Source of the DNA: an uncultured Bacteroidia bacterium | GTDB taxonomy: Bacteria; Bacteroidota; Bacteroidia; Bacteroidales; Prolixibacteraceae | Assembly (NCBI GenBank): GCA_903897145.1 | Contig: CAIUAN010000038.1 | Span: forward strand, 1 to 64,000 | Direction of reading: 5' to 3' | Length of the DNA: 64,000 bases | Shown here: in pieces, positions 1 to 64,000 of the stretch | Layout: each line of letters begins with the position of its first letter | How positions within the stretch are numbered: position 1 is the stretch's first letter | The notes under the pieces: model-generated | Told to the model about the DNA's origin: nothing | Seen by the model: the letters and a program-made list of their open reading frames with translations, nothing else | The model's database searches: none | Program-made: the position numbers and the translations under genes

Positions 1-33
1 ATAGCTCCTCTTTTTTTATTTGGTGGTTATCAA

Positions 34-1305
34 CTACAAGATCATCCCTGCACCGACCACATTATTTGTCCCTTCATCGATAATAATTAAACTTCCAGTA
101 TCTCTATTCTTCTTATAGGGATCAAAAAATAATGGCTTAGTCGTTTTTATGGTTATTCTGGCAATTTGATTTAACCCAACGGTGAGGTCATCGTGAATCT
201 CTTCGATTGTGTTGATGTTAACTTTATACTTCACCTCCGTAATAATTCCTCGCATCTCATTTGAATTGTGCTTAATCTGGTATTTACCTCTAACTACTAG
301 AGGCTTCTCATTTAACCAGCAAACCATTAGATCGATCTCTTGAGATTGCTGTGGCTGATTTTTAGCATCTACAATCATAGATCCTCTGCTAACATCGATT
401 TCATCTTTCAGACGAATGGTTACCGATTGAGGAGGAAAAGCATAATCAAGACTCTCACCAGCAAAGTCGATCGCCTCAATAGTCGTTTTTAAGCCGCCTG
501 GGAGAGCGACCACTTCTTGTCCGACTCTAAAGACTCCGCTAGCCACACGACCAGCATAACCACGATAATCGTGATGTTGGTCAGTGATAGGGCGAATAAC
601 ATATTGAACAGGAAAACGAGGATCATTAAGATTCCAATCCTGGCCAACAGGTAATGCTTCTAGTAAACCTAAAAATGTATCACCGGTATACCAAGGCATA
701 TTTTGTGAGGCATCCACTACATTATCGCCTAGCTTCGCACTTATGGGTAGAAAGTGAATATCCTGGGCATCTAAGCGGCTTGCAACGTCTTGAAAATCTA
801 ATTTTATCCGATTAAAAACATCTTCACTAAAATCGACTAGATCCATTTTATTAACACAGACCAAAATGTGAGGAATATTTAAGAGGGCTGCGATGTAAGC
901 ATGACGACGAGTCTGCTCGATCACACCATTTCGCGCATCGATAAGAATAACGGCTGCATTAGCTGTCGAGGCACCAGTAACCATATTCCGGGTATACTGA
1001 ATATGTCCAGGAGTATCCGCAATAATAAATTTTCTTTTCGGAGTGGCGAAATAACGATAGGCCACATCAATAGTAATACCTTGTTCGCGTTCTGCTCTTA
1101 ATCCATCAGTAAGCAAAGCTAAGTTAACCTCTTCTCCACCTCTACTGATACTTGCTTGTTCTAAAGCTTCCATCTGATCTTCAAAAATAGCTTTACTATC
1201 ATATAAAAGTCGACCAATCAAGGTGCTTTTGCCATCATCAACACTTCCTGCAGTCGTAAACCGCAGCAATTCCATATCAAGATATCCGTGATCTTTTCCA
1301 GACAT
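34..1305 (-). CDS. cysN: Sulfate adenylyltransferase subunit 1 (CysN, GTPase subunit)
   Basis: GTP-hydrolysing subunit of ATP sulfurylase. It couples GTP hydrolysis to formation of adenosine 5'-phosphosulfate from ATP and sulfate in the cytoplasm. The 423-residue protein has a P-loop GSVDDGKST at residues 20-28, the switch motif DTPGH near residue 97 and the guanine-specificity motif NKMD near residue 152, followed by EF-Tu-like beta-barrel domains. This is the length of a CysN without a fused APS kinase (CysC) domain. It starts 18 bases after the cysD stop, so the two are almost certainly one transcript. The minus-strand end is close to the window edge, so a cysC or transporter gene could follow outside. 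An alternative start at residue 11 (MELLRFTT) is possible. Identity is confident from motifs and neighbour. Confidence 0.95.
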   Translation of the reverse strand: MSGKDHGYLDMELLRFTTAGSVDDGKSTLIGRLLYDSKAIFEDQMEALEQASISRGGEEVNLALLTDGLRAEREQGITIDVAYRYFATPKRKFIIADTPGHIQYTRNMVTGASTANAAVILIDARNGVIEQTRRHAYIAALLNIPHILVCVNKMDLVDFSEDVFNRIKLDFQDVASRLDAQDIHFLPISAKLGDNVVDASQNMPWYTGDTFLGLLEALPVGQDWNLNDPRFPVQYVIRPITDQHHDYRGYAGRVASGVFRVGQEVVALPGGLKTTIEAIDFAGESLDYAFPPQSVTIRLKDEIDVSRGSMIVDAKNQPQQSQEIDLMVCWLNEKPLVVRGKYQIKHNSNEMRGIITEVKYKVNINTIEEIHDDLTVGLNQIARITIKTTKPLFFDPYKKNRDTGSLIIIDEGTNNVVGAGMIL

Positions 1306-1323
1306 ATTCTTCGTAATGTATAA

Positions 1324-2229
1324 TTAAAAGTAACCTTCACGCTTGCGATCTTCCATCGCAGCTTCAGAGCGTTTATCATCGGAACGACTTCCACGTTCTG
1401 TAACACGGCTGGCGGCTACCTCTTGTATAATTTCTTCAAGTGAGTTGGCTTCAGAAAGTGTAACACCTGTGCAGGTGATGTCCCCAATTGTGCGACAACG
1501 AACTTTGCGAACTTCTAATTTTTCATTAGGCTTTAGCTGCATAAAAGAGGCGCTAGCCATCCATGCTCCATCCCGACAAAAAACTTCACGCTCATGGGTA
1601 AAATATAAACTAGGCATGGGGATATTTTCCAATAAAATATATTGCCAAACATCCATTTCAGTCCAATTGCTTATTGGAAATACCCTAAAATGTTCTCCAA
1701 TCTCTTTTGCGCCACAGAATAGATTCCATAACTCGGGGCGCTGATTTTTAGGATCCCATTGACCAAATTCATCACGATGTGAGAAGAAACGCTCTTTAGC
1801 ACGTGCCTTTTCCTCATCACGACGTCCGCCTCCCATGGCACAATCAAATTTCAACTCTTCGAGTGCATCTAGTAAGGTAACTGTTTGAAGGACATTACGA
1901 CTTGCATTTAAACCTTTCTCCTCTACGGCTCGCCCTGAATCAATTGAATCTTGTACATATTTAACGATTAGACGAGTGCCTGTTTTCTCAGCTAAATCGT
2001 CTCTGTATTTTATCGTCTCTTCAAAGTTATGACCAGTATCAATATGCATCAAAGGAAACGGAACCTTTAGCGGATGAAACGCTTTCCAAGCTAAATGAAA
2101 CATCACAATTGAGTCTTTTCCCCCTGAAAATAACATAACAGGTTTCTCAAACTGTGCGGCTACTTCACGAAGTACAAAAATTGATTCTGCTTCAAGCTCT
2201 CTTAAATGATTTATGCTATACTGCTCCAT
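1324..2229 (-). CDS. cysD: Sulfate adenylyltransferase subunit 2 (CysD)
   Basis: Catalytic adenylyl-transferring subunit of ATP sulfurylase, partner of CysN. It is an N-type ATP pyrophosphatase of 301 residues, the usual CysD length. The PP-loop SGGKDS is at residues 35-40, and the protein continues with the family's GGGRRDEEKARAKER and NWTEMDVWQY segments. It is first in the cysD-cysN operon. A putative -7 box lies about 50 bases upstream (2282-2289), inside a short inverted repeat. The product could feed assimilatory sulfate reduction or sulfation; no reductase gene is in view, so the sequence does not decide. Confidence 0.95.
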   Translation of the reverse strand: MEQYSINHLRELEAESIFVLREVAAQFEKPVMLFSGGKDSIVMFHLAWKAFHPLKVPFPLMHIDTGHNFEETIKYRDDLAEKTGTRLIVKYVQDSIDSGRAVEEKGLNASRNVLQTVTLLDALEELKFDCAMGGGRRDEEKARAKERFFSHRDEFGQWDPKNQRPELWNLFCGAKEIGEHFRVFPISNWTEMDVWQYILLENIPMPSLYFTHEREVFCRDGAWMASASFMQLKPNEKLEVRKVRCRTIGDITCTGVTLSEANSLEEIIQEVAASRVTERGSRSDDKRSEAAMEDRKREGYF

Positions 2230-2254
2230 AGTTAATATTTACACTCTATCGACG

Positions 2255-2333
2255 AATAATTTCTAGTGATGAAAACGAGCACAAAAATAGTCAATCCCCC
2301 GATAAAAACACCCTCAGCAAACTAGAAATTATT
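2255..2333. repeat. 13-bp perfect inverted repeat flanking the putative cysD promoter
   Basis: AATAATTTCTAGT at 2255-2267 and its exact reverse complement ACTAGAAATTATT at 2321-2333 are separated by 53 bases. The spacer contains the minus-strand -7-like box CAAAAATA at 2282-2289. The match does not extend beyond 13 bp on either side. It could be a paired operator, a long-loop RNA stem, or the ends of a small invertible segment; the sequence alone does not say which. Confidence 0.55.
2282..2289 (-). promoter_or_regulatory. Putative -7 box of the cysDN promoter
   Basis: Read on the minus strand this is TATTTTTG, matching the Bacteroidota TAnnTTTG -7 consensus. It would start transcription about 45 bases before cysD. 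No convincing -33 TTG lies at the usual distance. Confidence 0.4.
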
Positions 2334-2554
2334 TCAACTTTATGAATTCGAATATACATGAATGGATTAAATTTTCCCTTAACACAATACCCGTAATTAT
2401 AAACGAATAATTTTCAACTCATTAAGGTCAGAAGAATTACAACTCAAAACCTCAAATACAATTACATAGTTCAAGTAAATAACAATCTAACCAATCGAAC
2501 TATTCAAGAGCAATAAAAACCAAGTTGGCATTTAATTTTCGAAGAAAGTATTTG

Positions 2555-2562
2555 TAAATTTG
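2555..2562 (+). promoter_or_regulatory. Putative -7 box of the uvrA promoter
   Basis: TAAATTTG matches TAnnTTTG and would start transcription roughly 20 bases before the TTG start of uvrA. The nearest upstream TTG (2525-2527) is 27 bases away, longer than the usual 19-21, so the -33 element is weak or absent. Confidence 0.4.
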
Positions 2563-2590
2563 AAGGTTCTAAAATTGATACTGAAAAGAA

Positions 2591-5398
2591 TTGAAAAAGA
2601 TTAATAGCATTAACAATCAATACATTGACATTAAGGGTGCCAAAGTTCACAACCTTAAAAACATAGACCTTCAGATCCCTAGAAATCAATTAGTTGTCAT
2701 TACGGGGCTCTCTGGTTCGGGAAAATCATCTTTAGCTTTTGACACGCTTTATGCCGAGGGACAACGGAGGTATGTGGAGAGTTTGTCTTCTTATGCTCGC
2801 CAATTTCTAGGGCGCATGGATAAGCCAGATGTAGATTATATTAAAGGAATCCCGCCAGCCATTGCTATTGAACAAAAAGTCAATACTCGAAACCCACGAT
2901 CGACGGTTGGAACATCAACCGAGATCTACGATTATCTTAAATTATTGTATGCAAGAGTTGGCAGAACCTATTCCCCAATAACGGGAAAAGAAGTTACAAG
3001 ACATGAAGTTAGCGATGTCGTCAAGGCAATTTTCGCCTATCCAATCGGAACGAAAATTGTGCTTTTAGCGCCATTTAAAACGACCAAAGATCGAACACTT
3101 GAGCAGGAGGCTGATTTATTACAACAACAAGGGTTTTCGAGAGTTGAAATAAAAAATGAAATTATTCGCATTGCAGATCTCCACAAAGCTCTTCAGAGTG
3201 AGAAGAACTTAAAAGAGATGAATCTTGTCATCGACAGATTTGCAGTTTCTGATGACGAAGATCTCCAGAGTCGAGCTGCGGATTCAATACAAACGGCTTT
3301 TTACGAAGGAAAAGGAAGATGTTTAGTTCGTATCACGCTCGATTCAGAAGAGAAACTATTAGATTTTTCAAATAAATTTGAAGCAGATGGTATTACGTTT
3401 GAAGAACCAACCTTACATTCTTTTAGCTTTAACAACCCAATAGGAGCTTGTCCTACCTGCGAAGGCTATGGCAAAACGATAGGCATTGATGAAGACTTAG
3501 TCATACCAAATAAGTCATTATCCATATTTGCGGAGGCCATTGTCTGTTGGAAAGGTGAAAAAATGGGTGAATGGAAAGATCAATTTATTCTAAACTCTGA
3601 AAAATTTAATTTTCCGATCCACACGCCTTACTATGATCTTACAAATGATCAAAAAAAGGTTCTTTGGACTGGAAACAAGCACTTTGAAGGATTAAATCAG
3701 TTTTTTAAATTTATAGAAGAGCAATCTTATAAGATTCAATATCGAGTGATGCTTTCGCGGTATCGGGGTAAAACAATCTGTCCGGAGTGCGAAGGAACAA
3801 GGCTTAAAAAAGAGGCTTCGTACATTCGAATAGGAGGCAAAGCAATCTCAGAGCTAGTTGTTCAACCGGTGGATCAATTAAGTTCATTCTTCAAGAGCTT
3901 GAATCTATCAGACCACGATAGAATAGTTTCTGACCGATTATTAATTGAGATAAACAATCGGATCGAATTTCTATGCGATGTAGGATTAGGATATCTTACC
4001 CTTAATCGTCTTTCAGCTTCTTTATCGGGTGGCGAGTCGCAACGAATAAATTTAGCAACCTCATTAGGAAGCAGTTTAGTTGGCTCGATGTACATTCTTG
4101 ATGAGCCATCTATTGGCTTACATTCAAGAGATACCTCAAGACTAATTAAGGTTTTGCACAAGCTAAAAGACTTAGGCAACACCGTAATTATTGTCGAACA
4201 CGACGAAGAGATTATCCGTGAAGCAGATATGATTATCGACATTGGTCCATTAGCGGGCAGAGAGGGGGGTACGGTTGTATTCCAAGGTTCTCATCACGAA
4301 TTAGCATCAAACAAAACCAGCTTAACGGCTAAATATCTGAATGGGACAGAAAAAATAGCCTTACCTCTAAACCGTCGAAAATGGAACAATTACTTAGAAA
4401 TTACGGGGGCAAGAGAGAATAATTTAAAAGGTATTGATGTCAAGTTTCCCCTGAACACCTTAACGGTTGTGACTGGTGTAAGTGGTTCAGGCAAATCTTC
4501 ATTGGTTAAAAAAATTCTTTACCCAGCTTTAAATAAACATCTAGGCGAATATGGAGAGAAGACCGGCGATCATACTAGGCTTCAAGGTGATTTAGCTTTA
4601 GTGACTGCAGTTGAATTTGTAGATCAGAATCCGATTGGTAAATCATCGCGATCAAATCCGGTGACTTATCTGAAGACCTACGATGATATTCGAAAATTAT
4701 ATGCCGAACAGCAAGCTTCGAAAATCAATGGATTTACGGCCTCACATTTCTCTTTCAATATTGATGGTGGTCGATGTGACGAATGTCAAGGAGAGGGTGA
4801 GATCAAGGTTGAAATGCAGTTTATGGCTGACATCCATTTAACGTGTGAAAGCTGCAATGGGAAAAGGTTTAAAGCAGATGTCTTAGATGTAAAATTCAAA
4901 GAGAAAAGCATCTTCGACTTGCTAGAGATGACCGTTGATGAGGCAATTGTATTTTTCTCCATGGCAGACAAAAACGATGGACAAAGAATCGCAAAGAAAT
5001 TAATGCCCTTAGCGGATGTTGGACTTGGCTATGTCAAATTAGGACAATCCTCCAGTACCCTTTCTGGTGGAGAAAGTCAGCGAATTAAACTTGCCTCCTT
5101 TCTAGCAAAGGAACGAGATACCCCTACCCTATTTATCTTTGACGAACCAACTACCGGGTTGCATTTTCATGATATCCGCAAGCTACTTGATGCGATCCAA
5201 GCACTGATCTCTCGAGGGCATACAATTTTAATCATTGAGCACAATACAGAGGTTATAAAAGTTGCCGACTGGGTCATTGATTTAGGTCCAGAAGGGGGCG
5301 AAAAAGGTGGCTATAAAGTTTTTGAAGGAACTCCTGAAGATTTAATTCTTTGTCAAGAATCGTATACTGGTCAATATTTAAAAGACAAGTTAAGTTAA
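2591..5398 (+). CDS. uvrA: Excinuclease ABC subunit A (UvrA family)
   Basis: ATPase that scans DNA for bulky lesions and hands them to UvrB in nucleotide excision repair. At 935 residues it is of normal UvrA length. It has two ABC ATPase halves: Walker A at 39-46 (GLSGSGKS) and again near 629-637, with signature motifs SLSGGESQR in the first half and TLSGGESQR in the second. Zinc-type cysteine pairs are present: CPTC near 286, CPEC near 397, and CDEC followed by CESC in the second half. The only reasonable start is the TTG at 2591, since no ATG precedes the conserved N-terminus. The insert around residues 160-200 differs from classical UvrA, so this may be one of two UvrA paralogues in the genome; the other cannot be checked here. 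Confidence 0.92.
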   Translation: MKKINSINNQYIDIKGAKVHNLKNIDLQIPRNQLVVITGLSGSGKSSLAFDTLYAEGQRRYVESLSSYARQFLGRMDKPDVDYIKGIPPAIAIEQKVNTRNPRSTVGTSTEIYDYLKLLYARVGRTYSPITGKEVTRHEVSDVVKAIFAYPIGTKIVLLAPFKTTKDRTLEQEADLLQQQGFSRVEIKNEIIRIADLHKALQSEKNLKEMNLVIDRFAVSDDEDLQSRAADSIQTAFYEGKGRCLVRITLDSEEKLLDFSNKFEADGITFEEPTLHSFSFNNPIGACPTCEGYGKTIGIDEDLVIPNKSLSIFAEAIVCWKGEKMGEWKDQFILNSEKFNFPIHTPYYDLTNDQKKVLWTGNKHFEGLNQFFKFIEEQSYKIQYRVMLSRYRGKTICPECEGTRLKKEASYIRIGGKAISELVVQPVDQLSSFFKSLNLSDHDRIVSDRLLIEINNRIEFLCDVGLGYLTLNRLSASLSGGESQRINLATSLGSSLVGSMYILDEPSIGLHSRDTSRLIKVLHKLKDLGNTVIIVEHDEEIIREADMIIDIGPLAGREGGTVVFQGSHHELASNKTSLTAKYLNGTEKIALPLNRRKWNNYLEITGARENNLKGIDVKFPLNTLTVVTGVSGSGKSSLVKKILYPALNKHLGEYGEKTGDHTRLQGDLALVTAVEFVDQNPIGKSSRSNPVTYLKTYDDIRKLYAEQQASKINGFTASHFSFNIDGGRCDECQGEGEIKVEMQFMADIHLTCESCNGKRFKADVLDVKFKEKSIFDLLEMTVDEAIVFFSMADKNDGQRIAKKLMPLADVGLGYVKLGQSSSTLSGGESQRIKLASFLAKERDTPTLFIFDEPTTGLHFHDIRKLLDAIQALISRGHTILIIEHNTEVIKVADWVIDLGPEGGEKGGYKVFEGTPEDLILCQESYTGQYLKDKLS

Positions 5399-5418
5399 CA
5401 AGTTAAGAAAGAGATTAG

Positions 5419-6501
5419 ATGCTAAAAGCAACGTTTTTGATTATGGCCTGTGCTATCCTTTTATCAGCAAAGGTCTTTGCACTTGAAGTTGGAGTAATAG
5501 ACAGTTTGTGCTCTGCCAGTCAGAAATCAAAGGTATTCAATGTTCTTTGCTATGGGGCTGTGGGAGATGACCGCACGGACAACACTGAAGCTTTTTCTGC
5601 ATGTTTAAATGCTCTCATAATTGCTGGAGGTGGGAAGATGGTTCTGCCAGACGGTATTTATCGAGGTCGTATTGCTATCCCTGCTATTTCCAAGCCCCTT
5701 AAAAGCTGGATAACAATCGAAATTGCGGGCCAAAGTGAGCCAACACCTGTTTTTGGAACAATTGGATCGTTTCCGTTGCAAAACAATGGAACTATTATCA
5801 AAAGTATAGAAAAATCAGGCACTGCGGTCATATCAGTTAGTCCGTCGTCGAACTCTCTTTATGGTGAATTTTCTGCTGTCTATGTTGTACTACGCAATCT
5901 AGATGTGCGGACTTACGATGACCCAGCCATTGGAGGTGTCGACCTTAAAAACGCCTTGCAATGTAGGCTTGAGAATATTTTTATCAATACAGGCGTTTAC
6001 AACGTTCAGGCTTCCCAGCCAAACCATGTTACCTGCGGACTCATAACACCTGCATGCAACAATGCTGCATTAACCATCCTTCGCAACGTTGTGGTAACAG
6101 GCTATCATACTGGCATCTTAGTCAATGAGCATACCGATGAAGACAACATCGTGGTAGGCTCTAATATAAACGGGTTAGAATTTGCTTTTGCACATCATGC
6201 CTCACGCTTTGGCCGAGTGGAAGCATGCCGTAATACTCATCACATCACCGTCTCTGGCAAGCATGGATTTTCAATCCAACAGTTGGATACTGAGCAGCCT
6301 GGTCCAGGGCAAACAGATTCGCAAAATGTGTGGCAGACTCTTGTCAGTAATATAAACGACCCAAAAAATTTAGCTATTGCCGACATTAACTACTGGGTTG
6401 TCGAGGGCAATGTGGGGGCCATAGAGAAGTTCACCCGAATTGGTGGTGCCTCGATTGAAGCCCGCAGAATTGGTTCAACGAAATCTAAAAAAAAAGAATA
6501 A
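5419..6501 (+). CDS. Secreted right-handed beta-helix protein, pectate-lyase/GH28-related family
   Basis: 360-residue protein with a plausible signal peptide (about residues 1-21, ending KVFA). A segment of the type YGAVGDDRTDNTEAFSACL follows at about 45-63, the characteristic N-terminus of the pectate-lyase-superfamily/GH28-related beta-helix fold. These folds occur in polysaccharide-active enzymes and in cell-surface binding proteins. I cannot identify the catalytic residues, so substrate and activity stay open. It starts 20 bases after uvrA in the same direction but has no functional link with it. Base composition looks different from its surroundings: the 60-base stretches from 6001 and 6241 are about 52% and 48% GC by hand count, against about 35% for a stretch of uvrA at 4141. 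This suggests recent acquisition. Confidence 0.65.
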   Translation: MLKATFLIMACAILLSAKVFALEVGVIDSLCSASQKSKVFNVLCYGAVGDDRTDNTEAFSACLNALIIAGGGKMVLPDGIYRGRIAIPAISKPLKSWITIEIAGQSEPTPVFGTIGSFPLQNNGTIIKSIEKSGTAVISVSPSSNSLYGEFSAVYVVLRNLDVRTYDDPAIGGVDLKNALQCRLENIFINTGVYNVQASQPNHVTCGLITPACNNAALTILRNVVVTGYHTGILVNEHTDEDNIVVGSNINGLEFAFAHHASRFGRVEACRNTHHITVSGKHGFSIQQLDTEQPGPGQTDSQNVWQTLVSNINDPKNLAIADINYWVVEGNVGAIEKFTRIGGASIEARRIGSTKSKKKE

Positions 6502-6528
6502 CAAACCTGAAAAGTTGAACTATCGAGC

Positions 6529-7917
6529 CTATTTATTCTTCCGATTAAGCCACCAATAAACCGGCAAACCTGAGAAGATTAGTGTAAGTCCCATAATCGC
6601 TTCACGAGGTCTAGTAAAGACTGTATTAAATACTAAAACGATACAAAAAAGGATAAATATGGCTGGAACGATTGGATATCCCCAAACTTTATAAGGACGT
6701 GGTGCGTCAGGCATTTTCTTGCGAAGAACAAATACTGCCAAAGAAGTGGCGCCATAGAAGATAAATACTGCAAAAATGATCATATCGGTAAGTTGATCGA
6801 ACGTGCCAGAAAGCACCAGTACAGATGCCCAAATACCCTGTGCGATCAGCGAATGAGATGGGGCATTAGCCTTATTTAATTTACCAGCACCACTAAAAAA
6901 GAGTTTTTCTTGAGCCATCGCATAGTAAGGTCTAGCACTTGCTAAAATCGTCGCATTGGTGCAGCCGAGGGTTGTTATAAGAATAAGAAATGAAATAAAT
7001 AGAGCTCCATTCTGACCCCAAAACATTCGCACCGCCTCAATAGCTGCAATCTGATCTCCAGACTGATAAATCTGTTCTAGCTGAGGTATCGACAATAACG
7101 AAAGGTAGGTCACGTTTACCAAAAGATAAGCAGCAATTACGATAAAAACGCCGGCCACAATTCCTTTGGGTATATTCTGCTTGGCATCCTTTACTTCTCC
7201 CCCAATAAATCCAACCGAAGCCCATCCTTGGTAAGCCCAGAATGAAGCCAACATAGCCGTAAAAAAAGTTGAGATGGTCACTGGAGCGTCTGAGTTCGTT
7301 CCAAAATTAAAGCTTTGAATTGGATGAGATTGAGAACTAGTAAAGCCAAATGCTACAATCAAAAATAATCCGCCAAAAACTAACCATAAAATAAGTTTAC
7401 TAACACTTGCGCCAGCCTTTATTCCCTTAATATTAACCAATGTAAGAACTAGGATCAATATAATTGCAGTAAGCTTCACTGTGAAACCTTCAAAAGGGAA
7501 GAAAACTCCACCAATTGAGAAGGTACTTAAAGCTGGAAATAAGATCGGCAGGTTTAATAAAGTATTAAAAGATTGTGCAAAAACATATGCCAATGAAGAG
7601 ATTGCCGCTGTTTGAATGACCGCAAATAAAGACCAACCATAGATAAATGCAAAAAAACGATTGTAAACCTTCTTATAATAGGCAAAATCACCTCCAGTAT
7701 CCGCTAACATACCCGCCACTTCAGCATTACTAAGGGCTCCAAATAGCGTTATCAAACCTCCAACAATCCAGGCAATTAAAACCCAGCCAGCCGAATGAAG
7801 TTCAGCAGCCATTGGGGCAATCTTTTTATAAACACCTGAGCCAATAATATTGCCAACCACTACGACAATAACATAACCTAGACCTAGTGAGCGTTCAAAT
7901 TTTCGAGTTGTATCCAT
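6529..7917 (-). CDS. APC-superfamily amino acid permease
   Basis: Inner-membrane amino acid transporter or exchanger of about 462 residues with roughly twelve hydrophobic segments. The first helix carries the family's unwound-helix motif GNIIGSGVY, which binds the substrate backbone, and the N-terminal half resembles the LAT/APA group. The start is set at the ATG at 7915-7917; an in-frame TTG two codons upstream is less likely. It is convergent with the beta-helix gene (27 bases apart) and transcribed alone. Substrate cannot be deduced. Confidence 0.85.
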   Translation of the reverse strand: MDTTRKFERSLGLGYVIVVVVGNIIGSGVYKKIAPMAAELHSAGWVLIAWIVGGLITLFGALSNAEVAGMLADTGGDFAYYKKVYNRFFAFIYGWSLFAVIQTAAISSLAYVFAQSFNTLLNLPILFPALSTFSIGGVFFPFEGFTVKLTAIILILVLTLVNIKGIKAGASVSKLILWLVFGGLFLIVAFGFTSSQSHPIQSFNFGTNSDAPVTISTFFTAMLASFWAYQGWASVGFIGGEVKDAKQNIPKGIVAGVFIVIAAYLLVNVTYLSLLSIPQLEQIYQSGDQIAAIEAVRMFWGQNGALFISFLILITTLGCTNATILASARPYYAMAQEKLFFSGAGKLNKANAPSHSLIAQGIWASVLVLSGTFDQLTDMIIFAVFIFYGATSLAVFVLRKKMPDAPRPYKVWGYPIVPAIFILFCIVLVFNTVFTRPREAIMGLTLIFSGLPVYWWLNRKNK

Positions 7918-8025
7918 AAGCAAAAATGAGTTCTGAAATTTCTAAAACCAACCTTAACCTAATCGTATTTAAAAACAGTTTTAATCCTTCTTTAAAGCAA
8001 ATTGGTCAGTTTCTAAGGTCTAAGA

Positions 8026-8033
8026 CAAATATA
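8026..8033 (-). promoter_or_regulatory. Putative -7 box for the amino acid permease
   Basis: Minus strand reads TATATTTG (TAnnTTTG). A TTG lies 23 bases upstream on the same strand (CAA at 8057-8059), slightly beyond usual spacing. The leader would be about 100 bases. Confidence 0.4.
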
Positions 8034-8121
8034 GTTTTTATATTGACAAAGTACTTCAACATAAATTTTGTATATAACTAGGTTTTAGGATCCATATAAC
8101 ACGTTCAAAACCCAATAGACA

Positions 8122-8151
8122 TTGGTAGTCTAAGGAATAAATTTATCTTTG
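8122..8151 (+). promoter_or_regulatory. Bacteroidota-type promoter upstream of the HEAT-like/porP genes
   Basis: TTG at 8122-8124 and TATCTTTG at 8144-8151, separated by 19 bases, match both the -33 and -7 consensus and the spacing. The predicted leader to the start at 8251 is about 90 bases. Confidence 0.5.
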
Positions 8152-8250
8152 TAATTATACCATCTTAGAAAAAGTATGGGAAAGCTACTTAACTAAATAT
8201 TACACAGACTTTGACTTGTCTAAATCATTTAATTACACTATTTTACAACA

Positions 8251-8790
8251 ATGGACAGTGATCTAAAAACAAAAGAGATTTTAAACAACCTGAAATCACT
8301 AGATTCTGAATTTTTAATTGAAACAATAGAACAAATTAGAGAATCTGGAAATCGACAAATCATGGAGGGGCTTGTTGACCTTTTGCATACAACGATTGAT
8401 CTAGAAGTAAGAAGTAGCATACTTGCACTTTTATCAGAGCTTAAACATCAAGAGAGTGCCTTGTTACTAATCGAGGCGATAAAAAATGAAAAATATTTAA
8501 ATGTGCGTAAAGATTTAATTTGCTGCTGTTGGCAAAATGGTCTCAACTACATCGATCAGGTATCTTTATTTGTTGACCTAACAATAACAGAATCTTTTCA
8601 AACAGCTTTTGAAGCATTTACTGTTATTGAGCATATGTATGGCAAGTCAGATGATTTAGTTATCCTTCAAGAATGCAAAAAAATTGAAGCGGCTTATCAA
8701 AATGCAACGAAAGAAAAAGCATATTTATACAATGAACTTCTTACGATTTTAAAGGACATACCAGAAAAATCACAATTTAGAAATGACTAA
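8251..8790 (+). CDS. Small HEAT-repeat-like helical protein
   Basis: 179 residues, acidic and almost entirely helical, with no signal peptide or membrane segment. The spacing of leucines and isoleucines and segments of the type IMEGLVDLLHTTIDLEVRSS resemble HEAT/armadillo repeats, which act as protein-binding scaffolds. It ends 21 bases before the PorP/SprF-family gene and likely shares its promoter, so a role in assembly or regulation of the secretion partner is conceivable; this is inference. I do not recognise a named family. Confidence 0.65.
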   Translation: MDSDLKTKEILNNLKSLDSEFLIETIEQIRESGNRQIMEGLVDLLHTTIDLEVRSSILALLSELKHQESALLLIEAIKNEKYLNVRKDLICCCWQNGLNYIDQVSLFVDLTITESFQTAFEAFTVIEHMYGKSDDLVILQECKKIEAAYQNATKEKAYLYNELLTILKDIPEKSQFRND

Positions 8791-8811
8791 CTAGCAAATA
8801 AAAAATCCACG

Positions 8812-9849
8812 ATGAGGCTTTTTTCATGGCATAAACAGTTAAAGAATAACTTTAAGAAAGGCAAGACAGGAATATTCTTGTTTTCTTTCTTGATTATGCT
8901 TTTATCAGCCACTCAAGTAAAAGCTCAAGATCCTGAATTTTCACAGTTTTATGCCAATCCGATCTATCTAAATCCTGCGTTTACTGGAACTAGTGCCTTG
9001 CCAAGAGCGATCATGAACTATCGGAATCAATGGCCTAAGCAAGGGAATACCTATGCAACTTACAACCTATCAGTCGATAAATTCGTAAACAGCACCACTG
9101 GTGGTATTGGATTTAAATTGATGTATGACAGACAGCTGAATGGCGTTATAAATACTATCAATGGATCATTTATATATGCTGAACATTTTAATGTCAGTGA
9201 CCGATTCTTTTTCTCAATGGCTCTTGAAACAGGTTTTATCTACAAGCAATTCAATGTTAGCGGATTAATTTTCCCAGGAATGATCGACCAAGGTAATGGG
9301 GTTATCTCTGGCACATATCCAATACCTCTTGAAGAAGGTCATAAATTAATTCCTGATTTTTCATTTGGATCTGTTGCCCAATTTGACGAAGGATATTTTG
9401 GATTTGCGCTACACCATCTAACTCAGCCAGATCTTGCCATATACAATGGTGATCAGTCTGGAAAACTCCCATTAAAACTTACATTACATGCGGGAGCTAA
9501 AAGTCATGATTATCACAATGATCTTTTTTCTAAAGAGTTTACCATCTCACCTAACCTTGTTTATCAACAACAAGGGGCTTTCAAGCAAATAAATGGAGGT
9601 GTATATTTAAAGGAAGACTGGCTCACACTTGGCTTATGGTATCGAAACAATCTCTCAGCAAGACCAAATTCATTGATTGCGATGTTCGGTTATCAATCTG
9701 ATAAATTTCAATTTGGGTATAGTTTTGATTTCTCTTTATCGAATACCGCAGCCTATAGTTACGGCTCGCATGAGATATCGATGACTTTTTTCTTCGGAGA
9801 ATTCCACCGAAGATTGTTCAGCAATACCATGGTTATCCCTCAAATGTAG
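8812..9849 (+). CDS. PorP/SprF-family type IX secretion outer-membrane protein
   Basis: 345 residues with an N-terminal signal peptide ending near the AQ at about residues 38-39. The segment right after it (QDPEFSQFYANPIYLNPAFTG) is the hallmark of the PorP/SprF family, followed by an aromatic-rich beta-barrel ending in FFFGEF. PorP/SprF proteins assist export or surface attachment of proteins carrying type B (CHU_C) C-terminal domains. The two large proteins encoded convergently just downstream carry exactly that domain, so they are the probable clients. PorP of the core machinery is normally next to porK-porN, which are not here, so this is probably an accessory paralogue. Confidence 0.9.
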   Translation: MRLFSWHKQLKNNFKKGKTGIFLFSFLIMLLSATQVKAQDPEFSQFYANPIYLNPAFTGTSALPRAIMNYRNQWPKQGNTYATYNLSVDKFVNSTTGGIGFKLMYDRQLNGVINTINGSFIYAEHFNVSDRFFFSMALETGFIYKQFNVSGLIFPGMIDQGNGVISGTYPIPLEEGHKLIPDFSFGSVAQFDEGYFGFALHHLTQPDLAIYNGDQSGKLPLKLTLHAGAKSHDYHNDLFSKEFTISPNLVYQQQGAFKQINGGVYLKEDWLTLGLWYRNNLSARPNSLIAMFGYQSDKFQFGYSFDFSLSNTAAYSYGSHEISMTFFFGEFHRRLFSNTMVIPQM

Positions 9850-9874
9850 TTGGGGTTCTGATAATTAACCTGTC

Positions 9875-12800
9875 TTAGTAGACTAAAGTCACCGTGCCAG
9901 TTTGGTGATGACTGCGACCAAGGAAATCATTAAAATCAAGTAGCCAGACATAAACGCCTGAAGGAGCAAAATTTCCATTCTTACTCTTCCCATCCCAACC
10001 TTTGATTTCATTATGAGACTCAAAAACCAAATCATCCCAGCGGCTGAGCACTGTAAAATGGTAATTTGTTGGATCAATGCCTTCTGCATAAATTGTAAAA
10101 GTTCGATTGATAGGGTCAGTCGCGTTCGGGGAGAAACCGGTAGGCGGATAAATATGGTCAAATGCAACTAGCAGTTGATGTGATGTGGTATCTATGCAAC
10201 CAAAATCATTTGCCACTGTTTCTTTAACAACATAATGACCAATCTTAGAATAAGTATGAATTGGATCTTTAACTACCTCTGTTGATGGTTCCCCAAAGTC
10301 CCATAAATAGCTGGACGCACCAATGCTTACATCGGTAAATGCCACTATTGGCTTATCATAATAAACGACAGGATGATCTAACGTAAATTTAGCAACGGGT
10401 TTTGGATAAGCCCATACTAGCTTATTCCGCTGGATAGTATCAGTACAACCGGTTAGTGCAGAAACTGCAGTGACTAGAATATCATATTTATTATTCGGCA
10501 GCTCATATATGTGTGAAACATCATCACCAGTGGCTTTAGCTCCGTCACCAAAATTCCAACTATAGCTAAGTTTATCGACTGGATCATTAACAGACCCCTT
10601 AAAGGAGGATTCTAAAGGTGTGCAACCAAAATTAGACAAGGTTAAAAGTGAGAAATCTGGAACACGTTTTAAAAGTAATGAAGAAGTATCACTCTGACAT
10701 CCATACTTAGAAACCACATTTAATTTAATCTTCGTCTGAGGTTTATTCTTTAAGTCAAAAATCAATGGACCTTGCGAGAAATTTGGATTTTGAACGATTT
10801 CATTAGGATCCAAGGCCGATAAATTCCAGTAGTATTTTGCTAGTTTATCACCTGTCCCTAGGTATGAGACCGTATTAATTCCAGCATCTAAACATGCTTT
10901 AGCGAGTGGTGTAAAGCCTGCTGTTGGGATAGGTGCAACATAAACCATACTATCGATCTTCACTTGATTTGAACATCCTTTAGTTGTAGTAACTTTTAAA
11001 CTTACAGGATAAGATCCAGCATGCTGATAGGTATGCAATGGATTAGCATTTATGCCTCCTAAGGTTTGGCCATCGCCAAAATTCCAATCGTAAGTTACTG
11101 TTTCTGTATTGGTTGCATTAAATTCAGCTGCAAAAGGTTCGCAGCCCAAACTATCCAAAACAGAAACTTGTAAGTTAGGAATCACCTTGATATCATGAAG
11201 TGTAGTATCCACCGAACATCCAAGATCAGTAAGTTTAAGTTTTAAATCACGTGTTGATTTATTTATCCCCAGAGGAATAAGGTATGAAGATATGTCTTTA
11301 CCCTGCACAATGGTATCGCCTCCAAACACCCACACATAATTAGATCCTAAATCAGCATTTCCTTTGTATTTGACATCTAAATTATAGTTGTAACATGTTG
11401 TCGAATCAATTGAAAAACTAATAGTTGGACTCTTATGGAATCCTAGTTTTATAGTTGTATCAACAAAACAGGAATATTGGTCTATAACTTTAACCTTCAT
11501 GTCATAAGATCCAAAACTTGGAACTGTCACATTCAAATTATTAAATATGAAATTATCACTTAAACGTCGCACCGAAAAATCACCTTTGTCAGCAGTTACA
11601 TCGAGCATGGTATTGTATTTACCACAAATTAAGGTGTCAAGTTTTGAGAAATTAAAGACCGGTTTATTCGTATAAAAGACCTTAATGGAATCGCTTGTTT
11701 TGCAACCATATTTATTGATTCCAAGAACCGAATATTTTCCCGCTACAGATGCTGAAGTAGTCGATTTATTTCCTGTTCCGATGGGCGTATTCCAAGCGTA
11801 GGTTGAAAATTGATCGGCTTTCCCCGCGTCGAGGGTTAAAGTTGCAGGATTGCAGATAGTTGTATCGTTACCAAGATCCAGTATTGGCTTGCTGACCTGT
11901 ATTTGCACACTATCCTTCAGATGACAACCATCAGCACTCGCTACTTGAATACCATACCAACCAGCATTGGAAGCTTGAATAGTTGAAGTGGTATCCCCTG
12001 TACTCCAGAGATATTTGCTAAAGGCATTGCCGGCATTAAGAGATAATGGACTTGCACCATCGCATCGGATAAGGGTTTTAGTAGCATCGGTACCTAATGT
12101 ACCTCCTAGATCAAGGACAACATCAAGATTATAGCCAACACCATAGCCATAAGCCTCTACCCCACCAAAGCCATAAACATAAGCAATAAATCCTTTTCCT
12201 GATACCCTTGATTCAATGAAGTGATTACCTTTTAATAGGCTTACTTGAGCATAAGAATAGCCAGATCCTCCAAGAGAAGTGAAGCTGACTACTGAATTAT
12301 CAAGTAAAATATCACCTATAGCATCATCTTTTACGATTACATTAATAAAAAACTTACTGTTAATATTAGGTGAGTCATAAGCTACAAAAGCCACCTTCTC
12401 TCTAGTCTGATTTACGGCACTAACAATGACCATGAAAGGATCCCCATCGCCTCCAGTCCAAGTCTTATCGACACTATTCGAATTACTAAACTGTGCAAGT
12501 AGGATTGGCTTATCACTTTTAATTAGTGATGGCTCAGTGTACAGCAAACTAAATTCATAAAATTGTCCTTTATTTAAAAATACAGGAGTCTTGGATCCAA
12601 TCTGGACAATTGTATTGTCTTCTGAAGCTAATACCCGATAGGTATCTTCGTGCCTAGTTTTTAAAGGAACCGCAACAAAGGTCCTACCCCAAGCCTGTAT
12701 TGGAGGCATCTGTTCATAAAGATGATCCCACGCTGAAACACTGGCATCACCTGGCACCGTAGTCGAATATGAACCTCCATAAACCGCTACTGGCTTATCC

Positions 12801-13465
12801 GAGGTAATATAACTTCCAGTTAAATCACCCTGTCCAACCACTGCAACATTATACGATTGCACCTGGTATAATTCACCTTTGTTTAAGGTTATTGAAAAAG
12901 GAGTTTTCGCAGGCTTATTCTGATCCGTGTTTACAGAAGGGGTAATATTAACAACTGTATTGTCTTCTGAAGCTACGACCAAAAATTCACTATTCTTACC
13001 ATTTGGGACAGTAATATGTGGCGTATAACACATTGCATAATACTCTCTTCCTAAAGAATTCGTGGGGAAAATAAGTGCCACCTCAGAAGAGTTAGGACTC
13101 CAATTTAGGGCATATAAGTTGAGTGGGTTATCTGAAACTAAATGAATCCCTTTCGCTTGAACAGTCTCAGATCCAGTAGCTTCTACAAGATTCCAATCAA
13201 TTTGAAACTTAAAAGGAACATTGGGAGTCACTGTTCCATTAAACGAAGTAACCGCTGACTTACCGATGTATATCTTATAGGAACAAGTATAACTAGAGGT
13301 AAGTGTGATCTCGGTATAATGGCCGGCCTGGTAGTTTCTACCCTCCATAAATCCAAACCAAAAATCTGTTCCTTCAGTCGATTTACGACATGAACTATCC
13401 TGCCCAAATGCAGCTAGTGCATTTAAAGCCACTGCAAAACAGAAGAAAGTGGCAATCCTTTTCAC
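9875..13465 (-). CDS. Giant secreted T9SS client: IgGFc-binding-like head, PKD repeats, CHU_C tail
   Basis: 1196-residue surface or secreted protein. It has a signal peptide (about 1-21), then a domain with STEGTDFWFGF and repeated SEDNT-V-I motifs, resembling the IgGFc-binding N-terminal domain (about 25-450). Ig-like/SprB-type segments with DLGNDTTIC follow, then PKD domains with W-FGDG-type cores near residues 790 and 965 and WDFGE near 1052. The last about 90 residues (PPTGFSPNATDPINRTF to the end) are a gliding-motility-associated CHU_C domain, the type B signal for type IX secretion. Residues from about 600 onward are paralogous to the upstream gene at 13511-16672. It lies 45 bases downstream of that gene and is probably co-transcribed. 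The likely role is adhesion or surface structure; the ligand is unknown. Confidence 0.88.
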   Translation of the reverse strand: MKRIATFFCFAVALNALAAFGQDSSCRKSTEGTDFWFGFMEGRNYQAGHYTEITLTSSYTCSYKIYIGKSAVTSFNGTVTPNVPFKFQIDWNLVEATGSETVQAKGIHLVSDNPLNLYALNWSPNSSEVALIFPTNSLGREYYAMCYTPHITVPNGKNSEFLVVASEDNTVVNITPSVNTDQNKPAKTPFSITLNKGELYQVQSYNVAVVGQGDLTGSYITSDKPVAVYGGSYSTTVPGDASVSAWDHLYEQMPPIQAWGRTFVAVPLKTRHEDTYRVLASEDNTIVQIGSKTPVFLNKGQFYEFSLLYTEPSLIKSDKPILLAQFSNSNSVDKTWTGGDGDPFMVIVSAVNQTREKVAFVAYDSPNINSKFFINVIVKDDAIGDILLDNSVVSFTSLGGSGYSYAQVSLLKGNHFIESRVSGKGFIAYVYGFGGVEAYGYGVGYNLDVVLDLGGTLGTDATKTLIRCDGASPLSLNAGNAFSKYLWSTGDTTSTIQASNAGWYGIQVASADGCHLKDSVQIQVSKPILDLGNDTTICNPATLTLDAGKADQFSTYAWNTPIGTGNKSTTSASVAGKYSVLGINKYGCKTSDSIKVFYTNKPVFNFSKLDTLICGKYNTMLDVTADKGDFSVRRLSDNFIFNNLNVTVPSFGSYDMKVKVIDQYSCFVDTTIKLGFHKSPTISFSIDSTTCYNYNLDVKYKGNADLGSNYVWVFGGDTIVQGKDISSYLIPLGINKSTRDLKLKLTDLGCSVDTTLHDIKVIPNLQVSVLDSLGCEPFAAEFNATNTETVTYDWNFGDGQTLGGINANPLHTYQHAGSYPVSLKVTTTKGCSNQVKIDSMVYVAPIPTAGFTPLAKACLDAGINTVSYLGTGDKLAKYYWNLSALDPNEIVQNPNFSQGPLIFDLKNKPQTKIKLNVVSKYGCQSDTSSLLLKRVPDFSLLTLSNFGCTPLESSFKGSVNDPVDKLSYSWNFGDGAKATGDDVSHIYELPNNKYDILVTAVSALTGCTDTIQRNKLVWAYPKPVAKFTLDHPVVYYDKPIVAFTDVSIGASSYLWDFGEPSTEVVKDPIHTYSKIGHYVVKETVANDFGCIDTTSHQLLVAFDHIYPPTGFSPNATDPINRTFTIYAEGIDPTNYHFTVLSRWDDLVFESHNEIKGWDGKSKNGNFAPSGVYVWLLDFNDFLGRSHHQTGTVTLVY

Positions 13466-13510
13466 AATCAGTTATGCTAAATAGGTTTAAAGCAAGACAA
13501 TATTAAGCAT

Positions 13511-16500
13511 TTAATATATTAGAACAACAGTGCCAGTCTGCTGATGTCGATGTCCTAAGAAATCAGTAAAAAATAGGACCCACACATAGGCTCCAGAAGG
13601 GGCAAAAGAACCATTTTTAATTCGGCCATCCCAACCCTTGATTTCATCTCTCGACTCAAAAACTAAATCATCCCAGCGGCTTTGAATAGTCAAATGATAG
13701 CCAGAAGGCATAATACCTTCTGAGTTCAGTGCAAAAATTCGATCCACAGGATTTTTGGCATTCGGAGAGAATCCGGTAGGTGGAAATATCCGATCGAATG
13801 CAATAAGAACATCATGGGAAATGGTATCCGTACAAAGATCTGTATTAACAGCTTCAAGGATAATCTTTTGATGACCCATCTTTACAAAATGATAAGTTGG
13901 ATCTTGAATAGAAGAAGTTGATCCATCTGCAAAATCCCAAAGCCAACCAGAAGCTCCTATACTCGTATCTGTAAATTTCACATCAGGCTTATCATTATAT
14001 ACCACAGGATGATCCATTGTAAAGGCAGCTTTGGGCTTGGGATAAGTTCTCAAGAAATTAATCCCAGAAAACGTATTTGAACAGCCTGTAACGGATGACT
14101 TTCCAATCACTGAGAGTGAGTATTTCATATCAGGTACAAGGTAGGTCGAAAAGACATTTGGCCCAGTACTGGTTAATGAATTACCAAAATCCCATGTAAA
14201 ATCAACTCGATCATGCGGATCACTAATCTGCCCATTGAAATTAGGTGAAAATGGAATACATCCAACAACTTGATCAGAAACAATTGTAAAATCGGGCTTT
14301 CGTTTCAAAACAATTGATTTTGATAGGCTTTGACAACCAAATTTTGATAAAACCTTTAAACCCACTGAAACTGTAGGATGAACCTTTAGATCAAAATCTA
14401 ACGGACCTTGGGTTAAAAGAGGATCTTTCACAATCTCAATTGGACTGAGACCTGATAAATCCCACTGATATTTATCGGAAGAATTGCCAATAACTCCAGC
14501 ATAGGATAGGGAGTTTAATCCAGGATTAAGACACAGATCAGGAGATAAGGAGAACGCGACATCGGGGATCGGAGCCACATGAACCATTCTATTAACTTTA
14601 ATCTCATTGGTGCATCCAGTGCCAGATGCGACAACTGTTGTAACCTTTAATTTAACATCATAATATCCAGCCACTGGATAATTATGAAATGGATTATTTC
14701 CTAACGTTTGAACTGGTGATCCATCACCAAAATCCCAGTTATAGGTCACGATCTCCGTATTTTTAGCTAAAAACTGAGTATTAAAGGGTTCACAACCTAA
14801 TGAATCGGTCACAGTTAAATCGAGATTAGGAATAACCTTAATATCTTTCTGGACAAAACTGTTCGAGCAGCCATCTTGAGTGACAGTTAAGCTTAAGTCT
14901 CGTTGAGATTTGTTAATACCCAATGGAACGATCAACGCATTTAATCCAATAGCATTAGCGACAACTGCACCGCCAAATTCCCATTTAAAATTAGCTTGAT
15001 TGACAGTGGCATCTCCAACGTAACTAACATTTAGATTATACCCAGAACAAGTCTGATCATCTATGGTAAGGTTCACGGCTGGCGTCTTATAAAAGGAGAG
15101 ATCAAAGCTAGTGGTGCTTGGACAATACGCATGATTGGCCTTGTAAACTACCGGGTAAACGCCAAAATCAGACGAAGAAGCAGTCAACCCATTAAATGTC
15201 ATTTTAGTGCTTGTGCTCGATAAGGTGAAAGTAGGTGCATTCGTTGATATAGCTAATAAATTTGATTTGGCTGATCCGCAACTAAGGGTCGTTAATTTAG
15301 ACAAATCAATGGTGGGATAATCGTATATTGTGACCTTAGATGATGAAATATTCTTGCAGCCAAATTCACTTTTTAATTGAACAGAATAGGTTCCTGAACT
15401 ATTTACAGTTATAGTTCTTGAGGTAGCTCCATTGCTCCAAGCATAACTAGCAGTAAGTCCTGGATCTAAAGAAATGGATGCCCCTTTGCAGATATTCTCT
15501 TCTGCTTTAAGTAAAGATATAGGTTTTAGATTAACTGGAACATTAAAAGTTGCAGATCCATTACATACCCCACGAGTAGCCTGAACGAAATAACTCGTTG
15601 TAATATTTGGCTTTGCGTAAGGATTCGCAATTCGACTATTCGAGAGTGATCCCGCGAGATTCCAACTATAGCTTGCGGTTGGATCTGGCCGATTTAACTG
15701 CACACTGTCACCTTCACATATAGGGGTGATAGCATCTGTTTTAAAATAAATTGTATTTACTACAAGTTCTACAGTTGCTGATAAATCTAAGACTGGATCA
15801 TCTGAATATCCACCAAATTCTATTAAATAGCCAGCATTGCCATTCGAATTATCGGCTAAATCATTCCATTTTTGGGCAGGGAAAAGAATTTGAGCATAGT
15901 TCTCACCATTTAGGTTATTTGGCTCTGGAGTACTCCCATCCCAATTTGAATAAGCCCCATTAACAGGACCATAAAGCATTGGATTGGATCGCGCTTGAGA
16001 TCCTGTTCCACGCCAAAAGAGTGTTCCCCCATTTATTAAACCTTCTGGACCCGTAACCCAGCACCAATCTCCTTCGACAGCAGCATCGGAGGCGCCAATC
16101 CAGCCAACACCTTTAGTTTTACTCTGTATAAAATCATTCTCTACCTGACTAGTAATGGTGGCCAAGTAACCTCTTAAACCATAATACACCGTTTCTTCAG
16201 CCTCCCTTTTTGCGGCTGACCAATTTATTCCTGGTGCATGGGGAACGAATCTATAAAAATGACCAGTTGCCGGCAGATAATCCACATCATTTAGAGAAAT
16301 TGTAATCTTTCGAGTTCCCAAGGTGGGGGTTGTCTTCAGATTTTTATACCGAACCAATTTTAAGGCATCGACATAATCTTGCACCGAGGAACCACCAGTA
16401 AGAACAAGGGTTCCAGGAGTTGACATAGAAGCACTAAGAGGACCAGCGTAGGTTAAGACATCCTCGCCCGAGATGAAACCTTGTGTAAAAGAAACTTTCA

Positions 16501-16672
16501 TCCCTGAAAGACTCGGTGTTCCTTCAATAGATAAGCTTGGAGCCACCAACACTGAGTCAGAACAATACTGCACGGGAGCTGAAGCATTTAGCTTAATCGT
16601 AAACGTATCTGCTTTGCTCAGATGAAAAGCAAAGAAGACAGAAAGAAAAGCTAAAAAGATTTTAATTTTCAA
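13511..16672 (-). CDS. Giant secreted T9SS client: C-type-lectin-like head, PKD repeats, CHU_C tail
   Basis: 1053-residue protein with a signal peptide (about 1-21). A C-type-lectin fold lies at about 140-290, with WIGASD, an EPNN motif and WNDL; EPN plus WND is the arrangement that binds calcium and mannose-type sugars in classical lectins. Ig-like segments follow, with PKD cores near 643, 824 and 907, and a CHU_C domain over the last about 95 residues. The C-terminal 600 residues parallel the downstream neighbour, whereas the heads are unrelated. It starts 34 bases after the yggS stop. Carbohydrate binding at the cell surface is a reasonable inference from the lectin motif; sugar specificity is not proven. 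Confidence 0.88.
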   Translation of the reverse strand: MKIKIFLAFLSVFFAFHLSKADTFTIKLNASAPVQYCSDSVLVAPSLSIEGTPSLSGMKVSFTQGFISGEDVLTYAGPLSASMSTPGTLVLTGGSSVQDYVDALKLVRYKNLKTTPTLGTRKITISLNDVDYLPATGHFYRFVPHAPGINWSAAKREAEETVYYGLRGYLATITSQVENDFIQSKTKGVGWIGASDAAVEGDWCWVTGPEGLINGGTLFWRGTGSQARSNPMLYGPVNGAYSNWDGSTPEPNNLNGENYAQILFPAQKWNDLADNSNGNAGYLIEFGGYSDDPVLDLSATVELVVNTIYFKTDAITPICEGDSVQLNRPDPTASYSWNLAGSLSNSRIANPYAKPNITTSYFVQATRGVCNGSATFNVPVNLKPISLLKAEENICKGASISLDPGLTASYAWSNGATSRTITVNSSGTYSVQLKSEFGCKNISSSKVTIYDYPTIDLSKLTTLSCGSAKSNLLAISTNAPTFTLSSTSTKMTFNGLTASSSDFGVYPVVYKANHAYCPSTTSFDLSFYKTPAVNLTIDDQTCSGYNLNVSYVGDATVNQANFKWEFGGAVVANAIGLNALIVPLGINKSQRDLSLTVTQDGCSNSFVQKDIKVIPNLDLTVTDSLGCEPFNTQFLAKNTEIVTYNWDFGDGSPVQTLGNNPFHNYPVAGYYDVKLKVTTVVASGTGCTNEIKVNRMVHVAPIPDVAFSLSPDLCLNPGLNSLSYAGVIGNSSDKYQWDLSGLSPIEIVKDPLLTQGPLDFDLKVHPTVSVGLKVLSKFGCQSLSKSIVLKRKPDFTIVSDQVVGCIPFSPNFNGQISDPHDRVDFTWDFGNSLTSTGPNVFSTYLVPDMKYSLSVIGKSSVTGCSNTFSGINFLRTYPKPKAAFTMDHPVVYNDKPDVKFTDTSIGASGWLWDFADGSTSSIQDPTYHFVKMGHQKIILEAVNTDLCTDTISHDVLIAFDRIFPPTGFSPNAKNPVDRIFALNSEGIMPSGYHLTIQSRWDDLVFESRDEIKGWDGRIKNGSFAPSGAYVWVLFFTDFLGHRHQQTGTVVLIY

Positions 16673-16705
16673 CTAGGTTTAGTATTTCAGGAGTGGTTAG
16701 CCTCC

Positions 16706-17380
16706 TTATGTAAGATTATTGCGATCACCAAATATGGCACTTCCTATGCGAACGAAGGTACTTCCATTTTGGATGGCTAAGTTATAGTCGTGCGACATCC
16801 CCATAGAAATTTCCGAAAAATCAGTTCTTTCAGAAAAATGGGTCGTTTTTAATTTCTCAAACAACCGATGAAGATCTGAAAATTCACGATTTATAACTTG
16901 ATCATTATCCGTAAATGTGGCCATCCCCATCACACCAGAAAAACGGATATGATCAAGCTGTGCCGCATCCTTTGGCTCAAAAAGTTGACTAAATTCAGAT
17001 GGTGAAAATCCAAACTTAGTCTCCTCTTCAGCGATATGAAACTGGAGCAAGCAGGGGATTTTTCTATCCAAACGCCTACCCTCTTCCTGAATCACATTCA
17101 ATAATTTAACGCTGTCCACTGCGTGGATCATTGCTATAAATGGGGCAATATATTTCACCTTATTTGATTGCAAATGGCCAATAAAATGCCATTCAATATC
17201 TTTTGGTAAAGTCTCCCACTTTTGAACCAATTCTTGCACCTTATTTTCGCCAAATATTCGCTGACCAGCATGATAGGCTTCCATGATCTCCTCGTTACTC
17301 TTTGTTTTAGAAACAGCAACAAGTTTGACACCAGGAGGTAATGACTGAATATACTTTGTAATATTATGAGTAATAGACAT
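16706..17380 (-). CDS. yggS: YggS/PLPBP-family pyridoxal phosphate homeostasis protein
   Basis: 224-residue cytoplasmic PLP-binding protein with an alanine-racemase-type barrel but no second domain. It is thought to buffer PLP and influence amino and keto acid balance. The PLP lysine is K25 in VAVSKTK, and FGENKVQE, WHFIGHLQSNK and MGMSHDY-LAI motifs are all present. The family normally has about 225-235 residues. A -7 box sits just upstream (17398-17405). It precedes the two giant T9SS clients in the same direction with a 34-base gap, a positional rather than functional link. Confidence 0.93.
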   Translation of the reverse strand: MSITHNITKYIQSLPPGVKLVAVSKTKSNEEIMEAYHAGQRIFGENKVQELVQKWETLPKDIEWHFIGHLQSNKVKYIAPFIAMIHAVDSVKLLNVIQEEGRRLDRKIPCLLQFHIAEEETKFGFSPSEFSQLFEPKDAAQLDHIRFSGVMGMATFTDNDQVINREFSDLHRLFEKLKTTHFSERTDFSEISMGMSHDYNLAIQNGSTFVRIGSAIFGDRNNLT

Positions 17381-17397
17381 TGTACTTATTTAAGATT

Positions 17398-17405
17398 CAA
17401 ATGTA
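17398..17405 (-). promoter_or_regulatory. Putative -7 box for yggS and following genes
   Basis: Minus strand reads TACATTTG (TAnnTTTG), about 18 bases before the yggS start codon. No -33 TTG at ideal spacing. Confidence 0.4.
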
Positions 17406-17521
17406 TAAAAAAGCCGACAAATAAAGGCATCATAGACAAATAACATTTTTAAAAGGTGATGCGACAATCCTTTTTTTTATCTTTATGCCGAAGTAAACTT
17501 GGTTGTTATTTTAAAAAACGA

Positions 17522-18190
17522 ATGAAAAAATTCCTAGCTACAATTATTCTCACTTGTTGTTCTGTCTACATTTTTGCCCAAAAGAATGATTTTAAAACCG
17601 AGCTTTATATCGGTCTTTCTGGAGGAGAAACCTTTACCAAGGTTAGGTTTTACCCCAACATTGTGGAATCTTATTTGCAAGGAAATTCCCAAGGAATTGT
17701 GTTCAGATTAATTTCCGAACCTCATATTGGATTTCAAGCCGAGGTGAACATGACACAAAAAGGGTGGAAAGAAGATTCAGTTGGATACTCTCGGCGATTG
17801 AATTATATAACTATTCCTATCATGACCCATGTCAATCTAGGAAAAAAAGCGGTCCGATTCACTTTAAATCTGGGACCTGAGATCGGGTTTAATTTATCTG
17901 AAAAAGAAACTTTCAGTGATCCAGCCACCACTCAACTTGGAGGATTTGGAAATCGAGAATTCTTTGGACAACCGGTTGATTCCAAAATTGACTTGCTTTT
18001 TACTGTTGGCATAGGGATGGAGTATCATTTAAAAAACGGGAGTGCCTTTGCTCTTGAGGGTCGAGGATTTTACAGTCTACCAAACCTATTCGATCACAAA
18101 AAATACAGCTACTCCATTTCGCAAAGCAATGGCATTCAGGTTAAGCTGGCCTATTTATTTCAGTTAAAAAAGAAAAAAATTAAGAATTAA
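17522..18190 (+). CDS. Outer-membrane beta-barrel protein, PorT-like family
   Basis: About 222 residues from the ATG at 17522, which gives a clean signal peptide (MKKFLATIILTCCSVYIFAQ). In-frame GTG/ATG codons at 17456/17459 would prepend 22 residues that spoil it. The mature part alternates hydrophobic and polar residues and has glycine/aromatic turns (LGPEIGFNLSEKE, VGIGMEYHL), consistent with the small outer-membrane beta-barrel (PorT/OMP_b-brl_2) families. It ends in an unusually basic tail (KKKKIKN). It stands alone, ahead of a strong terminator. PorT proper is a T9SS component, but these paralogues are numerous, so no specific role is claimed. Confidence 0.75.
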   Translation: MKKFLATIILTCCSVYIFAQKNDFKTELYIGLSGGETFTKVRFYPNIVESYLQGNSQGIVFRLISEPHIGFQAEVNMTQKGWKEDSVGYSRRLNYITIPIMTHVNLGKKAVRFTLNLGPEIGFNLSEKETFSDPATTQLGGFGNREFFGQPVDSKIDLLFTVGIGMEYHLKNGSAFALEGRGFYSLPNLFDHKKYSYSISQSNGIQVKLAYLFQLKKKKIKN

Positions 18191-18223
18191 CTAAGTTAAT
18201 TAAGTCTCCGACGAAAAAATCAA

Positions 18224-18265
18224 GCACATAAAAAAAGCGACTGAAAAGTCGCTTTTTTTATGTGC
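18224..18265. terminator. Bidirectional terminator, perfect 19-bp stem with GAAA loop
   Basis: GCACATAAAAAAAGCGACT at 18224-18242 pairs perfectly with 18247-18265 around the tetraloop GAAA. The A/T-rich part of the stem supplies a U tract in either direction. It serves the barrel gene (plus) and the DUF1015 gene (minus) and overlaps the last base of the latter's stop codon. Confidence 0.9.
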
Positions 18266-19512
18266 TAATCTAATTCATGAACCACCAAACCAGATCTAAG
18301 CTTAGGCTCAAACCAAGTTGTTTTGGGTGGCATAATATTTCCAGAATCAGCAATATCTATCAGTTGTTTCATCGACACAGGATAAAGAGCAAAGGCGACT
18401 TTCATATCACCCGAATCCACTCTGATTTTCAATTCTCCTAAACCACGAATACCTCCAACAAAATCAACACGTTTATCCGTTCTCAAATCTTTTATTCCAA
18501 GAATTTGATCAAGAATAAGGTTAGAAAGAATAGTCACATCTAACACTCCAATAGGATCATTGTCGTTGTAACGACCAGCTTTGGTAATTAATTCATACCA
18601 CTCCCCTTCCACATACATACTAAAAGTATGAAGTGCTTCAGGCTTATAAATTGTAGAGCCAATTTTTTGAACATCAAAATCAGCCCCAATTTTTTCTACT
18701 AATTGAGCAACAGTCAGACCATTTAGATCCTTAACCGTCCGATTGTAATCAATAATTTTCAATTGATTATCAGGAAAATGAACGGCAAGAAAGAAATTAT
18801 ACTCTTCATCACCGGTATGATTTGGGTTTTGAGCTCTTTTTTCTTTCCCAACCAAGGCAGCTGCAGCAGTACGATGATGACCATCAGCCACGTATGTTGC
18901 CGGTATTGCTGCAAAAAGTTTAACAATCTTATCAATGGTTGCGGTATCGTCTACTAACCAAAAATGATGACCAAATCCATCCTCAGCAACATAATCATAG
19001 ACCGGTTTTTGATCTGCAACGATAGCACCCACAATCGCGTCTAATTCTTTGACTGCCGGATAAGCAAAAAATACCGGTTCCATGTTTGCATTGGTAATAC
19101 GCACATGCTTCATCCGATCTTCTTCTTTATCATTGCGTGTTAACTCATGTTTGCGAATAACGCCATTGAGATAATCATCAACAGAGGCACACCCAACAAT
19201 ACCATATTGCGTGCGACCATCCATGGTTTGCGCATAGATATACAAGGAGTCTTTAGCATCTTTTACCAGCCAACCTTTTTCTCTCCAACTATTTAAATTT
19301 TCTGAAGCTTTGAGATATACTGGTTCGATATGCTCATCTGTACCAGATGGAAAATCGATCTCTGGCTTAATAATATGCAATAAAGTATATGGATTGCCTG
19401 AAGCCTCAACACGAGCCTCTTCAGAATTTAGCACATCGTATGGACGTGAAGCAACCTTAGATGCCAGATCAGCTGGTGGTCTAAGTCCTTTAAATGGTTT
19501 TAAAATAGCCAT
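18265..19512 (-). CDS. DUF1015-family protein
   Basis: 415-residue cytoplasmic protein of the widespread, uncharacterised DUF1015 family. Typical features are the N-terminal FKGLRPPADLASKVASRPYDVLN, the central YVADGHHR segment (about residue 210) and the NPN-HTG-EEYNFFLAV stretch. It follows serC by 3 bases, and in Bacteroidota the family is usually found in the serine pathway cluster. Here serA, which often lies between them, is absent. A link to serine metabolism is inferred only from this conserved neighbourhood; the biochemical function is unknown. Confidence 0.88.
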   Translation of the reverse strand: MAILKPFKGLRPPADLASKVASRPYDVLNSEEARVEASGNPYTLLHIIKPEIDFPSGTDEHIEPVYLKASENLNSWREKGWLVKDAKDSLYIYAQTMDGRTQYGIVGCASVDDYLNGVIRKHELTRNDKEEDRMKHVRITNANMEPVFFAYPAVKELDAIVGAIVADQKPVYDYVAEDGFGHHFWLVDDTATIDKIVKLFAAIPATYVADGHHRTAAAALVGKEKRAQNPNHTGDEEYNFFLAVHFPDNQLKIIDYNRTVKDLNGLTVAQLVEKIGADFDVQKIGSTIYKPEALHTFSMYVEGEWYELITKAGRYNDNDPIGVLDVTILSNLILDQILGIKDLRTDKRVDFVGGIRGLGELKIRVDSGDMKVAFALYPVSMKQLIDIADSGNIMPPKTTWFEPKLRSGLVVHELD

Positions 19513-19515
19513 AAA

Positions 19516-20586
19516 TTAATTTTGTGTTTCAAATTCTTTCATTGCATCAACCAATACAGCAACACTTTCAATAGGCATTGCATTATAGATAGATGCTCTA
19601 AATCCGCCAACGCTTCGATGACCTTCAAGTCCAAGAATATTTAACTCTTTCGCTCGGGCCAAGAAAGTCTTCTCAAGCTCTTCGTAACCAGGAGCCATAA
19701 CAAAGGTGACATTCATTAAAGAACGATCGGCTGGATCTGGAACTGGGCAAATAAACATCTTGTTGCGATCAATTTCATCATACAACAACTTAGCCTTCGC
19801 AATATTTTTAGCTTCCATCGCTTTAATACCGCCATTTTCTTTAAGCCATATTAGTGTTTGAAGTGCAGAAAATACGGGAAGAACAGGAGGAGTATTAAAC
19901 ATTGATTCTCCTTCAATATGAGTCAAATAATTGATCATTGTTGGGATTGGGCGATCCATCTTGCCGAGTGCCTCTTTACGAACAATAACAAGGGTTACGC
20001 CGGCAGGTGCAAGATTTTTCTGAGCACCAGCATAAATAAGGTCGTATTTTGAAATATCTATTGGGCGACTAAAAATATCAGAAGACATATCGGCCACTAA
20101 AGGTACTGGAGAATCGATATCCTTATAGATCTGAGTACCATAAATGGTATTGTTTGAAGTGATATGCAAGTAATCAAGATCAGAAGGGATTGTTACATTC
20201 TTCGGAATATAGTTGTAATTTTTATCTTTTGAAGAAGCGACTTCAACGACTTCACCAAATAGCTTAGCCTCTTTTAACGCCTTTGCAGCCCAGACTCCCG
20301 TGTTATAATAACCAGCTTTAGTCTTAAGAAGATTAAATGGAACCATATAGAACTGTGAACTAGCTCCACCTTGAACAAAGAGCACTTCATATCCTTCAGG
20401 GACTTCAAGTAACTCCTTAACTAATGCGATAGCTTGATCCATAACCGCAATAAACTCTTTGCTACGATGAGAAACTTCTAATACAGAAAGAGAAGTTCCT
20501 GCGAAATTTAGGATTGCCTCTGCCGTTTTCTGAATAGTAAACTCAGGAAGAATTGACGGGCCTGCGTAAAAATTGTGCTTTTTCAT
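19516..20586 (-). CDS. serC: Phosphoserine aminotransferase
   Basis: PLP enzyme converting 3-phosphohydroxypyruvate plus glutamate to 3-phosphoserine and 2-oxoglutarate, the second step of serine synthesis; it is also used in pyridoxine synthesis in some bacteria. At 356 residues it is of normal length. It begins [12 protein letters not shown], has [10 protein letters not shown] (about 70-79) and the PLP-lysine region [11 protein letters not shown] near residue 193, and ends with [15 protein letters not shown]. It is the first gene of a pair with the DUF1015 gene. The partner dehydrogenase serA is not in the window. Confidence 0.95.
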
Positions 20587-20700
20587 TTGAAAAAATTTAA
20601 AAAAATATGAATTAGATGCAGCTCAAGATAATCTAGTGTTACGAATTGAAGCAAGATCAAAAAGATGCGCTATTTAAAATACAAATTTAACACATTTGGA

Positions 20701-20708
20701 CAAAAGTA
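20701..20708 (-). promoter_or_regulatory. Putative -7 box for serC
   Basis: Minus strand reads TACTTTTG (TAnnTTTG), giving a leader of roughly 105 bases before serC. No good -33 element seen. Confidence 0.35.
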
Positions 20709-20761
20709 AATTCAAATCTAGAGGAAAAACCACCTAAGTTATGAACTAATTTACATTAAGT

Positions 20762-21850
20762 TTAACCTTTGATAAATGGCATCTTGACCACCTTTGCTTT
20801 AACGAGTTTACTGCGAATAAGAATATAGATCTCGGTATCAAGTGCACTATGCTTCACATCGATATAGCCCATGCCAATACCTTGATCTAAAACTGGTGAC
20901 TGCGTGCCAGAGGTGACGAAACCAATGACATTACTTTGGGCATCAACAATCTCATAACCATGTCGTGGAATCCCCCGATCAATCATTACAAAACCCTTCA
21001 GAGATTGAGTAACTCCCTCGTTTTTATGTTTCAATAAGAGCTCTTTATCTATTAAGTTTTTAGATGGCATAAATTTAGTTATCCAACCAAGGCCAGCAGA
21101 AATTGGAGAAGTGGTGTCATCAATATCATTTCCATACAAACAATAGCCCATTTCTAAACGCAAGGTATCACGAGCCCCTAAGCCAATTGGTTTAATCCCC
21201 TCAGATTGACCAGCTTCAAAAATAGCTTCCCATATAGGCTCCGCAAACTCATTTTCAAAATAAAGCTCAAAACCTCCTGCACCAGTATAACCAGTGGCAG
21301 AGATTATAACTCCATCAATACCGGCTAAGCGTCCAACTTTAAATCGATAATAGCCAATAGAAGATAAATCTACTTCGGTTAATTTCTGTAATACTTGCAA
21401 AGCTTTAGGACCTTGAACAGCAAGTTGACTTAATTTAGGTGAGGCATTTTCAAGTTCTACACCGAAGGTATTTTGAGAAACTAACCAATCGTAATCCTTT
21501 TGAATATTAGAGGCATTCACCACCAATAGATAACTATTGGGTTCGAAGTAATAGACCAACAAATCATCAACAATACCACCCTGTCCATTTGGAAAGCAGG
21601 CATACTGAGCCTGACCTTCAACAAGAGCCGATACATCATTTGAAGTTACGGTTTGTAAAAACTCCAATGCATGAGGTCCCTTAACCCAGATCTCACCCAT
21701 ATGCGACACGTCAAAAACACCTACAGCGTTGCGGACAGTTAAATGCTCATCTTTTATACCAGTATATTCAATTGGCATTTCAAATCCAGCAAACGAAACG
21801 ATTTTAGCGTTATAACGGTTGTGAATATCAAAAAATGGAGTTCTAATCAT
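20762..21850 (-). CDS. gcvT: Aminomethyltransferase, glycine cleavage system T protein
   Basis: T protein of the glycine cleavage system, transferring the aminomethyl carbon from the lipoylated H protein to tetrahydrofolate with release of ammonia. The 362-residue length is standard. It has the N-terminal FDVSHMGEI motif, [17 protein letters not shown], and the folate-site [13 protein letters not shown] segment in the middle. No gcvH or gcvP is adjacent, as is common in this phylum. It faces away from the HPt gene. Confidence 0.95.
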
Positions 21851-21988
21851 CGGACAGAAATTTTAATTCTTGTTAAAGTGTAAAAATAAAACTTTCAAAC
21901 TGACTAAAAGCAGAAAAATGACACTTTGATTTAAATAATTAGCGGTATATTTAAATGAAGATTCAGAAGTATTAAAATTCAAGCAATT

Positions 21989-22333
21989 ATGCCACTTACG
22001 AATTTAGATTATCTAAAAAATATCACAGACAATGATTCTGATTCTATACGCGAGATCATTGAACTTTTTATTGAGCAAATTCCACAATCAATAGAAAGCA
22101 TGCATAAATACTTAGGCGAAAAGAGATTTGCCGATTTAGCAAAAGAGGCTCATAAAGTTAAGTCGTCTGTCGAGATTGTCGGCTTAACCGAGCTTGGTCA
22201 AGCCCTCAAAACGCTTCAAGTATCTATTCTAAATCAAAAAGATAAACAGACTTACTACCCCATAATTTGTCGATTCGAAAAAGAGTGTTTAGAGGCCATA
22301 GAAGAGCTAAAAGAGGTCATAACTAAATTGTAA
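21989..22333 (+). CDS. Stand-alone HPt (histidine phosphotransfer) domain protein
   Basis: 114-residue, all-helical phosphorelay protein. The phosphoacceptor is H55 in LAKEAHKVKSSVEIVGL, which matches the HPt pattern of a histidine followed by basic and small residues. It has no kinase or receiver domain, so it would shuttle phosphate between a hybrid histidine kinase and a response regulator encoded elsewhere. It is isolated between gcvT (divergent) and a hydrolase (convergent, 6 bases apart). Partner unknown. Confidence 0.85.
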   Translation: MPLTNLDYLKNITDNDSDSIREIIELFIEQIPQSIESMHKYLGEKRFADLAKEAHKVKSSVEIVGLTELGQALKTLQVSILNQKDKQTYYPIICRFEKECLEAIEELKEVITKL

Positions 22334-22339
22334 AATAAA

Positions 22340-23329
22340 CTATCGAAGTGGAACCATCTTAAGTATTGATTCCGAAAAATCATAGGTAGATTTAGCAACC
22401 TCCGCTACGCTATTTGAAGTAAACTTGCATGCAATTACATGCGCCCCAGCATTTGGGAAAGCAAGTGCCCTCTTTTGATCCTTGGGGGTACCAACCTGTT
22501 CATACATCTTAAGTGCTGCTTGAACATCGACCACCTCATCCTGATTTTGTTCATCTTTATAATAATAACCAACAAAAAGAGGACATTTAACCTTTGAGAA
22601 GGTTGTCTTATCCATCGTAACATCCATTAATTGTTGCAAATATACCGGTCCTTCAGCCCGATATTTACAATACCAATAATTACATTTATCACTCTGCAGT
22701 TCCGTAGAAGTTACTCTATACTTACCTCCAAAATTAAGTCGAGCAATTTGCAATCCCCATGGCTTTGACAATAACATAGACGCCTTTTGTTTAATTTGAA
22801 TATTTGGGGAATAGAGGATCATCGCATAGACTAAGTCAGGAAAATCAGCAGCTAATTTAAGAGCTAAAGTTCCACCCGAAGAGGTGCCCATAATCACAAT
22901 TTTCTTACCTAGATGGGTAGCAATAACCAAAGCTTGTTTTGCAGACTCATAGTATTTATTTGGTGTCATATCCAGCAGTGGGTCATCTGTAATTAATCCA
23001 TGACTGGCTAATCTTGCCAGATAAGCATTACAACCATAACGCTTTGCGTAATCTTCATTAACGGGAAAACCTTCTTGGCGACTAGCCGAAAAACCATGTA
23101 AATACAATAAAACATATTCAGTCTGGGAGCGAGTAGAATCATTAGCCCAAATAATTTTGGCTTCATTATCCGGCTTTATATGCTCCTTTAATTCTTGATT
23201 TTTTACAAAATCAGCGATTGGCTCAGAGACAACTGGAAGAGCTCTATTTAACAAAGGATCAGGCATTACTGGCCCAGAAAGATAGACCACCACACTTAAG
23301 AGGATTAAAGCGGAAATATATTTAAACAT
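22340..23329 (-). CDS. Membrane-anchored alpha/beta hydrolase
   Basis: 329 residues with an N-terminal hydrophobic segment (about 1-22) that acts as signal anchor or signal peptide. The serine-hydrolase fold shows an oxyanion LHGFSAS (77-83) and nucleophile elbow GTSSGG with Ser150; an acid in the DE-Q-DEVV stretch and a histidine in GAHV lie near the C-terminus. Cysteines in DKCNYWYCKYR could form a disulfide outside the cytoplasm. It is probably an esterase or lipase in the periplasm; substrate unknown. Confidence 0.8.
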   Translation of the reverse strand: MFKYISALILLSVVVYLSGPVMPDPLLNRALPVVSEPIADFVKNQELKEHIKPDNEAKIIWANDSTRSQTEYVLLYLHGFSASRQEGFPVNEDYAKRYGCNAYLARLASHGLITDDPLLDMTPNKYYESAKQALVIATHLGKKIVIMGTSSGGTLALKLAADFPDLVYAMILYSPNIQIKQKASMLLSKPWGLQIARLNFGGKYRVTSTELQSDKCNYWYCKYRAEGPVYLQQLMDVTMDKTTFSKVKCPLFVGYYYKDEQNQDEVVDVQAALKMYEQVGTPKDQKRALAFPNAGAHVIACKFTSNSVAEVAKSTYDFSESILKMVPLR

Positions 23330-23348
23330 AAGCTACTTAAAATATCAG

Positions 23349-23504
23349 TTACTGAATTCGAATGATTGCAGCCTGCTGCCGACCATCCATTAACACCTCA
23401 AAAGGTTCGCGAAAAGATACATGCTTAACATATTTATCTTCCAACCAAATGGTTTGTTTCTCCAGCAAATCTAAACGAAAAAAATCATTTTAATTGTTTG
23501 CCAT
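23349..23504 (-). pseudogene. Possible broken small gene just upstream of the hydrolase
   Basis: On the minus strand an ATG at 23502-23504 gives MANN, then an in-frame TAA (23490-23492), then 46 open codons from NDFFRLDLLEKQ to AAIIRIQ ending in TAA at 23349-23351. A +1 change in the T7 run at 23478-23484 would instead join a nearby ATG to the same frame. The peptide looks protein-like but I cannot name a family. It may be a remnant or chance. Confidence 0.25.
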
Positions 23505-23554
23505 GCCACAAAAGCTAATGCAACACCTAAAATTAACTACAATCAATACAAAAC

Positions 23555-23580
23555 AAAAAAAGGGACCAATGTCCCTTTTT
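23555..23580. terminator. Terminator after korB
   Basis: A7-GGGAC at 23555-23566, loop CAAT, GTCCC-T5 at 23571-23580. U tract on the minus strand fits termination of korAB, whose stop is 20 bases earlier on that strand. Confidence 0.85.
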
Positions 23581-23599
23581 CGAAAACTATTCAGTATCG

Positions 23600-24616
23600 T
23601 TAATCTACAACCCAGGTATTACCGCTGTTAAGTAGATCGTCTATTGATTTAATTTTCGATTTGCTTTGAACATCTGCGATCTGCTGTTCCATCATCTGAT
23701 CATAAACTGGAGCTTCAACAGCACGAATCACACCCATCGCAATTGGAAATTCAGGCAACATCATCCCTATTAACTGCTGATGAACATAACCATATGGTTC
23801 AGTCACGTCATGAATAAGAATATCATCTTGGGTAACTCCATTTTCGCCAATGGTAACCACCTTAAGGATAGCCTTATCGAACATCAGCCCCTTATTTTTT
23901 TCAGCACCAAAGATCATTGGTTCACCATGTTTAAGAAATATCTGGCGTTCGTCCCGCATCTTAGGATCAGAGATTTCTGCATGAATTCCATCGTTGAATA
24001 TAATGCAATTTTGTAACACCTCAACAACAGAGGTTCCTTTGTGCCTAGCCGCCTCCTCATAAACTTCTTGCGAATTTTTCATGTTGTTATCGACACACCG
24101 AGCAAAGAAAGTCCCTCTTGCCCCAAGCACTAGCTGACCTGGAATAAATGGACTCTCGATAGTTCCCTGAGGGGAAGTTTTGGTGACAGCACCATGATCA
24201 GAAGTCGGAGAATATTGACCCTTCGTTAGTCCATAAATCTTGTTATTAAACAAGATAATATTCAAGTCAATATTACGACGAATGCAATGAATAAAATGGT
24301 TGCCACCAATAGCCAATGCATCGCCATCGCCCGTTATTTCCCAAACGGAAAGTCTTGGATTGGCGCATTTTACGCCAGAGGCCACCGCCGCTGCTCGACC
24401 GTGAATGGTGTGAAACCCATAGGTGCTCATATAGTAAGGGAAGCGCGACGAACATCCAATACCGGAGATAACGGCAAAATCTTCTTGCTTAACACCCAAG
24501 TTCGCCATTGCTTTTTGAATAGCATTGAGAACTGCATGGTCGCCACATCCAGGGCACCAACGAACCTCGTTCTCGCTCTTAAAATCTTTCAAGGTATATT
24601 CTAGTACGTCTATCAT
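23600..24616 (-). CDS. korB: 2-oxoacid:ferredoxin oxidoreductase beta subunit (2-oxoglutarate type)
   Basis: Thiamine-diphosphate and Fe-S subunit of the two-subunit 2-oxoacid:ferredoxin oxidoreductase, which oxidatively decarboxylates 2-oxoglutarate (or related 2-oxoacids) to acyl-CoA while reducing ferredoxin. 338 residues. WCPGCGDHAVL (about 21-31) contributes cluster cysteines, and the ThDP motif is GDGDALAIGGNHFIH with NNKIYGLTKGQ downstream. Its start overlaps the korA stop by four bases (ATGA), indicating translational coupling. Substrate preference is inferred from family similarity and could include other 2-oxoacids. Confidence 0.9.
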   Translation of the reverse strand: MIDVLEYTLKDFKSENEVRWCPGCGDHAVLNAIQKAMANLGVKQEDFAVISGIGCSSRFPYYMSTYGFHTIHGRAAAVASGVKCANPRLSVWEITGDGDALAIGGNHFIHCIRRNIDLNIILFNNKIYGLTKGQYSPTSDHGAVTKTSPQGTIESPFIPGQLVLGARGTFFARCVDNNMKNSQEVYEEAARHKGTSVVEVLQNCIIFNDGIHAEISDPKMRDERQIFLKHGEPMIFGAEKNKGLMFDKAILKVVTIGENGVTQDDILIHDVTEPYGYVHQQLIGMMLPEFPIAMGVIRAVEAPVYDQMMEQQIADVQSKSKIKSIDDLLNSGNTWVVD

Positions 24617-26457
24617 TTTTTATCCTCCAAAAGTTTTTCAAAGTTTTCGACTAATTCAATGACTGTAAATGGTAATCCCTGAACTTTATTGTATTGATAA
24701 TAGTGAAAGTTCGGCATCTTATCTCGCAGATAAGCCGCAAACTGACCTAGATTGAGTTCACAAACCACGATCTTTTTAAATTGCGCAAAAACGGCTGCCG
24801 TATTTGCTGGCAATGGCTTGATATAATTAAAATGAGCCAATCCAATGGCGACGCCTTTGGATTGCAAATCTCTCACGGCTCCATCCATATAGCCATAAGT
24901 ACCTCCCCATCCAACGACTAATAAATCACCTTTAGCATCACCGATCACCTCTAGATCAGGAACCAACTCAACAACCTTGTTTACTTTTGCCTCACGTATA
25001 TCAGTCATTCGTTGATGATTAGCTGGATCATGACTCACATTTCCAGCTGCATCTTTTTCAAGACCACCAATTCGATGTTGGTATCCATCCATACCAGGGA
25101 AAGCCCAATCGCGAGCTAATGTTTGAGCGTCGCGCGAATACGGTTTAAATGTCTCTGGATTAGTGGCAATCCGTGGAGTGATCGAAGCTAGATCAGCCAA
25201 CTTAGGTATTCGCCATGGCTCTGAACCGTTTCCTAAAAATCCATCGGTTAAAAGAACCACAGGAACCATGCGCTCCAAGGCGATCTTTGCTGCCATATAG
25301 GCGAAGTGAAAACAATCGGAGGGTGAAGAAGCTGCAATAACAACCAGTGGACTCTCGCCATTTCGACCATATAATGTTTGAAGTAAATCGGACTGCTCGG
25401 TTTTGGTAGGAAGTCCAGTTGAAGGTCCACCCCGTTGAACATTAACCACCACCAAGGGAAGCTCAGCCATCACGCTTAATCCTAACGCTTCTGATTTCAA
25501 CGCAAAGCCAGGACCTGATGTGGTGGTAACAGCAAGCTTACCTGCGAACGAAGCTCCAATGGCGGTACATATACCCGCTATCTCATCCTCTGCTTGAAAA
25601 CTCTTAACGGCTAAATCCTTGCGATCGGCCAAAGCTTGAAGGATTTCAGTGGCTGGGGTTATGGGATACGAACCGATAAATAAATCAAGACCAGCTTTTT
25701 TCGACGCAGCTAATAAGCCCCATGCGGTCGCGAGGTTCCCATTAATGTTACGATAAGTCCCTTTTTCAATCTCAGCCGGATGAACCACATAACGAGGTGT
25801 AAGATGCTCCAAGGTAAGACCATAATTCCATCCCGCATGTAAAACACGTAAGTTCGTCTCTACAACAATCGGACTTTTAGCAAATTTGCGATTGATAAAT
25901 TTCTCTATATAATCAAGAGGCTTACTAAACACCCAACAAATTAATCCGAGCGCGAACATATTCTTACTTCGCAGAACACTTTTGTTATCGATATCCAGGT
26001 CCTTTAATGCCTCCCTTGTCATGCTGGTGATCGGAACTGCAACCTTTATAAAATCTTGAAGATTGCACTCCTCAAAAGGATCGTCAGTCATGAGTTTCGC
26101 TTTATCAAAGTTTTTCTGATTAAAGCTGTCCACATCATAGAAAATTGTACCGCCTGGACTCATAAAGCTAGCATTCGCTTTTACGGCAGCAGGATTCATA
26201 GCCACCAGCACATGAGCAAAATCACCAGGAGTTTTAATCCTGCTTTTCCCAAATTGAACTTGAAACCCACTTATCCCACCAATTGTCCCTTGAGGGGCTC
26301 GAATCTCGGATGGATAATCTGGAAAGGTAGAGATGTCGTTACCAAACAATGCGGAGGTATCTGAAAAAAGTGCTCCAGTTAACTGCATTCCGTCACCAGA
26401 ATCGCCAGAAAACCGGATTGCAACCTCTTCCAGTTCAACAATTTTTGTATTACCCAT
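24613..26457 (-). CDS. korA: 2-oxoacid:ferredoxin oxidoreductase alpha subunit (gamma-alpha fusion)
   Basis: 614-residue partner of KorB. Residues about 1-200 are the gamma-type domain (RFSGDSGDGMQLTGALF), and the remainder is the alpha pyrimidine-binding domain (AAKKAGLDLF-GSYPITPATEIL type segment near 265). Later stretches (TTTSGPGFALKSEALG; NVQRGGPSTGLPTK) are characteristic of KorA. The gamma-alpha fusion is the usual form in two-subunit enzymes. With icd elsewhere in the window it covers the two steps around 2-oxoglutarate. No ferredoxin gene is adjacent. Confidence 0.92.
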   Translation of the reverse strand: MGNTKIVELEEVAIRFSGDSGDGMQLTGALFSDTSALFGNDISTFPDYPSEIRAPQGTIGGISGFQVQFGKSRIKTPGDFAHVLVAMNPAAVKANASFMSPGGTIFYDVDSFNQKNFDKAKLMTDDPFEECNLQDFIKVAVPITSMTREALKDLDIDNKSVLRSKNMFALGLICWVFSKPLDYIEKFINRKFAKSPIVVETNLRVLHAGWNYGLTLEHLTPRYVVHPAEIEKGTYRNINGNLATAWGLLAASKKAGLDLFIGSYPITPATEILQALADRKDLAVKSFQAEDEIAGICTAIGASFAGKLAVTTTSGPGFALKSEALGLSVMAELPLVVVNVQRGGPSTGLPTKTEQSDLLQTLYGRNGESPLVVIAASSPSDCFHFAYMAAKIALERMVPVVLLTDGFLGNGSEPWRIPKLADLASITPRIATNPETFKPYSRDAQTLARDWAFPGMDGYQHRIGGLEKDAAGNVSHDPANHQRMTDIREAKVNKVVELVPDLEVIGDAKGDLLVVGWGGTYGYMDGAVRDLQSKGVAIGLAHFNYIKPLPANTAAVFAQFKKIVVCELNLGQFAAYLRDKMPNFHYYQYNKVQGLPFTVIELVENFEKLLEDKK

Positions 26458-26601
26458 AAAAATAAGTATTTATATTTCAGCTACTTATGAAATTCATATG
26501 CGGATTTAAATGAACTGATAAACCCAATCTTATAAACTTTGAAAAGAAATTAGCGAAATAGGTTGAAAACCTAGGAGACATTCGATAATGTAAATGCACA
26601 G

Positions 26602-26609
26602 CAAAAGTA
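26602..26609 (-). promoter_or_regulatory. Putative -7 box for korAB
   Basis: Minus strand reads TACTTTTG, matching TAnnTTTG; the leader would be about 140 bases. No clear -33. Confidence 0.35.
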
Positions 26610-26791
26610 ACGAACTAGGTTGATATTTGCCATTGAAATCGACTAATATGGCGTATTTTAGACGGATTATAAACAAGGGTCTGCTTGCAAAATGATTCCA
26701 TTAGAGGTTGCAATCGAAGAGTATTATTCGTTAATATTTAGGATTGTAAAATACTCTCCGATTTAATCCTTCGGTATTGCAGGTATATTAT

Positions 26792-26799
26792 TAATTTTG
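26792..26799 (+). promoter_or_regulatory. Putative -7 box for the gamma-carbonic-anhydrase-like gene
   Basis: TAATTTTG matches TAnnTTTG, with predicted initiation about 20 bases before the start codon at 26827. The nearest upstream TTG is only 12 bases away. Confidence 0.35.
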
Positions 26800-26826
26800 G
26801 TCTACGAATTTTAAATTTTTAACAGA

Positions 26827-27351
26827 ATGGCAATCATCAAGGCATTAAAAGGCAAACAACCAATAATTGGAAAAAATTGTTGGTTCGCTGAAACAGCAGT
26901 CATCATTGGAGACACCTCAATAGGAGACAATTGCAGCATTTGGTATGGTGCCATTCTGCGTGGCGATGTGCACTACATCAAAATTGGGAATAATGTAAAT
27001 ATCCAAGACAACGCTGTAATTCATGCTACCTATCAGAAATCACCCACCACAATTGGCAATAATGTTTCCATTGCTCATGGAGCAGTCGTGCACGGATGCA
27101 CCATTCACGACAATGTGCTGATTGGAATAAATGCGGTTGTTTTAGATGATACGATTATAAATAGCAACTCAATTGTGGCAGCCGGCGCTGTTGTCACAAA
27201 AGGGACCATCATCGAATCTGGATCCGTTTATGGCGGTTCACCAGCAAAAAAAATTAAAGATATTAGTCCTGAGTTATTAGATGGAGAGATCAACCGCATC
27301 GCAAATAACTATCATACCTATGCAGGTTGGTATAAAAGTGAAGATTTGTAA
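26827..27351 (+). CDS. Gamma-class carbonic anhydrase-like hexapeptide-repeat protein
   Basis: 174-residue left-handed beta-helix trimer subunit of the gamma-carbonic anhydrase/YrdA/PaaY family. The three zinc-ligand histidines are visible as H66 (VIHATY), H84 (SIAHG) and H89 (VVHGC), with RGD-H-I-IG-N-NIQDN before them. The fold is certain. Carbonic anhydrase activity is not proven for many members, which act as metal-binding proteins or thioesterases. It stands alone, divergent from korAB. Confidence 0.88.
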   Translation: MAIIKALKGKQPIIGKNCWFAETAVIIGDTSIGDNCSIWYGAILRGDVHYIKIGNNVNIQDNAVIHATYQKSPTTIGNNVSIAHGAVVHGCTIHDNVLIGINAVVLDDTIINSNSIVAAGAVVTKGTIIESGSVYGGSPAKKIKDISPELLDGEINRIANNYHTYAGWYKSEDL

Positions 27352-27488
27352 TTAATAATTGTTCTTAAATCTAAAACGATCAAAATTCCGAAGAAAATTA
27401 GAATCATAGCGGCTAACAATCAAAAATGATTATTTTCGCATCTGTGTATTGTAAAACTTAATTTAACTCAATTAAACTACCAACTAAA

Positions 27489-28697
27489 ATGGAGATGAAT
27501 CAGACCAGTAAAAAGAGTTACCTCTTACCACTGATTATTGTAGGGATCATGTTTTTTGCCATCGGCTTTGCCTTGGGAATAAATAGTTATTTAATCCCCC
27601 TATTAAGCAAAGCGCTTAGTATCTCGTCCGGACAATCGTATCTTGTTCTTGCAGCAACATTCTCAGCCTTTTTAATCTTTGGCTATCCCGCATCTTTAGT
27701 GATCGGAAAAATTGGCTACAAGAATACCATGGCACTCTCATTTTTAATGTTTGCTGCTGGATTTTACCTTTTCATTCCTTCTGCGAGATTAGGCAGTTTA
27801 CCCTTATTCTTATTTGCTTCATTTATTAGTGGAATGGGAAATGCTTTCTTACAAGCATCTGTTAACCCATACATTACCATCCTAGGCCCTATTGAAAGTG
27901 CGGCCAAGAGAATGAGTATTATGGGAATTGCAAATAAATTAGCTTGGCCTATTGCTCCCCTATTTTTGTCACTTGTAATTAGCAAAAATGTTAAAGATGT
28001 GCAACTTACAGATATCAATTTGCCATTTTATATCATCATCGGCGTATTTATTCTTCTTGGTGTATTGGCTTATTTCTCACCGCTACCTGAAGTGGCTGCT
28101 GCTGGAGAAGAAGATAGTACAGAAGATTGTGCCTATGCAGCCGACAAAAAATCGATCTGGGAGTTTCCTCATCTACTTTTAGGTGGCTTAACGCTCTTCT
28201 TATATGTAGGTGTTGAAACTATTTCATTGGGAACTTTAGTGGATTATGCGACAAGCATCAATCTTCCAAACCCAGGATTGTATGCTTGGATAGCACCTGT
28301 TGGGATGGTTATTGGTTATATCTGTGGAGTAATCTTTATCCCGAAACACCTAAGTCAAGCAAAGGCCCTATTGATTTGTGCCATTGTAGCTTTAATTGGA
28401 TCGTTAATGGTTGTCTTCGTTACGGAGTCACTATCAATCTGGTTTATCTCTTTAATGGCCCTTGGATGCTCATTGATGTGGCCAGCCCTTTGGCCTTTAG
28501 CAATTGCTGATCTAGGGAGATTTACAAAAGCTGGCTCATCATTATTGGTTATTGCAATCGTTGGTGGTGCTTTAGTTCCAACAATTTATGGATTCTTAAA
28601 AGACGCTTATGGAGCACAGCATGCGTACTGGGTAGCTGTTCCATGCTTTTTATTTATCCTTTATTATGCCTTAAGCGGTCATAAAATCAGAAAATAA
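27489..28697 (+). CDS. Sugar MFS transporter, FucP/GluP-like
   Basis: 402-residue inner-membrane transporter with about twelve helices. The N-terminus (FFAIGFALGINSYLIPLLSKAL) and the NAFLQASVNPYITILGP stretch are typical of the fucose/glucose/galactose proton-symporter (FucP/GluP) group common in Bacteroidota. A Rho-independent terminator follows, so the kinase/nucleotidyltransferase pair downstream likely has its own start, though it may be functionally linked. Sugar specificity cannot be assigned. Confidence 0.85.
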   Translation: MEMNQTSKKSYLLPLIIVGIMFFAIGFALGINSYLIPLLSKALSISSGQSYLVLAATFSAFLIFGYPASLVIGKIGYKNTMALSFLMFAAGFYLFIPSARLGSLPLFLFASFISGMGNAFLQASVNPYITILGPIESAAKRMSIMGIANKLAWPIAPLFLSLVISKNVKDVQLTDINLPFYIIIGVFILLGVLAYFSPLPEVAAAGEEDSTEDCAYAADKKSIWEFPHLLLGGLTLFLYVGVETISLGTLVDYATSINLPNPGLYAWIAPVGMVIGYICGVIFIPKHLSQAKALLICAIVALIGSLMVVFVTESLSIWFISLMALGCSLMWPALWPLAIADLGRFTKAGSSLLVIAIVGGALVPTIYGFLKDAYGAQHAYWVAVPCFLFILYYALSGHKIRK

Positions 28698-28749
28698 ATA
28701 GTTCATCAATGATCTTGAAGCACAAATTATCAAGATATTAAAATAACAA

Positions 28750-28806
28750 AACATCCATGTCCTTCTTTTCATCTTTTGAGTAGAAGAGTTCATGGATGTT
28801 TTTTAA
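28750..28806 (+). terminator. Terminator after the sugar MFS gene
   Basis: AACATCCATG (28750-28759) pairs with CATGGATGTT (28791-28800), with extra inner pairing (CTTCT with AGAAG), followed by a T tract. It lies 50 bases after the MFS stop and just before the next gene. Confidence 0.8.
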
Positions 28807-28823
28807 TAAAATAAAGCTCAAAA

Positions 28824-29723
28824 ATGAAACCAACATTAGTAATTCTAGCGGCAGGCATGGGCAGTCGTTATGGCGGTCTTAAACAATTAGATGAAGTAGG
28901 TCCAAATGGGGAAGCGATTATTGACTATTCCCTTTACGATGCAATCAAAGCTGGGTTTGGGAAAGTGGTATTTGTGATCCGCACAGATTTTTCGGAAGCA
29001 TTTAAAGCGCGATTTGAGCCGAATCTAAAGGGTCGAATTGAGGTTGAATATGTTTATCAGTCTCGCGATAAGATTCCTGAAGGGTTCAATATTCATCCAG
29101 AGCGCGAAAAGCCGTGGGGAACAGCGCATGCCACCATGATGGCAGAGCCTGTAACCAAAGAGCCTTTTGCAGTTATTAATGCGGATGATTTTTATGGTGG
29201 TAACGCCTATCGTGCGATGGCAGATTTTTTAACTTCTTCAACCGACCAGAACGAATATGCGATGGTTGGTTATTATGTAGCCAATACGCTGTCTGAGTTT
29301 GGGTCTGTGTCCCGAGGTGTTTGCAATACAGATGCAGAAGGATATCTAACGACTGTCGTTGAGCGGACAAAGATCCTAGGAGAATCAGATGGCATCTTTT
29401 ACTATGAAGGCGAAGATCGGACGAAACTAGATGGAAACACACCTGTTTCAATGAATTTCTGGGGACTGAAGCCAAATGTATTCAACTACCTTACTGAAGA
29501 TTTTAAAGATTTTCTAAGCAATCATGGGAATGAGTTAAAATCAGAATTTTACATTCCGCTTGTGATTAATAACAACATCGTCAAAGGTACTGTTAGAACG
29601 AAGGTTCTAAGCTGTGACTCACCTTGGTTTGGGGTTACCTATCAAGAAGATAAACCATTCGTACAAGAGAAGATTAAGACCTTGATTAAATCTGGGGAAT
29701 ACCCATCACATCTTTGGAGCTAA
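28824..29723 (+). CDS. Sugar-phosphate nucleotidyltransferase
   Basis: 299-residue NTP_transferase-fold protein that should join a nucleotide to a sugar 1-phosphate. The N-terminal nucleotide loop LAAGMGSRYGGLKQLD (7-22) is intact, and the metal-binding Asp pair is likely INADDFYGG near 117. It is followed 48 bases later by a sugar-kinase-like gene, which suggests a kinase plus activation pair for salvage of a free sugar. The exact nucleotide and sugar are unknown. Confidence 0.82.
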   Translation: MKPTLVILAAGMGSRYGGLKQLDEVGPNGEAIIDYSLYDAIKAGFGKVVFVIRTDFSEAFKARFEPNLKGRIEVEYVYQSRDKIPEGFNIHPEREKPWGTAHATMMAEPVTKEPFAVINADDFYGGNAYRAMADFLTSSTDQNEYAMVGYYVANTLSEFGSVSRGVCNTDAEGYLTTVVERTKILGESDGIFYYEGEDRTKLDGNTPVSMNFWGLKPNVFNYLTEDFKDFLSNHGNELKSEFYIPLVINNNIVKGTVRTKVLSCDSPWFGVTYQEDKPFVQEKIKTLIKSGEYPSHLWS

Positions 29724-29771
29724 TCTTTTAAAAAATACATTCCTGAAATTTCAACTATTACCTACTCTTTT

Positions 29772-30866
29772 ATGAACGAAGAAAAACTTTACGATCTGGT
29801 CAAAAAATTTGAGCTAGAACTAACAATCTCATCGATCCGTTCATTTGGGACTGGTCATATCAACGACACCTATTTGGTTGAAACGTCTCCTGCCGAAGCC
29901 CCTAATTACATCATCCAACGGAAGAATCATAAGATTTTTAAAAATGTCGCTGGGATGATGGAGAACATCGTGGTTAGCACCAATCATATTCGCGAGAAAC
30001 TTTTGGCTTCAGCTGAAAAAGAGGTCGAACGAAAAGTGATGACGTACTATCCGGCAAAAGATGGGAAGATGTTTGTCAATGACGAAGAGGGAAATTTCTG
30101 GACGCTATTTCTGTTTATCAAAGATTGTCGGGTTGTGGAATTAATCCAAGAGCCCGAACAAGCCTATAATGCGGCACGTGCTTTTGGCCATTTCCAGCTG
30201 CAGCTTTCCGATTTACCCGGCGAGAAATTAATTGAGACGATCCCGAATTTTCACAATGGGCTATCGCGATTAAAAGATTTCCAAGCAGCAATCACCGCAG
30301 ATCTTGCTGGCAGAGTAAAAGAAAACCAATCTATTATTGATCAAATTTTGCTACGCTCCGATTCCATGACCTCACTACAGCGTGCCTTGGATGACAAATC
30401 GTTGCCGATGCGAATTACCCACAACGATACGAAGATCAATAACATTCTTTTCGATCAAGAAAACAATTCACTTTGCGTCATCGACTTAGACACGGTGATG
30501 CCGGGTTCAGCTCTATATGATTTCGGTGATGCCATACGGACGCTAGGTAATACGGCTCCTGAAGATGAACCTAATCTAGAAAAAATAACTTTCAACAAAC
30601 CAATTTACGAAGCGTTTGCAAAAGGGTATATTTCGAAAGCAAAATCATTTCTCACCCCAAAAGAGATTGAGAACTTAGCCTTTTCATGTCTTTATATGGC
30701 CTGGGAACAAGCTATGCGATTCTTTACCGACTATCTAAATGGTGACACTTATTACAAGACAGAATATGCCGGTCATAATCTTGTTCGCACCAAAGCGCAA
30801 TTGAGGTATTTAGAAGTCCTTGAATCAAATAAGCAAGCCATGGATGAGGTAATTCTGGCCAGCTAA
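29772..30866 (+). CDS. APH-fold kinase, N-acetylhexosamine 1-kinase-like
   Basis: 364-residue protein-kinase-like (APH) phosphotransferase. The catalytic loop THNDTKINNILFD (near residue 215) and the metal-site segment VIDLDTVMPGSALYDFGD follow the pattern of anomeric sugar kinases such as NahK, which phosphorylate the C1 hydroxyl of N-acetylhexosamines. Placement directly after a nucleotidyltransferase and a sugar MFS supports a salvage pathway from sugar to sugar-1-P to NDP-sugar. It is not an antibiotic-resistance kinase by context; substrate is inferred. Confidence 0.78.
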   Translation: MNEEKLYDLVKKFELELTISSIRSFGTGHINDTYLVETSPAEAPNYIIQRKNHKIFKNVAGMMENIVVSTNHIREKLLASAEKEVERKVMTYYPAKDGKMFVNDEEGNFWTLFLFIKDCRVVELIQEPEQAYNAARAFGHFQLQLSDLPGEKLIETIPNFHNGLSRLKDFQAAITADLAGRVKENQSIIDQILLRSDSMTSLQRALDDKSLPMRITHNDTKINNILFDQENNSLCVIDLDTVMPGSALYDFGDAIRTLGNTAPEDEPNLEKITFNKPIYEAFAKGYISKAKSFLTPKEIENLAFSCLYMAWEQAMRFFTDYLNGDTYYKTEYAGHNLVRTKAQLRYLEVLESNKQAMDEVILAS

Positions 30867-30900
30867 AAAACGGGTGCCCTATTCTAGGACATTGAGGTAT

Positions 30901-32130
30901 CTATTCGATGTAGTCAAGATCCTTGTGGTAGGTCTCTTCGGTAAAATATAGCGCAGTAAGCGTTATGGCAATCACGATAGCTGCGGTATAGATTCCACTT
31001 TTGATAATATTCAGTCCCAAATCTTTTTGAAATAGGTTAAGAAACATCATGTTTATTAAGGGCAGAGAGCCTCTTACCATGTTCGGAATCGTGGTCGTTG
31101 CAGTTGCTCTAAGATTAGTGCCGAACTGCTCTGCTCCCATTGTAATAAAGATAATCCAGAAGCCAGAACTGAATCCAAGAATAGCACAGATAATAGCCAT
31201 TGAGGTGTTGCTTGTATTAATGCCACTAAAGAATAGCATGATGCTTAGTGAGCATAATGTATAGTAAAGAAGTAAACCCTTTTTTCGACTTTGAAAATAC
31301 TGACAGACAAATCCAGCGATCAGGTCACCAATGGCAATACCCACATAAGCTAACATGACTGCTCGCCCTGAATCAAAGTCTGAACTACCAAACATAGCCT
31401 TGGCAAATCGATCACTCTGAGTTACCAAGATCCCAATTATACACCAGGTAGGTAGTCCTAATAAAATTGCTGTGAAATATTTTTTAAATCGTATTCCGCT
31501 AGAAAAAAACAGAAAGAAATTTCCTTTAGAAACATTTTTCAGTTTAACCTGATTAAACATGCCTGATTCCACTAGGCTAACCCTTAGAAATAAGAGCAAA
31601 ATCCCCAATACTCCTCCGATTTGATAGCAAAGACGCCAATCCAGAGTTACTTGGTAGGTGAAATAAGCAGCGATAACTCCGGTCAAGCCAAAACCTGCAA
31701 CTACCGAAGTGCCGATGCCACGTTTACTTTGAGGTAGTAGCTCACTGACCAATGTTATTCCAGCACCAAGCTCTCCAGCTAAGCCAATACCAGCAATAAA
31801 CCGACAGATTATATATTGATCAACGGTATGAATGTAGGCGGTTGCAAAATTTGCTACAGAATAAAGAATGATTGAGCCAAACAAGATGCTAAGTCTCCCC
31901 TTCTTATCACCCAAAACACCCCACAAGATGCCACCTAATAACAATCCGATCATCTGCCAATTCATCACAGCAATGCTATCAGAAAGCAAGGTAGAATCTG
32001 TTGATCCAACTGCAAAAAGACTAGGGCGCTTAACAATCGTAAATAACAGCAAGTCATACATATCAACGAAGTAACCGAGTGAAGCCACGATTACGGCTAA
32101 GCTAAAAATTGAACGATCTTTTGATTGCAT
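30901..32130 (-). CDS. MFS transporter of the carboxylate/metabolite:H+ symporter type
   Basis: 409-residue, about twelve-helix transporter. It begins with LGYFVDMYDLLLF (membrane-embedded aspartates typical of the metabolite:proton symporters) and carries the A-motif-like GDKKGRLSILFG in loop 2-3 and RFIAGIGLAGELGAG in helix 4. It sits 52 bases downstream of larB on the same strand and probably belongs to the lar operon, making a hydroxyacid or other small organic acid the best guess for substrate. That guess rests only on position. Confidence 0.82.
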   Translation of the reverse strand: MQSKDRSIFSLAVIVASLGYFVDMYDLLLFTIVKRPSLFAVGSTDSTLLSDSIAVMNWQMIGLLLGGILWGVLGDKKGRLSILFGSIILYSVANFATAYIHTVDQYIICRFIAGIGLAGELGAGITLVSELLPQSKRGIGTSVVAGFGLTGVIAAYFTYQVTLDWRLCYQIGGVLGILLLFLRVSLVESGMFNQVKLKNVSKGNFFLFFSSGIRFKKYFTAILLGLPTWCIIGILVTQSDRFAKAMFGSSDFDSGRAVMLAYVGIAIGDLIAGFVCQYFQSRKKGLLLYYTLCSLSIMLFFSGINTSNTSMAIICAILGFSSGFWIIFITMGAEQFGTNLRATATTTIPNMVRGSLPLINMMFLNLFQKDLGLNIIKSGIYTAAIVIAITLTALYFTEETYHKDLDYIE

Positions 32131-32182
32131 AAAAGAGTAAAAAATGTGGAAGTTTTTAGTTCTACTAGAACACAGAGTATAC

Positions 32183-32920
32183 CTATAGTTTATTTATCAA
32201 AGAGGCCTGGCAGGCAGCTCCAAAGCCATTGTCGATATTTACCACGGAAACACCTGTTGCACAACTATTTAACATCGAAAGCAAAGCTGATAAGCCTTGG
32301 AAATTAGCCCCATATCCAATGCTAGTTGGAACACCGATAACCGGTTTATTAACTAATCCCCCAACGACGCTTGCGAGTGCGCCTTCCATACCAGCCACAA
32401 CAATAATTACCTTAGCATTGGTAATCATATCTAGCTTATTGAATAAACGATGGATTCCAGCAACACCTACATCGTAAACAGTAACAACTTTGTTATTTAA
32501 AAATCGGGCGGTTTCAGCTGCTTCTTCAGCGACAGGCAGGTCTGACGTTCCAGCTGAAATAATTGCAATGTAACTTTCGCTACACACTTCATCTTTGTGC
32601 TTATAGCTTATGGTCCGTGCCAACTGATTGTAGGAGGCTTTAGGCACGATGGTTAAAACAGCTTGGGCCATCTCCTCTGTGATACGTGTAGCCAAAATAT
32701 CCAATCCTTTATCATACATGAGCTGAACGATCTGACGCACTTGATCGGTGGTCTTACCAGCAGCATAGATCACCTCAGGAATGCCTGTTCTTTTTTTACG
32801 ATCAGTATCGATATTAGCAAAGCCCATATCTTCAAAGCCAGTATTAGAAATTGCAGATATGACCTCATCCTGGGCTAACTCGCCAGCTTTATATTTTTCA
32901 AGTAGTTCTCGAAGCTCCAT
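32183..32920 (-). CDS. larB: Nickel-pincer cofactor biosynthesis protein LarB
   Basis: Pyridinium-3,5-biscarboxylic acid mononucleotide synthase. It carboxylates and hydrolyses nicotinic acid adenine dinucleotide, the first step to the nickel-pincer nucleotide (NPN) cofactor. 245 residues: a short helical N-terminus, then a PurE-like domain with IISAGTSDLPVAEEA (about 125-139), GMEGALASVVGGLV and the NIDNGFGAA end. It starts 1 base after larC. The full LarB-LarC-LarE set is contiguous. Confidence 0.93.
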   Translation of the reverse strand: MELRELLEKYKAGELAQDEVISAISNTGFEDMGFANIDTDRKKRTGIPEVIYAAGKTTDQVRQIVQLMYDKGLDILATRITEEMAQAVLTIVPKASYNQLARTISYKHKDEVCSESYIAIISAGTSDLPVAEEAAETARFLNNKVVTVYDVGVAGIHRLFNKLDMITNAKVIIVVAGMEGALASVVGGLVNKPVIGVPTSIGYGANFQGLSALLSMLNSCATGVSVVNIDNGFGAACQASLINKL

Positions 32921-32921
32921 C

Positions 32922-34094
32922 TTACCGTTTCTTGTTAACTATCCGTTCCACTTCACTCATACTTAATCCATGGAGTAGCGACAAACGCTTGATGTCATCA
33001 AATTCCACTTTGGCATGAATCTCTTTGCCTTCAAAAATGGTTGACTTTATGCGAACCTTTCCAAGTTCAGTATCGATCTCCTTTTCGGTGCGATCAAGAA
33101 ATGTTTTGGTTACAGGATAAGTAATAAGGCCAATAGATGTTGAGTGTTTGAAGATGATCGATTTTAGTTCTGACAGTGTTTTCTGTGTACCTAAAACCGA
33201 AAGACGATTTGCTGGTCGTGACTTTTTCATAATCACCGGGGTGATAAACACATCATTAGCACCAGCCTCAAAGAGTTTCTCAACCAACGGTTCATAAAAC
33301 TCTGGGTTCATATCATCAATATTGCATTCGATCATCCAAGACTCGAGTTGTTGCGTATTCCCTAATCCCTTTTCCGATTCTGACAAGTAGACGCGAAGGA
33401 CATTAGGAACCTCCGAAATATCACGATGGCCAATTCCGTAACCGGTCTGTTGAATTGGAAAATTAAACTGTTCTGTAAACTCATCGACCAAAGCCACTAA
33501 GATAGCAGCCCCAGTTGGTGTCGTAGCCTCATGTTGTATCAAACCCATTTTAATTGGAATACCCTTCACAATTAATGCGGTAGCAGGAGCTGGAACAGGC
33601 ATAATCCCATGTGCACATTTTACCGTACCGCCGCCAAGCTGAATGGGTGAGGAAATGACCTTATCTATCTTGAGATAGTCCCAGCAGATGGCTGCGCCTA
33701 CAATATCTGCAATAGAATCTAGTGCTCCGACTTCATGAAAATGGACTCTTTGTTTATCAATCTGATGAACGTTAGCTTCTGCTTCGGCTATTAAATCAAA
33801 GATCTGTATCGATTTCGCTTTTACCTTTGCAGAAAGGGTAGAATTATTAATCAACTCCTCGACATGTCTCAGATGACGGTGCTTCTCATTGTCAGGATTC
33901 TCAACGACGACGGTCGCCTTCGTACCAGAAATACCACGACGGTTATCTTTTGAAATCTCAAGGTAAAAGCCTTCAATATTTAATCTTTGTAGTTCCGCGA
34001 TAAGATAGGCCGAATCGACACCAAGATCTATCATGGCACCAAGGTTCATATCTCCGCTGATACCCGCAAAACAATCGTAGAATAATATTCTCAT
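32922..34094 (-). CDS. larC: Nickel-pincer cofactor nickel insertase LarC (unsplit)
   Basis: CTP-dependent nickel insertase that installs Ni into the sulfurated pyridinium ring in the last step of NPN synthesis. 390 residues with the diagnostic start ILFYDCFAGISGDM and VHFHEVGALDSIADI (near 125), and a C-terminal domain beginning about residue 270. In Lactiplantibacillus the gene is split into larC1/larC2 and joined by frameshifting; here it is one continuous frame. Its ATG overlaps the larE TGA (34091-34094), so larE and larC are translationally coupled. Confidence 0.93.
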   Translation of the reverse strand: MRILFYDCFAGISGDMNLGAMIDLGVDSAYLIAELQRLNIEGFYLEISKDNRRGISGTKATVVVENPDNEKHRHLRHVEELINNSTLSAKVKAKSIQIFDLIAEAEANVHQIDKQRVHFHEVGALDSIADIVGAAICWDYLKIDKVISSPIQLGGGTVKCAHGIMPVPAPATALIVKGIPIKMGLIQHEATTPTGAAILVALVDEFTEQFNFPIQQTGYGIGHRDISEVPNVLRVYLSESEKGLGNTQQLESWMIECNIDDMNPEFYEPLVEKLFEAGANDVFITPVIMKKSRPANRLSVLGTQKTLSELKSIIFKHSTSIGLITYPVTKTFLDRTEKEIDTELGKVRIKSTIFEGKEIHAKVEFDDIKRLSLLHGLSMSEVERIVNKKR

Positions 34095-34936
34095 CGAGTA
34101 GCCATTTTCAAATCGGTTACATTTAAAACTCGGTTTAACTTTCCCGAGACTAATCCTTCTTGATCAAGTTTTATCTCCTCAAAACCTATCTTTTGCATCT
34201 CAACTCTAAGCACTTGTTCTATGTTCATTAATTTGTCAAAATCAGCTTTCAAGACTTCTATTTTGCCATAAGAGCCATAATGACGTACACGAACATCTTC
34301 GAATCCATAAGTATTTAGCAACTCTTCAGCCGCCTCAATCTGCCGCAGCTTGAGGAGAGTAACCTCCTGCTCATAAGGTATCCGAGAGCTCAGACAAGGA
34401 CTTGCAGGCTTATTCCAATTGGGTAAGGTAAAGTGTTTTGCTAATGTTCGCACGTCCTCTTTAGTGATCTTACAATCCACCAAAGGAGAGATAACACTAT
34501 TTATCTTTCCCGCTTCTAGGCCAGGTCGGTAATCACCTAGATCATCCGAGTTCGTGCCGCTTAAGATTTCAAACTGAGGAAATTTTGCTTTGATCTTATG
34601 AAGGTCTTGAAAAAGATGATCCTTACAAAAGAAGCATCGATTAACAGGATTTGCGCTATAACGAACATCGCTGAGTTCGTTGGTTTTTATCACTTCAAGA
34701 TGTATATCAAATAATTCACAAAAAGAGACGGCTAGATTAAAGTCTGAAGTTTTCAAACTTTCCGAATTTGATATCACGCCAATTGCCCTCTCTTTGCCCT
34801 GGAACTTACGAGCGAGAAAAAGGACTAAAGCAGAGTCTACTCCACCAGAAAATGCAACTATCGAACCACCACGCTCAAGAAACCAACTTCTAAGAAGTTC
34901 TAGTTTTTCAATAATACGTGCGTCTAAATCATTCAT
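34091..34936 (-). CDS. larE: Nickel-pincer cofactor sulfur transferase LarE
   Basis: ATP-dependent enzyme that converts the carboxylates of the LarB product to thiocarboxylates. 281 residues, N-type PP-loop SGGVDS at 30-35, GTNSDDLGDYRPG near 127-139 and the conserved KPASPCLSSR with Cys181. This cysteine aligns with the one sacrificed by the Lactiplantibacillus enzyme. A CFFC motif at 101-104 is also present. Whether it uses a sacrificial cysteine or a cluster for sulfur donation is not decided by the sequence. It is first in the larE-larC-larB-MFS operon; no larA follows. Confidence 0.93.
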   Translation of the reverse strand: MNDLDARIIEKLELLRSWFLERGGSIVAFSGGVDSALVLFLARKFQGKERAIGVISNSESLKTSDFNLAVSFCELFDIHLEVIKTNELSDVRYSANPVNRCFFCKDHLFQDLHKIKAKFPQFEILSGTNSDDLGDYRPGLEAGKINSVISPLVDCKITKEDVRTLAKHFTLPNWNKPASPCLSSRIPYEQEVTLLKLRQIEAAEELLNTYGFEDVRVRHYGSYGKIEVLKADFDKLMNIEQVLRVEMQKIGFEEIKLDQEGLVSGKLNRVLNVTDLKMATR

Positions 34937-35331
34937 CTATAATCGACTTAAGAAGAGCTATAAAACTAATTATTACAACATTTGAGTTCTGAAGATTAAG
35001 GATCACAGAATTTTCAATATGATCCGTAAAGCTATAAAATAATGATAAAATATCAGCCAAATTTCAAAATATAACCTAAAGAGAAGCGATTTTAAAACGA
35101 GCGATAAGTAATCACATTAAAACAAAAAAATAAAAACGTGATAAATTCTTAAACTCCTTATTCAAACCTGTAAATTATAAAAATTCTTAACTATTAATTT
35201 ACGAACAATCATCGACGATTTCAAAAATATATCTCTATTTTTGTGTGTCTAATTGATTCTTTTCTAATTCAAATCAAATCATCCTGAATGAATGAATTAA
35301 ACAACTTTTTATTCACCCAAATACTTACGCT
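34937..35331. other. 395-base divergent intergenic region upstream of the lar operon
   Basis: Strongly A/T-rich spacer between larE (minus) and the OB-fold lipoprotein (plus). It holds a pair of back-to-back -7-like boxes (35222-35243) and no convincing small gene. The long distance to larE (about 285 bases) would leave room for a regulated leader, but I recognise no riboswitch. Confidence 0.5.
35222..35243. promoter_or_regulatory. Back-to-back -7 boxes forming an imperfect palindrome
   Basis: CAAAAATA at 35222-35229 (minus-strand TATTTTTG) and TATTTTTG at 35236-35243 (plus strand) face apart, six bases between them. Each matches TAnnTTTG. They could be divergent promoters for the lar operon and the lipoprotein, or a palindromic operator. 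Confidence 0.45.
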
Positions 35332-36036
35332 ATGACAATAAAAATTTCCATAATCTCCTCATTTCTATTTATCTTATTCGTCGCTTGCAACAATTCCCCT
35401 AAAGTGAACAATTCGATGGTTCAAGGTGTCCATAAGATTCAAACAGCTGAAGTTATTCAATCAAGCAACTATACCTATCTTAGAGTATCGGAGGATGGTA
35501 AAGAGGGATGGATCGCGATTGCAAAGCAAGATGTAGAAATAGGCAAAACATACTATTACGAGTCTAACATTGAGATGACAAATTTCACCAGCAAAGAGTT
35601 AAACAGAACTTTTCCATCAATTATATTCGCTTCTAAATTCAGTTCTGAAGTTATCGGTTCCACAGAAAAATCGGCCAATTCAGCTCCAGCTAATGGCAAA
35701 AAGGCAGCCGTTGCCAAAGAAGGGATTAAAATTGAGAAAGCTAAAGGGGGAATTACCATTGCCGAGCTATTTGCAGCAAAGGATACCTATGGTGGCAAAG
35801 TAATTCGCATAAAAGGTGAGGTTGTGAAGTTCAATGCGCAGATCATGGGTAAAAATTGGATTCATATTCAAGATGGCACCAATATCAATGGAGCTTTTGA
35901 TCTTACAATAACTACAGCAGAAGAGGCTAAAGTTGGAGATATCCTTACTTTCGAAGGCGTCATAGCGCTTAAGAAGGATTTCGGCGCGGGTTATGCCTAT
36001 GACGTTATCTTGGAAGAGGGCAAGTTGATTCCTTAA
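35332..36036 (+). CDS. Lipoprotein with C-terminal OB-fold-like domain
   Basis: 234 residues. The N-terminal hydrophobic segment ends in a lipobox (LFVAC, Cys19), so it should be a lipoprotein processed by Lgt and LspA. A first domain of about 100 residues (GWIAIAKQDVEIGKTYYYES) resembles SH3/OB-like exported domains. After an alanine/lysine-rich linker, a second domain (about 140-232; GKVIRIKGEVVKFNAQIMG, WIHIQDGT) has the pattern of an exported OB fold. Such proteins are common in Bacteroidota but unassigned in function. A terminator follows. Confidence 0.7.
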   Translation: MTIKISIISSFLFILFVACNNSPKVNNSMVQGVHKIQTAEVIQSSNYTYLRVSEDGKEGWIAIAKQDVEIGKTYYYESNIEMTNFTSKELNRTFPSIIFASKFSSEVIGSTEKSANSAPANGKKAAVAKEGIKIEKAKGGITIAELFAAKDTYGGKVIRIKGEVVKFNAQIMGKNWIHIQDGTNINGAFDLTITTAEEAKVGDILTFEGVIALKKDFGAGYAYDVILEEGKLIP

Positions 36037-36061
36037 TCGAATTATATTTTAAATTATTGAG

Positions 36062-36096
36062 ATCTCTCATTGAAAAATCGATGAGAGATTTTTTTT
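36062..36096 (+). terminator. Terminator after the OB-fold lipoprotein
   Basis: ATCTCTCAT (36062-36070) pairs with ATGAGAGAT (36081-36089), followed by a run of T. It covers the in-frame TTG at 36095 and so argues that the next gene starts at its ATG, 36125. Confidence 0.85.
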
Positions 36097-36124
36097 GTAT
36101 TTTAGTCGACCATTAGACTATTGC

Positions 36125-39055
36125 ATGAAAAACAGCATCCTATTCGAAAAACTATCTAAGTCAATTGACGGTGAGCTTTATAGTGATAAAGCGCATCGGA
36201 TCATCTATGCTACAGATGCTTCTTCTTATCGGGAATTACCTTTAGCGGTGGTCCTTCCAAAGAGTAAAGAGGATGTCAAAAAGGTCTTAACTTTCGCTCA
36301 AGAGCACAAAACTTCTGTTATACCACGTGGTGCTGGAACCTCACTTGCAGGCCAAGTTGTAGGGCCAGGAATTGTAATCGACATCTCTAAATATCTAGAT
36401 CGCATCATTGAATTCAACAAAGATGAGCGATGGGTTGTTGTGGAGCCAGGTGTGAACTTAGCAGAACTAAACATATACCTAAAGCCATATGGTCTGCAGT
36501 TTGGACCAGAGACCTCAACAAGTAATCGTTGTCGTATTGGTGGCATGCTTGGGAATAACTCATGCGGTCTAAGGTCAATTGTTTATGGCAGTGTGCGGGA
36601 ACATGTCCTTGAGGTTGAAACCATTTTAGCCGATGGTTCTGAAGTTACTTTTGGTCCCTTATCAAAAGCTGAATTCAGAGCCAAATGCGAGAGTGAACTA
36701 TCAACACTTGAGACCCAGATATATCAACAGATTCAAACGGTATTAGAGAATAAACTCACAAGAAATCTCATCACCGAAGTCTTTCCGGAACGCGAAGTAT
36801 CTCGAAGAAACATGGGTTATGCCGTGGATGCACTAATGGAAACAGATCCATTTATTGAAAATGGTGTCCCATTTAACTTTTCTAAGTTGTTAGCGGGCTC
36901 TGAGGGAACCTTAGCATTCACCACTTCCATAAAATTAAATCTCCTCCCCTTACCGCCAAAGATAAAATGTGTGGTTCCAGTGCATTTCACCTCTTTAGAA
37001 GAGGCTTTAGATGCGAATATCATCATCTTAAATCACAAGCCATTAGCCATTGAGCTTATGGATGACATCATCATGGATTGCACTAAAGAGAGCAGTTCTC
37101 AACGTGAAAATCGATTCTTTATTTCTGGAGATCCGAAGGCCATCTTGATGGTTGAGTTTGCTGCAGAATCACTTGAAGAGATTGAAGAGTGGTATAAAAA
37201 ATTAATTAAAGATCTTACAAAGGTATCGTTAGGCTTCCATTTTCCATTAGTTCTAGGCGACGATCAGATAAAAAAAGTATGGGAATTACGTACCGCTGGA
37301 TTGGGGCTATTATCGAATATCCCAGGCGATAAAAGAAGTACAACCGTTATTGAGGATACCGCAGTCTCACCCCAAAGGCTGCCTGCTTATATTGCTGAAT
37401 TCAAGACAGTGATTGCAAAATACAACCTTAGTTGTGTCTATTATGCCCATGCAGCGGCTGGAGAGCTTCATCTCAGGCCCTTATTAAATTTAAAAACGGA
37501 AGAAGATCAGAAGATCTATGCCTCGTTGGCCCAAGATGTGGCTGAGCTTGTAAAAAAACACAGAGGATCATTATCTGGTGAACATGGCGATGGAAGGCTA
37601 AGAGGATCTTTTATTCCCTTCATGTTTGGTGAGGAGATATATAGCATATTCAAAGAGATTAAGCATACGTGGGATCCATTGAATATTCTAAATCCAGGAA
37701 AAATAACCGACGTTCCTCCGATTACTCAGAACCTTCGTTTTGAGGTTGCCAATCGGTACCCAGAGATAGCTACAAACTTTAGTTTCGCTTCAACGCACGG
37801 ATTCTTAAGGGCTGTTGAACAATGTAATGGATCGGCAGACTGCAGAAAATCGGAGCTTATAGGAGGAACGATGTGTCCAACTTATATGGCCACTCGAGAT
37901 GAAGATCAGACTACGCGTGCTAGAGCTAATCTGCTTCGGGAATATATGCATCACTCGAAAAAAAACAAACCTCTTGTTCAAAAAGAGATTTATAAGATTT
38001 TAGACCTCTGCATATCATGCAAGGGATGCAAAGGCGAATGCCCTTCTGATATTGACATGGCTAAGATAAAAGCTGAATTCATGCAGCATTATAACGATGA
38101 ACATGGAACTCCACTTCGCTCTTCATTAATAGCTTACCTGCCTCGCATGGGTAATTTAGCCATAGCTTTAAGACCTATCACGAATTTCCTATTATCTAAA
38201 TCGTGGTTTACTCAAATGATAGGTTTTCATCCAGACAGGAAATTACCAAGTTATTCAGCTCAAACGCTAACGCGATGGGCTAAAAAAACGCCCAAACAAA
38301 CTGGATTAAAGCGCAAAGTGTACTTGTTTGCAGATGAGTTTACTAATTTTCAAGAGACTCAGATTGGCATCAAAGCAATACTACTCCTCAATCAATTGGG
38401 ATACGAAGTGATCATTCCGAAACATCGGGAGAGTGGACGGACTTATTTATCTAAGGGACTTGTCCGTGAAGCAAAAAAGATTGCGGTTGAAAATATAAAT
38501 CTATTAAAAGGGATTATCAGTGCCGAGACTCCATTAATTGGCATTGAACCCTCAACGATATTAACCTTTAGAGATGAATATCCTGAATTAGTTGACCCAT
38601 CATTGACGAGCGATGCGATCGCCTTAGGCAAAAATGCACTGCTATTTGACGAGTTTTTTGTTCAGGAGATGGAAAAAGGACATATCAGAGCCGATCAGTT
38701 CTCTAGTGAGAAAAAGGATATCAAACTTCACACGCATTGCCAGCAAAAGGCACTTGCCTCTTCCCTATCGACACGCCAAATGCTTATGCTACCAGAAAAC
38801 TATGCGGTACAAGAATTAAAAACTGGATGTTGCGGTATGGCTGGATCTTTCGGATATGAAAAGGAGCATTACAAACTATCGATGCAGATTGGAGAGATGA
38901 TTTTATTCCCTGAAATAAGAAAGAGTGAAGCTTCAGACATCCTATCGACCTCAGGCACAAGCTGTCGTCATCAGATAAAGGATGGAACAGGACGATCGGC
39001 ACTTCATCCTATCGAGGTCATGTACAATGCCGTTTTAACCTCCAAAGAGATCTAG
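36125..39055 (+). CDS. FAD-linked oxidase fused to Fe-S protein: D-2-hydroxyacid (D-lactate type) dehydrogenase
   Basis: 976 residues from the ATG at 36125 (the upstream TTG lies in a terminator). The N-terminal half is a VAO-type FAD domain (PRGAGTSLAGQVVGPGIVIDISK, about 70-92; NNSCGLRS, about 140-150) with an FAD-oxidase C domain (GEHGDGRLRGSFIPFMFG, near 485). A 4Fe-4S segment (LCISCKGCKGECPSD, near 635) and a C-terminal CCG/heterodisulfide-reductase-like domain (GCCGMAGSFGYE, near 900) follow. This resembles fused GlcD-GlpC proteins such as quinone-linked D-lactate or D-2-hydroxyglutarate dehydrogenases. The exact substrate is not fixed by sequence. It lies just beyond the lar operon on the opposite strand. 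Confidence 0.87.
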   Translation: MKNSILFEKLSKSIDGELYSDKAHRIIYATDASSYRELPLAVVLPKSKEDVKKVLTFAQEHKTSVIPRGAGTSLAGQVVGPGIVIDISKYLDRIIEFNKDERWVVVEPGVNLAELNIYLKPYGLQFGPETSTSNRCRIGGMLGNNSCGLRSIVYGSVREHVLEVETILADGSEVTFGPLSKAEFRAKCESELSTLETQIYQQIQTVLENKLTRNLITEVFPEREVSRRNMGYAVDALMETDPFIENGVPFNFSKLLAGSEGTLAFTTSIKLNLLPLPPKIKCVVPVHFTSLEEALDANIIILNHKPLAIELMDDIIMDCTKESSSQRENRFFISGDPKAILMVEFAAESLEEIEEWYKKLIKDLTKVSLGFHFPLVLGDDQIKKVWELRTAGLGLLSNIPGDKRSTTVIEDTAVSPQRLPAYIAEFKTVIAKYNLSCVYYAHAAAGELHLRPLLNLKTEEDQKIYASLAQDVAELVKKHRGSLSGEHGDGRLRGSFIPFMFGEEIYSIFKEIKHTWDPLNILNPGKITDVPPITQNLRFEVANRYPEIATNFSFASTHGFLRAVEQCNGSADCRKSELIGGTMCPTYMATRDEDQTTRARANLLREYMHHSKKNKPLVQKEIYKILDLCISCKGCKGECPSDIDMAKIKAEFMQHYNDEHGTPLRSSLIAYLPRMGNLAIALRPITNFLLSKSWFTQMIGFHPDRKLPSYSAQTLTRWAKKTPKQTGLKRKVYLFADEFTNFQETQIGIKAILLLNQLGYEVIIPKHRESGRTYLSKGLVREAKKIAVENINLLKGIISAETPLIGIEPSTILTFRDEYPELVDPSLTSDAIALGKNALLFDEFFVQEMEKGHIRADQFSSEKKDIKLHTHCQQKALASSLSTRQMLMLPENYAVQELKTGCCGMAGSFGYEKEHYKLSMQIGEMILFPEIRKSEASDILSTSGTSCRHQIKDGTGRSALHPIEVMYNAVLTSKEI

Positions 39056-39065
39056 AAACAATAGC

Positions 39066-39914
39066 CTATTTGCGGTATACGACTGGTGGATGTGTGAGGG
39101 CATGATAGATTAGCCATGCTCCAGCCAATGCAAACGGAATACTTAAGATCTGACCCATATTTAGGCTCATACCCGATTCAAATGCCTCTTGATTTTCTTT
39201 GATAAATTCAATTAAAAATCGAGTAAGAAATACGCCAACTAGAAATACGCCTGTCTGAAAACCTAAACGATCTTTAAGGTCTTTGGTTTTGTAATAGAAA
39301 TACATCAAAAGTCCAAAAGTGATCAAATAGCAGATTGCCTCATAGATCATTGTGGGATGTTTTGCAATGGTCTCGTTATTTCGATCAAAGATAAATCCCC
39401 ACGGTAAATTTGTGGCTACGCCATAAATCTCAGAATTCATTAGATTACCAGTTCTGATCATAGCTCCAACCAAAGCTGTAGGAACCAAAACCCGATCTAA
39501 AGTCCATAAAACAGGCAGTTTCGTAATTTTCTTTGAAAAAATCCAGATCGCAATGATAATACCAATTGCTCCTCCATGACTAGCAAGACCCTGGAAACCT
39601 ACAAATTTATAGCCATCCTCACCCTTTGCGATCGGGAGAAATATCTCGATTAGATGTTGTGAATAATAATCCCATCCATAAAAAAGCACATGACCTAACC
39701 TAGCACCTATAATGGTTGCAACGATCAGATAGACAAATACGATCTCAACTAAAGCAGGATCTGAACCTTCATGTTTAAACATCCGAGTAAGGATAGAAAA
39801 ACCGAATGTAAAGCCTAGGGCAAACATCAAACCATACCATCGAATGGATATTGAGCCGATACTGAAAAATTCAGGACTCGCATTCCAATGTATTGCCAAA
39901 AGTGTATTCATCAT
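39066..39914 (-). CDS. lgt: Prolipoprotein diacylglyceryl transferase
   Basis: Inner-membrane enzyme attaching diacylglyceryl from phosphatidylglycerol to the lipobox cysteine of prolipoproteins. 282 residues, about seven membrane segments, with the family signature GLASHGGAIGI in the centre, GARLGHVLFYGWDYY before it and a G-MIRTGNLMNSEIYG segment. It starts 11 bases downstream of secA in the same direction, so the two export genes are likely co-transcribed. Confidence 0.95.
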   Translation of the reverse strand: MMNTLLAIHWNASPEFFSIGSISIRWYGLMFALGFTFGFSILTRMFKHEGSDPALVEIVFVYLIVATIIGARLGHVLFYGWDYYSQHLIEIFLPIAKGEDGYKFVGFQGLASHGGAIGIIIAIWIFSKKITKLPVLWTLDRVLVPTALVGAMIRTGNLMNSEIYGVATNLPWGFIFDRNNETIAKHPTMIYEAICYLITFGLLMYFYYKTKDLKDRLGFQTGVFLVGVFLTRFLIEFIKENQEAFESGMSLNMGQILSIPFALAGAWLIYHALTHPPVVYRK

Positions 39915-39925
39915 AAACCAGTTTA

Positions 39926-42900
39926 TTAATCAACTAGACCGTGTCCGTGACAATTCTTAAATTTCTTTCCACTACCGCAAGGGCATGCTTCATTACGACC
40001 AACTTTGGGGGCTACACGTATAGGCTGAACATGTTTCTCTTCTTGCTGACTAGCAGGAGAGCTCGCTGAAACATCGCTTTTCTCTTCACGATATTTGGAT
40101 CTGTCAGTCTGACGACGAGCGGCAGGAGCTTCTTTAACTTGTTCTGCATCATTGATCGGAATCTGTCCTTTCATCAACGTAGAAACAACTCCTTTATTCA
40201 CTCGCTCCATCATCGCCTTAAACAGGTTAAATGATTCAAGTTTATAAATCAACAATGGATCTTTCTGCTCATAAGAAGCATTCTGAACCGAAGTCCGTAG
40301 CTCATCTAATTCTCTTAGATTCTCTTTCCAATGCTCATCAATAGTTGCTAAGATCACCTGTTGTTCGTATGATTTAACTAAATCTTGACCTTCACTCTTG
40401 TATGCCTTTTCAAGATTTGTAATGATATTAAACAGTCTTAGACCATCTGTAATCGGAACAACAATATTGTTATACATATGACCTTTGGTCTCAAACACAT
40501 CTTTCACAACGGGCATAGCCTGCTTGGCTATTGCTTGAGATTTACGGTTGAAATTAGCTGTTGCTGCCTGGTATATTTTTTCGGTCAAATCTTCAGGCTT
40601 CAAACTATTTAGCTCTCTTTCGTCAACGGGACTATCAAGCGATAGCGAGCGGATCAGTTCAAGTCTAAAATCTTCAAATCCCTCTTCGCCATTTGGTTCA
40701 TATTCAGCTGCAATTGCATCACTGATATCGTAGATCATATTTAAGATATCGACATCAATACGTTCGCCATAAAGGGCATGCTTTCTTTTCTTATAAATCA
40801 CCTCGCGTTGTGAATTCATCACATCGTCGTATTCAAGCAAACGTTTACGTATACCGAAGTTATTCTCTTCAACTTTTTTCTGCGCACGCTCGATTGCATT
40901 GGTAATCATAGAGTGCTGGATGACCTCGCCATCTTTCAAACCCAGCTTATCCATGATTCGAACAATTCGATCCGAAGAGAAAAGTCGCATAAGATCGTCC
41001 TCTAAAGAGACAAAGAACTGTGATGAACCTGGATCACCTTGACGACCAGAACGGCCTCTAAGCTGACGGTCCACACGACGAGACTCATGTCTTTCTGTAC
41101 CAATAATGGCTAATCCACCCAATTCGCGAGTTTCAGGTGTAAGCTTGATATCTGTTCCACGACCAGCCATATTGGTTGCGATGGTAACCATACCTAGCTT
41201 TCCAGCTTCAGCCACAATATCAGCCTCTCTTTGATGCAGTTTTGCATTCAGCACTTGATGCTTGATGCCTCTCATCTGAAGCATCCGACTTAATAATTCA
41301 GAGATCTCAACCGAAGTAGTACCGACAAGCATCGGTTGTCCGATCGTATTTAACCTTACAATCTCATCAATAATGGCATTGTATTTCTCCTTTTTGGTCT
41401 TATAAACAAGATCTTCAAAGTCTTTACGAACGATTGGACGATTGGTTGGAATAACAACAACCTCTAATTTATAGATATCCCATAGCTCACCCGCTTCAGT
41501 TTCTGCTGTTCCAGTCATACCAGATAGCTTGTGGTACATTCTGAAATAGTTCTGAAGAGTAATGGTTGCAAAGGTCTGCGTAGCATCTTCAATCTTTACA
41601 TGTTCTTTCGCCTCAATAGCTTGATGCAGACCATCTGAATAGCGGCGACCTTCCATGATACGACCAGTCTGCTCATCCACAATTTTCACCTTACCATCCA
41701 TAAGAACGTATTCAACGTCCTTCTCAAACATCGTATAGGCTTTTAATAGCTGATTCACCGTATGAACTCGTTCCGATTTCACAGCAAAATTTTGCAGCAA
41801 GACATCTTTTTGCTCTAAGCGATCTGAATCACTAAGATTTTTATCATTTTGAATATCGGCTATTTCTGCGCCAACATCAGGAAGAACGAAGAAACCGTTG
41901 TCTTCGTTATCTGTTGATAGGATTTCTATTCCATTATCAGTCAACTCAATAGAGTTCAACTTCTCTTCGATCACAAAAAATAGTGGATCGGTAGCCACAT
42001 GCATATTCTTGTTGTTATCTTGCATGTAGTAGTTTTCCATCTTAAGCATCTTGGCTTTATTCCCCTCCTCACTTAAGAAACGAATCAGTGGTTTATGCTT
42101 AGGTAGACCTTTATAAGCTCTAAATAAGGCCAAGGCACCCTCTTCAGATTCCTTACTATTATCAGAGCCAATTTTCTTTTTTGCTTCAACAAGATAATTA
42201 CCAACAAGATCACGCTGAGCTTTAACTAGTCTTTCAACTGGGGCTTTTAGCGCATCAAACAACTGATTTTCCCCTTTAGGAACTGGTCCAGAGATGATAA
42301 GAGGTGTACGAGCGTCATCAATCAAGACAGAATCAACCTCATCAACGATCGCATAATGGTGTTTGCGCTGAACAAGATCGGCTGGACTAACAGCCATATT
42401 ATCTCGCAAATAATCAAATCCAAATTCATTATTTGTGCCAAAGGTGATATCGGCTTCGTAAGCTTTTCTCCGTTCTGGTGAGTTAGGTTGATGTTTATCG
42501 ATACAATCAACAGAAATACCGTGGAATTGATAGATAGGACCCATCCATTCGGAGTCACGTTTTGCCAAGTAATCATTGACAGTAACCACATGAACGCCCC
42601 GTCCAGCTAATGCGTTTAAGAATACAGGAAGTGTAGCCACAAGGGTCTTTCCTTCACCGGTTCCCATCTCAGAGATTTTTCCGTTGTGAAGAACGATACC
42701 GCCGATGAGCTGCACATCGTAATGGAGCATATTCCATTTCTGCGCCGAACCGCCAGCATTCCATTCGCTTTTGTAAATAGCCTTATCCCCTTTTATTTCA
42801 ACAAAATCAGTACTTGCAGCTAAATTCCGATCGAATTCGGTAGCTGAGACCTCAATTTTATCGTTCTCCATCAATCGACGAGCCGTATCTTTTACAATTG

Positions 42901-43243
42901 AAAAAGCTGTTGGAAGTATCTCTGTTAAGATCTCTTCTATCTTTTTTAGAATCGTCTCTTCAAGTTTATCAATTCGATCGTAAATCTTCTCCCCTTCTTC
43001 AAGGGCAAGCTCACCACTCTCAGCTTTTGCCTTAAGCTCAGCTATCTCGTCCTCTTCTTGTTTTATGTAGGTCGTTATCTTTTCTTTAAGTGCTGCTGAC
43101 TCTTCACGCAATTGATCATTGGTCAGGGATGGAAATCGAAGGTATTCCTGCTTGATATTTTCCAATATCGGCATGATCTCTTTGATGTCTTTCTGGGATT
43201 TATTTCCAAAAAAGCTGGATAGAATCTTATTTAAAAATGACAT
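39926..43243 (-). CDS. secA: Preprotein translocase motor ATPase SecA
   Basis: Motor of the Sec translocon, pushing unfolded preproteins through SecYEG. 1105 residues, long as usual in Bacteroidota because of inserts in the preprotein-binding and nucleotide-binding regions. Walker A ([14 protein letters not shown], about 190-203), DEAD-like [16 protein letters not shown] and the second-motor motifs [10 protein letters not shown] and [14 protein letters not shown] are intact. The C-terminus carries the zinc SEC-C motif ([14 protein letters not shown]). lgt follows in the same operon. A -7 box precedes it (43286-43293). Confidence 0.97.
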
Positions 43244-43285
43244 GATCTTATTTTGTGTAATTAATATCTGAAATACAATTAGCTA

Positions 43286-43293
43286 CAAAGTTA
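43286..43293 (-). promoter_or_regulatory. Putative -7 box for secA-lgt
   Basis: Minus strand reads TAACTTTG (TAnnTTTG), giving a leader of about 35 bases before secA. No obvious -33 TTG. Confidence 0.45.
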
Positions 43294-43380
43294 ACTAAAA
43301 CGTTGAAATTACCGAAATCTAAAGTGCCATTTTCGCACTTGAAGATGAGATTAAAACAAGCGCAAAACAGACTTGAATTA

Positions 43381-43420
43381 AACTAAAAAAGAACGGATTA
43401 AAGCCCGTTCTTTTTTAGTT
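43381..43420 (-). terminator. Terminator after icd
   Basis: AACTAAAAAAGAACGG (43381-43396) pairs perfectly with 43405-43420 across an 8-base loop. Its A/T part yields a U tract on the minus strand, 55 bases after the icd stop. Confidence 0.9.
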
Positions 43421-43475
43421 TATAAAATTCTAAATACCAATAAGATAAAAGAAAATATCAATTCATTACTGAGAG

Positions 43476-44711
43476 TTAATTACCCATTCTAGTGTTCATT
43501 AATTTAGCTAATTCAGCCATAAAAAGCTCAGTGGTTAAGTAGTGCTCAGGTTTTAAATCATCACCATAGATAGACAATGCAAGGTCTTTGGTCATCTTTC
43601 CGGCCTCAACAGTATCGATACATACTTGCTCAAGAAGTAATGAAAAGTCAATTAAAGCTTGATTATTATCTAACTTACCTCTAAAAGCAAGTCCACGTGT
43701 CCAAGCATAGATCGATGCAATTGGGTTTGTAGAAGTCGCCCTTCCCTTTTGATGCTCGCGATAATGACGAGTTACTGTCCCATGAGCAGCCTCAGCCTCC
43801 ATAACATCTCCATCTGGAGTCATTAAGACAGAGGTCATAAGACCCAACGAACCAAAACCTTGAGCTACGGTATCCGACTGAACATCACCATCATAGTTTT
43901 TACATGCCCAAATAAAGTTACCATTCCATTTTAAGGCAGAAGCCACCATATCATCAATTAGACGATGTTCGTAGGTAATGCCAGCTTCCTGGAATTGTTG
44001 TTTGTAAACAGCAACAAAGATCTCTTCAAAGATATCTTTAAAGAATCCATCATATTTTTTAAGAATTGTATTTTTCGTAGAGAGGTAAAGAGGCCATTTT
44101 TTGGTCAAAGCCATTTTAAAGCAGCTATGAGCAAATCCTCTGATCGACTCCTCTGTATTGTACATTGAAAGCGCTACACCAGGACCTTCAAAATGGTACA
44201 CGTCATGAACTTGAGCGCCCGATGCATCATCTGGAGTAAAAGTCATGGTTAACTTACCTGGTCTATCGACAACGATATCGGTGGCACGATATTGATCTCC
44301 AAAGGCATGACGACCAATTACAATTGGTGCAGTCCATTGCGGAATCAATCTTGGAACATTTTTAACAACGATAGGCTCTCTGAAAATTGTACCATCTAAG
44401 ATATTCCGAATTGTACCGTTCGGAGATTTGTACATTCTCTTAAGACCGAACTCAGTCATTCGCGCCTCATCAGGTGTAATGGTGGCGCATTTAATTCCAA
44501 CCTTGTACTTTTTAATTGCATGAGCAGCATCAACCGTCACCTGATCATCAGTGGCGTCACGATGCTCAATACCTAGATCGTAATATTTAATATCAATATC
44601 TAGAAAAGGCAGGATAAGCTCTTCTCTAATCATTTTCCAGATAATTCTGGTCATTTCATCCCCATCGAGTTCCACGACAGGATTAAGTACTTTAATTTTT
44701 TGCATGGACAA
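43476..44711 (-). CDS. icd: NADP-dependent isocitrate dehydrogenase, eukaryote-like homodimeric type
   Basis: Converts isocitrate to 2-oxoglutarate, CO2 and NADPH. 411 residues with the N-terminus [45 protein letters not shown] (substrate Ser-Asn loop) and [14 protein letters not shown] (cofactor site) of the IDH1/IDH2 subfamily rather than the E. coli Icd type. It is monocistronic: it has its own -7 box and terminator. It supplies the substrate that KorAB could use. Confidence 0.95.
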
Positions 44712-44876
44712 AATTTTACATTAAAAACTAGAAACTATACTTTTAAAGCAGAAACCAGCTAACGACCTTGCTATCTTGAAGGAATAAGCCTAAACGAATA
44801 AGGAATCGCTTTGACAATTTAACCTATTACTATAGCATTGGCTAATTTTGAAAACAAGAGAATTTGAATTCGGGTA

Positions 44877-44884
44877 CAAAAGTA
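44877..44884 (-). promoter_or_regulatory. Putative promoter -7 box for icd
   Basis: Minus strand reads TACTTTTG. A TTTG (CAAA at 44907-44910) lies 22 bases upstream, close to the usual -33 distance though inside the end of dnaX. The leader would be about 160 bases. Confidence 0.45.
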
Positions 44885-44895
44885 ATCACTGTAAT

Positions 44896-45585
44896 TTAAT
44901 AATGCTCAAAATCTAAGCCAAATTTTGACTTTAATAATGCTAAAGATGGATATTTACCGACTAATACATTCCACTTCTCCTCATCAGTATAGGGGATATC
45001 AGATTTTGGAGCCAAATCATCCGATACTTTAAACGTTATTTCAATAGCTTGATTTTCTAGTTTGCGCCGAAGAAAACCAAGTAATTTAGGTTTCAAATCT
45101 AAGGTTAAACGGTTAAATTGCAATTCAGTATCAAGTTCATAAAGTATTTCCCATTCGCCAACTATCTGTGGTTCTCTAGCACTTAGGGCTGATTTAAGCT
45201 GTGGAGCCTCAACCGCACTTACAAATGTTAACCATGCGACTAACAGCTGAGCTAATTCAAACGGTTTTTCAATCATGGAATCTCCATAAACGTCTCCGAT
45301 CGGATCAGCAATTTCTCCAAGGTTTGAATCTTTGGGCAGATCGCTTAAAGCATCTAAGATCGATGGTGTAGCGAATAAACTTCGGGCAACCGGCTTTCGA
45401 GGAGCAGATATAGAAGGAATAAGAGGAACAGGAATTGATTCTTCTGAAACTACGTCTACTGGTGCAGGAGGTGCTATTTGAGCTGGAGCAGCTATTGGAA
45501 TTGAAACATTTGAGACCTTTAACGGATCCAATTTTGAAAAAATTGGAAGCAGGGATAAAGTGGCTAAGGCGTCGTCAAGTGTTTT
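44896..45585 (-). CDS. dnaX: tau-specific C-terminal part of DnaX, reached only by a -1 frameshift
   Basis: 229 codons in the frame -1 relative to the dnaX N-terminal part, open without interruption from the A10 run to its stop. There is no ATG at its beginning; the first start-like codon is a TTG (45529-45531) and no promoter is seen. The sequence has a proline/alanine-rich linker (about the first 65 residues), then a conserved-looking alpha/beta domain of about 120 residues, the architecture of the tau C-terminus that contacts DNA polymerase alpha and DnaB. A joined product would have about 597 residues, normal for Bacteroidota DnaX. Read it as the second part of one gene. Confidence 0.8.
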   Translation of the reverse strand, partial: KTLDDALATLSLLPIFSKLDPLKVSNVSIPIAAPAQIAPPAPVDVVSEESIPVPLIPSISAPRKPVARSLFATPSILDALSDLPKDSNLGEIADPIGDVYGDSMIEKPFELAQLLVAWLTFVSAVEAPQLKSALSAREPQIVGEWEILYELDTELQFNRLTLDLKPKLLGFLRRKLENQAIEITFKVSDDLAPKSDIPYTDEEKWNVLVGKYPSLALLKSKFGLDFEHY

Positions 45586-46688
45586 TTTTTTAATAATTCT
45601 TCTAACTGAGCTATCCTAACGATGGCAAGCTCCACCAAAAAACGTTGGTTAGATGAAGTTTTATATTGGATATCGCACTCAGAAGAGAGCTGTAGAGCGC
45701 CAATTAAGAAGTTAATAGAGCATTGTGCAGCTTGTTTTTTATACCGCTCGCGTATTTCGCCTCCCACTTCAAGCAGCTGTAAGGTAATAGGATCCTGACA
45801 AATCAATAAATCGCGGAAATGCTGACCGAGTCCCATGATAAAATGGTGGGCATTAAAACCCTTATCTAAAATCTCATTAAAAATGATTAAAGTGGTTGAG
45901 ATATCAGAAGTCTGGAAGCAATCAGTCAACTTAAAATAATAGTCGTAATCTAGAACATTTAGATTGGCGATAGTGTCTTTGTAAGTAACTTTAGCGCCAC
46001 AAAAACTCACCACTTGGTCAAAAATCGAGAGTGCATCTCGCATGGCACCATCAGCTTTTTGAGCTATTATATTCAAAGCTTCCGATTCAACAACGATATT
46101 TTCTTTCTGAGCCACTTCTAGTAAATGCTTTTCTATGGCAGAAATTGAAATCCGATTGAAATCATAGATCTGACAACGAGATAATATGGTTGGTAAGATT
46201 TTATGCTTCTCCGTTGTGGCTAGAATAAAAATTGCATGAGCAGGAGGCTCTTCCAAAGTTTTTAAAAACGCGTTAAATGCTTGCGTAGAAAGCATATGAA
46301 CCTCATCGATAATATAGACACTATATTTACCCAATTGCGGAGGAATGCGTACTTTATCAACTAAGGAGCGGATATCATCGACTGAATTATTCGATGCTGC
46401 ATCTAGCTCGTGAATATTGTAGGAACGATTCTCACCAAACGATAGACATGACTCACATTTATTGCAAGGTTCTGTGTTAGGATCAAGATTAAGACAGTTG
46501 ATTGTTTTCGCAAATATTCGAGCTGAAGTAGTCTTACCTACCCCTCTAGGTCCACAGAAAAGATAGGCATGCGCGAGATGATTACTGCTAATGGCATTTT
46601 TCAATGTCGCAGTAATCGAAGTCTGACCGACCACCGTATTAAAAGTATCGGGGCGATATTTCCGTGCTGAAACGATATAATTCTCCAT
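45564..46688 (-). CDS. dnaX: DNA polymerase III gamma/tau subunit, 0-frame (gamma-like) product
   Basis: Clamp-loader ATPase. 374 residues from the ATG at 46686-46688 (MENYIVSARKYRP). An in-frame TTG 16 codons upstream is unlikely because it would cover the -7 box. Walker A GPRGVGKTTSA (about 45-55), the zinc-type cluster of cysteines in CLNLDPNTEPCNKCESC, the DEVHML Walker B and the sensor TTEKHKILPTILSRC are present. The frame ends TTA-AAA-AAA-AAA-CAC and stops eight codons after the A-run, giving a gamma-length protein. The remaining domain continues in the -1 frame. Confidence 0.92.
   Translation of the reverse strand: MENYIVSARKYRPDTFNTVVGQTSITATLKNAISSNHLAHAYLFCGPRGVGKTTSARIFAKTINCLNLDPNTEPCNKCESCLSFGENRSYNIHELDAASNNSVDDIRSLVDKVRIPPQLGKYSVYIIDEVHMLSTQAFNAFLKTLEEPPAHAIFILATTEKHKILPTILSRCQIYDFNRISISAIEKHLLEVAQKENIVVESEALNIIAQKADGAMRDALSIFDQVVSFCGAKVTYKDTIANLNVLDYDYYFKLTDCFQTSDISTTLIIFNEILDKGFNAHHFIMGLGQHFRDLLICQDPITLQLLEVGGEIRERYKKQAAQCSINFLIGALQLSSECDIQYKTSSNQRFLVELAIVRIAQLEELLKKKHLTTP
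45582..45591 (-). promoter_or_regulatory. A10 slippery run in dnaX (candidate frameshift site)
   Basis: Ten consecutive A on the coding strand; in frame it reads TTA-AAA-AAA-AAA, so a canonical A_AAA_AAA heptamer is present. A -1 ribosomal slip, or one extra A from RNA polymerase slippage, would join the two dnaX parts. I see no strong downstream stem-loop or upstream Shine-Dalgarno stimulator. Confidence 0.7.
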
Positions 46689-46715
46689 AGGGTAATAAAG
46701 GCGTATTCTGGGAGT

Positions 46716-46723
46716 CAAATATA
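46716..46723 (-). promoter_or_regulatory. Putative promoter for dnaX
   Basis: Minus strand -7 box TATATTTG, with TTTG (CAAA at 46742-46745) 18 bases upstream as the -33 element. Predicted start about 20 bases before the ATG at 46688, supporting that start. Confidence 0.5.
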
Positions 46724-46861
46724 TTACTTTTTCCAACCCTTCAAACGGAAGGTCTTAATAAGTTATCAACGAAATAGAGTATATTCGAACATTTAATCTT
46801 CACAATTGTTGTTGAATCAATATTAAGTCGTTAATTTTAAACAATTAAAACCTTTTGTAAT

Positions 46862-47413
46862 ATGAAAAAATTAGTCCTTTCCTTTTTGTTTGTAGCATTT
46901 ATTCTAGGGGCCATGGCTCAGCAAAAAACTCTTTATGATTTCAAAGTCAATGCCCTAGATGGTAAACCTTTCGACCTCTCAACTTTAAAAGGTAAGAAAG
47001 TCCTTGTCGTAAACACAGCTTCTAAATGCGGACTAACACCACAATACAAGCTGCTTCAAGAAGTATATGACAAATACAAAGACAAAAACCTTGTTGTCAT
47101 TGGCTTTCCTGCTAATAATTTCATGAGTCAAGAGCCAGGTACAAATTCTGAAATTCGCGAGTTTTGTACAAAAAATTACGGGGTTACCTTTCCGATGATG
47201 TCAAAAATTTCGGTAAAAGGAAAAGACATGGATCCGCTCTACAAATGGCTTACTTCTAAAGATCAAAATGGTGTTGTAGATGCGGACGTTAAATGGAATT
47301 TTCAAAAATTCATGATCGATGAAAGCGGCAAGGTTGTTGGTTTCGCCTCTCCTGGAGATAAACCTGATTCAGAGCAGATCATCAGCTGGATTGAAGGAAA
47401 AAAGAGCAAATAA
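46862..47413 (+). CDS. Exported glutathione peroxidase-family thiol peroxidase
   Basis: 183 residues with a signal peptide (cleavage near AMA-Q, residues 19-20), then a thioredoxin-fold GPx domain. The peroxidatic Cys56 lies in NTASKCGLTPQ, the Gln in FPANNFMSQEPG (about 92) and the Trp in VKWNFQKF (about 138), completing the catalytic set. The usual third helix SKCGLT and DGKPFDLSTLKGK loop are also present. It probably reduces lipid or hydrogen peroxides with thioredoxin in the periplasm; the signal peptide makes it an exported version. Confidence 0.9.
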   Translation: MKKLVLSFLFVAFILGAMAQQKTLYDFKVNALDGKPFDLSTLKGKKVLVVNTASKCGLTPQYKLLQEVYDKYKDKNLVVIGFPANNFMSQEPGTNSEIREFCTKNYGVTFPMMSKISVKGKDMDPLYKWLTSKDQNGVVDADVKWNFQKFMIDESGKVVGFASPGDKPDSEQIISWIEGKKSK

Positions 47414-47435
47414 TTTAAATTAAGAAAGCTAAATT

Positions 47436-47804
47436 ATGAGGCTCCTAGGAAACATCATCTGGTTTATTCTAGGAGGCTTTTTTAGCTTTCTTGCCTACAT
47501 CTGGGGTGGATTTTTGCTCTGTCTAACCATCATTGGAATTCCTTGGGGACTTCAAGCTTTAAAGATTGGAATTGCCCATTTGACACCATTTGGCAAAAGT
47601 GTTGTGCCGATCAAAAATTCTATTCCAGTCCTTTCGTTTTTATTAAATATAATTTGGCTGCTTTTCGCAGGAATATGGATTGCAATAGCTGAATTCGTCT
47701 TAGGCTTATTGCTATGCATTACAATTCTAGGGATACCATTTGGAATTCAGCATTTTAAACTAATGCGTTTAGCCTTGTATCCATTTGGTTATGATTTAAA
47801 ATAG
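47436..47804 (+). CDS. yccF: YccF-family small membrane protein
   Basis: 122 residues made of two repeats of a YccF domain, each a hydrophobic hairpin with the signature TIIGIPWGLQALK (first) and TILGIPFGIQHFKL (second). About four membrane segments. Widespread, conserved, function unknown. It follows the peroxidase by 22 bases in the same direction and may share its transcript. Confidence 0.9.
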   Translation: MRLLGNIIWFILGGFFSFLAYIWGGFLLCLTIIGIPWGLQALKIGIAHLTPFGKSVVPIKNSIPVLSFLLNIIWLLFAGIWIAIAEFVLGLLLCITILGIPFGIQHFKLMRLALYPFGYDLK

Positions 47805-47897
47805 TCTCAAATCAGATTACTTGAACTAATAAACAGCAATTTTCCAATACGCAAATCAGTGATTGTAAATTGCGTAAAAAGTAAACATGAAATTTAT

Positions 47898-49160
47898 ATG
47901 GACGCAGATATAATTACCATTGGAGACGAGATATTAATCGGTCAGATAGTCGATACCAATTCCGCTTGGATCGCACAAAAACTTAATGCAGAAGGGATTA
48001 ATATCCGTCAGATCTCAAGCATATCTGATCACCCTGAGCATATTATTGCCGCCTTACAAGAATCTGGAGAAAAGTCATCTATCACACTGATAACTGGTGG
48101 ATTAGGTCCAACGCGCGACGATCGAACAAAAACGGCTTTATGCACCTATTTTAAAACGAAGTTGATTGAAAACAGTGAAGTTTTAGAGCATATCACTCAG
48201 TTATTAACACCCAGAGGAATCTCTATTAATTCGCTAAACCGCGAGCAAGCCTTAGTGCCTGAAAAAGCCACTGTGTTGCACAATACATTGGGAACAGCTC
48301 CTGGACTATGGTTTTCAGAGAAAGGGAAAATTTATGTCTTTTTGCCTGGTGTACCTTTTGAGATGAAAAACCTAATAGACAATGAAGTTATCCCGCGGGT
48401 ACGTAAAGTGTTTAGCACCCCAGTGATTCTTCACCGAACCATCCTAACTCAAGGCCTTGCTGAATCAACCTTAGCTGAAAAAATTGAATCATGGGAAGAT
48501 AGTCTTCCGGAAAGTCTTAAACTTGCCTATTTACCAAGTCCACAAAATGTAAGACTTAGGCTTACTGCAAGAGGTGAGAACGAAGAAATTCTTGTTCAGC
48601 TATTGGAGCAGAAAATAAAAGCACTGAACGAACTTATTGCGGAAAATATTTTTGGCTATGATGAAGACACAATGGCTGGAAATGTGGGTAATATTCTGTA
48701 CAGCAATGGATTAACACTTTCGGTTGCAGAAAGTTGTACTGGTGGTAACATTGCTCACTTCCTAACACTAAACCCTGGAAGCTCATCCTATTTTAAAGGG
48801 GGAATTGTGGCCTACTCAAATGAAGTAAAAGTTAAACTACTTAAGGTAGACCCTCATCTGATCGCGGAAAATGGAGCGGTCAGCCAAGAAGTTGCAGAAG
48901 CGATGGCCATTGGCGCTCGACAAGCTATGAATACCGATTACAGCATCGCAACAACAGGTATTGCTGGCCCAGATGGAGGCACCATAGAAAAACCTGTTGG
49001 AACAATTTGGATCGCGATAGCTGGACCATCCACTTTAATCTCAAAAAGATTTACCTTTGCTAATAACAGAGAACGAACGATTATCAGATCAACCCAAACA
49101 GCCTTAAACCTGCTTCGATTAGAGCTACTGAAATTAACAATCAAAGGAAAAGAAAAATGA
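47898..49160 (+). CDS. cinA: CinA family nicotinamide-nucleotide amidase/competence-damage protein
   Basis: About 420 residues from the ATG at 47898; an in-frame GTG 13 codons upstream adds a non-conserved leader. The N-terminal domain is MoeA/MogA-like (ITIGDEILIGQIVDTN, ITGGLGPTRDDRTK), which hydrolyses the pyrophosphate of ADP-ribose or deamido-NAD-type compounds. The C-terminal domain (LSVAESCTGGNIAHFLT, near 280; ATTGIAGPDGGT-EKPVGT) is the NMN deamidase type used in NAD recycling. The stop overlaps the AsmA-like start by four bases. Confidence 0.92.
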   Translation: MDADIITIGDEILIGQIVDTNSAWIAQKLNAEGINIRQISSISDHPEHIIAALQESGEKSSITLITGGLGPTRDDRTKTALCTYFKTKLIENSEVLEHITQLLTPRGISINSLNREQALVPEKATVLHNTLGTAPGLWFSEKGKIYVFLPGVPFEMKNLIDNEVIPRVRKVFSTPVILHRTILTQGLAESTLAEKIESWEDSLPESLKLAYLPSPQNVRLRLTARGENEEILVQLLEQKIKALNELIAENIFGYDEDTMAGNVGNILYSNGLTLSVAESCTGGNIAHFLTLNPGSSSYFKGGIVAYSNEVKVKLLKVDPHLIAENGAVSQEVAEAMAIGARQAMNTDYSIATTGIAGPDGGTIEKPVGTIWIAIAGPSTLISKRFTFANNRERTIIRSTQTALNLLRLELLKLTIKGKEK

Positions 49161-51607
49161 AAAAAAACATAGGAATTGGATTCGCAATAATTGGTATTCT
49201 TATTGTAATAATGAGTCTAATTCCTGGAATGTTTAAAAATAAGCTAGCGCAAAAAATTAAGCTTGAGATCAATAAAAACATCAATGCGAAAGTAGAATTC
49301 TCAGATATTGAACTATCCTTATTTCGCAGCTTTCCGCAACTAAATATCACAATTAATAAATTTGCCATAGAAGGGGTTGCCAATTTCAATCAAGTACCCT
49401 TGTTGAATATCGAAGCCCTTTATACCTCAGTGAATCTTTCTAGTCTTTGGAATAATTCAGATTTTCAGATTACGTCCCTAAAATTTATCAATCCAATAAT
49501 TAACCTTAAAGTTTCAAAAGAGGGGATTTCAAATTGGTCGATTTTTAAAACTCAAACCCAAAACACTAGCTCAAGTGAGAAAAAGCCGAATAATATAAAT
49601 CTGGAAAGCATTAAAATAACAAATGGTTCTTTGTCGTATAAGAGCGAAGCATCACCATTAGAGTTCTCCTTTACCAAAGGCAACCTCGACCTATCTGGAG
49701 CATTAAAAGGGAGCAATAGTACTCTTAAGATTAATGGCGAGGCCGATAGTATTAAGTTCCAGTTCAATGGATCAAATTACATATCACAACTTAAGGCCAA
49801 ATTTACAGGTGGATTAAAATCGGACTTTGACCAGATGTATTTTACGTTACTTCAAAATGAATTAATAGTCAACCAGCTCCCACTTACGATCTCTGGAACT
49901 TTTATTCTAGGTGAAAAAGCAGACAATTATGATTTAATTTTTAAATCACCGGCATCCTCGCTTAAAGATCTGTTAGGACTCGTTCCAGCGCAATATCAAG
50001 CGAAATTAAAAAACGTGGAAAGTTCGGGGGCAATTTCGTTTGAAGGGTTCGTAAAAGGGGCTTATCAGGAAAATTCAATGCCAAGTTTTGGTGTAGATCT
50101 TAAAGTTTCTGATGGCCGAATAAAATATCCTAAACTCACTAAAAGCTTAGATAAAATAGATGTTACTGCGAGCCTTACAAAGCCGCAAGGATCGATGGAC
50201 TTAATGAAGATTGATCTCAAGAAATTCATTGCAAGTGTGGATGACAATTTAATCTCAGGATCCTTAAATGTGATCACACCCGTTTCAAACCCAGAGATTG
50301 ATGGATTGTTAAAAGCGCATATAAATCTCGGAGTTCTGAAACAAGTCTTTCCGATTGACTCTATTGACGTAAGTGGAAACATCGAAGGATATGTCAAATT
50401 TAATGGACAATATGCTTCTATCGAGAAAGGAGAATATGAGAAATTTAAGACAGAAGGTAAGGTAACCCTAGATAATTTTACATTTAGCCATAAGCTCTTA
50501 CCCCAAAAACTTGAAATTTCCAAAGCACAAATAGAAGTGAATGCTAAAGCGATAACCTTAACTAGCCTTGCTGGCAAAGCAGGAGAAAGCGACTTTACTG
50601 CAACTGGAAACTTAACAAATTACTGGCCCTTTGTATTAAAAAATGGAATTTTGAATGGAGCTATTACTCTAAATTCAAACTACCTTAATTTAAATCAATT
50701 CATCCCTACTTCAAATCCAAAAGACTCTATTCTTACTGGCAAACCATTCGAAGTTCCTGAAAAATTCAACATCAGTCTACAGGCTAAAGTCAACAAAATT
50801 CTTTACGACAAAATATCGATCTTAAATACATCTGGAGAGATAAAAGTACAAGAGCGCAGAGTGCAGCTCAACAATTTAAAGATGAATATGCTAAATGGCA
50901 CAATTTCTGTATCTGGAGCCTATTTGACTCCTAAAGAAGGATTGCCCAATTTTGACTTTAAGTTAAATATTTCCGATTTTGATCTACCAACAGCATACCA
51001 GTCTTCAGGAACCATTCGACATTTCTTACCCATTGCGAATCAAAGTACCGGATCGTTCAACACAGGAATTAGTTTGAATGGCTCAATTGGGAAAGGTAAC
51101 ACCCCAATTTTCAAAACTGTAAATGGAGAAGGCAATATCTCAACACGAAATATTGCACTTATTGGGACAGGCTTATTTACCGATATTAGTAAATACTTTA
51201 AACAAGGTCTATTCTCCAACGTTAAGGTCAATGATTTTGATGCTAAATTTAAAATTGTCGAAGGGGGACTTATTATTTCGCCTTTTAATACGAAGATTGC
51301 AGGTCAGGATGTAACCATCTCAGGCAAGCAATCGGTCTCAATGGACCTTGATTACATCATGAATTTTAAGGTTAGTAAGAATTCTTTAAGCGAACAAGTA
51401 AATGGGTATATAGGATTCGTTCCAGGGGCCGAAAACATCGATAAATATCCAATAGGCATCTTACTGACTGGAACCTTTGATAAACCAATCATAAAAGTTG
51501 AGCTCACTGAGGCCAAAAATCTTGTTGAGAAAGAGTTTAAAAAGAAAGCTGGAACTGTCATTCAAGATGCTATCAAAAAATTCGGACTCGATAAATTATT
51601 TAAATAA
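49157..51607 (+). CDS. AsmA-family protein
   Basis: 816 residues with an N-terminal signal-anchor segment (about 5-25), then a long, beta-rich, low-cysteine body of the AsmA/TamB-like type, probably a beta-groove bridging the periplasm. The N-terminal KVEFSDIELSLFRSFPQLNITINKF matches the AsmA signature, and the C-terminal half carries GNISTRNIALIGTGLFTDISKYF. The family is implicated in lipid transport and outer-membrane homeostasis. It overlaps cinA by four bases. The C-terminal KKAGTVIQDAIKKFGLDKLFK is amphipathic. Confidence 0.85.
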   Translation: MKKNIGIGFAIIGILIVIMSLIPGMFKNKLAQKIKLEINKNINAKVEFSDIELSLFRSFPQLNITINKFAIEGVANFNQVPLLNIEALYTSVNLSSLWNNSDFQITSLKFINPIINLKVSKEGISNWSIFKTQTQNTSSSEKKPNNINLESIKITNGSLSYKSEASPLEFSFTKGNLDLSGALKGSNSTLKINGEADSIKFQFNGSNYISQLKAKFTGGLKSDFDQMYFTLLQNELIVNQLPLTISGTFILGEKADNYDLIFKSPASSLKDLLGLVPAQYQAKLKNVESSGAISFEGFVKGAYQENSMPSFGVDLKVSDGRIKYPKLTKSLDKIDVTASLTKPQGSMDLMKIDLKKFIASVDDNLISGSLNVITPVSNPEIDGLLKAHINLGVLKQVFPIDSIDVSGNIEGYVKFNGQYASIEKGEYEKFKTEGKVTLDNFTFSHKLLPQKLEISKAQIEVNAKAITLTSLAGKAGESDFTATGNLTNYWPFVLKNGILNGAITLNSNYLNLNQFIPTSNPKDSILTGKPFEVPEKFNISLQAKVNKILYDKISILNTSGEIKVQERRVQLNNLKMNMLNGTISVSGAYLTPKEGLPNFDFKLNISDFDLPTAYQSSGTIRHFLPIANQSTGSFNTGISLNGSIGKGNTPIFKTVNGEGNISTRNIALIGTGLFTDISKYFKQGLFSNVKVNDFDAKFKIVEGGLIISPFNTKIAGQDVTISGKQSVSMDLDYIMNFKVSKNSLSEQVNGYIGFVPGAENIDKYPIGILLTGTFDKPIIKVELTEAKNLVEKEFKKKAGTVIQDAIKKFGLDKLFK

Positions 51608-51619
51608 CCCACCTAACTT

Positions 51620-53572
51620 ATGTTTAAAAAGAATAACCTACTACTTACAGCCTTCATGCTTGTGCTGTTTATTCATCTCTCTCCACTAAGAGGAATAGCC
51701 CAAGATACCGATTATCATGGTTTTAAATGCAACAATTTTAAATTCGAAGGGTACAATGCAAAGATTGTCTTTCCGCAAAATGCAGAGGCTGGTAGACATT
51801 GGATATGGCGAGCTCGTTTTTGGGGTCATGAGCCTCAAACAGAAATAGCCTTATTGAAAAAAGGTTTTCATGTGGTATTTATTGATGCCCCTGAACTTTG
51901 TGGAAACAAAGAGGCCGTAGAGCTATGGAATCATTTTTATGCCTACCTATTAAAAACCTACCAGTTAAACGAAAAGACGGTCTTAGAAGGATTCAGTCGT
52001 GGAGGCCTTTATATTTACAATTGGGGCTCTGAAAACACCGAGAAAGTAGCCTGCATCTATGCTGATGCTCCAGTTTGCGATATCAAAAGTTGGCCAGGTG
52101 GAAAAGGCAAAGGTACAGGGTCTCCAGAGGATTGGAAGCTTCATTTAAAAGTCTACCAACAGACAGAGGAATCAATCAAAGACTTTAAGGAAATGCCTAT
52201 TTACAATGCTCGCAAATTAGCCCTCGCGCATGTCCCTGTGCTGCATGTCTGTGGAGCAACCGATGACATCGTGCCTATTGAAGAGAATAGTTATTTGGTT
52301 CAGAAAGTCTACAAGGAAGCAGGAGGAGATATGAAGATTATCGTTAAAGAAGGGATCGGACATCATCCCCATAGTCTAAAAGACCCAGCTCCAATTGTTA
52401 ACTTTATCCTCTCGCATACCGCTCCAAATTTACTAGATGCAGCTTTGCCATTCAACGCAAAAATGGCCATTAATTTCAGAGGAAACATAGATAATTCACG
52501 TGTGAAATTTGAAAAGGAAAAAATTGGAAAGGTTGCCTTTCTAGGTGGGTCTATAACAACCAATCATGGATGGCGTGACTCAATTTCGAACTATCTTCAA
52601 AAGCGTTTTCCGGATACGAAATTCGAATTTATCAATGCAGGCATAGCCTCAACGGGATCAACTCCTGGGGCATTCAGGCTCAACCGTGATGTATTGTCAA
52701 AAGGAACTATCGATTTATTATTTGAAGAGGCGGCTGTAAATGATGCCACCAATGGCGTCGAGCCTCAACGCCAAGTTAGAGGTATGGAAGGGATTATCCG
52801 TCATGCCTTAAAAAATAATCCGAAAATGGATATCGTAATGCTTCATTTTGTGGATCAAGATAAGATGGCCGATTACAACAATGGCAAAATACCCGAGGTG
52901 ATTCAACAACATGAGAAAGTTGCGAACTATTACCAGATCACATCTATCAATTTAGCCAAAGAGGTAAACGACCGAATTTTAAATGGTGAATTTTCATGGC
53001 GTGAAGACTTCAAAGATCTCCACCCCTCCCCTTTTGGACAAGCTATCTATTTTAGGACACTTAAATATTTCTTCGAAAAGTCGTGGGAGAATAATGTAAT
53101 AGCCAAGCAAAAAAACAGGGTAATCCCTGCAAAAAAGTTTGATAAATATTCTTATTCGGAAGGAACTTTTATGTCACTCGACAAAGCTGAAATCATAACC
53201 GGATGGTCACTATTAAGAGATTGGACTCCGAAAAAATCATCAACACGAAATGGATTTGTGCACGTGCCAGTTCTTGAGGCAGAACAGCCTGACGCAATGC
53301 TAAAGCTCAAATTCAAAGGAAATATGATCGGATTGATGATCACCTCTGGACCAGACGCGGGTAATTTGACATACAGTATTGATGGTGCACCCTATAAAAC
53401 AATTGATCAGTTTACCACATGGAGCGATCAACTGCATCTTCCATGGTTGCTTATTCTTGAAGATGAGTTAAGCACTGGCAAACACACGTTAATTTTAAAA
53501 ACAGATCACTCTAAAAACATTAGAAGCAAAGGATTTGCATGTCGTATACACCAATTTACCGTAAACAATTAG
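51620..53572 (+). CDS. Secreted dual esterase: alpha/beta-hydrolase plus SGNH/GDSL domain
   Basis: 650-residue exported protein (signal peptide about 1-29, ending GIAQ). The N-terminal half is an alpha/beta hydrolase with the nucleophile elbow GFSRGG (near 126). The second half is an SGNH hydrolase with block I GGSIT (near 309), the block III Asn in EEAAVND and block V DLHPS (near 467), then a C-terminal beta-rich domain of about 130 residues. The combination suggests removal of ester groups such as acetyls from polysaccharides at the cell surface. It is separated from dapB and shows no link to polysaccharide-utilisation genes here. Substrate is inferred. Confidence 0.8.
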   Translation: MFKKNNLLLTAFMLVLFIHLSPLRGIAQDTDYHGFKCNNFKFEGYNAKIVFPQNAEAGRHWIWRARFWGHEPQTEIALLKKGFHVVFIDAPELCGNKEAVELWNHFYAYLLKTYQLNEKTVLEGFSRGGLYIYNWGSENTEKVACIYADAPVCDIKSWPGGKGKGTGSPEDWKLHLKVYQQTEESIKDFKEMPIYNARKLALAHVPVLHVCGATDDIVPIEENSYLVQKVYKEAGGDMKIIVKEGIGHHPHSLKDPAPIVNFILSHTAPNLLDAALPFNAKMAINFRGNIDNSRVKFEKEKIGKVAFLGGSITTNHGWRDSISNYLQKRFPDTKFEFINAGIASTGSTPGAFRLNRDVLSKGTIDLLFEEAAVNDATNGVEPQRQVRGMEGIIRHALKNNPKMDIVMLHFVDQDKMADYNNGKIPEVIQQHEKVANYYQITSINLAKEVNDRILNGEFSWREDFKDLHPSPFGQAIYFRTLKYFFEKSWENNVIAKQKNRVIPAKKFDKYSYSEGTFMSLDKAEIITGWSLLRDWTPKKSSTRNGFVHVPVLEAEQPDAMLKLKFKGNMIGLMITSGPDAGNLTYSIDGAPYKTIDQFTTWSDQLHLPWLLILEDELSTGKHTLILKTDHSKNIRSKGFACRIHQFTVNN

Positions 53573-53630
53573 GTGGTTCTAATTCATTAGCATTGCCTCA
53601 AAGAACCATGCACTAATTAACCAATAATCT

Positions 53631-53638
53631 TATCTTTG
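53631..53638 (+). promoter_or_regulatory. Putative -7 box for dapB
   Basis: TATCTTTG matches TAnnTTTG, with a leader of about 37 bases before the dapB start. No -33 at ideal spacing. Confidence 0.45.
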
Positions 53639-53681
53639 CACCTCAGAAGAGAATAAAACATAAAACATTTAAAAGAACATT

Positions 53682-54398
53682 ATGAATATTGCGTTGATTG
53701 GTTACGGGAAAATGGGCAAAGAGATTGAACAAATTGCCATTAGTCGCGGTCATACCATCGTACTGAAGATTGACGTTCAAAATCAAGCTGATCTTACAAT
53801 TTCAAACTTAGCTAAGGCGGATGTTGCAATTGAGTTTACTGGCCCGTCAACAGCAGTAGAAAACTATCTAAAGTGTTTTGAAGCTGGAGTACCTGTTGTT
53901 AGCGGGACTACAGGATGGTTAGAACAAAAATCGGAAGTTGAATCACAATGTAAAGCAAAAAACGGTTGTTTCTTCTATGCTTCGAATTTTAGCTTAGGCG
54001 TAAATATTTTCTTTGCGGCTAATAAGTTTTTGGCTCAGATCATGAATGACTTTCCGCAATATGATGTCTCCATGACCGAAGTTCATCACACACAAAAGCT
54101 GGATGCACCAAGTGGCACTGCCTTAACTTTAGCAGAGGATATTTTAGCAGCTAACAGCACTAAAAGTAATTGGACTATCGACAGTCCGAAATCTTCTTCA
54201 GAATTACATATTCATCCAATAAGAGAAGGTCAAGTACCTGGGATACATACGATAAAATATGATTCGGATGTAGACTTTATCGAAATTACGCATAGCGCCT
54301 ACAGCAGAAAAGGATTTGCCTTTGGAGCGGTTTTAGCTGCTGAATATAGCGCCACTCGCAAGGGTATTTTATCGATGACAGATTTATTAAATTTTTAA
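53682..54398 (+). CDS. dapB: 4-hydroxy-tetrahydrodipicolinate reductase
   Basis: NAD(P)H-dependent reductase of the diaminopimelate/lysine pathway. 238 residues. N-terminal GYGKMGKEIE nucleotide loop, a GTTGW segment, the YASNFSLGVNIFFA stretch, and the catalytic EVHHTQKLDAPSGTA motif (near 144-158) are intact. It precedes lepB by nine bases, so dapB-lepB appears to be an operon, an arrangement found in several Bacteroidota. Confidence 0.95.
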   Translation: MNIALIGYGKMGKEIEQIAISRGHTIVLKIDVQNQADLTISNLAKADVAIEFTGPSTAVENYLKCFEAGVPVVSGTTGWLEQKSEVESQCKAKNGCFFYASNFSLGVNIFFAANKFLAQIMNDFPQYDVSMTEVHHTQKLDAPSGTALTLAEDILAANSTKSNWTIDSPKSSSELHIHPIREGQVPGIHTIKYDSDVDFIEITHSAYSRKGFAFGAVLAAEYSATRKGILSMTDLLNF

Positions 54399-54407
54399 TA
54401 ATTAACA

Positions 54408-55745
54408 ATGAATAATTTACTCGAAAATAAGTGGTTTAGGTTTGGACTTGTGGCAACGATATATCTACTATGGGTTATCTGGCTTAACAATTTCTGGTGG
54501 TTAATTGGACTTGTTATCATTTTTGATTCAAGCATTACTCAGCGTGTTCACTGGGCTTTCTGGAAGAAAAAAAATCCACCAGACGGACAACAAACCAAAG
54601 TTGTGGAATGGATTGATGCAATCATCTTTGCCGTCATTGCAGCAACTTTTATTCGACTATTCTTCATAGAAGCCTATACAATCCCTACCTCTTCAATGGA
54701 AAGATCCATGATGGTTGGAGATTATCTATTTGTAAGCAAGACCGCCTATGGTCCGAAGATGCCAAACACACCAATCTCCTTTCCTTTTGTTCATCACACG
54801 ATGCCTTTTTCGAGTACCACACCATCTTTCTCGACCATGGTGCATGATCCTTATCGCAGAATTGCAGGAACGACTAAAGTAAAGAATGACGATGTTGTTG
54901 TCTTTAACTTTCCAGAAGGAGATACTGTAGCGGTGAATATGCAAGAACGTAGTTACTATGAGTTAGTACGATCATATACTAGAAATAGAATCTGGGGCGA
55001 CCAAAGAACGTTCGGGAATATTATTTATCGTCCAGTTGACAAAAGGGAGAATTACATCAAGCGCTGCATTGCAATCCCAGGAGACTCTTTAAAAATCGTT
55101 AAAGGACAAGTCTATGTGAATGGAAAAGCTCAAAAAGAGATTCCAGGAATACAGTACAAATATTTAATCACAATTTCTGGTAGTTCAATAAGTTCAGAAG
55201 CACTAGAGAAGTTGGATATTAACAGAGCAGATATTGAAGGTTCTGATTCACGATATATCCTATCTTTAACAACTGAGCAAGCGAAGAAGATGGATGGCAT
55301 GAAGTTTATTCAGTCGAAAGAGCGTGTAACTTGGCCAGCAGAAAATAGTGATCCTGCTATGTTTCCTAACGATCCTAAATTCAATTGGAACCTCGATAAT
55401 TATGGCACCATCTGGATACCTAAAAAAGGTACAACTGTCAATCTGACCCTTAACAATCTTCCTTTATACAAACGAATTATTGATGTTTACGAGGAGAATG
55501 ACCTTCAGATAAAAGGAGATCAGATATTTATCAATGGATCACCTGCCTCAACCTATACCTTTAAAATGGACTATTACTGGATGATGGGTGATAACAGATA
55601 CAACTCCGCAGACTCCAGATATTGGGGATTTGTTCCGGAGGATCATGTCGTGGGTAAAGCCTCATTTGTATGGCTCTCCTTAGATAAAAACAAAAGTTTC
55701 TTATCTAAAATCCGATGGGAACGTTTCTTCATGAGCGTAAAATAG
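54408..55745 (+). CDS. lepB: Signal peptidase I
   Basis: Membrane serine protease that removes signal peptides after Sec export. 445 residues, much longer than the about 180-320 of most bacteria, as usual for this phylum because of a large insertion between the conserved boxes. Two N-terminal hydrophobic segments (about 14-45) and a third just before the catalytic Ser96 (PTSSMERSMM) anchor it. The general-base Lys is K218 in NYIKRCIAIPGDS, and the late GDNRYNSADSRYWGFVPEDHVVG box is present. It pairs in cis with dapB and is followed by a terminator. Confidence 0.95.
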   Translation: MNNLLENKWFRFGLVATIYLLWVIWLNNFWWLIGLVIIFDSSITQRVHWAFWKKKNPPDGQQTKVVEWIDAIIFAVIAATFIRLFFIEAYTIPTSSMERSMMVGDYLFVSKTAYGPKMPNTPISFPFVHHTMPFSSTTPSFSTMVHDPYRRIAGTTKVKNDDVVVFNFPEGDTVAVNMQERSYYELVRSYTRNRIWGDQRTFGNIIYRPVDKRENYIKRCIAIPGDSLKIVKGQVYVNGKAQKEIPGIQYKYLITISGSSISSEALEKLDINRADIEGSDSRYILSLTTEQAKKMDGMKFIQSKERVTWPAENSDPAMFPNDPKFNWNLDNYGTIWIPKKGTTVNLTLNNLPLYKRIIDVYEENDLQIKGDQIFINGSPASTYTFKMDYYWMMGDNRYNSADSRYWGFVPEDHVVGKASFVWLSLDKNKSFLSKIRWERFFMSVK

Positions 55746-55760
55746 CTTAAGTAAAACTCA

Positions 55761-55796
55761 AAATAAAAGTCGGCAGAGAATTGTCGACTTTTATTT
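55761..55796 (+). terminator. Terminator after lepB
   Basis: AAATAAAAGTCG (55761-55772) pairs with CGACTTTTATTT (55785-55796) around a 12-base loop; the A/T end of the stem supplies the U tract. Confidence 0.85.
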
Positions 55797-55812
55797 TATA
55801 CCTAATTTATCA

Positions 55813-56313
55813 ATGATAAAACAGCTGAAAGTTAGTGTCCGATTTTTACTAGTTACTTGCATTGCATTAAACCTTTGTGCCTGTCGTGTTTCCTCGTATC
55901 TGACAGATCAGAAAAGTATAGAACTTCAAAAAAACCTTCGGAAACATCGAACAGGAGTCAATATAGGTGAAGGAATTTTAGTTGCTGGGGCAGCGGCAGT
56001 ATCGCTATTTACGGGCGTCGTATTCTTCACCCCTCAGAAACAAGCTTATCGAAGGCTCAAACTTGTCAATCAATCAGCCGACACTCTATTTGTGAACATG
56101 GTGACCGATTGGCAATGGAAAGATTCGACTTATTTTGATTTAAAGGAAATAGTTATGCCACCTCTAAAATCGATGAAACTAGTGGTCCCAAATAGCATTG
56201 CGTACAACATATATTTCAGAACCGATTACAATGCTCCGGACGATGAGAAAGTTGAAATAAATACAGGAGAAACAAGCATTGTTAAACTTGATCCTAAAAA
56301 GAAAATCAATTGA
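55813..56313 (+). CDS. Small lipoprotein of unknown function
   Basis: 166 residues. An N-terminal hydrophobic segment ends in a lipobox-like LCAC. A second hydrophobic stretch (about 53-72, GEGILVAGAAAVSLFTGVVFF) may be a membrane hairpin. The rest is a beta-rich domain with a basic tail (LDPKKKIN). I do not recognise the family. It is first in a short plus-strand run with lapA-like and wbqC genes. Confidence 0.6.
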   Translation: MIKQLKVSVRFLLVTCIALNLCACRVSSYLTDQKSIELQKNLRKHRTGVNIGEGILVAGAAAVSLFTGVVFFTPQKQAYRRLKLVNQSADTLFVNMVTDWQWKDSTYFDLKEIVMPPLKSMKLVVPNSIAYNIYFRTDYNAPDDEKVEINTGETSIVKLDPKKKIN

Positions 56314-56338
56314 TATAAACTATTAAACCTATAATAAG

Positions 56339-56686
56339 ATGCAAAGAGGATTAGTAACAGGGATAATCCTGGGAGCTTTCATGGTTATTTTTGCACTTCA
56401 AAACACCTTGACGGTTCCAATTAAGTTTTTGTGGTTGAAATTTCCAGAGGTTTCCTTGGCACTTTTAATTATGATTTCAGTAGTCATTAGTGTCTCTATT
56501 GCAGCTACTTTTGCTTTTATTGACAAGCTTAGCTTGAAGAATAAGATCAAAAGACAACAAGCAAAACTTAAAGAGCTAGAAGACCAGTACATCGAGCATG
56601 AACCTATCATGACTCACAAAAATGGCCCTATCAATCAGGAAATTACAATCGAGGGTGAAACTGGAAATAAATTCTTTGACTATTAG
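56339..56686 (+). CDS. LapA-family (lipopolysaccharide assembly protein A-like) membrane protein
   Basis: 115-residue inner-membrane protein with two hydrophobic segments (about 5-22 and 35-60), the second followed by a basic coiled-coil helix (KLSLKNKIKRQQAKLKELEDQ), matching the LapA/DUF1049 family. The N-terminal LGAFMVIFALQN is the family signature. Its C-terminal tail is acidic and unconserved. Function in this phylum is not established. Confidence 0.8.
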   Translation: MQRGLVTGIILGAFMVIFALQNTLTVPIKFLWLKFPEVSLALLIMISVVISVSIAATFAFIDKLSLKNKIKRQQAKLKELEDQYIEHEPIMTHKNGPINQEITIEGETGNKFFDY

Positions 56687-56695
56687 ACGAATCGA

Positions 56696-57343
56696 ATGAA
56701 TTCAACCGTAATACTTAGCACTGCTTACTTTGCGCCGATTCAGTACTATGCCAAACTAGTTATTCATCAAAAGGCATACATCGAATATTGCGAAAACTAT
56801 TTAAAACAGTCGTACCGCAATAGAGCAGTTATCCTTGCGGCTAATGGACCTTTGCCGTTAACCATTCCTATTATAAATGGACCGAGTGCAAAAGGACCCA
56901 TCAAAGAACAGCAACTTTCAATTGACTACAATTGGCAACAAATGCATTGGAGAAGCCTTGTCTCTGCCTATAACAACTCTCCATTTTTTGAATACTATGC
57001 CGATGATTTAGCGCCATTTTTCGAAAGCCGAAAATGGCACTTCTTACTTGACTTTAATGATGAGATCCAGGCTGTGATTTTAAAATTACTGAATATTAAA
57101 ACCGAAATTGAGTATACACAGACCTTCACCACGCAAGAAAATATCCCATCTGACATGGATGACTTCAGGTATCTAATACACCCAAAGTTGAGTAAACAAA
57201 ATCCCGATGAAAGCTTTACGCCAATTCCGTATCATCAGGTATTTAATGAAAAATGGGGATTTGTGCCGAACCTAAGTATTTTGGATTTACTATTCAACGA
57301 AGGTCCTGCAACAACGACATTGCTTAAGAGCTGCTATCGTTAA
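56696..57343 (+). CDS. wbqC: WbqC-family protein
   Basis: 215-residue cytoplasmic protein of the WbqC family, whose N-terminal STAYFAPIQYYAKLVIHQKAYIE and QSYRNRAVILAANGPLPLTIPI segments are recognisable. Members occur in O-antigen and cell-surface polysaccharide loci, possibly as transferases or amidating enzymes. Here it follows the lapA-like gene by nine bases, not in a polysaccharide locus. Biochemical function unknown. Confidence 0.85.
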   Translation: MNSTVILSTAYFAPIQYYAKLVIHQKAYIEYCENYLKQSYRNRAVILAANGPLPLTIPIINGPSAKGPIKEQQLSIDYNWQQMHWRSLVSAYNNSPFFEYYADDLAPFFESRKWHFLLDFNDEIQAVILKLLNIKTEIEYTQTFTTQENIPSDMDDFRYLIHPKLSKQNPDESFTPIPYHQVFNEKWGFVPNLSILDLLFNEGPATTTLLKSCYR

Positions 57344-57407
57344 AAGGTGATAAGTCTTATTTTTAAAAACATGCAAATATCAAGGAAGGCTAATAAAGAT
57401 TTTTAGT

Positions 57408-57503
57408 CTACTTATCTTCCCTTGATTTAGAAGAATTTCGCCAAACAATAAACAAGACGATTACTATTGCCGCGAGATAACCTACAAGCTGAGTATGTTC
57501 CAT
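57408..57503 (-). CDS. 31-residue single-pass membrane peptide
   Basis: ATG at 57501-57503, TAG at 57408-57410. The peptide has a polar N-terminus (MEHTQLVGYL), one strong hydrophobic segment (AAIVIVLFIVW, about 11-21) and a basic/polar tail (RNSSKSREDK), the shape of a genuine small membrane protein. It begins 24 bases after the stop of the C40 peptidase on the same strand, so it is likely co-transcribed. Function unknown; small respiratory or translocon accessory subunits look similar. Confidence 0.6.
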   Translation of the reverse strand: MEHTQLVGYLAAIVIVLFIVWRNSSKSREDK

Positions 57504-57527
57504 GCTTGAAGTGTTTAGGTGAATAGA

Positions 57528-58319
57528 TTAATCTATAATCAAACGTCTCATCAAACGCATCTGATGAGTATATCGACCCGTATCGATATTATAAATACCG
57601 AAGTGATCCACGTTATCGATTCGAACTTTACCTGATGAGTGGATAATTTTATTTTTCTCCCAGATGATACCTACATGGATAATTGTACCGTCTTCGCTAT
57701 CAAAAAAAGCCAAATCACCCGGAAGAGCCTCTTCGACAAAGCTAAGGTTTTCGCCCAACATCGATTGTTGGACCGAATTACGCGGAATATGCAACCCAGC
57801 CATTTTATACAAGATCTGAGTAAAGCCAGAGCAATCTATACCAAATGGGCTACGACCACCCCATAAATAAGGTGAATTGAAATATTTTAGGGCATTCTCG
57901 ATGATAACCTCTCGAACAGTTTTAGGCAAAGTATTGATGCTATTTCCCTGAATGGTATAGCCTATTGAGTCAATCTTAAAAGACCTATCTATAGGATTAA
58001 AGTGAGGCAAGGAGCTACCGGCAACAATTAAAAAATTAGCATAATCCCCATCTAATTGCACAATATTGAACACATCCGTTGTAACTATGCCCGGATTTTC
58101 TTCTAATTGTAAAAAACTTTGCTCTTCCACTTCATTGACCATAATGCGATCAATCCACCCTTCATAACCATCAAAACCAAGCTTTATCTGCGACCATTTA
58201 TCATTCTCTTCTAGAACAGTATAGTGTTCACCAAAAAGTATTTGCGTACACATTTCACTCTTTTCACGAGGCTCTGACCGAACGGGAACAATGCTGAGGT
58301 TGGAGATTCCGTATCTCAT
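57528..58319 (-). CDS. NlpC/P60 (C40) peptidase with SH3 domain, dipeptidyl-peptidase VI type
   Basis: 263 residues from the ATG at 58317-58319. The longer frame to 58349 would lie across a -7 box and adds non-conserved residues. The N-terminal SH3-like domain begins YGISNLSIVPVRSEP, the usual start of the Bacteroidota dipeptidyl-peptidase VI group, followed by a linker and the catalytic domain with Cys163 in FGIDCSGFTQ, the His in GTIIHVGIIW and a polar third residue near DNVDHFG. It should cleave gamma-D-Glu-DAP links of muropeptides, in recycling or wall turnover. No signal peptide is visible, so cytoplasmic recycling is favoured. Confidence 0.87.
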   Translation of the reverse strand: MRYGISNLSIVPVRSEPREKSEMCTQILFGEHYTVLEENDKWSQIKLGFDGYEGWIDRIMVNEVEEQSFLQLEENPGIVTTDVFNIVQLDGDYANFLIVAGSSLPHFNPIDRSFKIDSIGYTIQGNSINTLPKTVREVIIENALKYFNSPYLWGGRSPFGIDCSGFTQILYKMAGLHIPRNSVQQSMLGENLSFVEEALPGDLAFFDSEDGTIIHVGIIWEKNKIIHSSGKVRIDNVDHFGIYNIDTGRYTHQMRLMRRLIID

Positions 58320-58330
58320 TAAAAAATAAC

Positions 58331-58354
58331 TACTTTTGATTATTCCCAAAGATA
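58331..58354. promoter_or_regulatory. Divergent -7 boxes for the C40 peptidase and the 7TM-HD gene
   Basis: TACTTTTG at 58331-58338 (plus) points to the 7TM-HD gene. CAAAGATA at 58347-58354 (minus-strand TATCTTTG) points to the C40 gene, giving a leader of about 20 bases and supporting its start at 58319. Confidence 0.5.
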
Positions 58355-58398
58355 CAAATTAATTGATAGCTGAATAGAACAGAAACAAAGCAGAAACT

Positions 58399-60486
58399 AT
58401 GAATCAACAGGATAAGAAATGGTTTGAATCTCAAAACTGGCATACGATCTATCTGACGTTAATATTTGTCTTCACATCTTTTATTATCTATTTTGCTCTT
58501 CCTCAAGAGGGTAGATTTCGCTATGAATTTCAAAAAGGGAGACCATGGATGCACTCAACATTAATTGCTCCATTTGACTTTGCCATAAAAAAAACAGATC
58601 AGACCTTAAAATTAGAGCGCGATTCTCTCCTTAAATCTTTATCTCCTTATGTTGTATTTCATGATACCGTTGGAAAAGAAAAGATAAAAGCCTTATCAGC
58701 CAAAATAGACGAAATAACTCTGAAAGAAAACACCGAAATCCTCTATCCAAGAATCGTTAAAAATAAGGTAATCACACTTTTTGAAAAGATATACCAAACA
58801 GGAATTCTTGAACAAAACTCTGGGAAATCTATTGCAAACACAAATAAAAACCAAGTCATTATTATTCGAAATAATGTCGCGGAGCCAAGTGAAAAAAAGA
58901 ATCTTTACTCGTTAAAAACAGCCTACGCAGAAGTCACAACGGCCTTAGAACTTTTGAAAAATAGCGATCCAGACCTTAAGCAGATTATTCAAAAGTTTCA
59001 GGCTGAGGATTATTTGGCCGTCAATCTTTCGTATGACCAAGAGAAGATTAAAGCTGAAAAACAAAAAATACTTGAAAACCTAACAACAACTCACGGCGTA
59101 GTTCAAGAAGGTGAACGCATCATTTCAAAAGGTGATGTGGTATCTTCAAGAACTTATCTCGTGCTAGAATCCTTGCGAACAGCTTCCGAAAAAAACAGAG
59201 GCGACTTCACCAAATATTACCTAATTATTATAGGTAAAGCAATATTTATTGGCATTCTATTGCTAACGCTTTTCTTATTTATTTACAATATCAGACGGAA
59301 CCTACTAAATTCCAAAAGAGATATCACTTTCACACTTGTGATGATGATTATCATGATTTTGTTTTGTCGAATTATTATTACATCCAACAGCATACCAATT
59401 TACATAGTCCCTTTTGCCGCCTTAGCACTAATCATACGAACATTCTTAGATGCACGGCTAGCAATCTTTGTGAATACCATCACAGCAATAATCGTTGGGT
59501 TTATGGTACCCAATGGATATGAGTTTATCCTTTTAACAATTCAAGTTGGAAGCATTGCTGTTATTAGTCAAAATAAATTACAACGTCGCTCGCAGCTTAT
59601 TCTCACCTCAATAATCATCTTCTTTGTTTATGCGATAACCTACATTGGCATCTCACTGATTCAAGAAGCAAATCTGGCAGCTATCGACTGGAACATGATG
59701 AAATGGTTCGCCATCAATGCAGCACTAACCTTGATTACCTATCTTTTAGTCTTTGTTATCGAGAAAACTTTTGGATTTGTTTCAGATGTTACCCTGATAG
59801 AGTTATCTTATTCAAATCAGAAACTATTACGCCGTTTAGCCGAAGAAGCACCAGGAACTTTTCAGCACTCGATGCAAGTAGCCAACCTTGCAGAGGAAGC
59901 GATCTTGCGACTTGGAGGCAACCCATTGTTAGTAAGGGCTGGAGCACTCTATCACGACATTGGCAAGCTGAAAAATCCCATGTATTTCATAGAAAATCAA
60001 TCATTTGCCACTAATCCTCATGACCAACTGACAGCAGAAGAGAGCTCAAAAATTATTCTTGATCATGTTGTCTATGGAATTGAATTAGCGCATAAACATA
60101 AAATTCCGGAACAACTGATCGACTTTATAAAAACCCATCATGGGACAACAGTCACCAGTTATTATTATGTGGCTCTTAACAATAGTTTTGGAAAAGAGGT
60201 CGACCAAGCAATCTATACCTACAATGGACCAATCCCATCGACAAGAGAAACGGCCGTTGTCATGCTCGCCGACAGCATTGAAGCGGCATCGAGAAGTCTA
60301 ACCCAGAAAGACCATGACAGCTTTACCACGCTTATTGAATCGATCTTCCAAACCAAGATCAAAGCAGGCCAACTAGAAAATGCTCCCTTAACATTTAAAG
60401 ATATTTCACAGCTGAAAGGAATTTTTCTAGAAAAGCTGCTTAATATTTATCATGTCAGAAGTGCTTATCCCAAAAAAGAAGATTAA
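58399..60486 (+). CDS. 7TM-HD family phosphohydrolase (PgpH-like)
   Basis: 695-residue membrane phosphodiesterase: an N-terminal helix, a large extracytoplasmic 7TMR-HDED domain (about 50-270), seven hydrophobic segments (about 275-460) and a cytoplasmic HD domain with the key pair in YHDIGKLKNPMYF (near 517), the TH in IKTHHGTT and the D in MLADSIEAASR. The architecture is that of PgpH, which degrades cyclic di-AMP. Whether this organism uses c-di-AMP is inferred. It is monocistronic and divergent from the C40 peptidase gene. Confidence 0.88.
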   Translation: MNQQDKKWFESQNWHTIYLTLIFVFTSFIIYFALPQEGRFRYEFQKGRPWMHSTLIAPFDFAIKKTDQTLKLERDSLLKSLSPYVVFHDTVGKEKIKALSAKIDEITLKENTEILYPRIVKNKVITLFEKIYQTGILEQNSGKSIANTNKNQVIIIRNNVAEPSEKKNLYSLKTAYAEVTTALELLKNSDPDLKQIIQKFQAEDYLAVNLSYDQEKIKAEKQKILENLTTTHGVVQEGERIISKGDVVSSRTYLVLESLRTASEKNRGDFTKYYLIIIGKAIFIGILLLTLFLFIYNIRRNLLNSKRDITFTLVMMIIMILFCRIIITSNSIPIYIVPFAALALIIRTFLDARLAIFVNTITAIIVGFMVPNGYEFILLTIQVGSIAVISQNKLQRRSQLILTSIIIFFVYAITYIGISLIQEANLAAIDWNMMKWFAINAALTLITYLLVFVIEKTFGFVSDVTLIELSYSNQKLLRRLAEEAPGTFQHSMQVANLAEEAILRLGGNPLLVRAGALYHDIGKLKNPMYFIENQSFATNPHDQLTAEESSKIILDHVVYGIELAHKHKIPEQLIDFIKTHHGTTVTSYYYVALNNSFGKEVDQAIYTYNGPIPSTRETAVVMLADSIEAASRSLTQKDHDSFTTLIESIFQTKIKAGQLENAPLTFKDISQLKGIFLEKLLNIYHVRSAYPKKED

Positions 60487-60551
60487 GTATTATCTAATTA
60501 GACTTTTGCTAACCGTCAGAAAGAACCAATCTGTCTAATTTCAATCTAAAA

Positions 60552-61829
60552 ATGAGCAAAACCCTTTACCTTACTTGCTTAAGCCTACTCCTGCTAATTT
60601 TAGGATGTAAGAAAGATTCGTCTACCGGTAATCAGACTGTTGACCCTTTGGTGAAATACACAGCAGATACCTTTAATGATCTTTATTTATGGTATGATCT
60701 GATGCCATCCGTTAATTTAGCCAGCATAAAAACACCAACAGAATATATCAGCAAAGTAAAATATCCTTTAGATAAATGGAGTTTTACAATGAACTACGAT
60801 GACTTATTTAATCTATTGCAAAATGGAGTCACAACTGGTTATGGCATTGGCTTAGCATTTGACAGTCAAAACCTCTTGAGAATACTCTATGTCTACAATA
60901 ATAGCGCGATGGGTAAAGCTGGCGTAAAAAGAGGTTGGCAGATAAAAAGCATCAATAGTAAGTTAGTCTCATCGATGTCGAGCTCAGAATTAAACTGGAA
61001 CCTAGCAAACAGTACAAACACATTTGAATTTATAAAAAATGATGGCTTACTAGTTAGCAGTTCAATGACAAGAGGAGCCATAGTGATGAACACAGTTCTC
61101 TATCAAACAATTTTTGACAGACCAGGCAAAAAAATTGGCTATCTTGTTTTTAATGAATTCTTGGATAGTTCAGTTCCAGAGTTAAATGCTGTTTTTGATA
61201 CTTTTTCTAGTAGTGGAGTAAAAAATGTCATACTAGACTTACGCTACAATGGTGGAGGTACGCTAGATTGCGCCGATACCTTAGTCGCACTCTTAGCAGG
61301 AAAGCTAAATAAAGATAAGATATATAACACGCTAATTTACAACAATAAACATACGAATCTGGGCTTCACCAGTAAAATCAGCATTAAGAGTAACAGCTTA
61401 GCCTTAGATAAGATTGTGGTGATAACCTCAAGTTCAACAGCATCAGCAAGCGAAGTAGTTATTTCGGGTATTAAACCATACTTAAACATGAAGCTTATCG
61501 GATCAGCAACGCACGGGAAGCCTGTAGGAATGAACATTGTAGGCGACACCAAATTAAACCTCGCGGTAGCCCCAATAAGTTTTAAGAATGTGAATTCTCA
61601 AGGATACACCGATTATTATGATGGTATTCCGGTCGATTTCACCGTAAGTGACAATGCCATGCAAGATTGGGGAATCGCTTCAGATGGGTGCCTTACAGCG
61701 GCATTAAACTATATAACCACTGGTTCTATTGGATATATACCAACTACGAAGTCTACAATAGTTTCACAAAAAATCATCAATGAAGGGTTGGAAATGAATA
61801 CTAATAATCTATTTCAGTTAAAAAAATAA
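60552..61829 (+). CDS. S41-family serine peptidase, lipoprotein
   Basis: 425 residues. Lipobox in LLILGC near residue 19 followed by KKDSS. An S41 N-terminal helical segment (WYDLMPSVN) and a PDZ-like region (GKAGVKRGWQIKSIN, near 120) precede the catalytic domain with SSSTASASEVV (Ser near 297) and GKPVG after it, typical of carboxyl-terminal/tricorn-type peptidases in Bacteroidota. The typical lysine of Ctp-type peptidases is not clearly visible, so a Ser-based tricorn-type mechanism is possible. Substrate unknown. Confidence 0.85.
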   Translation: MSKTLYLTCLSLLLLILGCKKDSSTGNQTVDPLVKYTADTFNDLYLWYDLMPSVNLASIKTPTEYISKVKYPLDKWSFTMNYDDLFNLLQNGVTTGYGIGLAFDSQNLLRILYVYNNSAMGKAGVKRGWQIKSINSKLVSSMSSSELNWNLANSTNTFEFIKNDGLLVSSSMTRGAIVMNTVLYQTIFDRPGKKIGYLVFNEFLDSSVPELNAVFDTFSSSGVKNVILDLRYNGGGTLDCADTLVALLAGKLNKDKIYNTLIYNNKHTNLGFTSKISIKSNSLALDKIVVITSSSTASASEVVISGIKPYLNMKLIGSATHGKPVGMNIVGDTKLNLAVAPISFKNVNSQGYTDYYDGIPVDFTVSDNAMQDWGIASDGCLTAALNYITTGSIGYIPTTKSTIVSQKIINEGLEMNTNNLFQLKK

Positions 61830-61901
61830 TTACAAAAGCAAATAAATTTCATAATCCACGAATTTTATTTATTTTAGAACATTACTTTAAGTCCCAAAGC
61901 T

Positions 61902-63107
61902 ATGAACAAGAAAATCAACAAATTGCTTCTGCTTTTCCTAGGCATATATCTAATTAGCACCCCAGTCTTGGCAAAAGTCAAAGATGATGGAAGTTATAAA
62001 TTCACCACAACAAAAGAGATTGCGCACACTCCGGTAAAAAACCAATCTCAAACAGGAACTTGTTGGTCTTTTGCGGGCATGTCGTTCTTTGAATCAGAGA
62101 TGTTACGGATGGGCAAGCCTGAGGTTGATTTATCGGAGATGTTTCAGGTTAGTCTCTGCTACCGCGAAAAAGCTAAGAAATTTGTCCGGATGGAAGGAAA
62201 GATGAATTTTGGTTCAGGAGGCGAGCTGTACGATGATTTCTATATACTTAACAAATATGGATTAGTCCCAGAGAGTGCTTTTCATGGCATTAAATACAAT
62301 GAAGAGAAGCATTCACATGGTGAGATGGATGAAGTATTAAAGAAAATAGTAGAAGGTGTTGTTGAAAATAAAAGCAGAAAAATTTCTCCTGTTTGGGACC
62401 AAGCATTTAACAAAACAATCGATACCTATCTTGGGGAATTACCAGAAACATTTAAATACAAAGGGCAAACCTATACGCCAAAATCATTTGCAACAGACTA
62501 TTGCGGAATAGATTCGAAAAACTATGTACAGATTACCTCCTTTACTCATCACCCATTTTACGAAACATTTAGCCTAGAGGTTCAAGATAACTGGTTATGG
62601 AGTGAATCGTACAATATTCCGCTTGATGAGTTACAAGAGATTGTCGATTATTCACTAAATAATGGTTATTCAGTATTATGGGCAGCAGATGTGAGCGACA
62701 AAGGATTTGCCACTTCTCAAAAAGGGATTGCTGTAGTGCCAGATAAGACACCTAAAAATATGAATCAAGTTGAAGTAGCCAAATGGGATAGTCTATCGGA
62801 AAAAGAAAAAGACGATACTTTCTACAAGTTCGAAAAACCTGGCAAAGAACAAGAGATTACGCAGCAGATTCGACAGGTCGCTTTTGATAACTTAGAGACT
62901 ACCGACGACCATGCCTTACATTTGATCGGGACAGCAGTTGATCAGAATGGTACGACCTATTACAAAGTAAAAAATTCATGGGGTGATTACAACCAATACA
63001 AAGGTTATTTCTATGCTTCAAAGCCCTACTTACGCTATAAAACAACGGCTATAATGGTCAATAAAGCAGCCATTCCAGAAGTAATACGTAAAAAACTTAA
63101 GTTATAG
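61902..63107 (+). CDS. C1-family (bleomycin hydrolase-like) cysteine peptidase
   Basis: 401 residues with a signal peptide (about 1-24, ending VLAK). C1B peptidase fold: catalytic Cys54 in TGTCWSF, His in TTDDHALHLIG (near 337) and Asn in VKNSWGDY (near 357), the complete triad in the order and spacing of aminopeptidase C/bleomycin hydrolase. Unlike typical cytosolic members it is exported, as in several Bacteroidota. Likely a peptide-degrading aminopeptidase. It is followed by the rplS promoter. Confidence 0.9.
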   Translation: MNKKINKLLLLFLGIYLISTPVLAKVKDDGSYKFTTTKEIAHTPVKNQSQTGTCWSFAGMSFFESEMLRMGKPEVDLSEMFQVSLCYREKAKKFVRMEGKMNFGSGGELYDDFYILNKYGLVPESAFHGIKYNEEKHSHGEMDEVLKKIVEGVVENKSRKISPVWDQAFNKTIDTYLGELPETFKYKGQTYTPKSFATDYCGIDSKNYVQITSFTHHPFYETFSLEVQDNWLWSESYNIPLDELQEIVDYSLNNGYSVLWAADVSDKGFATSQKGIAVVPDKTPKNMNQVEVAKWDSLSEKEKDDTFYKFEKPGKEQEITQQIRQVAFDNLETTDDHALHLIGTAVDQNGTTYYKVKNSWGDYNQYKGYFYASKPYLRYKTTAIMVNKAAIPEVIRKKLKL

Positions 63108-63139
63108 TTGTTTTATATTGGAAAATTTATCTACTTTTG
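63108..63139 (+). promoter_or_regulatory. Promoter for rplS
   Basis: TTG at 63108-63110 and TACTTTTG at 63132-63139, 21 bases apart, match the Bacteroidota -33/-7 pair. The leader of about 80 bases could hold autoregulatory structure but I cannot identify one. Confidence 0.55.
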
Positions 63140-63227
63140 CGCCTCGTTCCGTACGTAATCTCTGACAGCAAACAACTAGACACTGTGAATATTGCGTTCG
63201 TTAATATTACTGATAAAAACAAGCAGA

Positions 63228-63578
63228 ATGGATCTAATTAAAATTGCAGAGAATGCGTTTTTAGGTGACCAAAAAGTACAACCTACATTTCACGCAGGTG
63301 ACACCATTACGGTTAGTTACAAAATCGTCGAGGGTGTTAAAGAGAGAATTCAGAACTACAAAGGTATTGTAATTCAAATCAAAGGCACTGGAACAACAAA
63401 GACATTTACCGTACGTAAAATGTCTGGCAATATTGGAGTAGAAAGAATTTTCCCTTTCACTTCACCATTTATTGACAGCATTGAAGTAAATCGTATGGGA
63501 CGTGTGCGTCGTGCACGTCTATATTATCTTCGTGATTTGACCGGAAAGAAAGCCCGGATCAAAGAAAAAAGATTCTAA
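63228..63578 (+). CDS. rplS: 50S ribosomal protein L19
   Basis: Large-subunit protein at the 30S/50S interface. 116 residues from the ATG at 63228; the in-frame codon at 63192 adds 12 non-conserved residues. The family core [24 protein letters not shown] and [41 protein letters not shown] are all present. It stands alone with its own promoter and terminator. Confidence 0.95.
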
Positions 63579-63592
63579 AAAACAACTCTTAC

Positions 63593-63622
63593 AAAGGTTC
63601 CTCAAAAAGGAACCTTTTTTTT
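63593..63622 (+). terminator. Terminator after rplS
   Basis: AAAGGTTCC (63593-63601) pairs with GGAACCTTT (63609-63617), loop TCAAAAA, followed by T5. Confidence 0.9.
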
Positions 63623-63652
63623 GTTATTTTTAAAGAAAAATAACTGTTAACT

Positions 63653-64000
63653 ATGGCTTTTTTCGCCAGGGAGAAACTATTCACCAAACGATGGCTAGTC
63701 GACTATTGTTTGATTACAGCAGGATCATTTATTCTGGCTTTAGGTTATGTTTTTTTTATCACTCCTCATAAAATTGTACCTGGAGGTGTGTTCGGACTTG
63801 GCATTATTTTACATTACCTTACCAAAGGGATGTCAATCTGGGCTGATGGTTTTCCAATAGGCCTATTTAATTTAATTGCGAACATTCCACTTGCCTACCT
63901 AGGCATTAAATTTCTTGGAAGAAATTTTGGCACTAAGACCATTTACGGTTTTGTCTCCTCCTCAATATTTATGGACGCTATCACCTATATGCGTGTTATC
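63653..64000 (+). CDS. YitT-family (DUF161) membrane protein, cut by the window edge
   Basis: Starts at the ATG at 63653 and continues past the window end: 116 residues are visible, with no stop. The hydrophobic N-terminus (DYCLITAGSFILALGYVFFITPHKIVPGGVFGLGIILHY) is the signature of YitT/DUF161 proteins, about five-helix membrane proteins of uncertain function, possibly transport-related. It begins about 30 bases after the rplS terminator. Confidence 0.85.
   Translation, partial: MAFFAREKLFTKRWLVDYCLITAGSFILALGYVFFITPHKIVPGGVFGLGIILHYLTKGMSIWADGFPIGLFNLIANIPLAYLGIKFLGRNFGTKTIYGFVSSSIFMDAITYMRVI

What the first reader, a model, noticed from the sequence alone, without database searches (positions are those of the whole stretch)
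44896..46688. dnaX is split by a -1 frame change on a ten-A slippery run: candidate tau/gamma switch
The gamma-length frame (374 residues) ends eight codons past TTA-AAA-AAA-AAA-CAC, and the tau C-terminal frame (229 codons) is open from the same A10 run in the -1 frame with no ATG of its own. E. coli makes its short form by a -1 slip, and Thermus uses transcriptional slippage on a poly-A run. Here the polarity is opposite to E. coli: the unshifted product is short and slippage gives the long one. No stimulatory stem-loop is visible, which favours RNA-polymerase slippage, or a homopolymer sequencing or assembly error.
Basis: partly seen in the sequence, partly recalled or inferred. Interest (0 to 1): 0.7.

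Follow-up and report, generated by a model that had tools for sequence, protein, structure and literature searches.

The report
A-run switch between two clamp-loader proteins
In this bacterium one gene of the DNA-copying machinery probably makes both a short and a long protein because a run of ten A letters lets the reading frame slip; the break is no sequencing error, since relatives keep the same run, and this gene layout was already described in 2013.

Summary
The split is real. On the minus strand dnaX reads 374 codons (46688-45567), crosses A10 (45591-45582) and stops at 45566-45564; the 228-codon tau tail lies in the -1 frame, to 44896. It is not an assembly error: 34 of 34 usable genomes of the family (own included; Prolixibacteraceae by inference) have the same layout with A9-A11. 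The layout (tau needs recoding, A10) was published in 2013 (PMC3711429), so the window is a new member of a known kind. New, as far as seven paper searches show: among 140 Bacteroidota loci with 9 or more As there, the tail sits in the -1 (74), 0 (59) or +1 (7) frame, and both non-tau frames close within 10 codons in 137 of 140 (controls 25-26%). What is conserved is the slippage layout, not the frame; single-A differences flip the default product. The +1 tails, the length of ten, and the rarity of such runs in genes favour RNA-polymerase over ribosomal slippage, but no RNA or protein was measured. In passing: one Bacteroidales family lacks the run and carries a conserved block, AGGCAATCRCRGGAG, exactly where a +1 shift is needed, a candidate new recoding signal.

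The parts
45567..46688 (-). dnaX head, gamma-length reading frame, 374 codons
   Evidence: PRK14971 positions 1-364, E 7.4e-215; Pfam DNA_pol3_delta2, DNAX_ATPase_lid, DNA_pol3_gamma3
45582..45591 (-). run of ten A (TTA AAA AAA AAA CAC), proposed slip site
   Evidence: A9-A11 in 34 of 34 usable family genomes
45564..45566 (-). TAG stop of the gamma frame, five sense codons after the run
44896..45582 (-). tau C-terminal tail in the -1 frame, 228 codons plus stop
   Evidence: PRK14971 positions 493-613, E 1.8e-11; dN/dS 0.175 in the genus; model pLDDT 81 for its last 150 residues
45564..45581 (-). short stretch read in both frames (gamma end HLTTP and start of the tail)
   Evidence: kept as CA[CAG] TTG A[CT]G A[CTA]G C.. 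TAG in the 16 genus members

Best explanation
dnaX makes two clamp-loader subunits from one gene. The mRNA with the ten genome-encoded As is translated to the short gamma form, which ends five codons after the run. RNA polymerase slips on the run; mRNAs with 11 As (or 8, or 14) put the tail in frame and give the long tau form. Other A counts close within a few codons and again give a gamma-like protein. Shown: the layout, its conservation, purifying selection on the tail, and closure of both non-tau frames. Inferred: that slippage happens in the cell, that RNA polymerase and not the ribosome does it, the gamma:tau ratio, and that the tail does what tau tails do elsewhere (polymerase and helicase contact; recalled).
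For: 34 of 34 usable family genomes split with A9-A11. Across 140 Bacteroidota loci with 9 or more As the tail is in the -1, 0 or +1 frame (74, 59, 7) and both non-tau frames close within 10 codons in 137 of 140, against 25-26% of control positions. In family f124 all three frames occur at the same residue with A10 (G595, G651, G513). One-A flips of the default: G018 A10 split and G302 A11 continuous (same genus); G055 A11 split, G342 and G405 A10 continuous (same family). Tail dN/dS 0.175. Runs of 9 or more are depleted in the genome: 12 seen, 38 expected in 406 kb; of 20 runs of 10 or more, 18 lie outside ORFs of 90 codons or more. The other coding run, in a control gene, is 9 or shorter in 6 of 15 genus members; dnaX has 10 in 15 of 16 and 9 in one.
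Against: No RNA or protein data. A10 also contains A_AAA_AAA, on which ribosomes can slip, and two genomes of one genus (G272, G412) have A_AAA_AAG before the gamma stop instead of a long run, so ribosomal slippage works or evolves in this phylum. Shine-Dalgarno-like motifs 4-16 bases upstream of the run are somewhat commoner than in controls (15% of 140 against 8% of 1,400), though the window has none. 39 continuous genes have no run at all, so the switch is not needed everywhere.
Confidence: 0.8

Rival explanations
1. Ribosomal -1 frameshifting on the A run makes tau; RNA polymerase copies the run faithfully.
For: A10 holds A_AAA_AAA in any phase; -1 is the commonest offset of split genes (74 of 81 with a run); G272 and G412 have the E. 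coli-type A_AAA_AAG followed by the stop.
Against: 7 loci with a run have the tail in the +1 frame and 59 are continuous, yet keep the run and the nearby stops in both other frames. Seven As would do for a ribosomal heptamer, but ten are kept in 108 of 140. In the window no A_AAA_AAG and no Shine-Dalgarno-like motif; downstream folding is weak (-6.3 kcal/mol against -19.1 at E. coli dnaX), but the z-score does not pick out the E. coli control either.
Confidence: 0.15
2. Homopolymer sequencing or assembly error; the true gene is continuous.
For: Runs of As are error-prone in some sequencing methods; the genome is a draft of 69 contigs.
Against: The same split with A9-A11 in 34 of 34 usable family genomes, including genomes with TAG directly after the run; split genes also in complete one-contig genomes of other families (G595, G631, G520, G704).
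Confidence: 0.02
3. Only gamma is made; the tail is a decaying remnant.
For: The tail is less conserved than the head (dN/dS 0.175 against 0.022; identity to relatives 46-79% against 86-95%).
Against: dN/dS well below 1, open in all 16 genus members tested, a tau-tail hit in each of the 34 family genomes.
Confidence: 0.02
4. DNA-level phase variation: cells of a clone differ in run length, so some make gamma and some make tau by default.
For: Run length differs by one A between close relatives with flipped default.
Against: Closure of both non-tau frames in genes of all three offsets fits a mixed mRNA pool; leaving a replication subunit out of part of the cells is hard to see as useful (inference, not measured).
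Confidence: 0.02

Closest known systems
Split dnaX with tau made by recoding (Antonov et al. 2013, PMC3711429; passages read)
   Same: Two ORFs, -1 offset, A10 before the gamma stop, tau needs the shift; the paper reports 17 such genes from 12 genera, nine with A10
   Different: Nothing in the window gene itself. The paper's passages seen here do not treat continuous genes with the run, +1 tails or flips of the default; its supplement with the species list was not available
Thermus thermophilus dnaX transcriptional slippage (PMC1088944, PMC5009743; passages and one section read)
   Same: Long A run at the gamma/tau border; non-tau frames close soon after the run
   Different: A9 and tau is the unshifted product in Thermus; here A10 and gamma is unshifted. 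The 59 continuous Bacteroidota genes with a run have the Thermus layout
E. coli dnaX programmed -1 ribosomal frameshift (L254; PMC5009743)
   Same: Gamma and tau from one gene
   Different: E. coli: tau unshifted, A_AAA_AAG, upstream GGGAG-type motif, stable downstream fold; none of these in the window, polarity reversed

Membership tests
Split dnaX, tau by recoding (PMC3711429 type) | Head and tail of dnaX in two overlapping frames, -1 at the DNA level | tested here: met
Split dnaX, tau by recoding (PMC3711429 type) | Poly-A run (10 in nine of the 17 published genes) at the frame change | tested here: met
   A10 at 45591-45582
Split dnaX, tau by recoding (PMC3711429 type) | Conserved frame-change position in relatives | tested here: met
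   34 of 34 usable family genomes
Split dnaX, tau by recoding (PMC3711429 type) | Both proteins made | not testable with these tools
   needs protein data
Transcriptional slippage of the Thermus kind | Run of nine or more As | tested here: met
Transcriptional slippage of the Thermus kind | Non-tau frames stop soon after the run | tested here: met
   window: gamma frame five codons, third frame at once (KKNT*); 137 of 140 loci within 10 codons
Transcriptional slippage of the Thermus kind | mRNAs with variable A count | not testable with these tools
   needs cDNA
Transcriptional slippage of the Thermus kind | tau is the unshifted product | tested here: not met
   gamma is unshifted
E. coli-type ribosomal frameshift | A_AAA_AAG heptamer | tested here: not met
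   AAA AAA AAA CAC
E. coli-type ribosomal frameshift | Shine-Dalgarno-like stimulator upstream | tested here: not met
   upstream 16 bases AGTTAGAAGAATTATT
E. coli-type ribosomal frameshift | Stable stem-loop just downstream | tested here: inconclusive
   -6.3 against -19.1 kcal/mol, but the z-score also fails on the E. coli control
tau C-terminal (polymerase-binding) domain | Fold and sequence of the tau tail | tested here: inconclusive
   sequence: PRK14971 end, E 1.8e-11; fold: best Foldseek E 0.015 (entry of SirA with DnaA domain I), DciA entries, E. coli polymerase complex chain 5fku_E at rank 20, E 0.31; none at E 0.001; no PDB sequence match up to E 1

The most novel reading that the evidence does not exclude
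In Bacteroidota the thing under selection at dnaX is polymerase slippage itself: an A10 run is held at the gamma/tau border while the frame around it drifts, so single-A changes keep flipping whether gamma or tau is the genome-encoded default without losing either product. Where the run was lost, other recoding took over in some lineages: A_AAA_AAG in one genus and, in one Bacteroidales family, a +1 signal not described before that is built on AGG CAA YCR.
Probability: 0.65. Interest if true: 0.72.

Novelty: new member of a known kind. Interest (0 to 1): 0.5.

Why it matters
It removes a false pseudogene or assembly-error reading of a replication gene in a whole family. It offers an evolutionary test that separates slippage by RNA polymerase from slippage by the ribosome: the run is kept in all three frames. 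If right, gamma and tau are both maintained in much of Bacteroidota, and close relatives that differ by one A are a natural experiment on the gamma:tau ratio. The +1 block in family f2 would be a further way of making the same two proteins.

Tried and rejected
Assembly error, remnant tail and phase variation were considered and set aside (see rivals). Folding near the run: mean z -0.41 downstream and -0.73 upstream, control -0.05 (140 each), but the E. coli control scores 0.19, so the z-test cannot see even a known stem-loop and no structure claim is made. PDB sequence search of the tail: nothing up to E 1. Fold search: no match at E 0.001. Lysine tRNA genes were not counted.

Rows dropped: 8 of 196 loci were not classified (truncated or no tail hit). 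L064 was first counted as a -1 split, but its zero frame runs on 157 codons past the run and breaks later, so it was dropped; it is still inside the tally of the 80 named loci, the null and the tree labels; one search leaves it out. L121 (in-frame TAG, no run) was kept apart. The sample is not random: one search took 20 regions mostly for their short open frame, and partly for families with both layouts; one search was picked by hand from the phylum list. Only the per-family set and the named set are free of that choice, and the named set is the best 80 of a capped list. dS was not usable in 49 of 120 tail pairs and 106 of 120 head pairs. 'Intergenic' means outside an ORF of 90 codons or more; four of the 18 lie within 8 bases of one. 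The 2-mismatch search of the +1 block hit 104 of 104 genomes, mostly by chance (the backwards control also hits), and served only to fetch 30 loci, 27 of them dnaX; the count given in the report comes from loci picked by head similarity.

Full report
What is there. On the minus strand the dnaX head runs from 46688 to 45567 (374 codons), with TAG at 45566-45564. Ten As lie at 45591-45582 in TTA AAA AAA AAA CAC TTG ACG ACG CCT TAG. The tail is open in the -1 frame for 228 codons and ends at 44896. The head matches PRK14971, a DNA polymerase III gamma/tau model, at positions 1-364 and the tail matches the same model at 493-613.

Not an error. Of 61 genomes searched (own plus 60 relatives) 37 belong to the window's family; 34 of these have a usable dnaX junction (G003, G010 and G035 do not), and 34 of 34 are split with the tail in the -1 frame: A10 in 30, A11 in 3, A9 in 1. 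In several, TAG follows the run at once (ACC TTA AAA AAA AAA TAG). The family is Prolixibacteraceae by inference: the named Sunxiuqinia locus L053 falls inside the family's clade on the head tree, and NCBI places that genus there. One further member, G302 (seen), has A11 and a continuous frame, while G018 of the same genus has A10 and a split. Complete one-contig genomes of other families (G595, G631, G520, G704) are split at an A run as well.

Wider picture. I classified 196 distinct loci; a tau tail was found in 188; L064 was then set aside. Of 140 loci with a run of 9 or more As the tail is in the -1 frame in 74, in frame in 59 and in the +1 frame in 7; the run is 10 long in 108. Without such a run: 40 in frame (one, L121, with an in-frame stop), 5 with a +1 tail, 2 with a -1 tail. 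This collection is enriched for split genes by my own choice of regions. Two fairer sets: 21 other families of the order, one genome each with a usable gene (of 24 searched): continuous with run 6, split -1 with run 3, split +1 with run 2, +1 tail without run 1, continuous without run 9; and 80 named loci: continuous with run 34, continuous without run 26, split -1 with run 12 (13 before L064 was dropped), split +1 with run 1, +1 without run 1, in-frame stop 1, unclassified 4. Named continuous genes with A10 include Pedobacter, Mucilaginibacter, Hymenobacter, Dyadobacter, Rufibacter, Chitinophaga, Aquimarina and Flagellimonas loci. Of the 26 named continuous genes without a run, 10 are titled Bacteroides, Bacteroidaceae, Prevotella or Prevotellaceae. 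Of 39 continuous genes without a run, two have an in-frame run of seven As with a nearby -1 stop and none has A_AAA_AAG with one.

The frame is not conserved, the layout is. After the run both non-tau frames meet a stop within 10 codons in 137 of 140 loci (exceptions L048, L072, L166), against 26% of 5,628 control positions in the heads and 25% of 7,480 in the tails. For the 59 continuous genes the distances are shorter than in the tail control with p = 8e-31 (related sequences are not independent, so this is only a guide). In family f124 three frames occur at the same residue with A10: G595 -1, G651 0, G513 +1. In another family G055 has A11 and a split, G342 and G405 A10 and a continuous frame. 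On a tree of head proteins the frame state of 139 run-bearing loci changes at least 24 times; with L064 still in, 25 times in 140 against 43 to 57 for shuffled labels. In the fairer subset of 59 loci it changes 13 times, against 14 to 19 shuffled.

RNA polymerase or ribosome. For polymerase slippage: +1 tails in 7 loci with a run, ten As where seven would do, and the layout of stops known from Thermus (PMC1088944 and PMC5009743; passages and one section). The 2013 paper itself takes frame changes in different directions at poly-A sites as a sign of transcriptional slippage (passage). The genome avoids such runs in genes: in 406 kb, 12 A/T runs of 9 or more against 38 expected from a first-order model; in the whole genome 20 runs of 10 or more, 18 outside ORFs of 90 codons or more. 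The other coding run, A11 at G000:C18:179500 in a long ORF, is 9 or shorter in 6 of 15 genus members and under 9 in two, while dnaX has 10 in 15 of 16 and 9 in one. For the ribosome: A10 contains A_AAA_AAA, and G272 and G412 have A_AAA_AAG before the gamma stop, whereas G065, G178 and G349 of the same family have A10. Shine-Dalgarno-like words stand upstream of the run in 15% of 140 loci against 8% of 1,400 controls; the window has none.

Tau tail. In the genus the tail has dN/dS 0.175 (71 of 120 pairs usable) and the head 0.022 (14 of 120). The model of the last 150 residues (pLDDT 81, pTM 0.58) is nearest to entries with DnaA domain I and DciA; best Foldseek E 0.015, so this is a hint only.

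Known or new. Antonov et al. 2013 (PMC3711429; abstract and passages; supplement not available) describe split dnaX with tau by recoding, 17 genes, nine with A10. Atkins et al. 2016 (PMC5009743; one section and passages) repeat it and remark that a single base can reverse the roles. The window is thus a member of a described kind. I found no paper on continuous Bacteroidota dnaX with A10, on flips of the default product, or on the +1 block below, in searches (open PubMed Central papers only; most results seen as listings).

A side finding. In the Bacteroidales family coded f2, 30 of 30 loci taken as the best head matches to one member (L219, itself with the block) carry AGGCAATCRCRGGAG in the zero frame just before the gamma stop, and an open +1 frame of 188 to 287 codons beyond it; the +1 tail was confirmed as tau by profile in the five that were in the main survey (L129, L219, L220, L221, L223). 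The stop lies 0 to 5 codons after the block, and in L320 the +1 frame has a stop ending two bases before it, so the shift must occur at the block and does not depend on the stop as in prfB (recalled). Of 20 further f2 loci picked to cover other genera, 5 have the block, 3 a close variant (L336, L344, L346), 6 (genera g366 and g372) GTC AGG CAA TCR TGA GG, and 6 are continuous, one of them with A10. The shared core is AGG CAA YCR. AGG is the rarest arginine codon in these heads (31 of 599). Among the 196 loci of the main survey the core occurs at the junction only in those five. A +1 ribosomal shift at a slow AGG with downstream help, as recalled for yeast Ty elements, is a guess.

Noticed in passing
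Bacteroidales family f2: L219-L221, L223, L129, L302-L329, L330-L336, L342-L348 (dnaX junction): No A run; tau tail in the +1 frame; conserved block AGGCAATCRCRGGAG (core AGG CAA YCR) just before the gamma stop: a candidate +1 recoding signal.
   Followed up: partly
L213 (G272) and L175 (G412), family f30, dnaX junction: Split dnaX with CAA AGA AAA AAG TAG (E. coli-type A_AAA_AAG) where other genera of the family have A10.
   Followed up: partly
L260 1500-1512 (G000:C18 near 179500): A11 at a domain linker of an intact ORF that looks like a GH3 glycosidase fused to a serine hydrolase (naming from recall); run kept at 10 or more in 9 of 15 genus members, broken in two.
   Followed up: partly
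L121 dnaX junction: In-frame TAG between head and tail, no A run; error or readthrough not told apart.
   Followed up: no
L214 (G067) dnaX junction: A10 present, zero frame ends at codon 407 and no tail hit; tail seems broken elsewhere.
   Followed up: no
L067, end of locus: The contig end inside dnaX reads like a sequencing-library adapter (recalled).
   Followed up: no
G000:C54:8095-8270 (L271): Three A10 runs spaced 83 bases apart at a contig end, looking like a tandem repeat.
   Followed up: no
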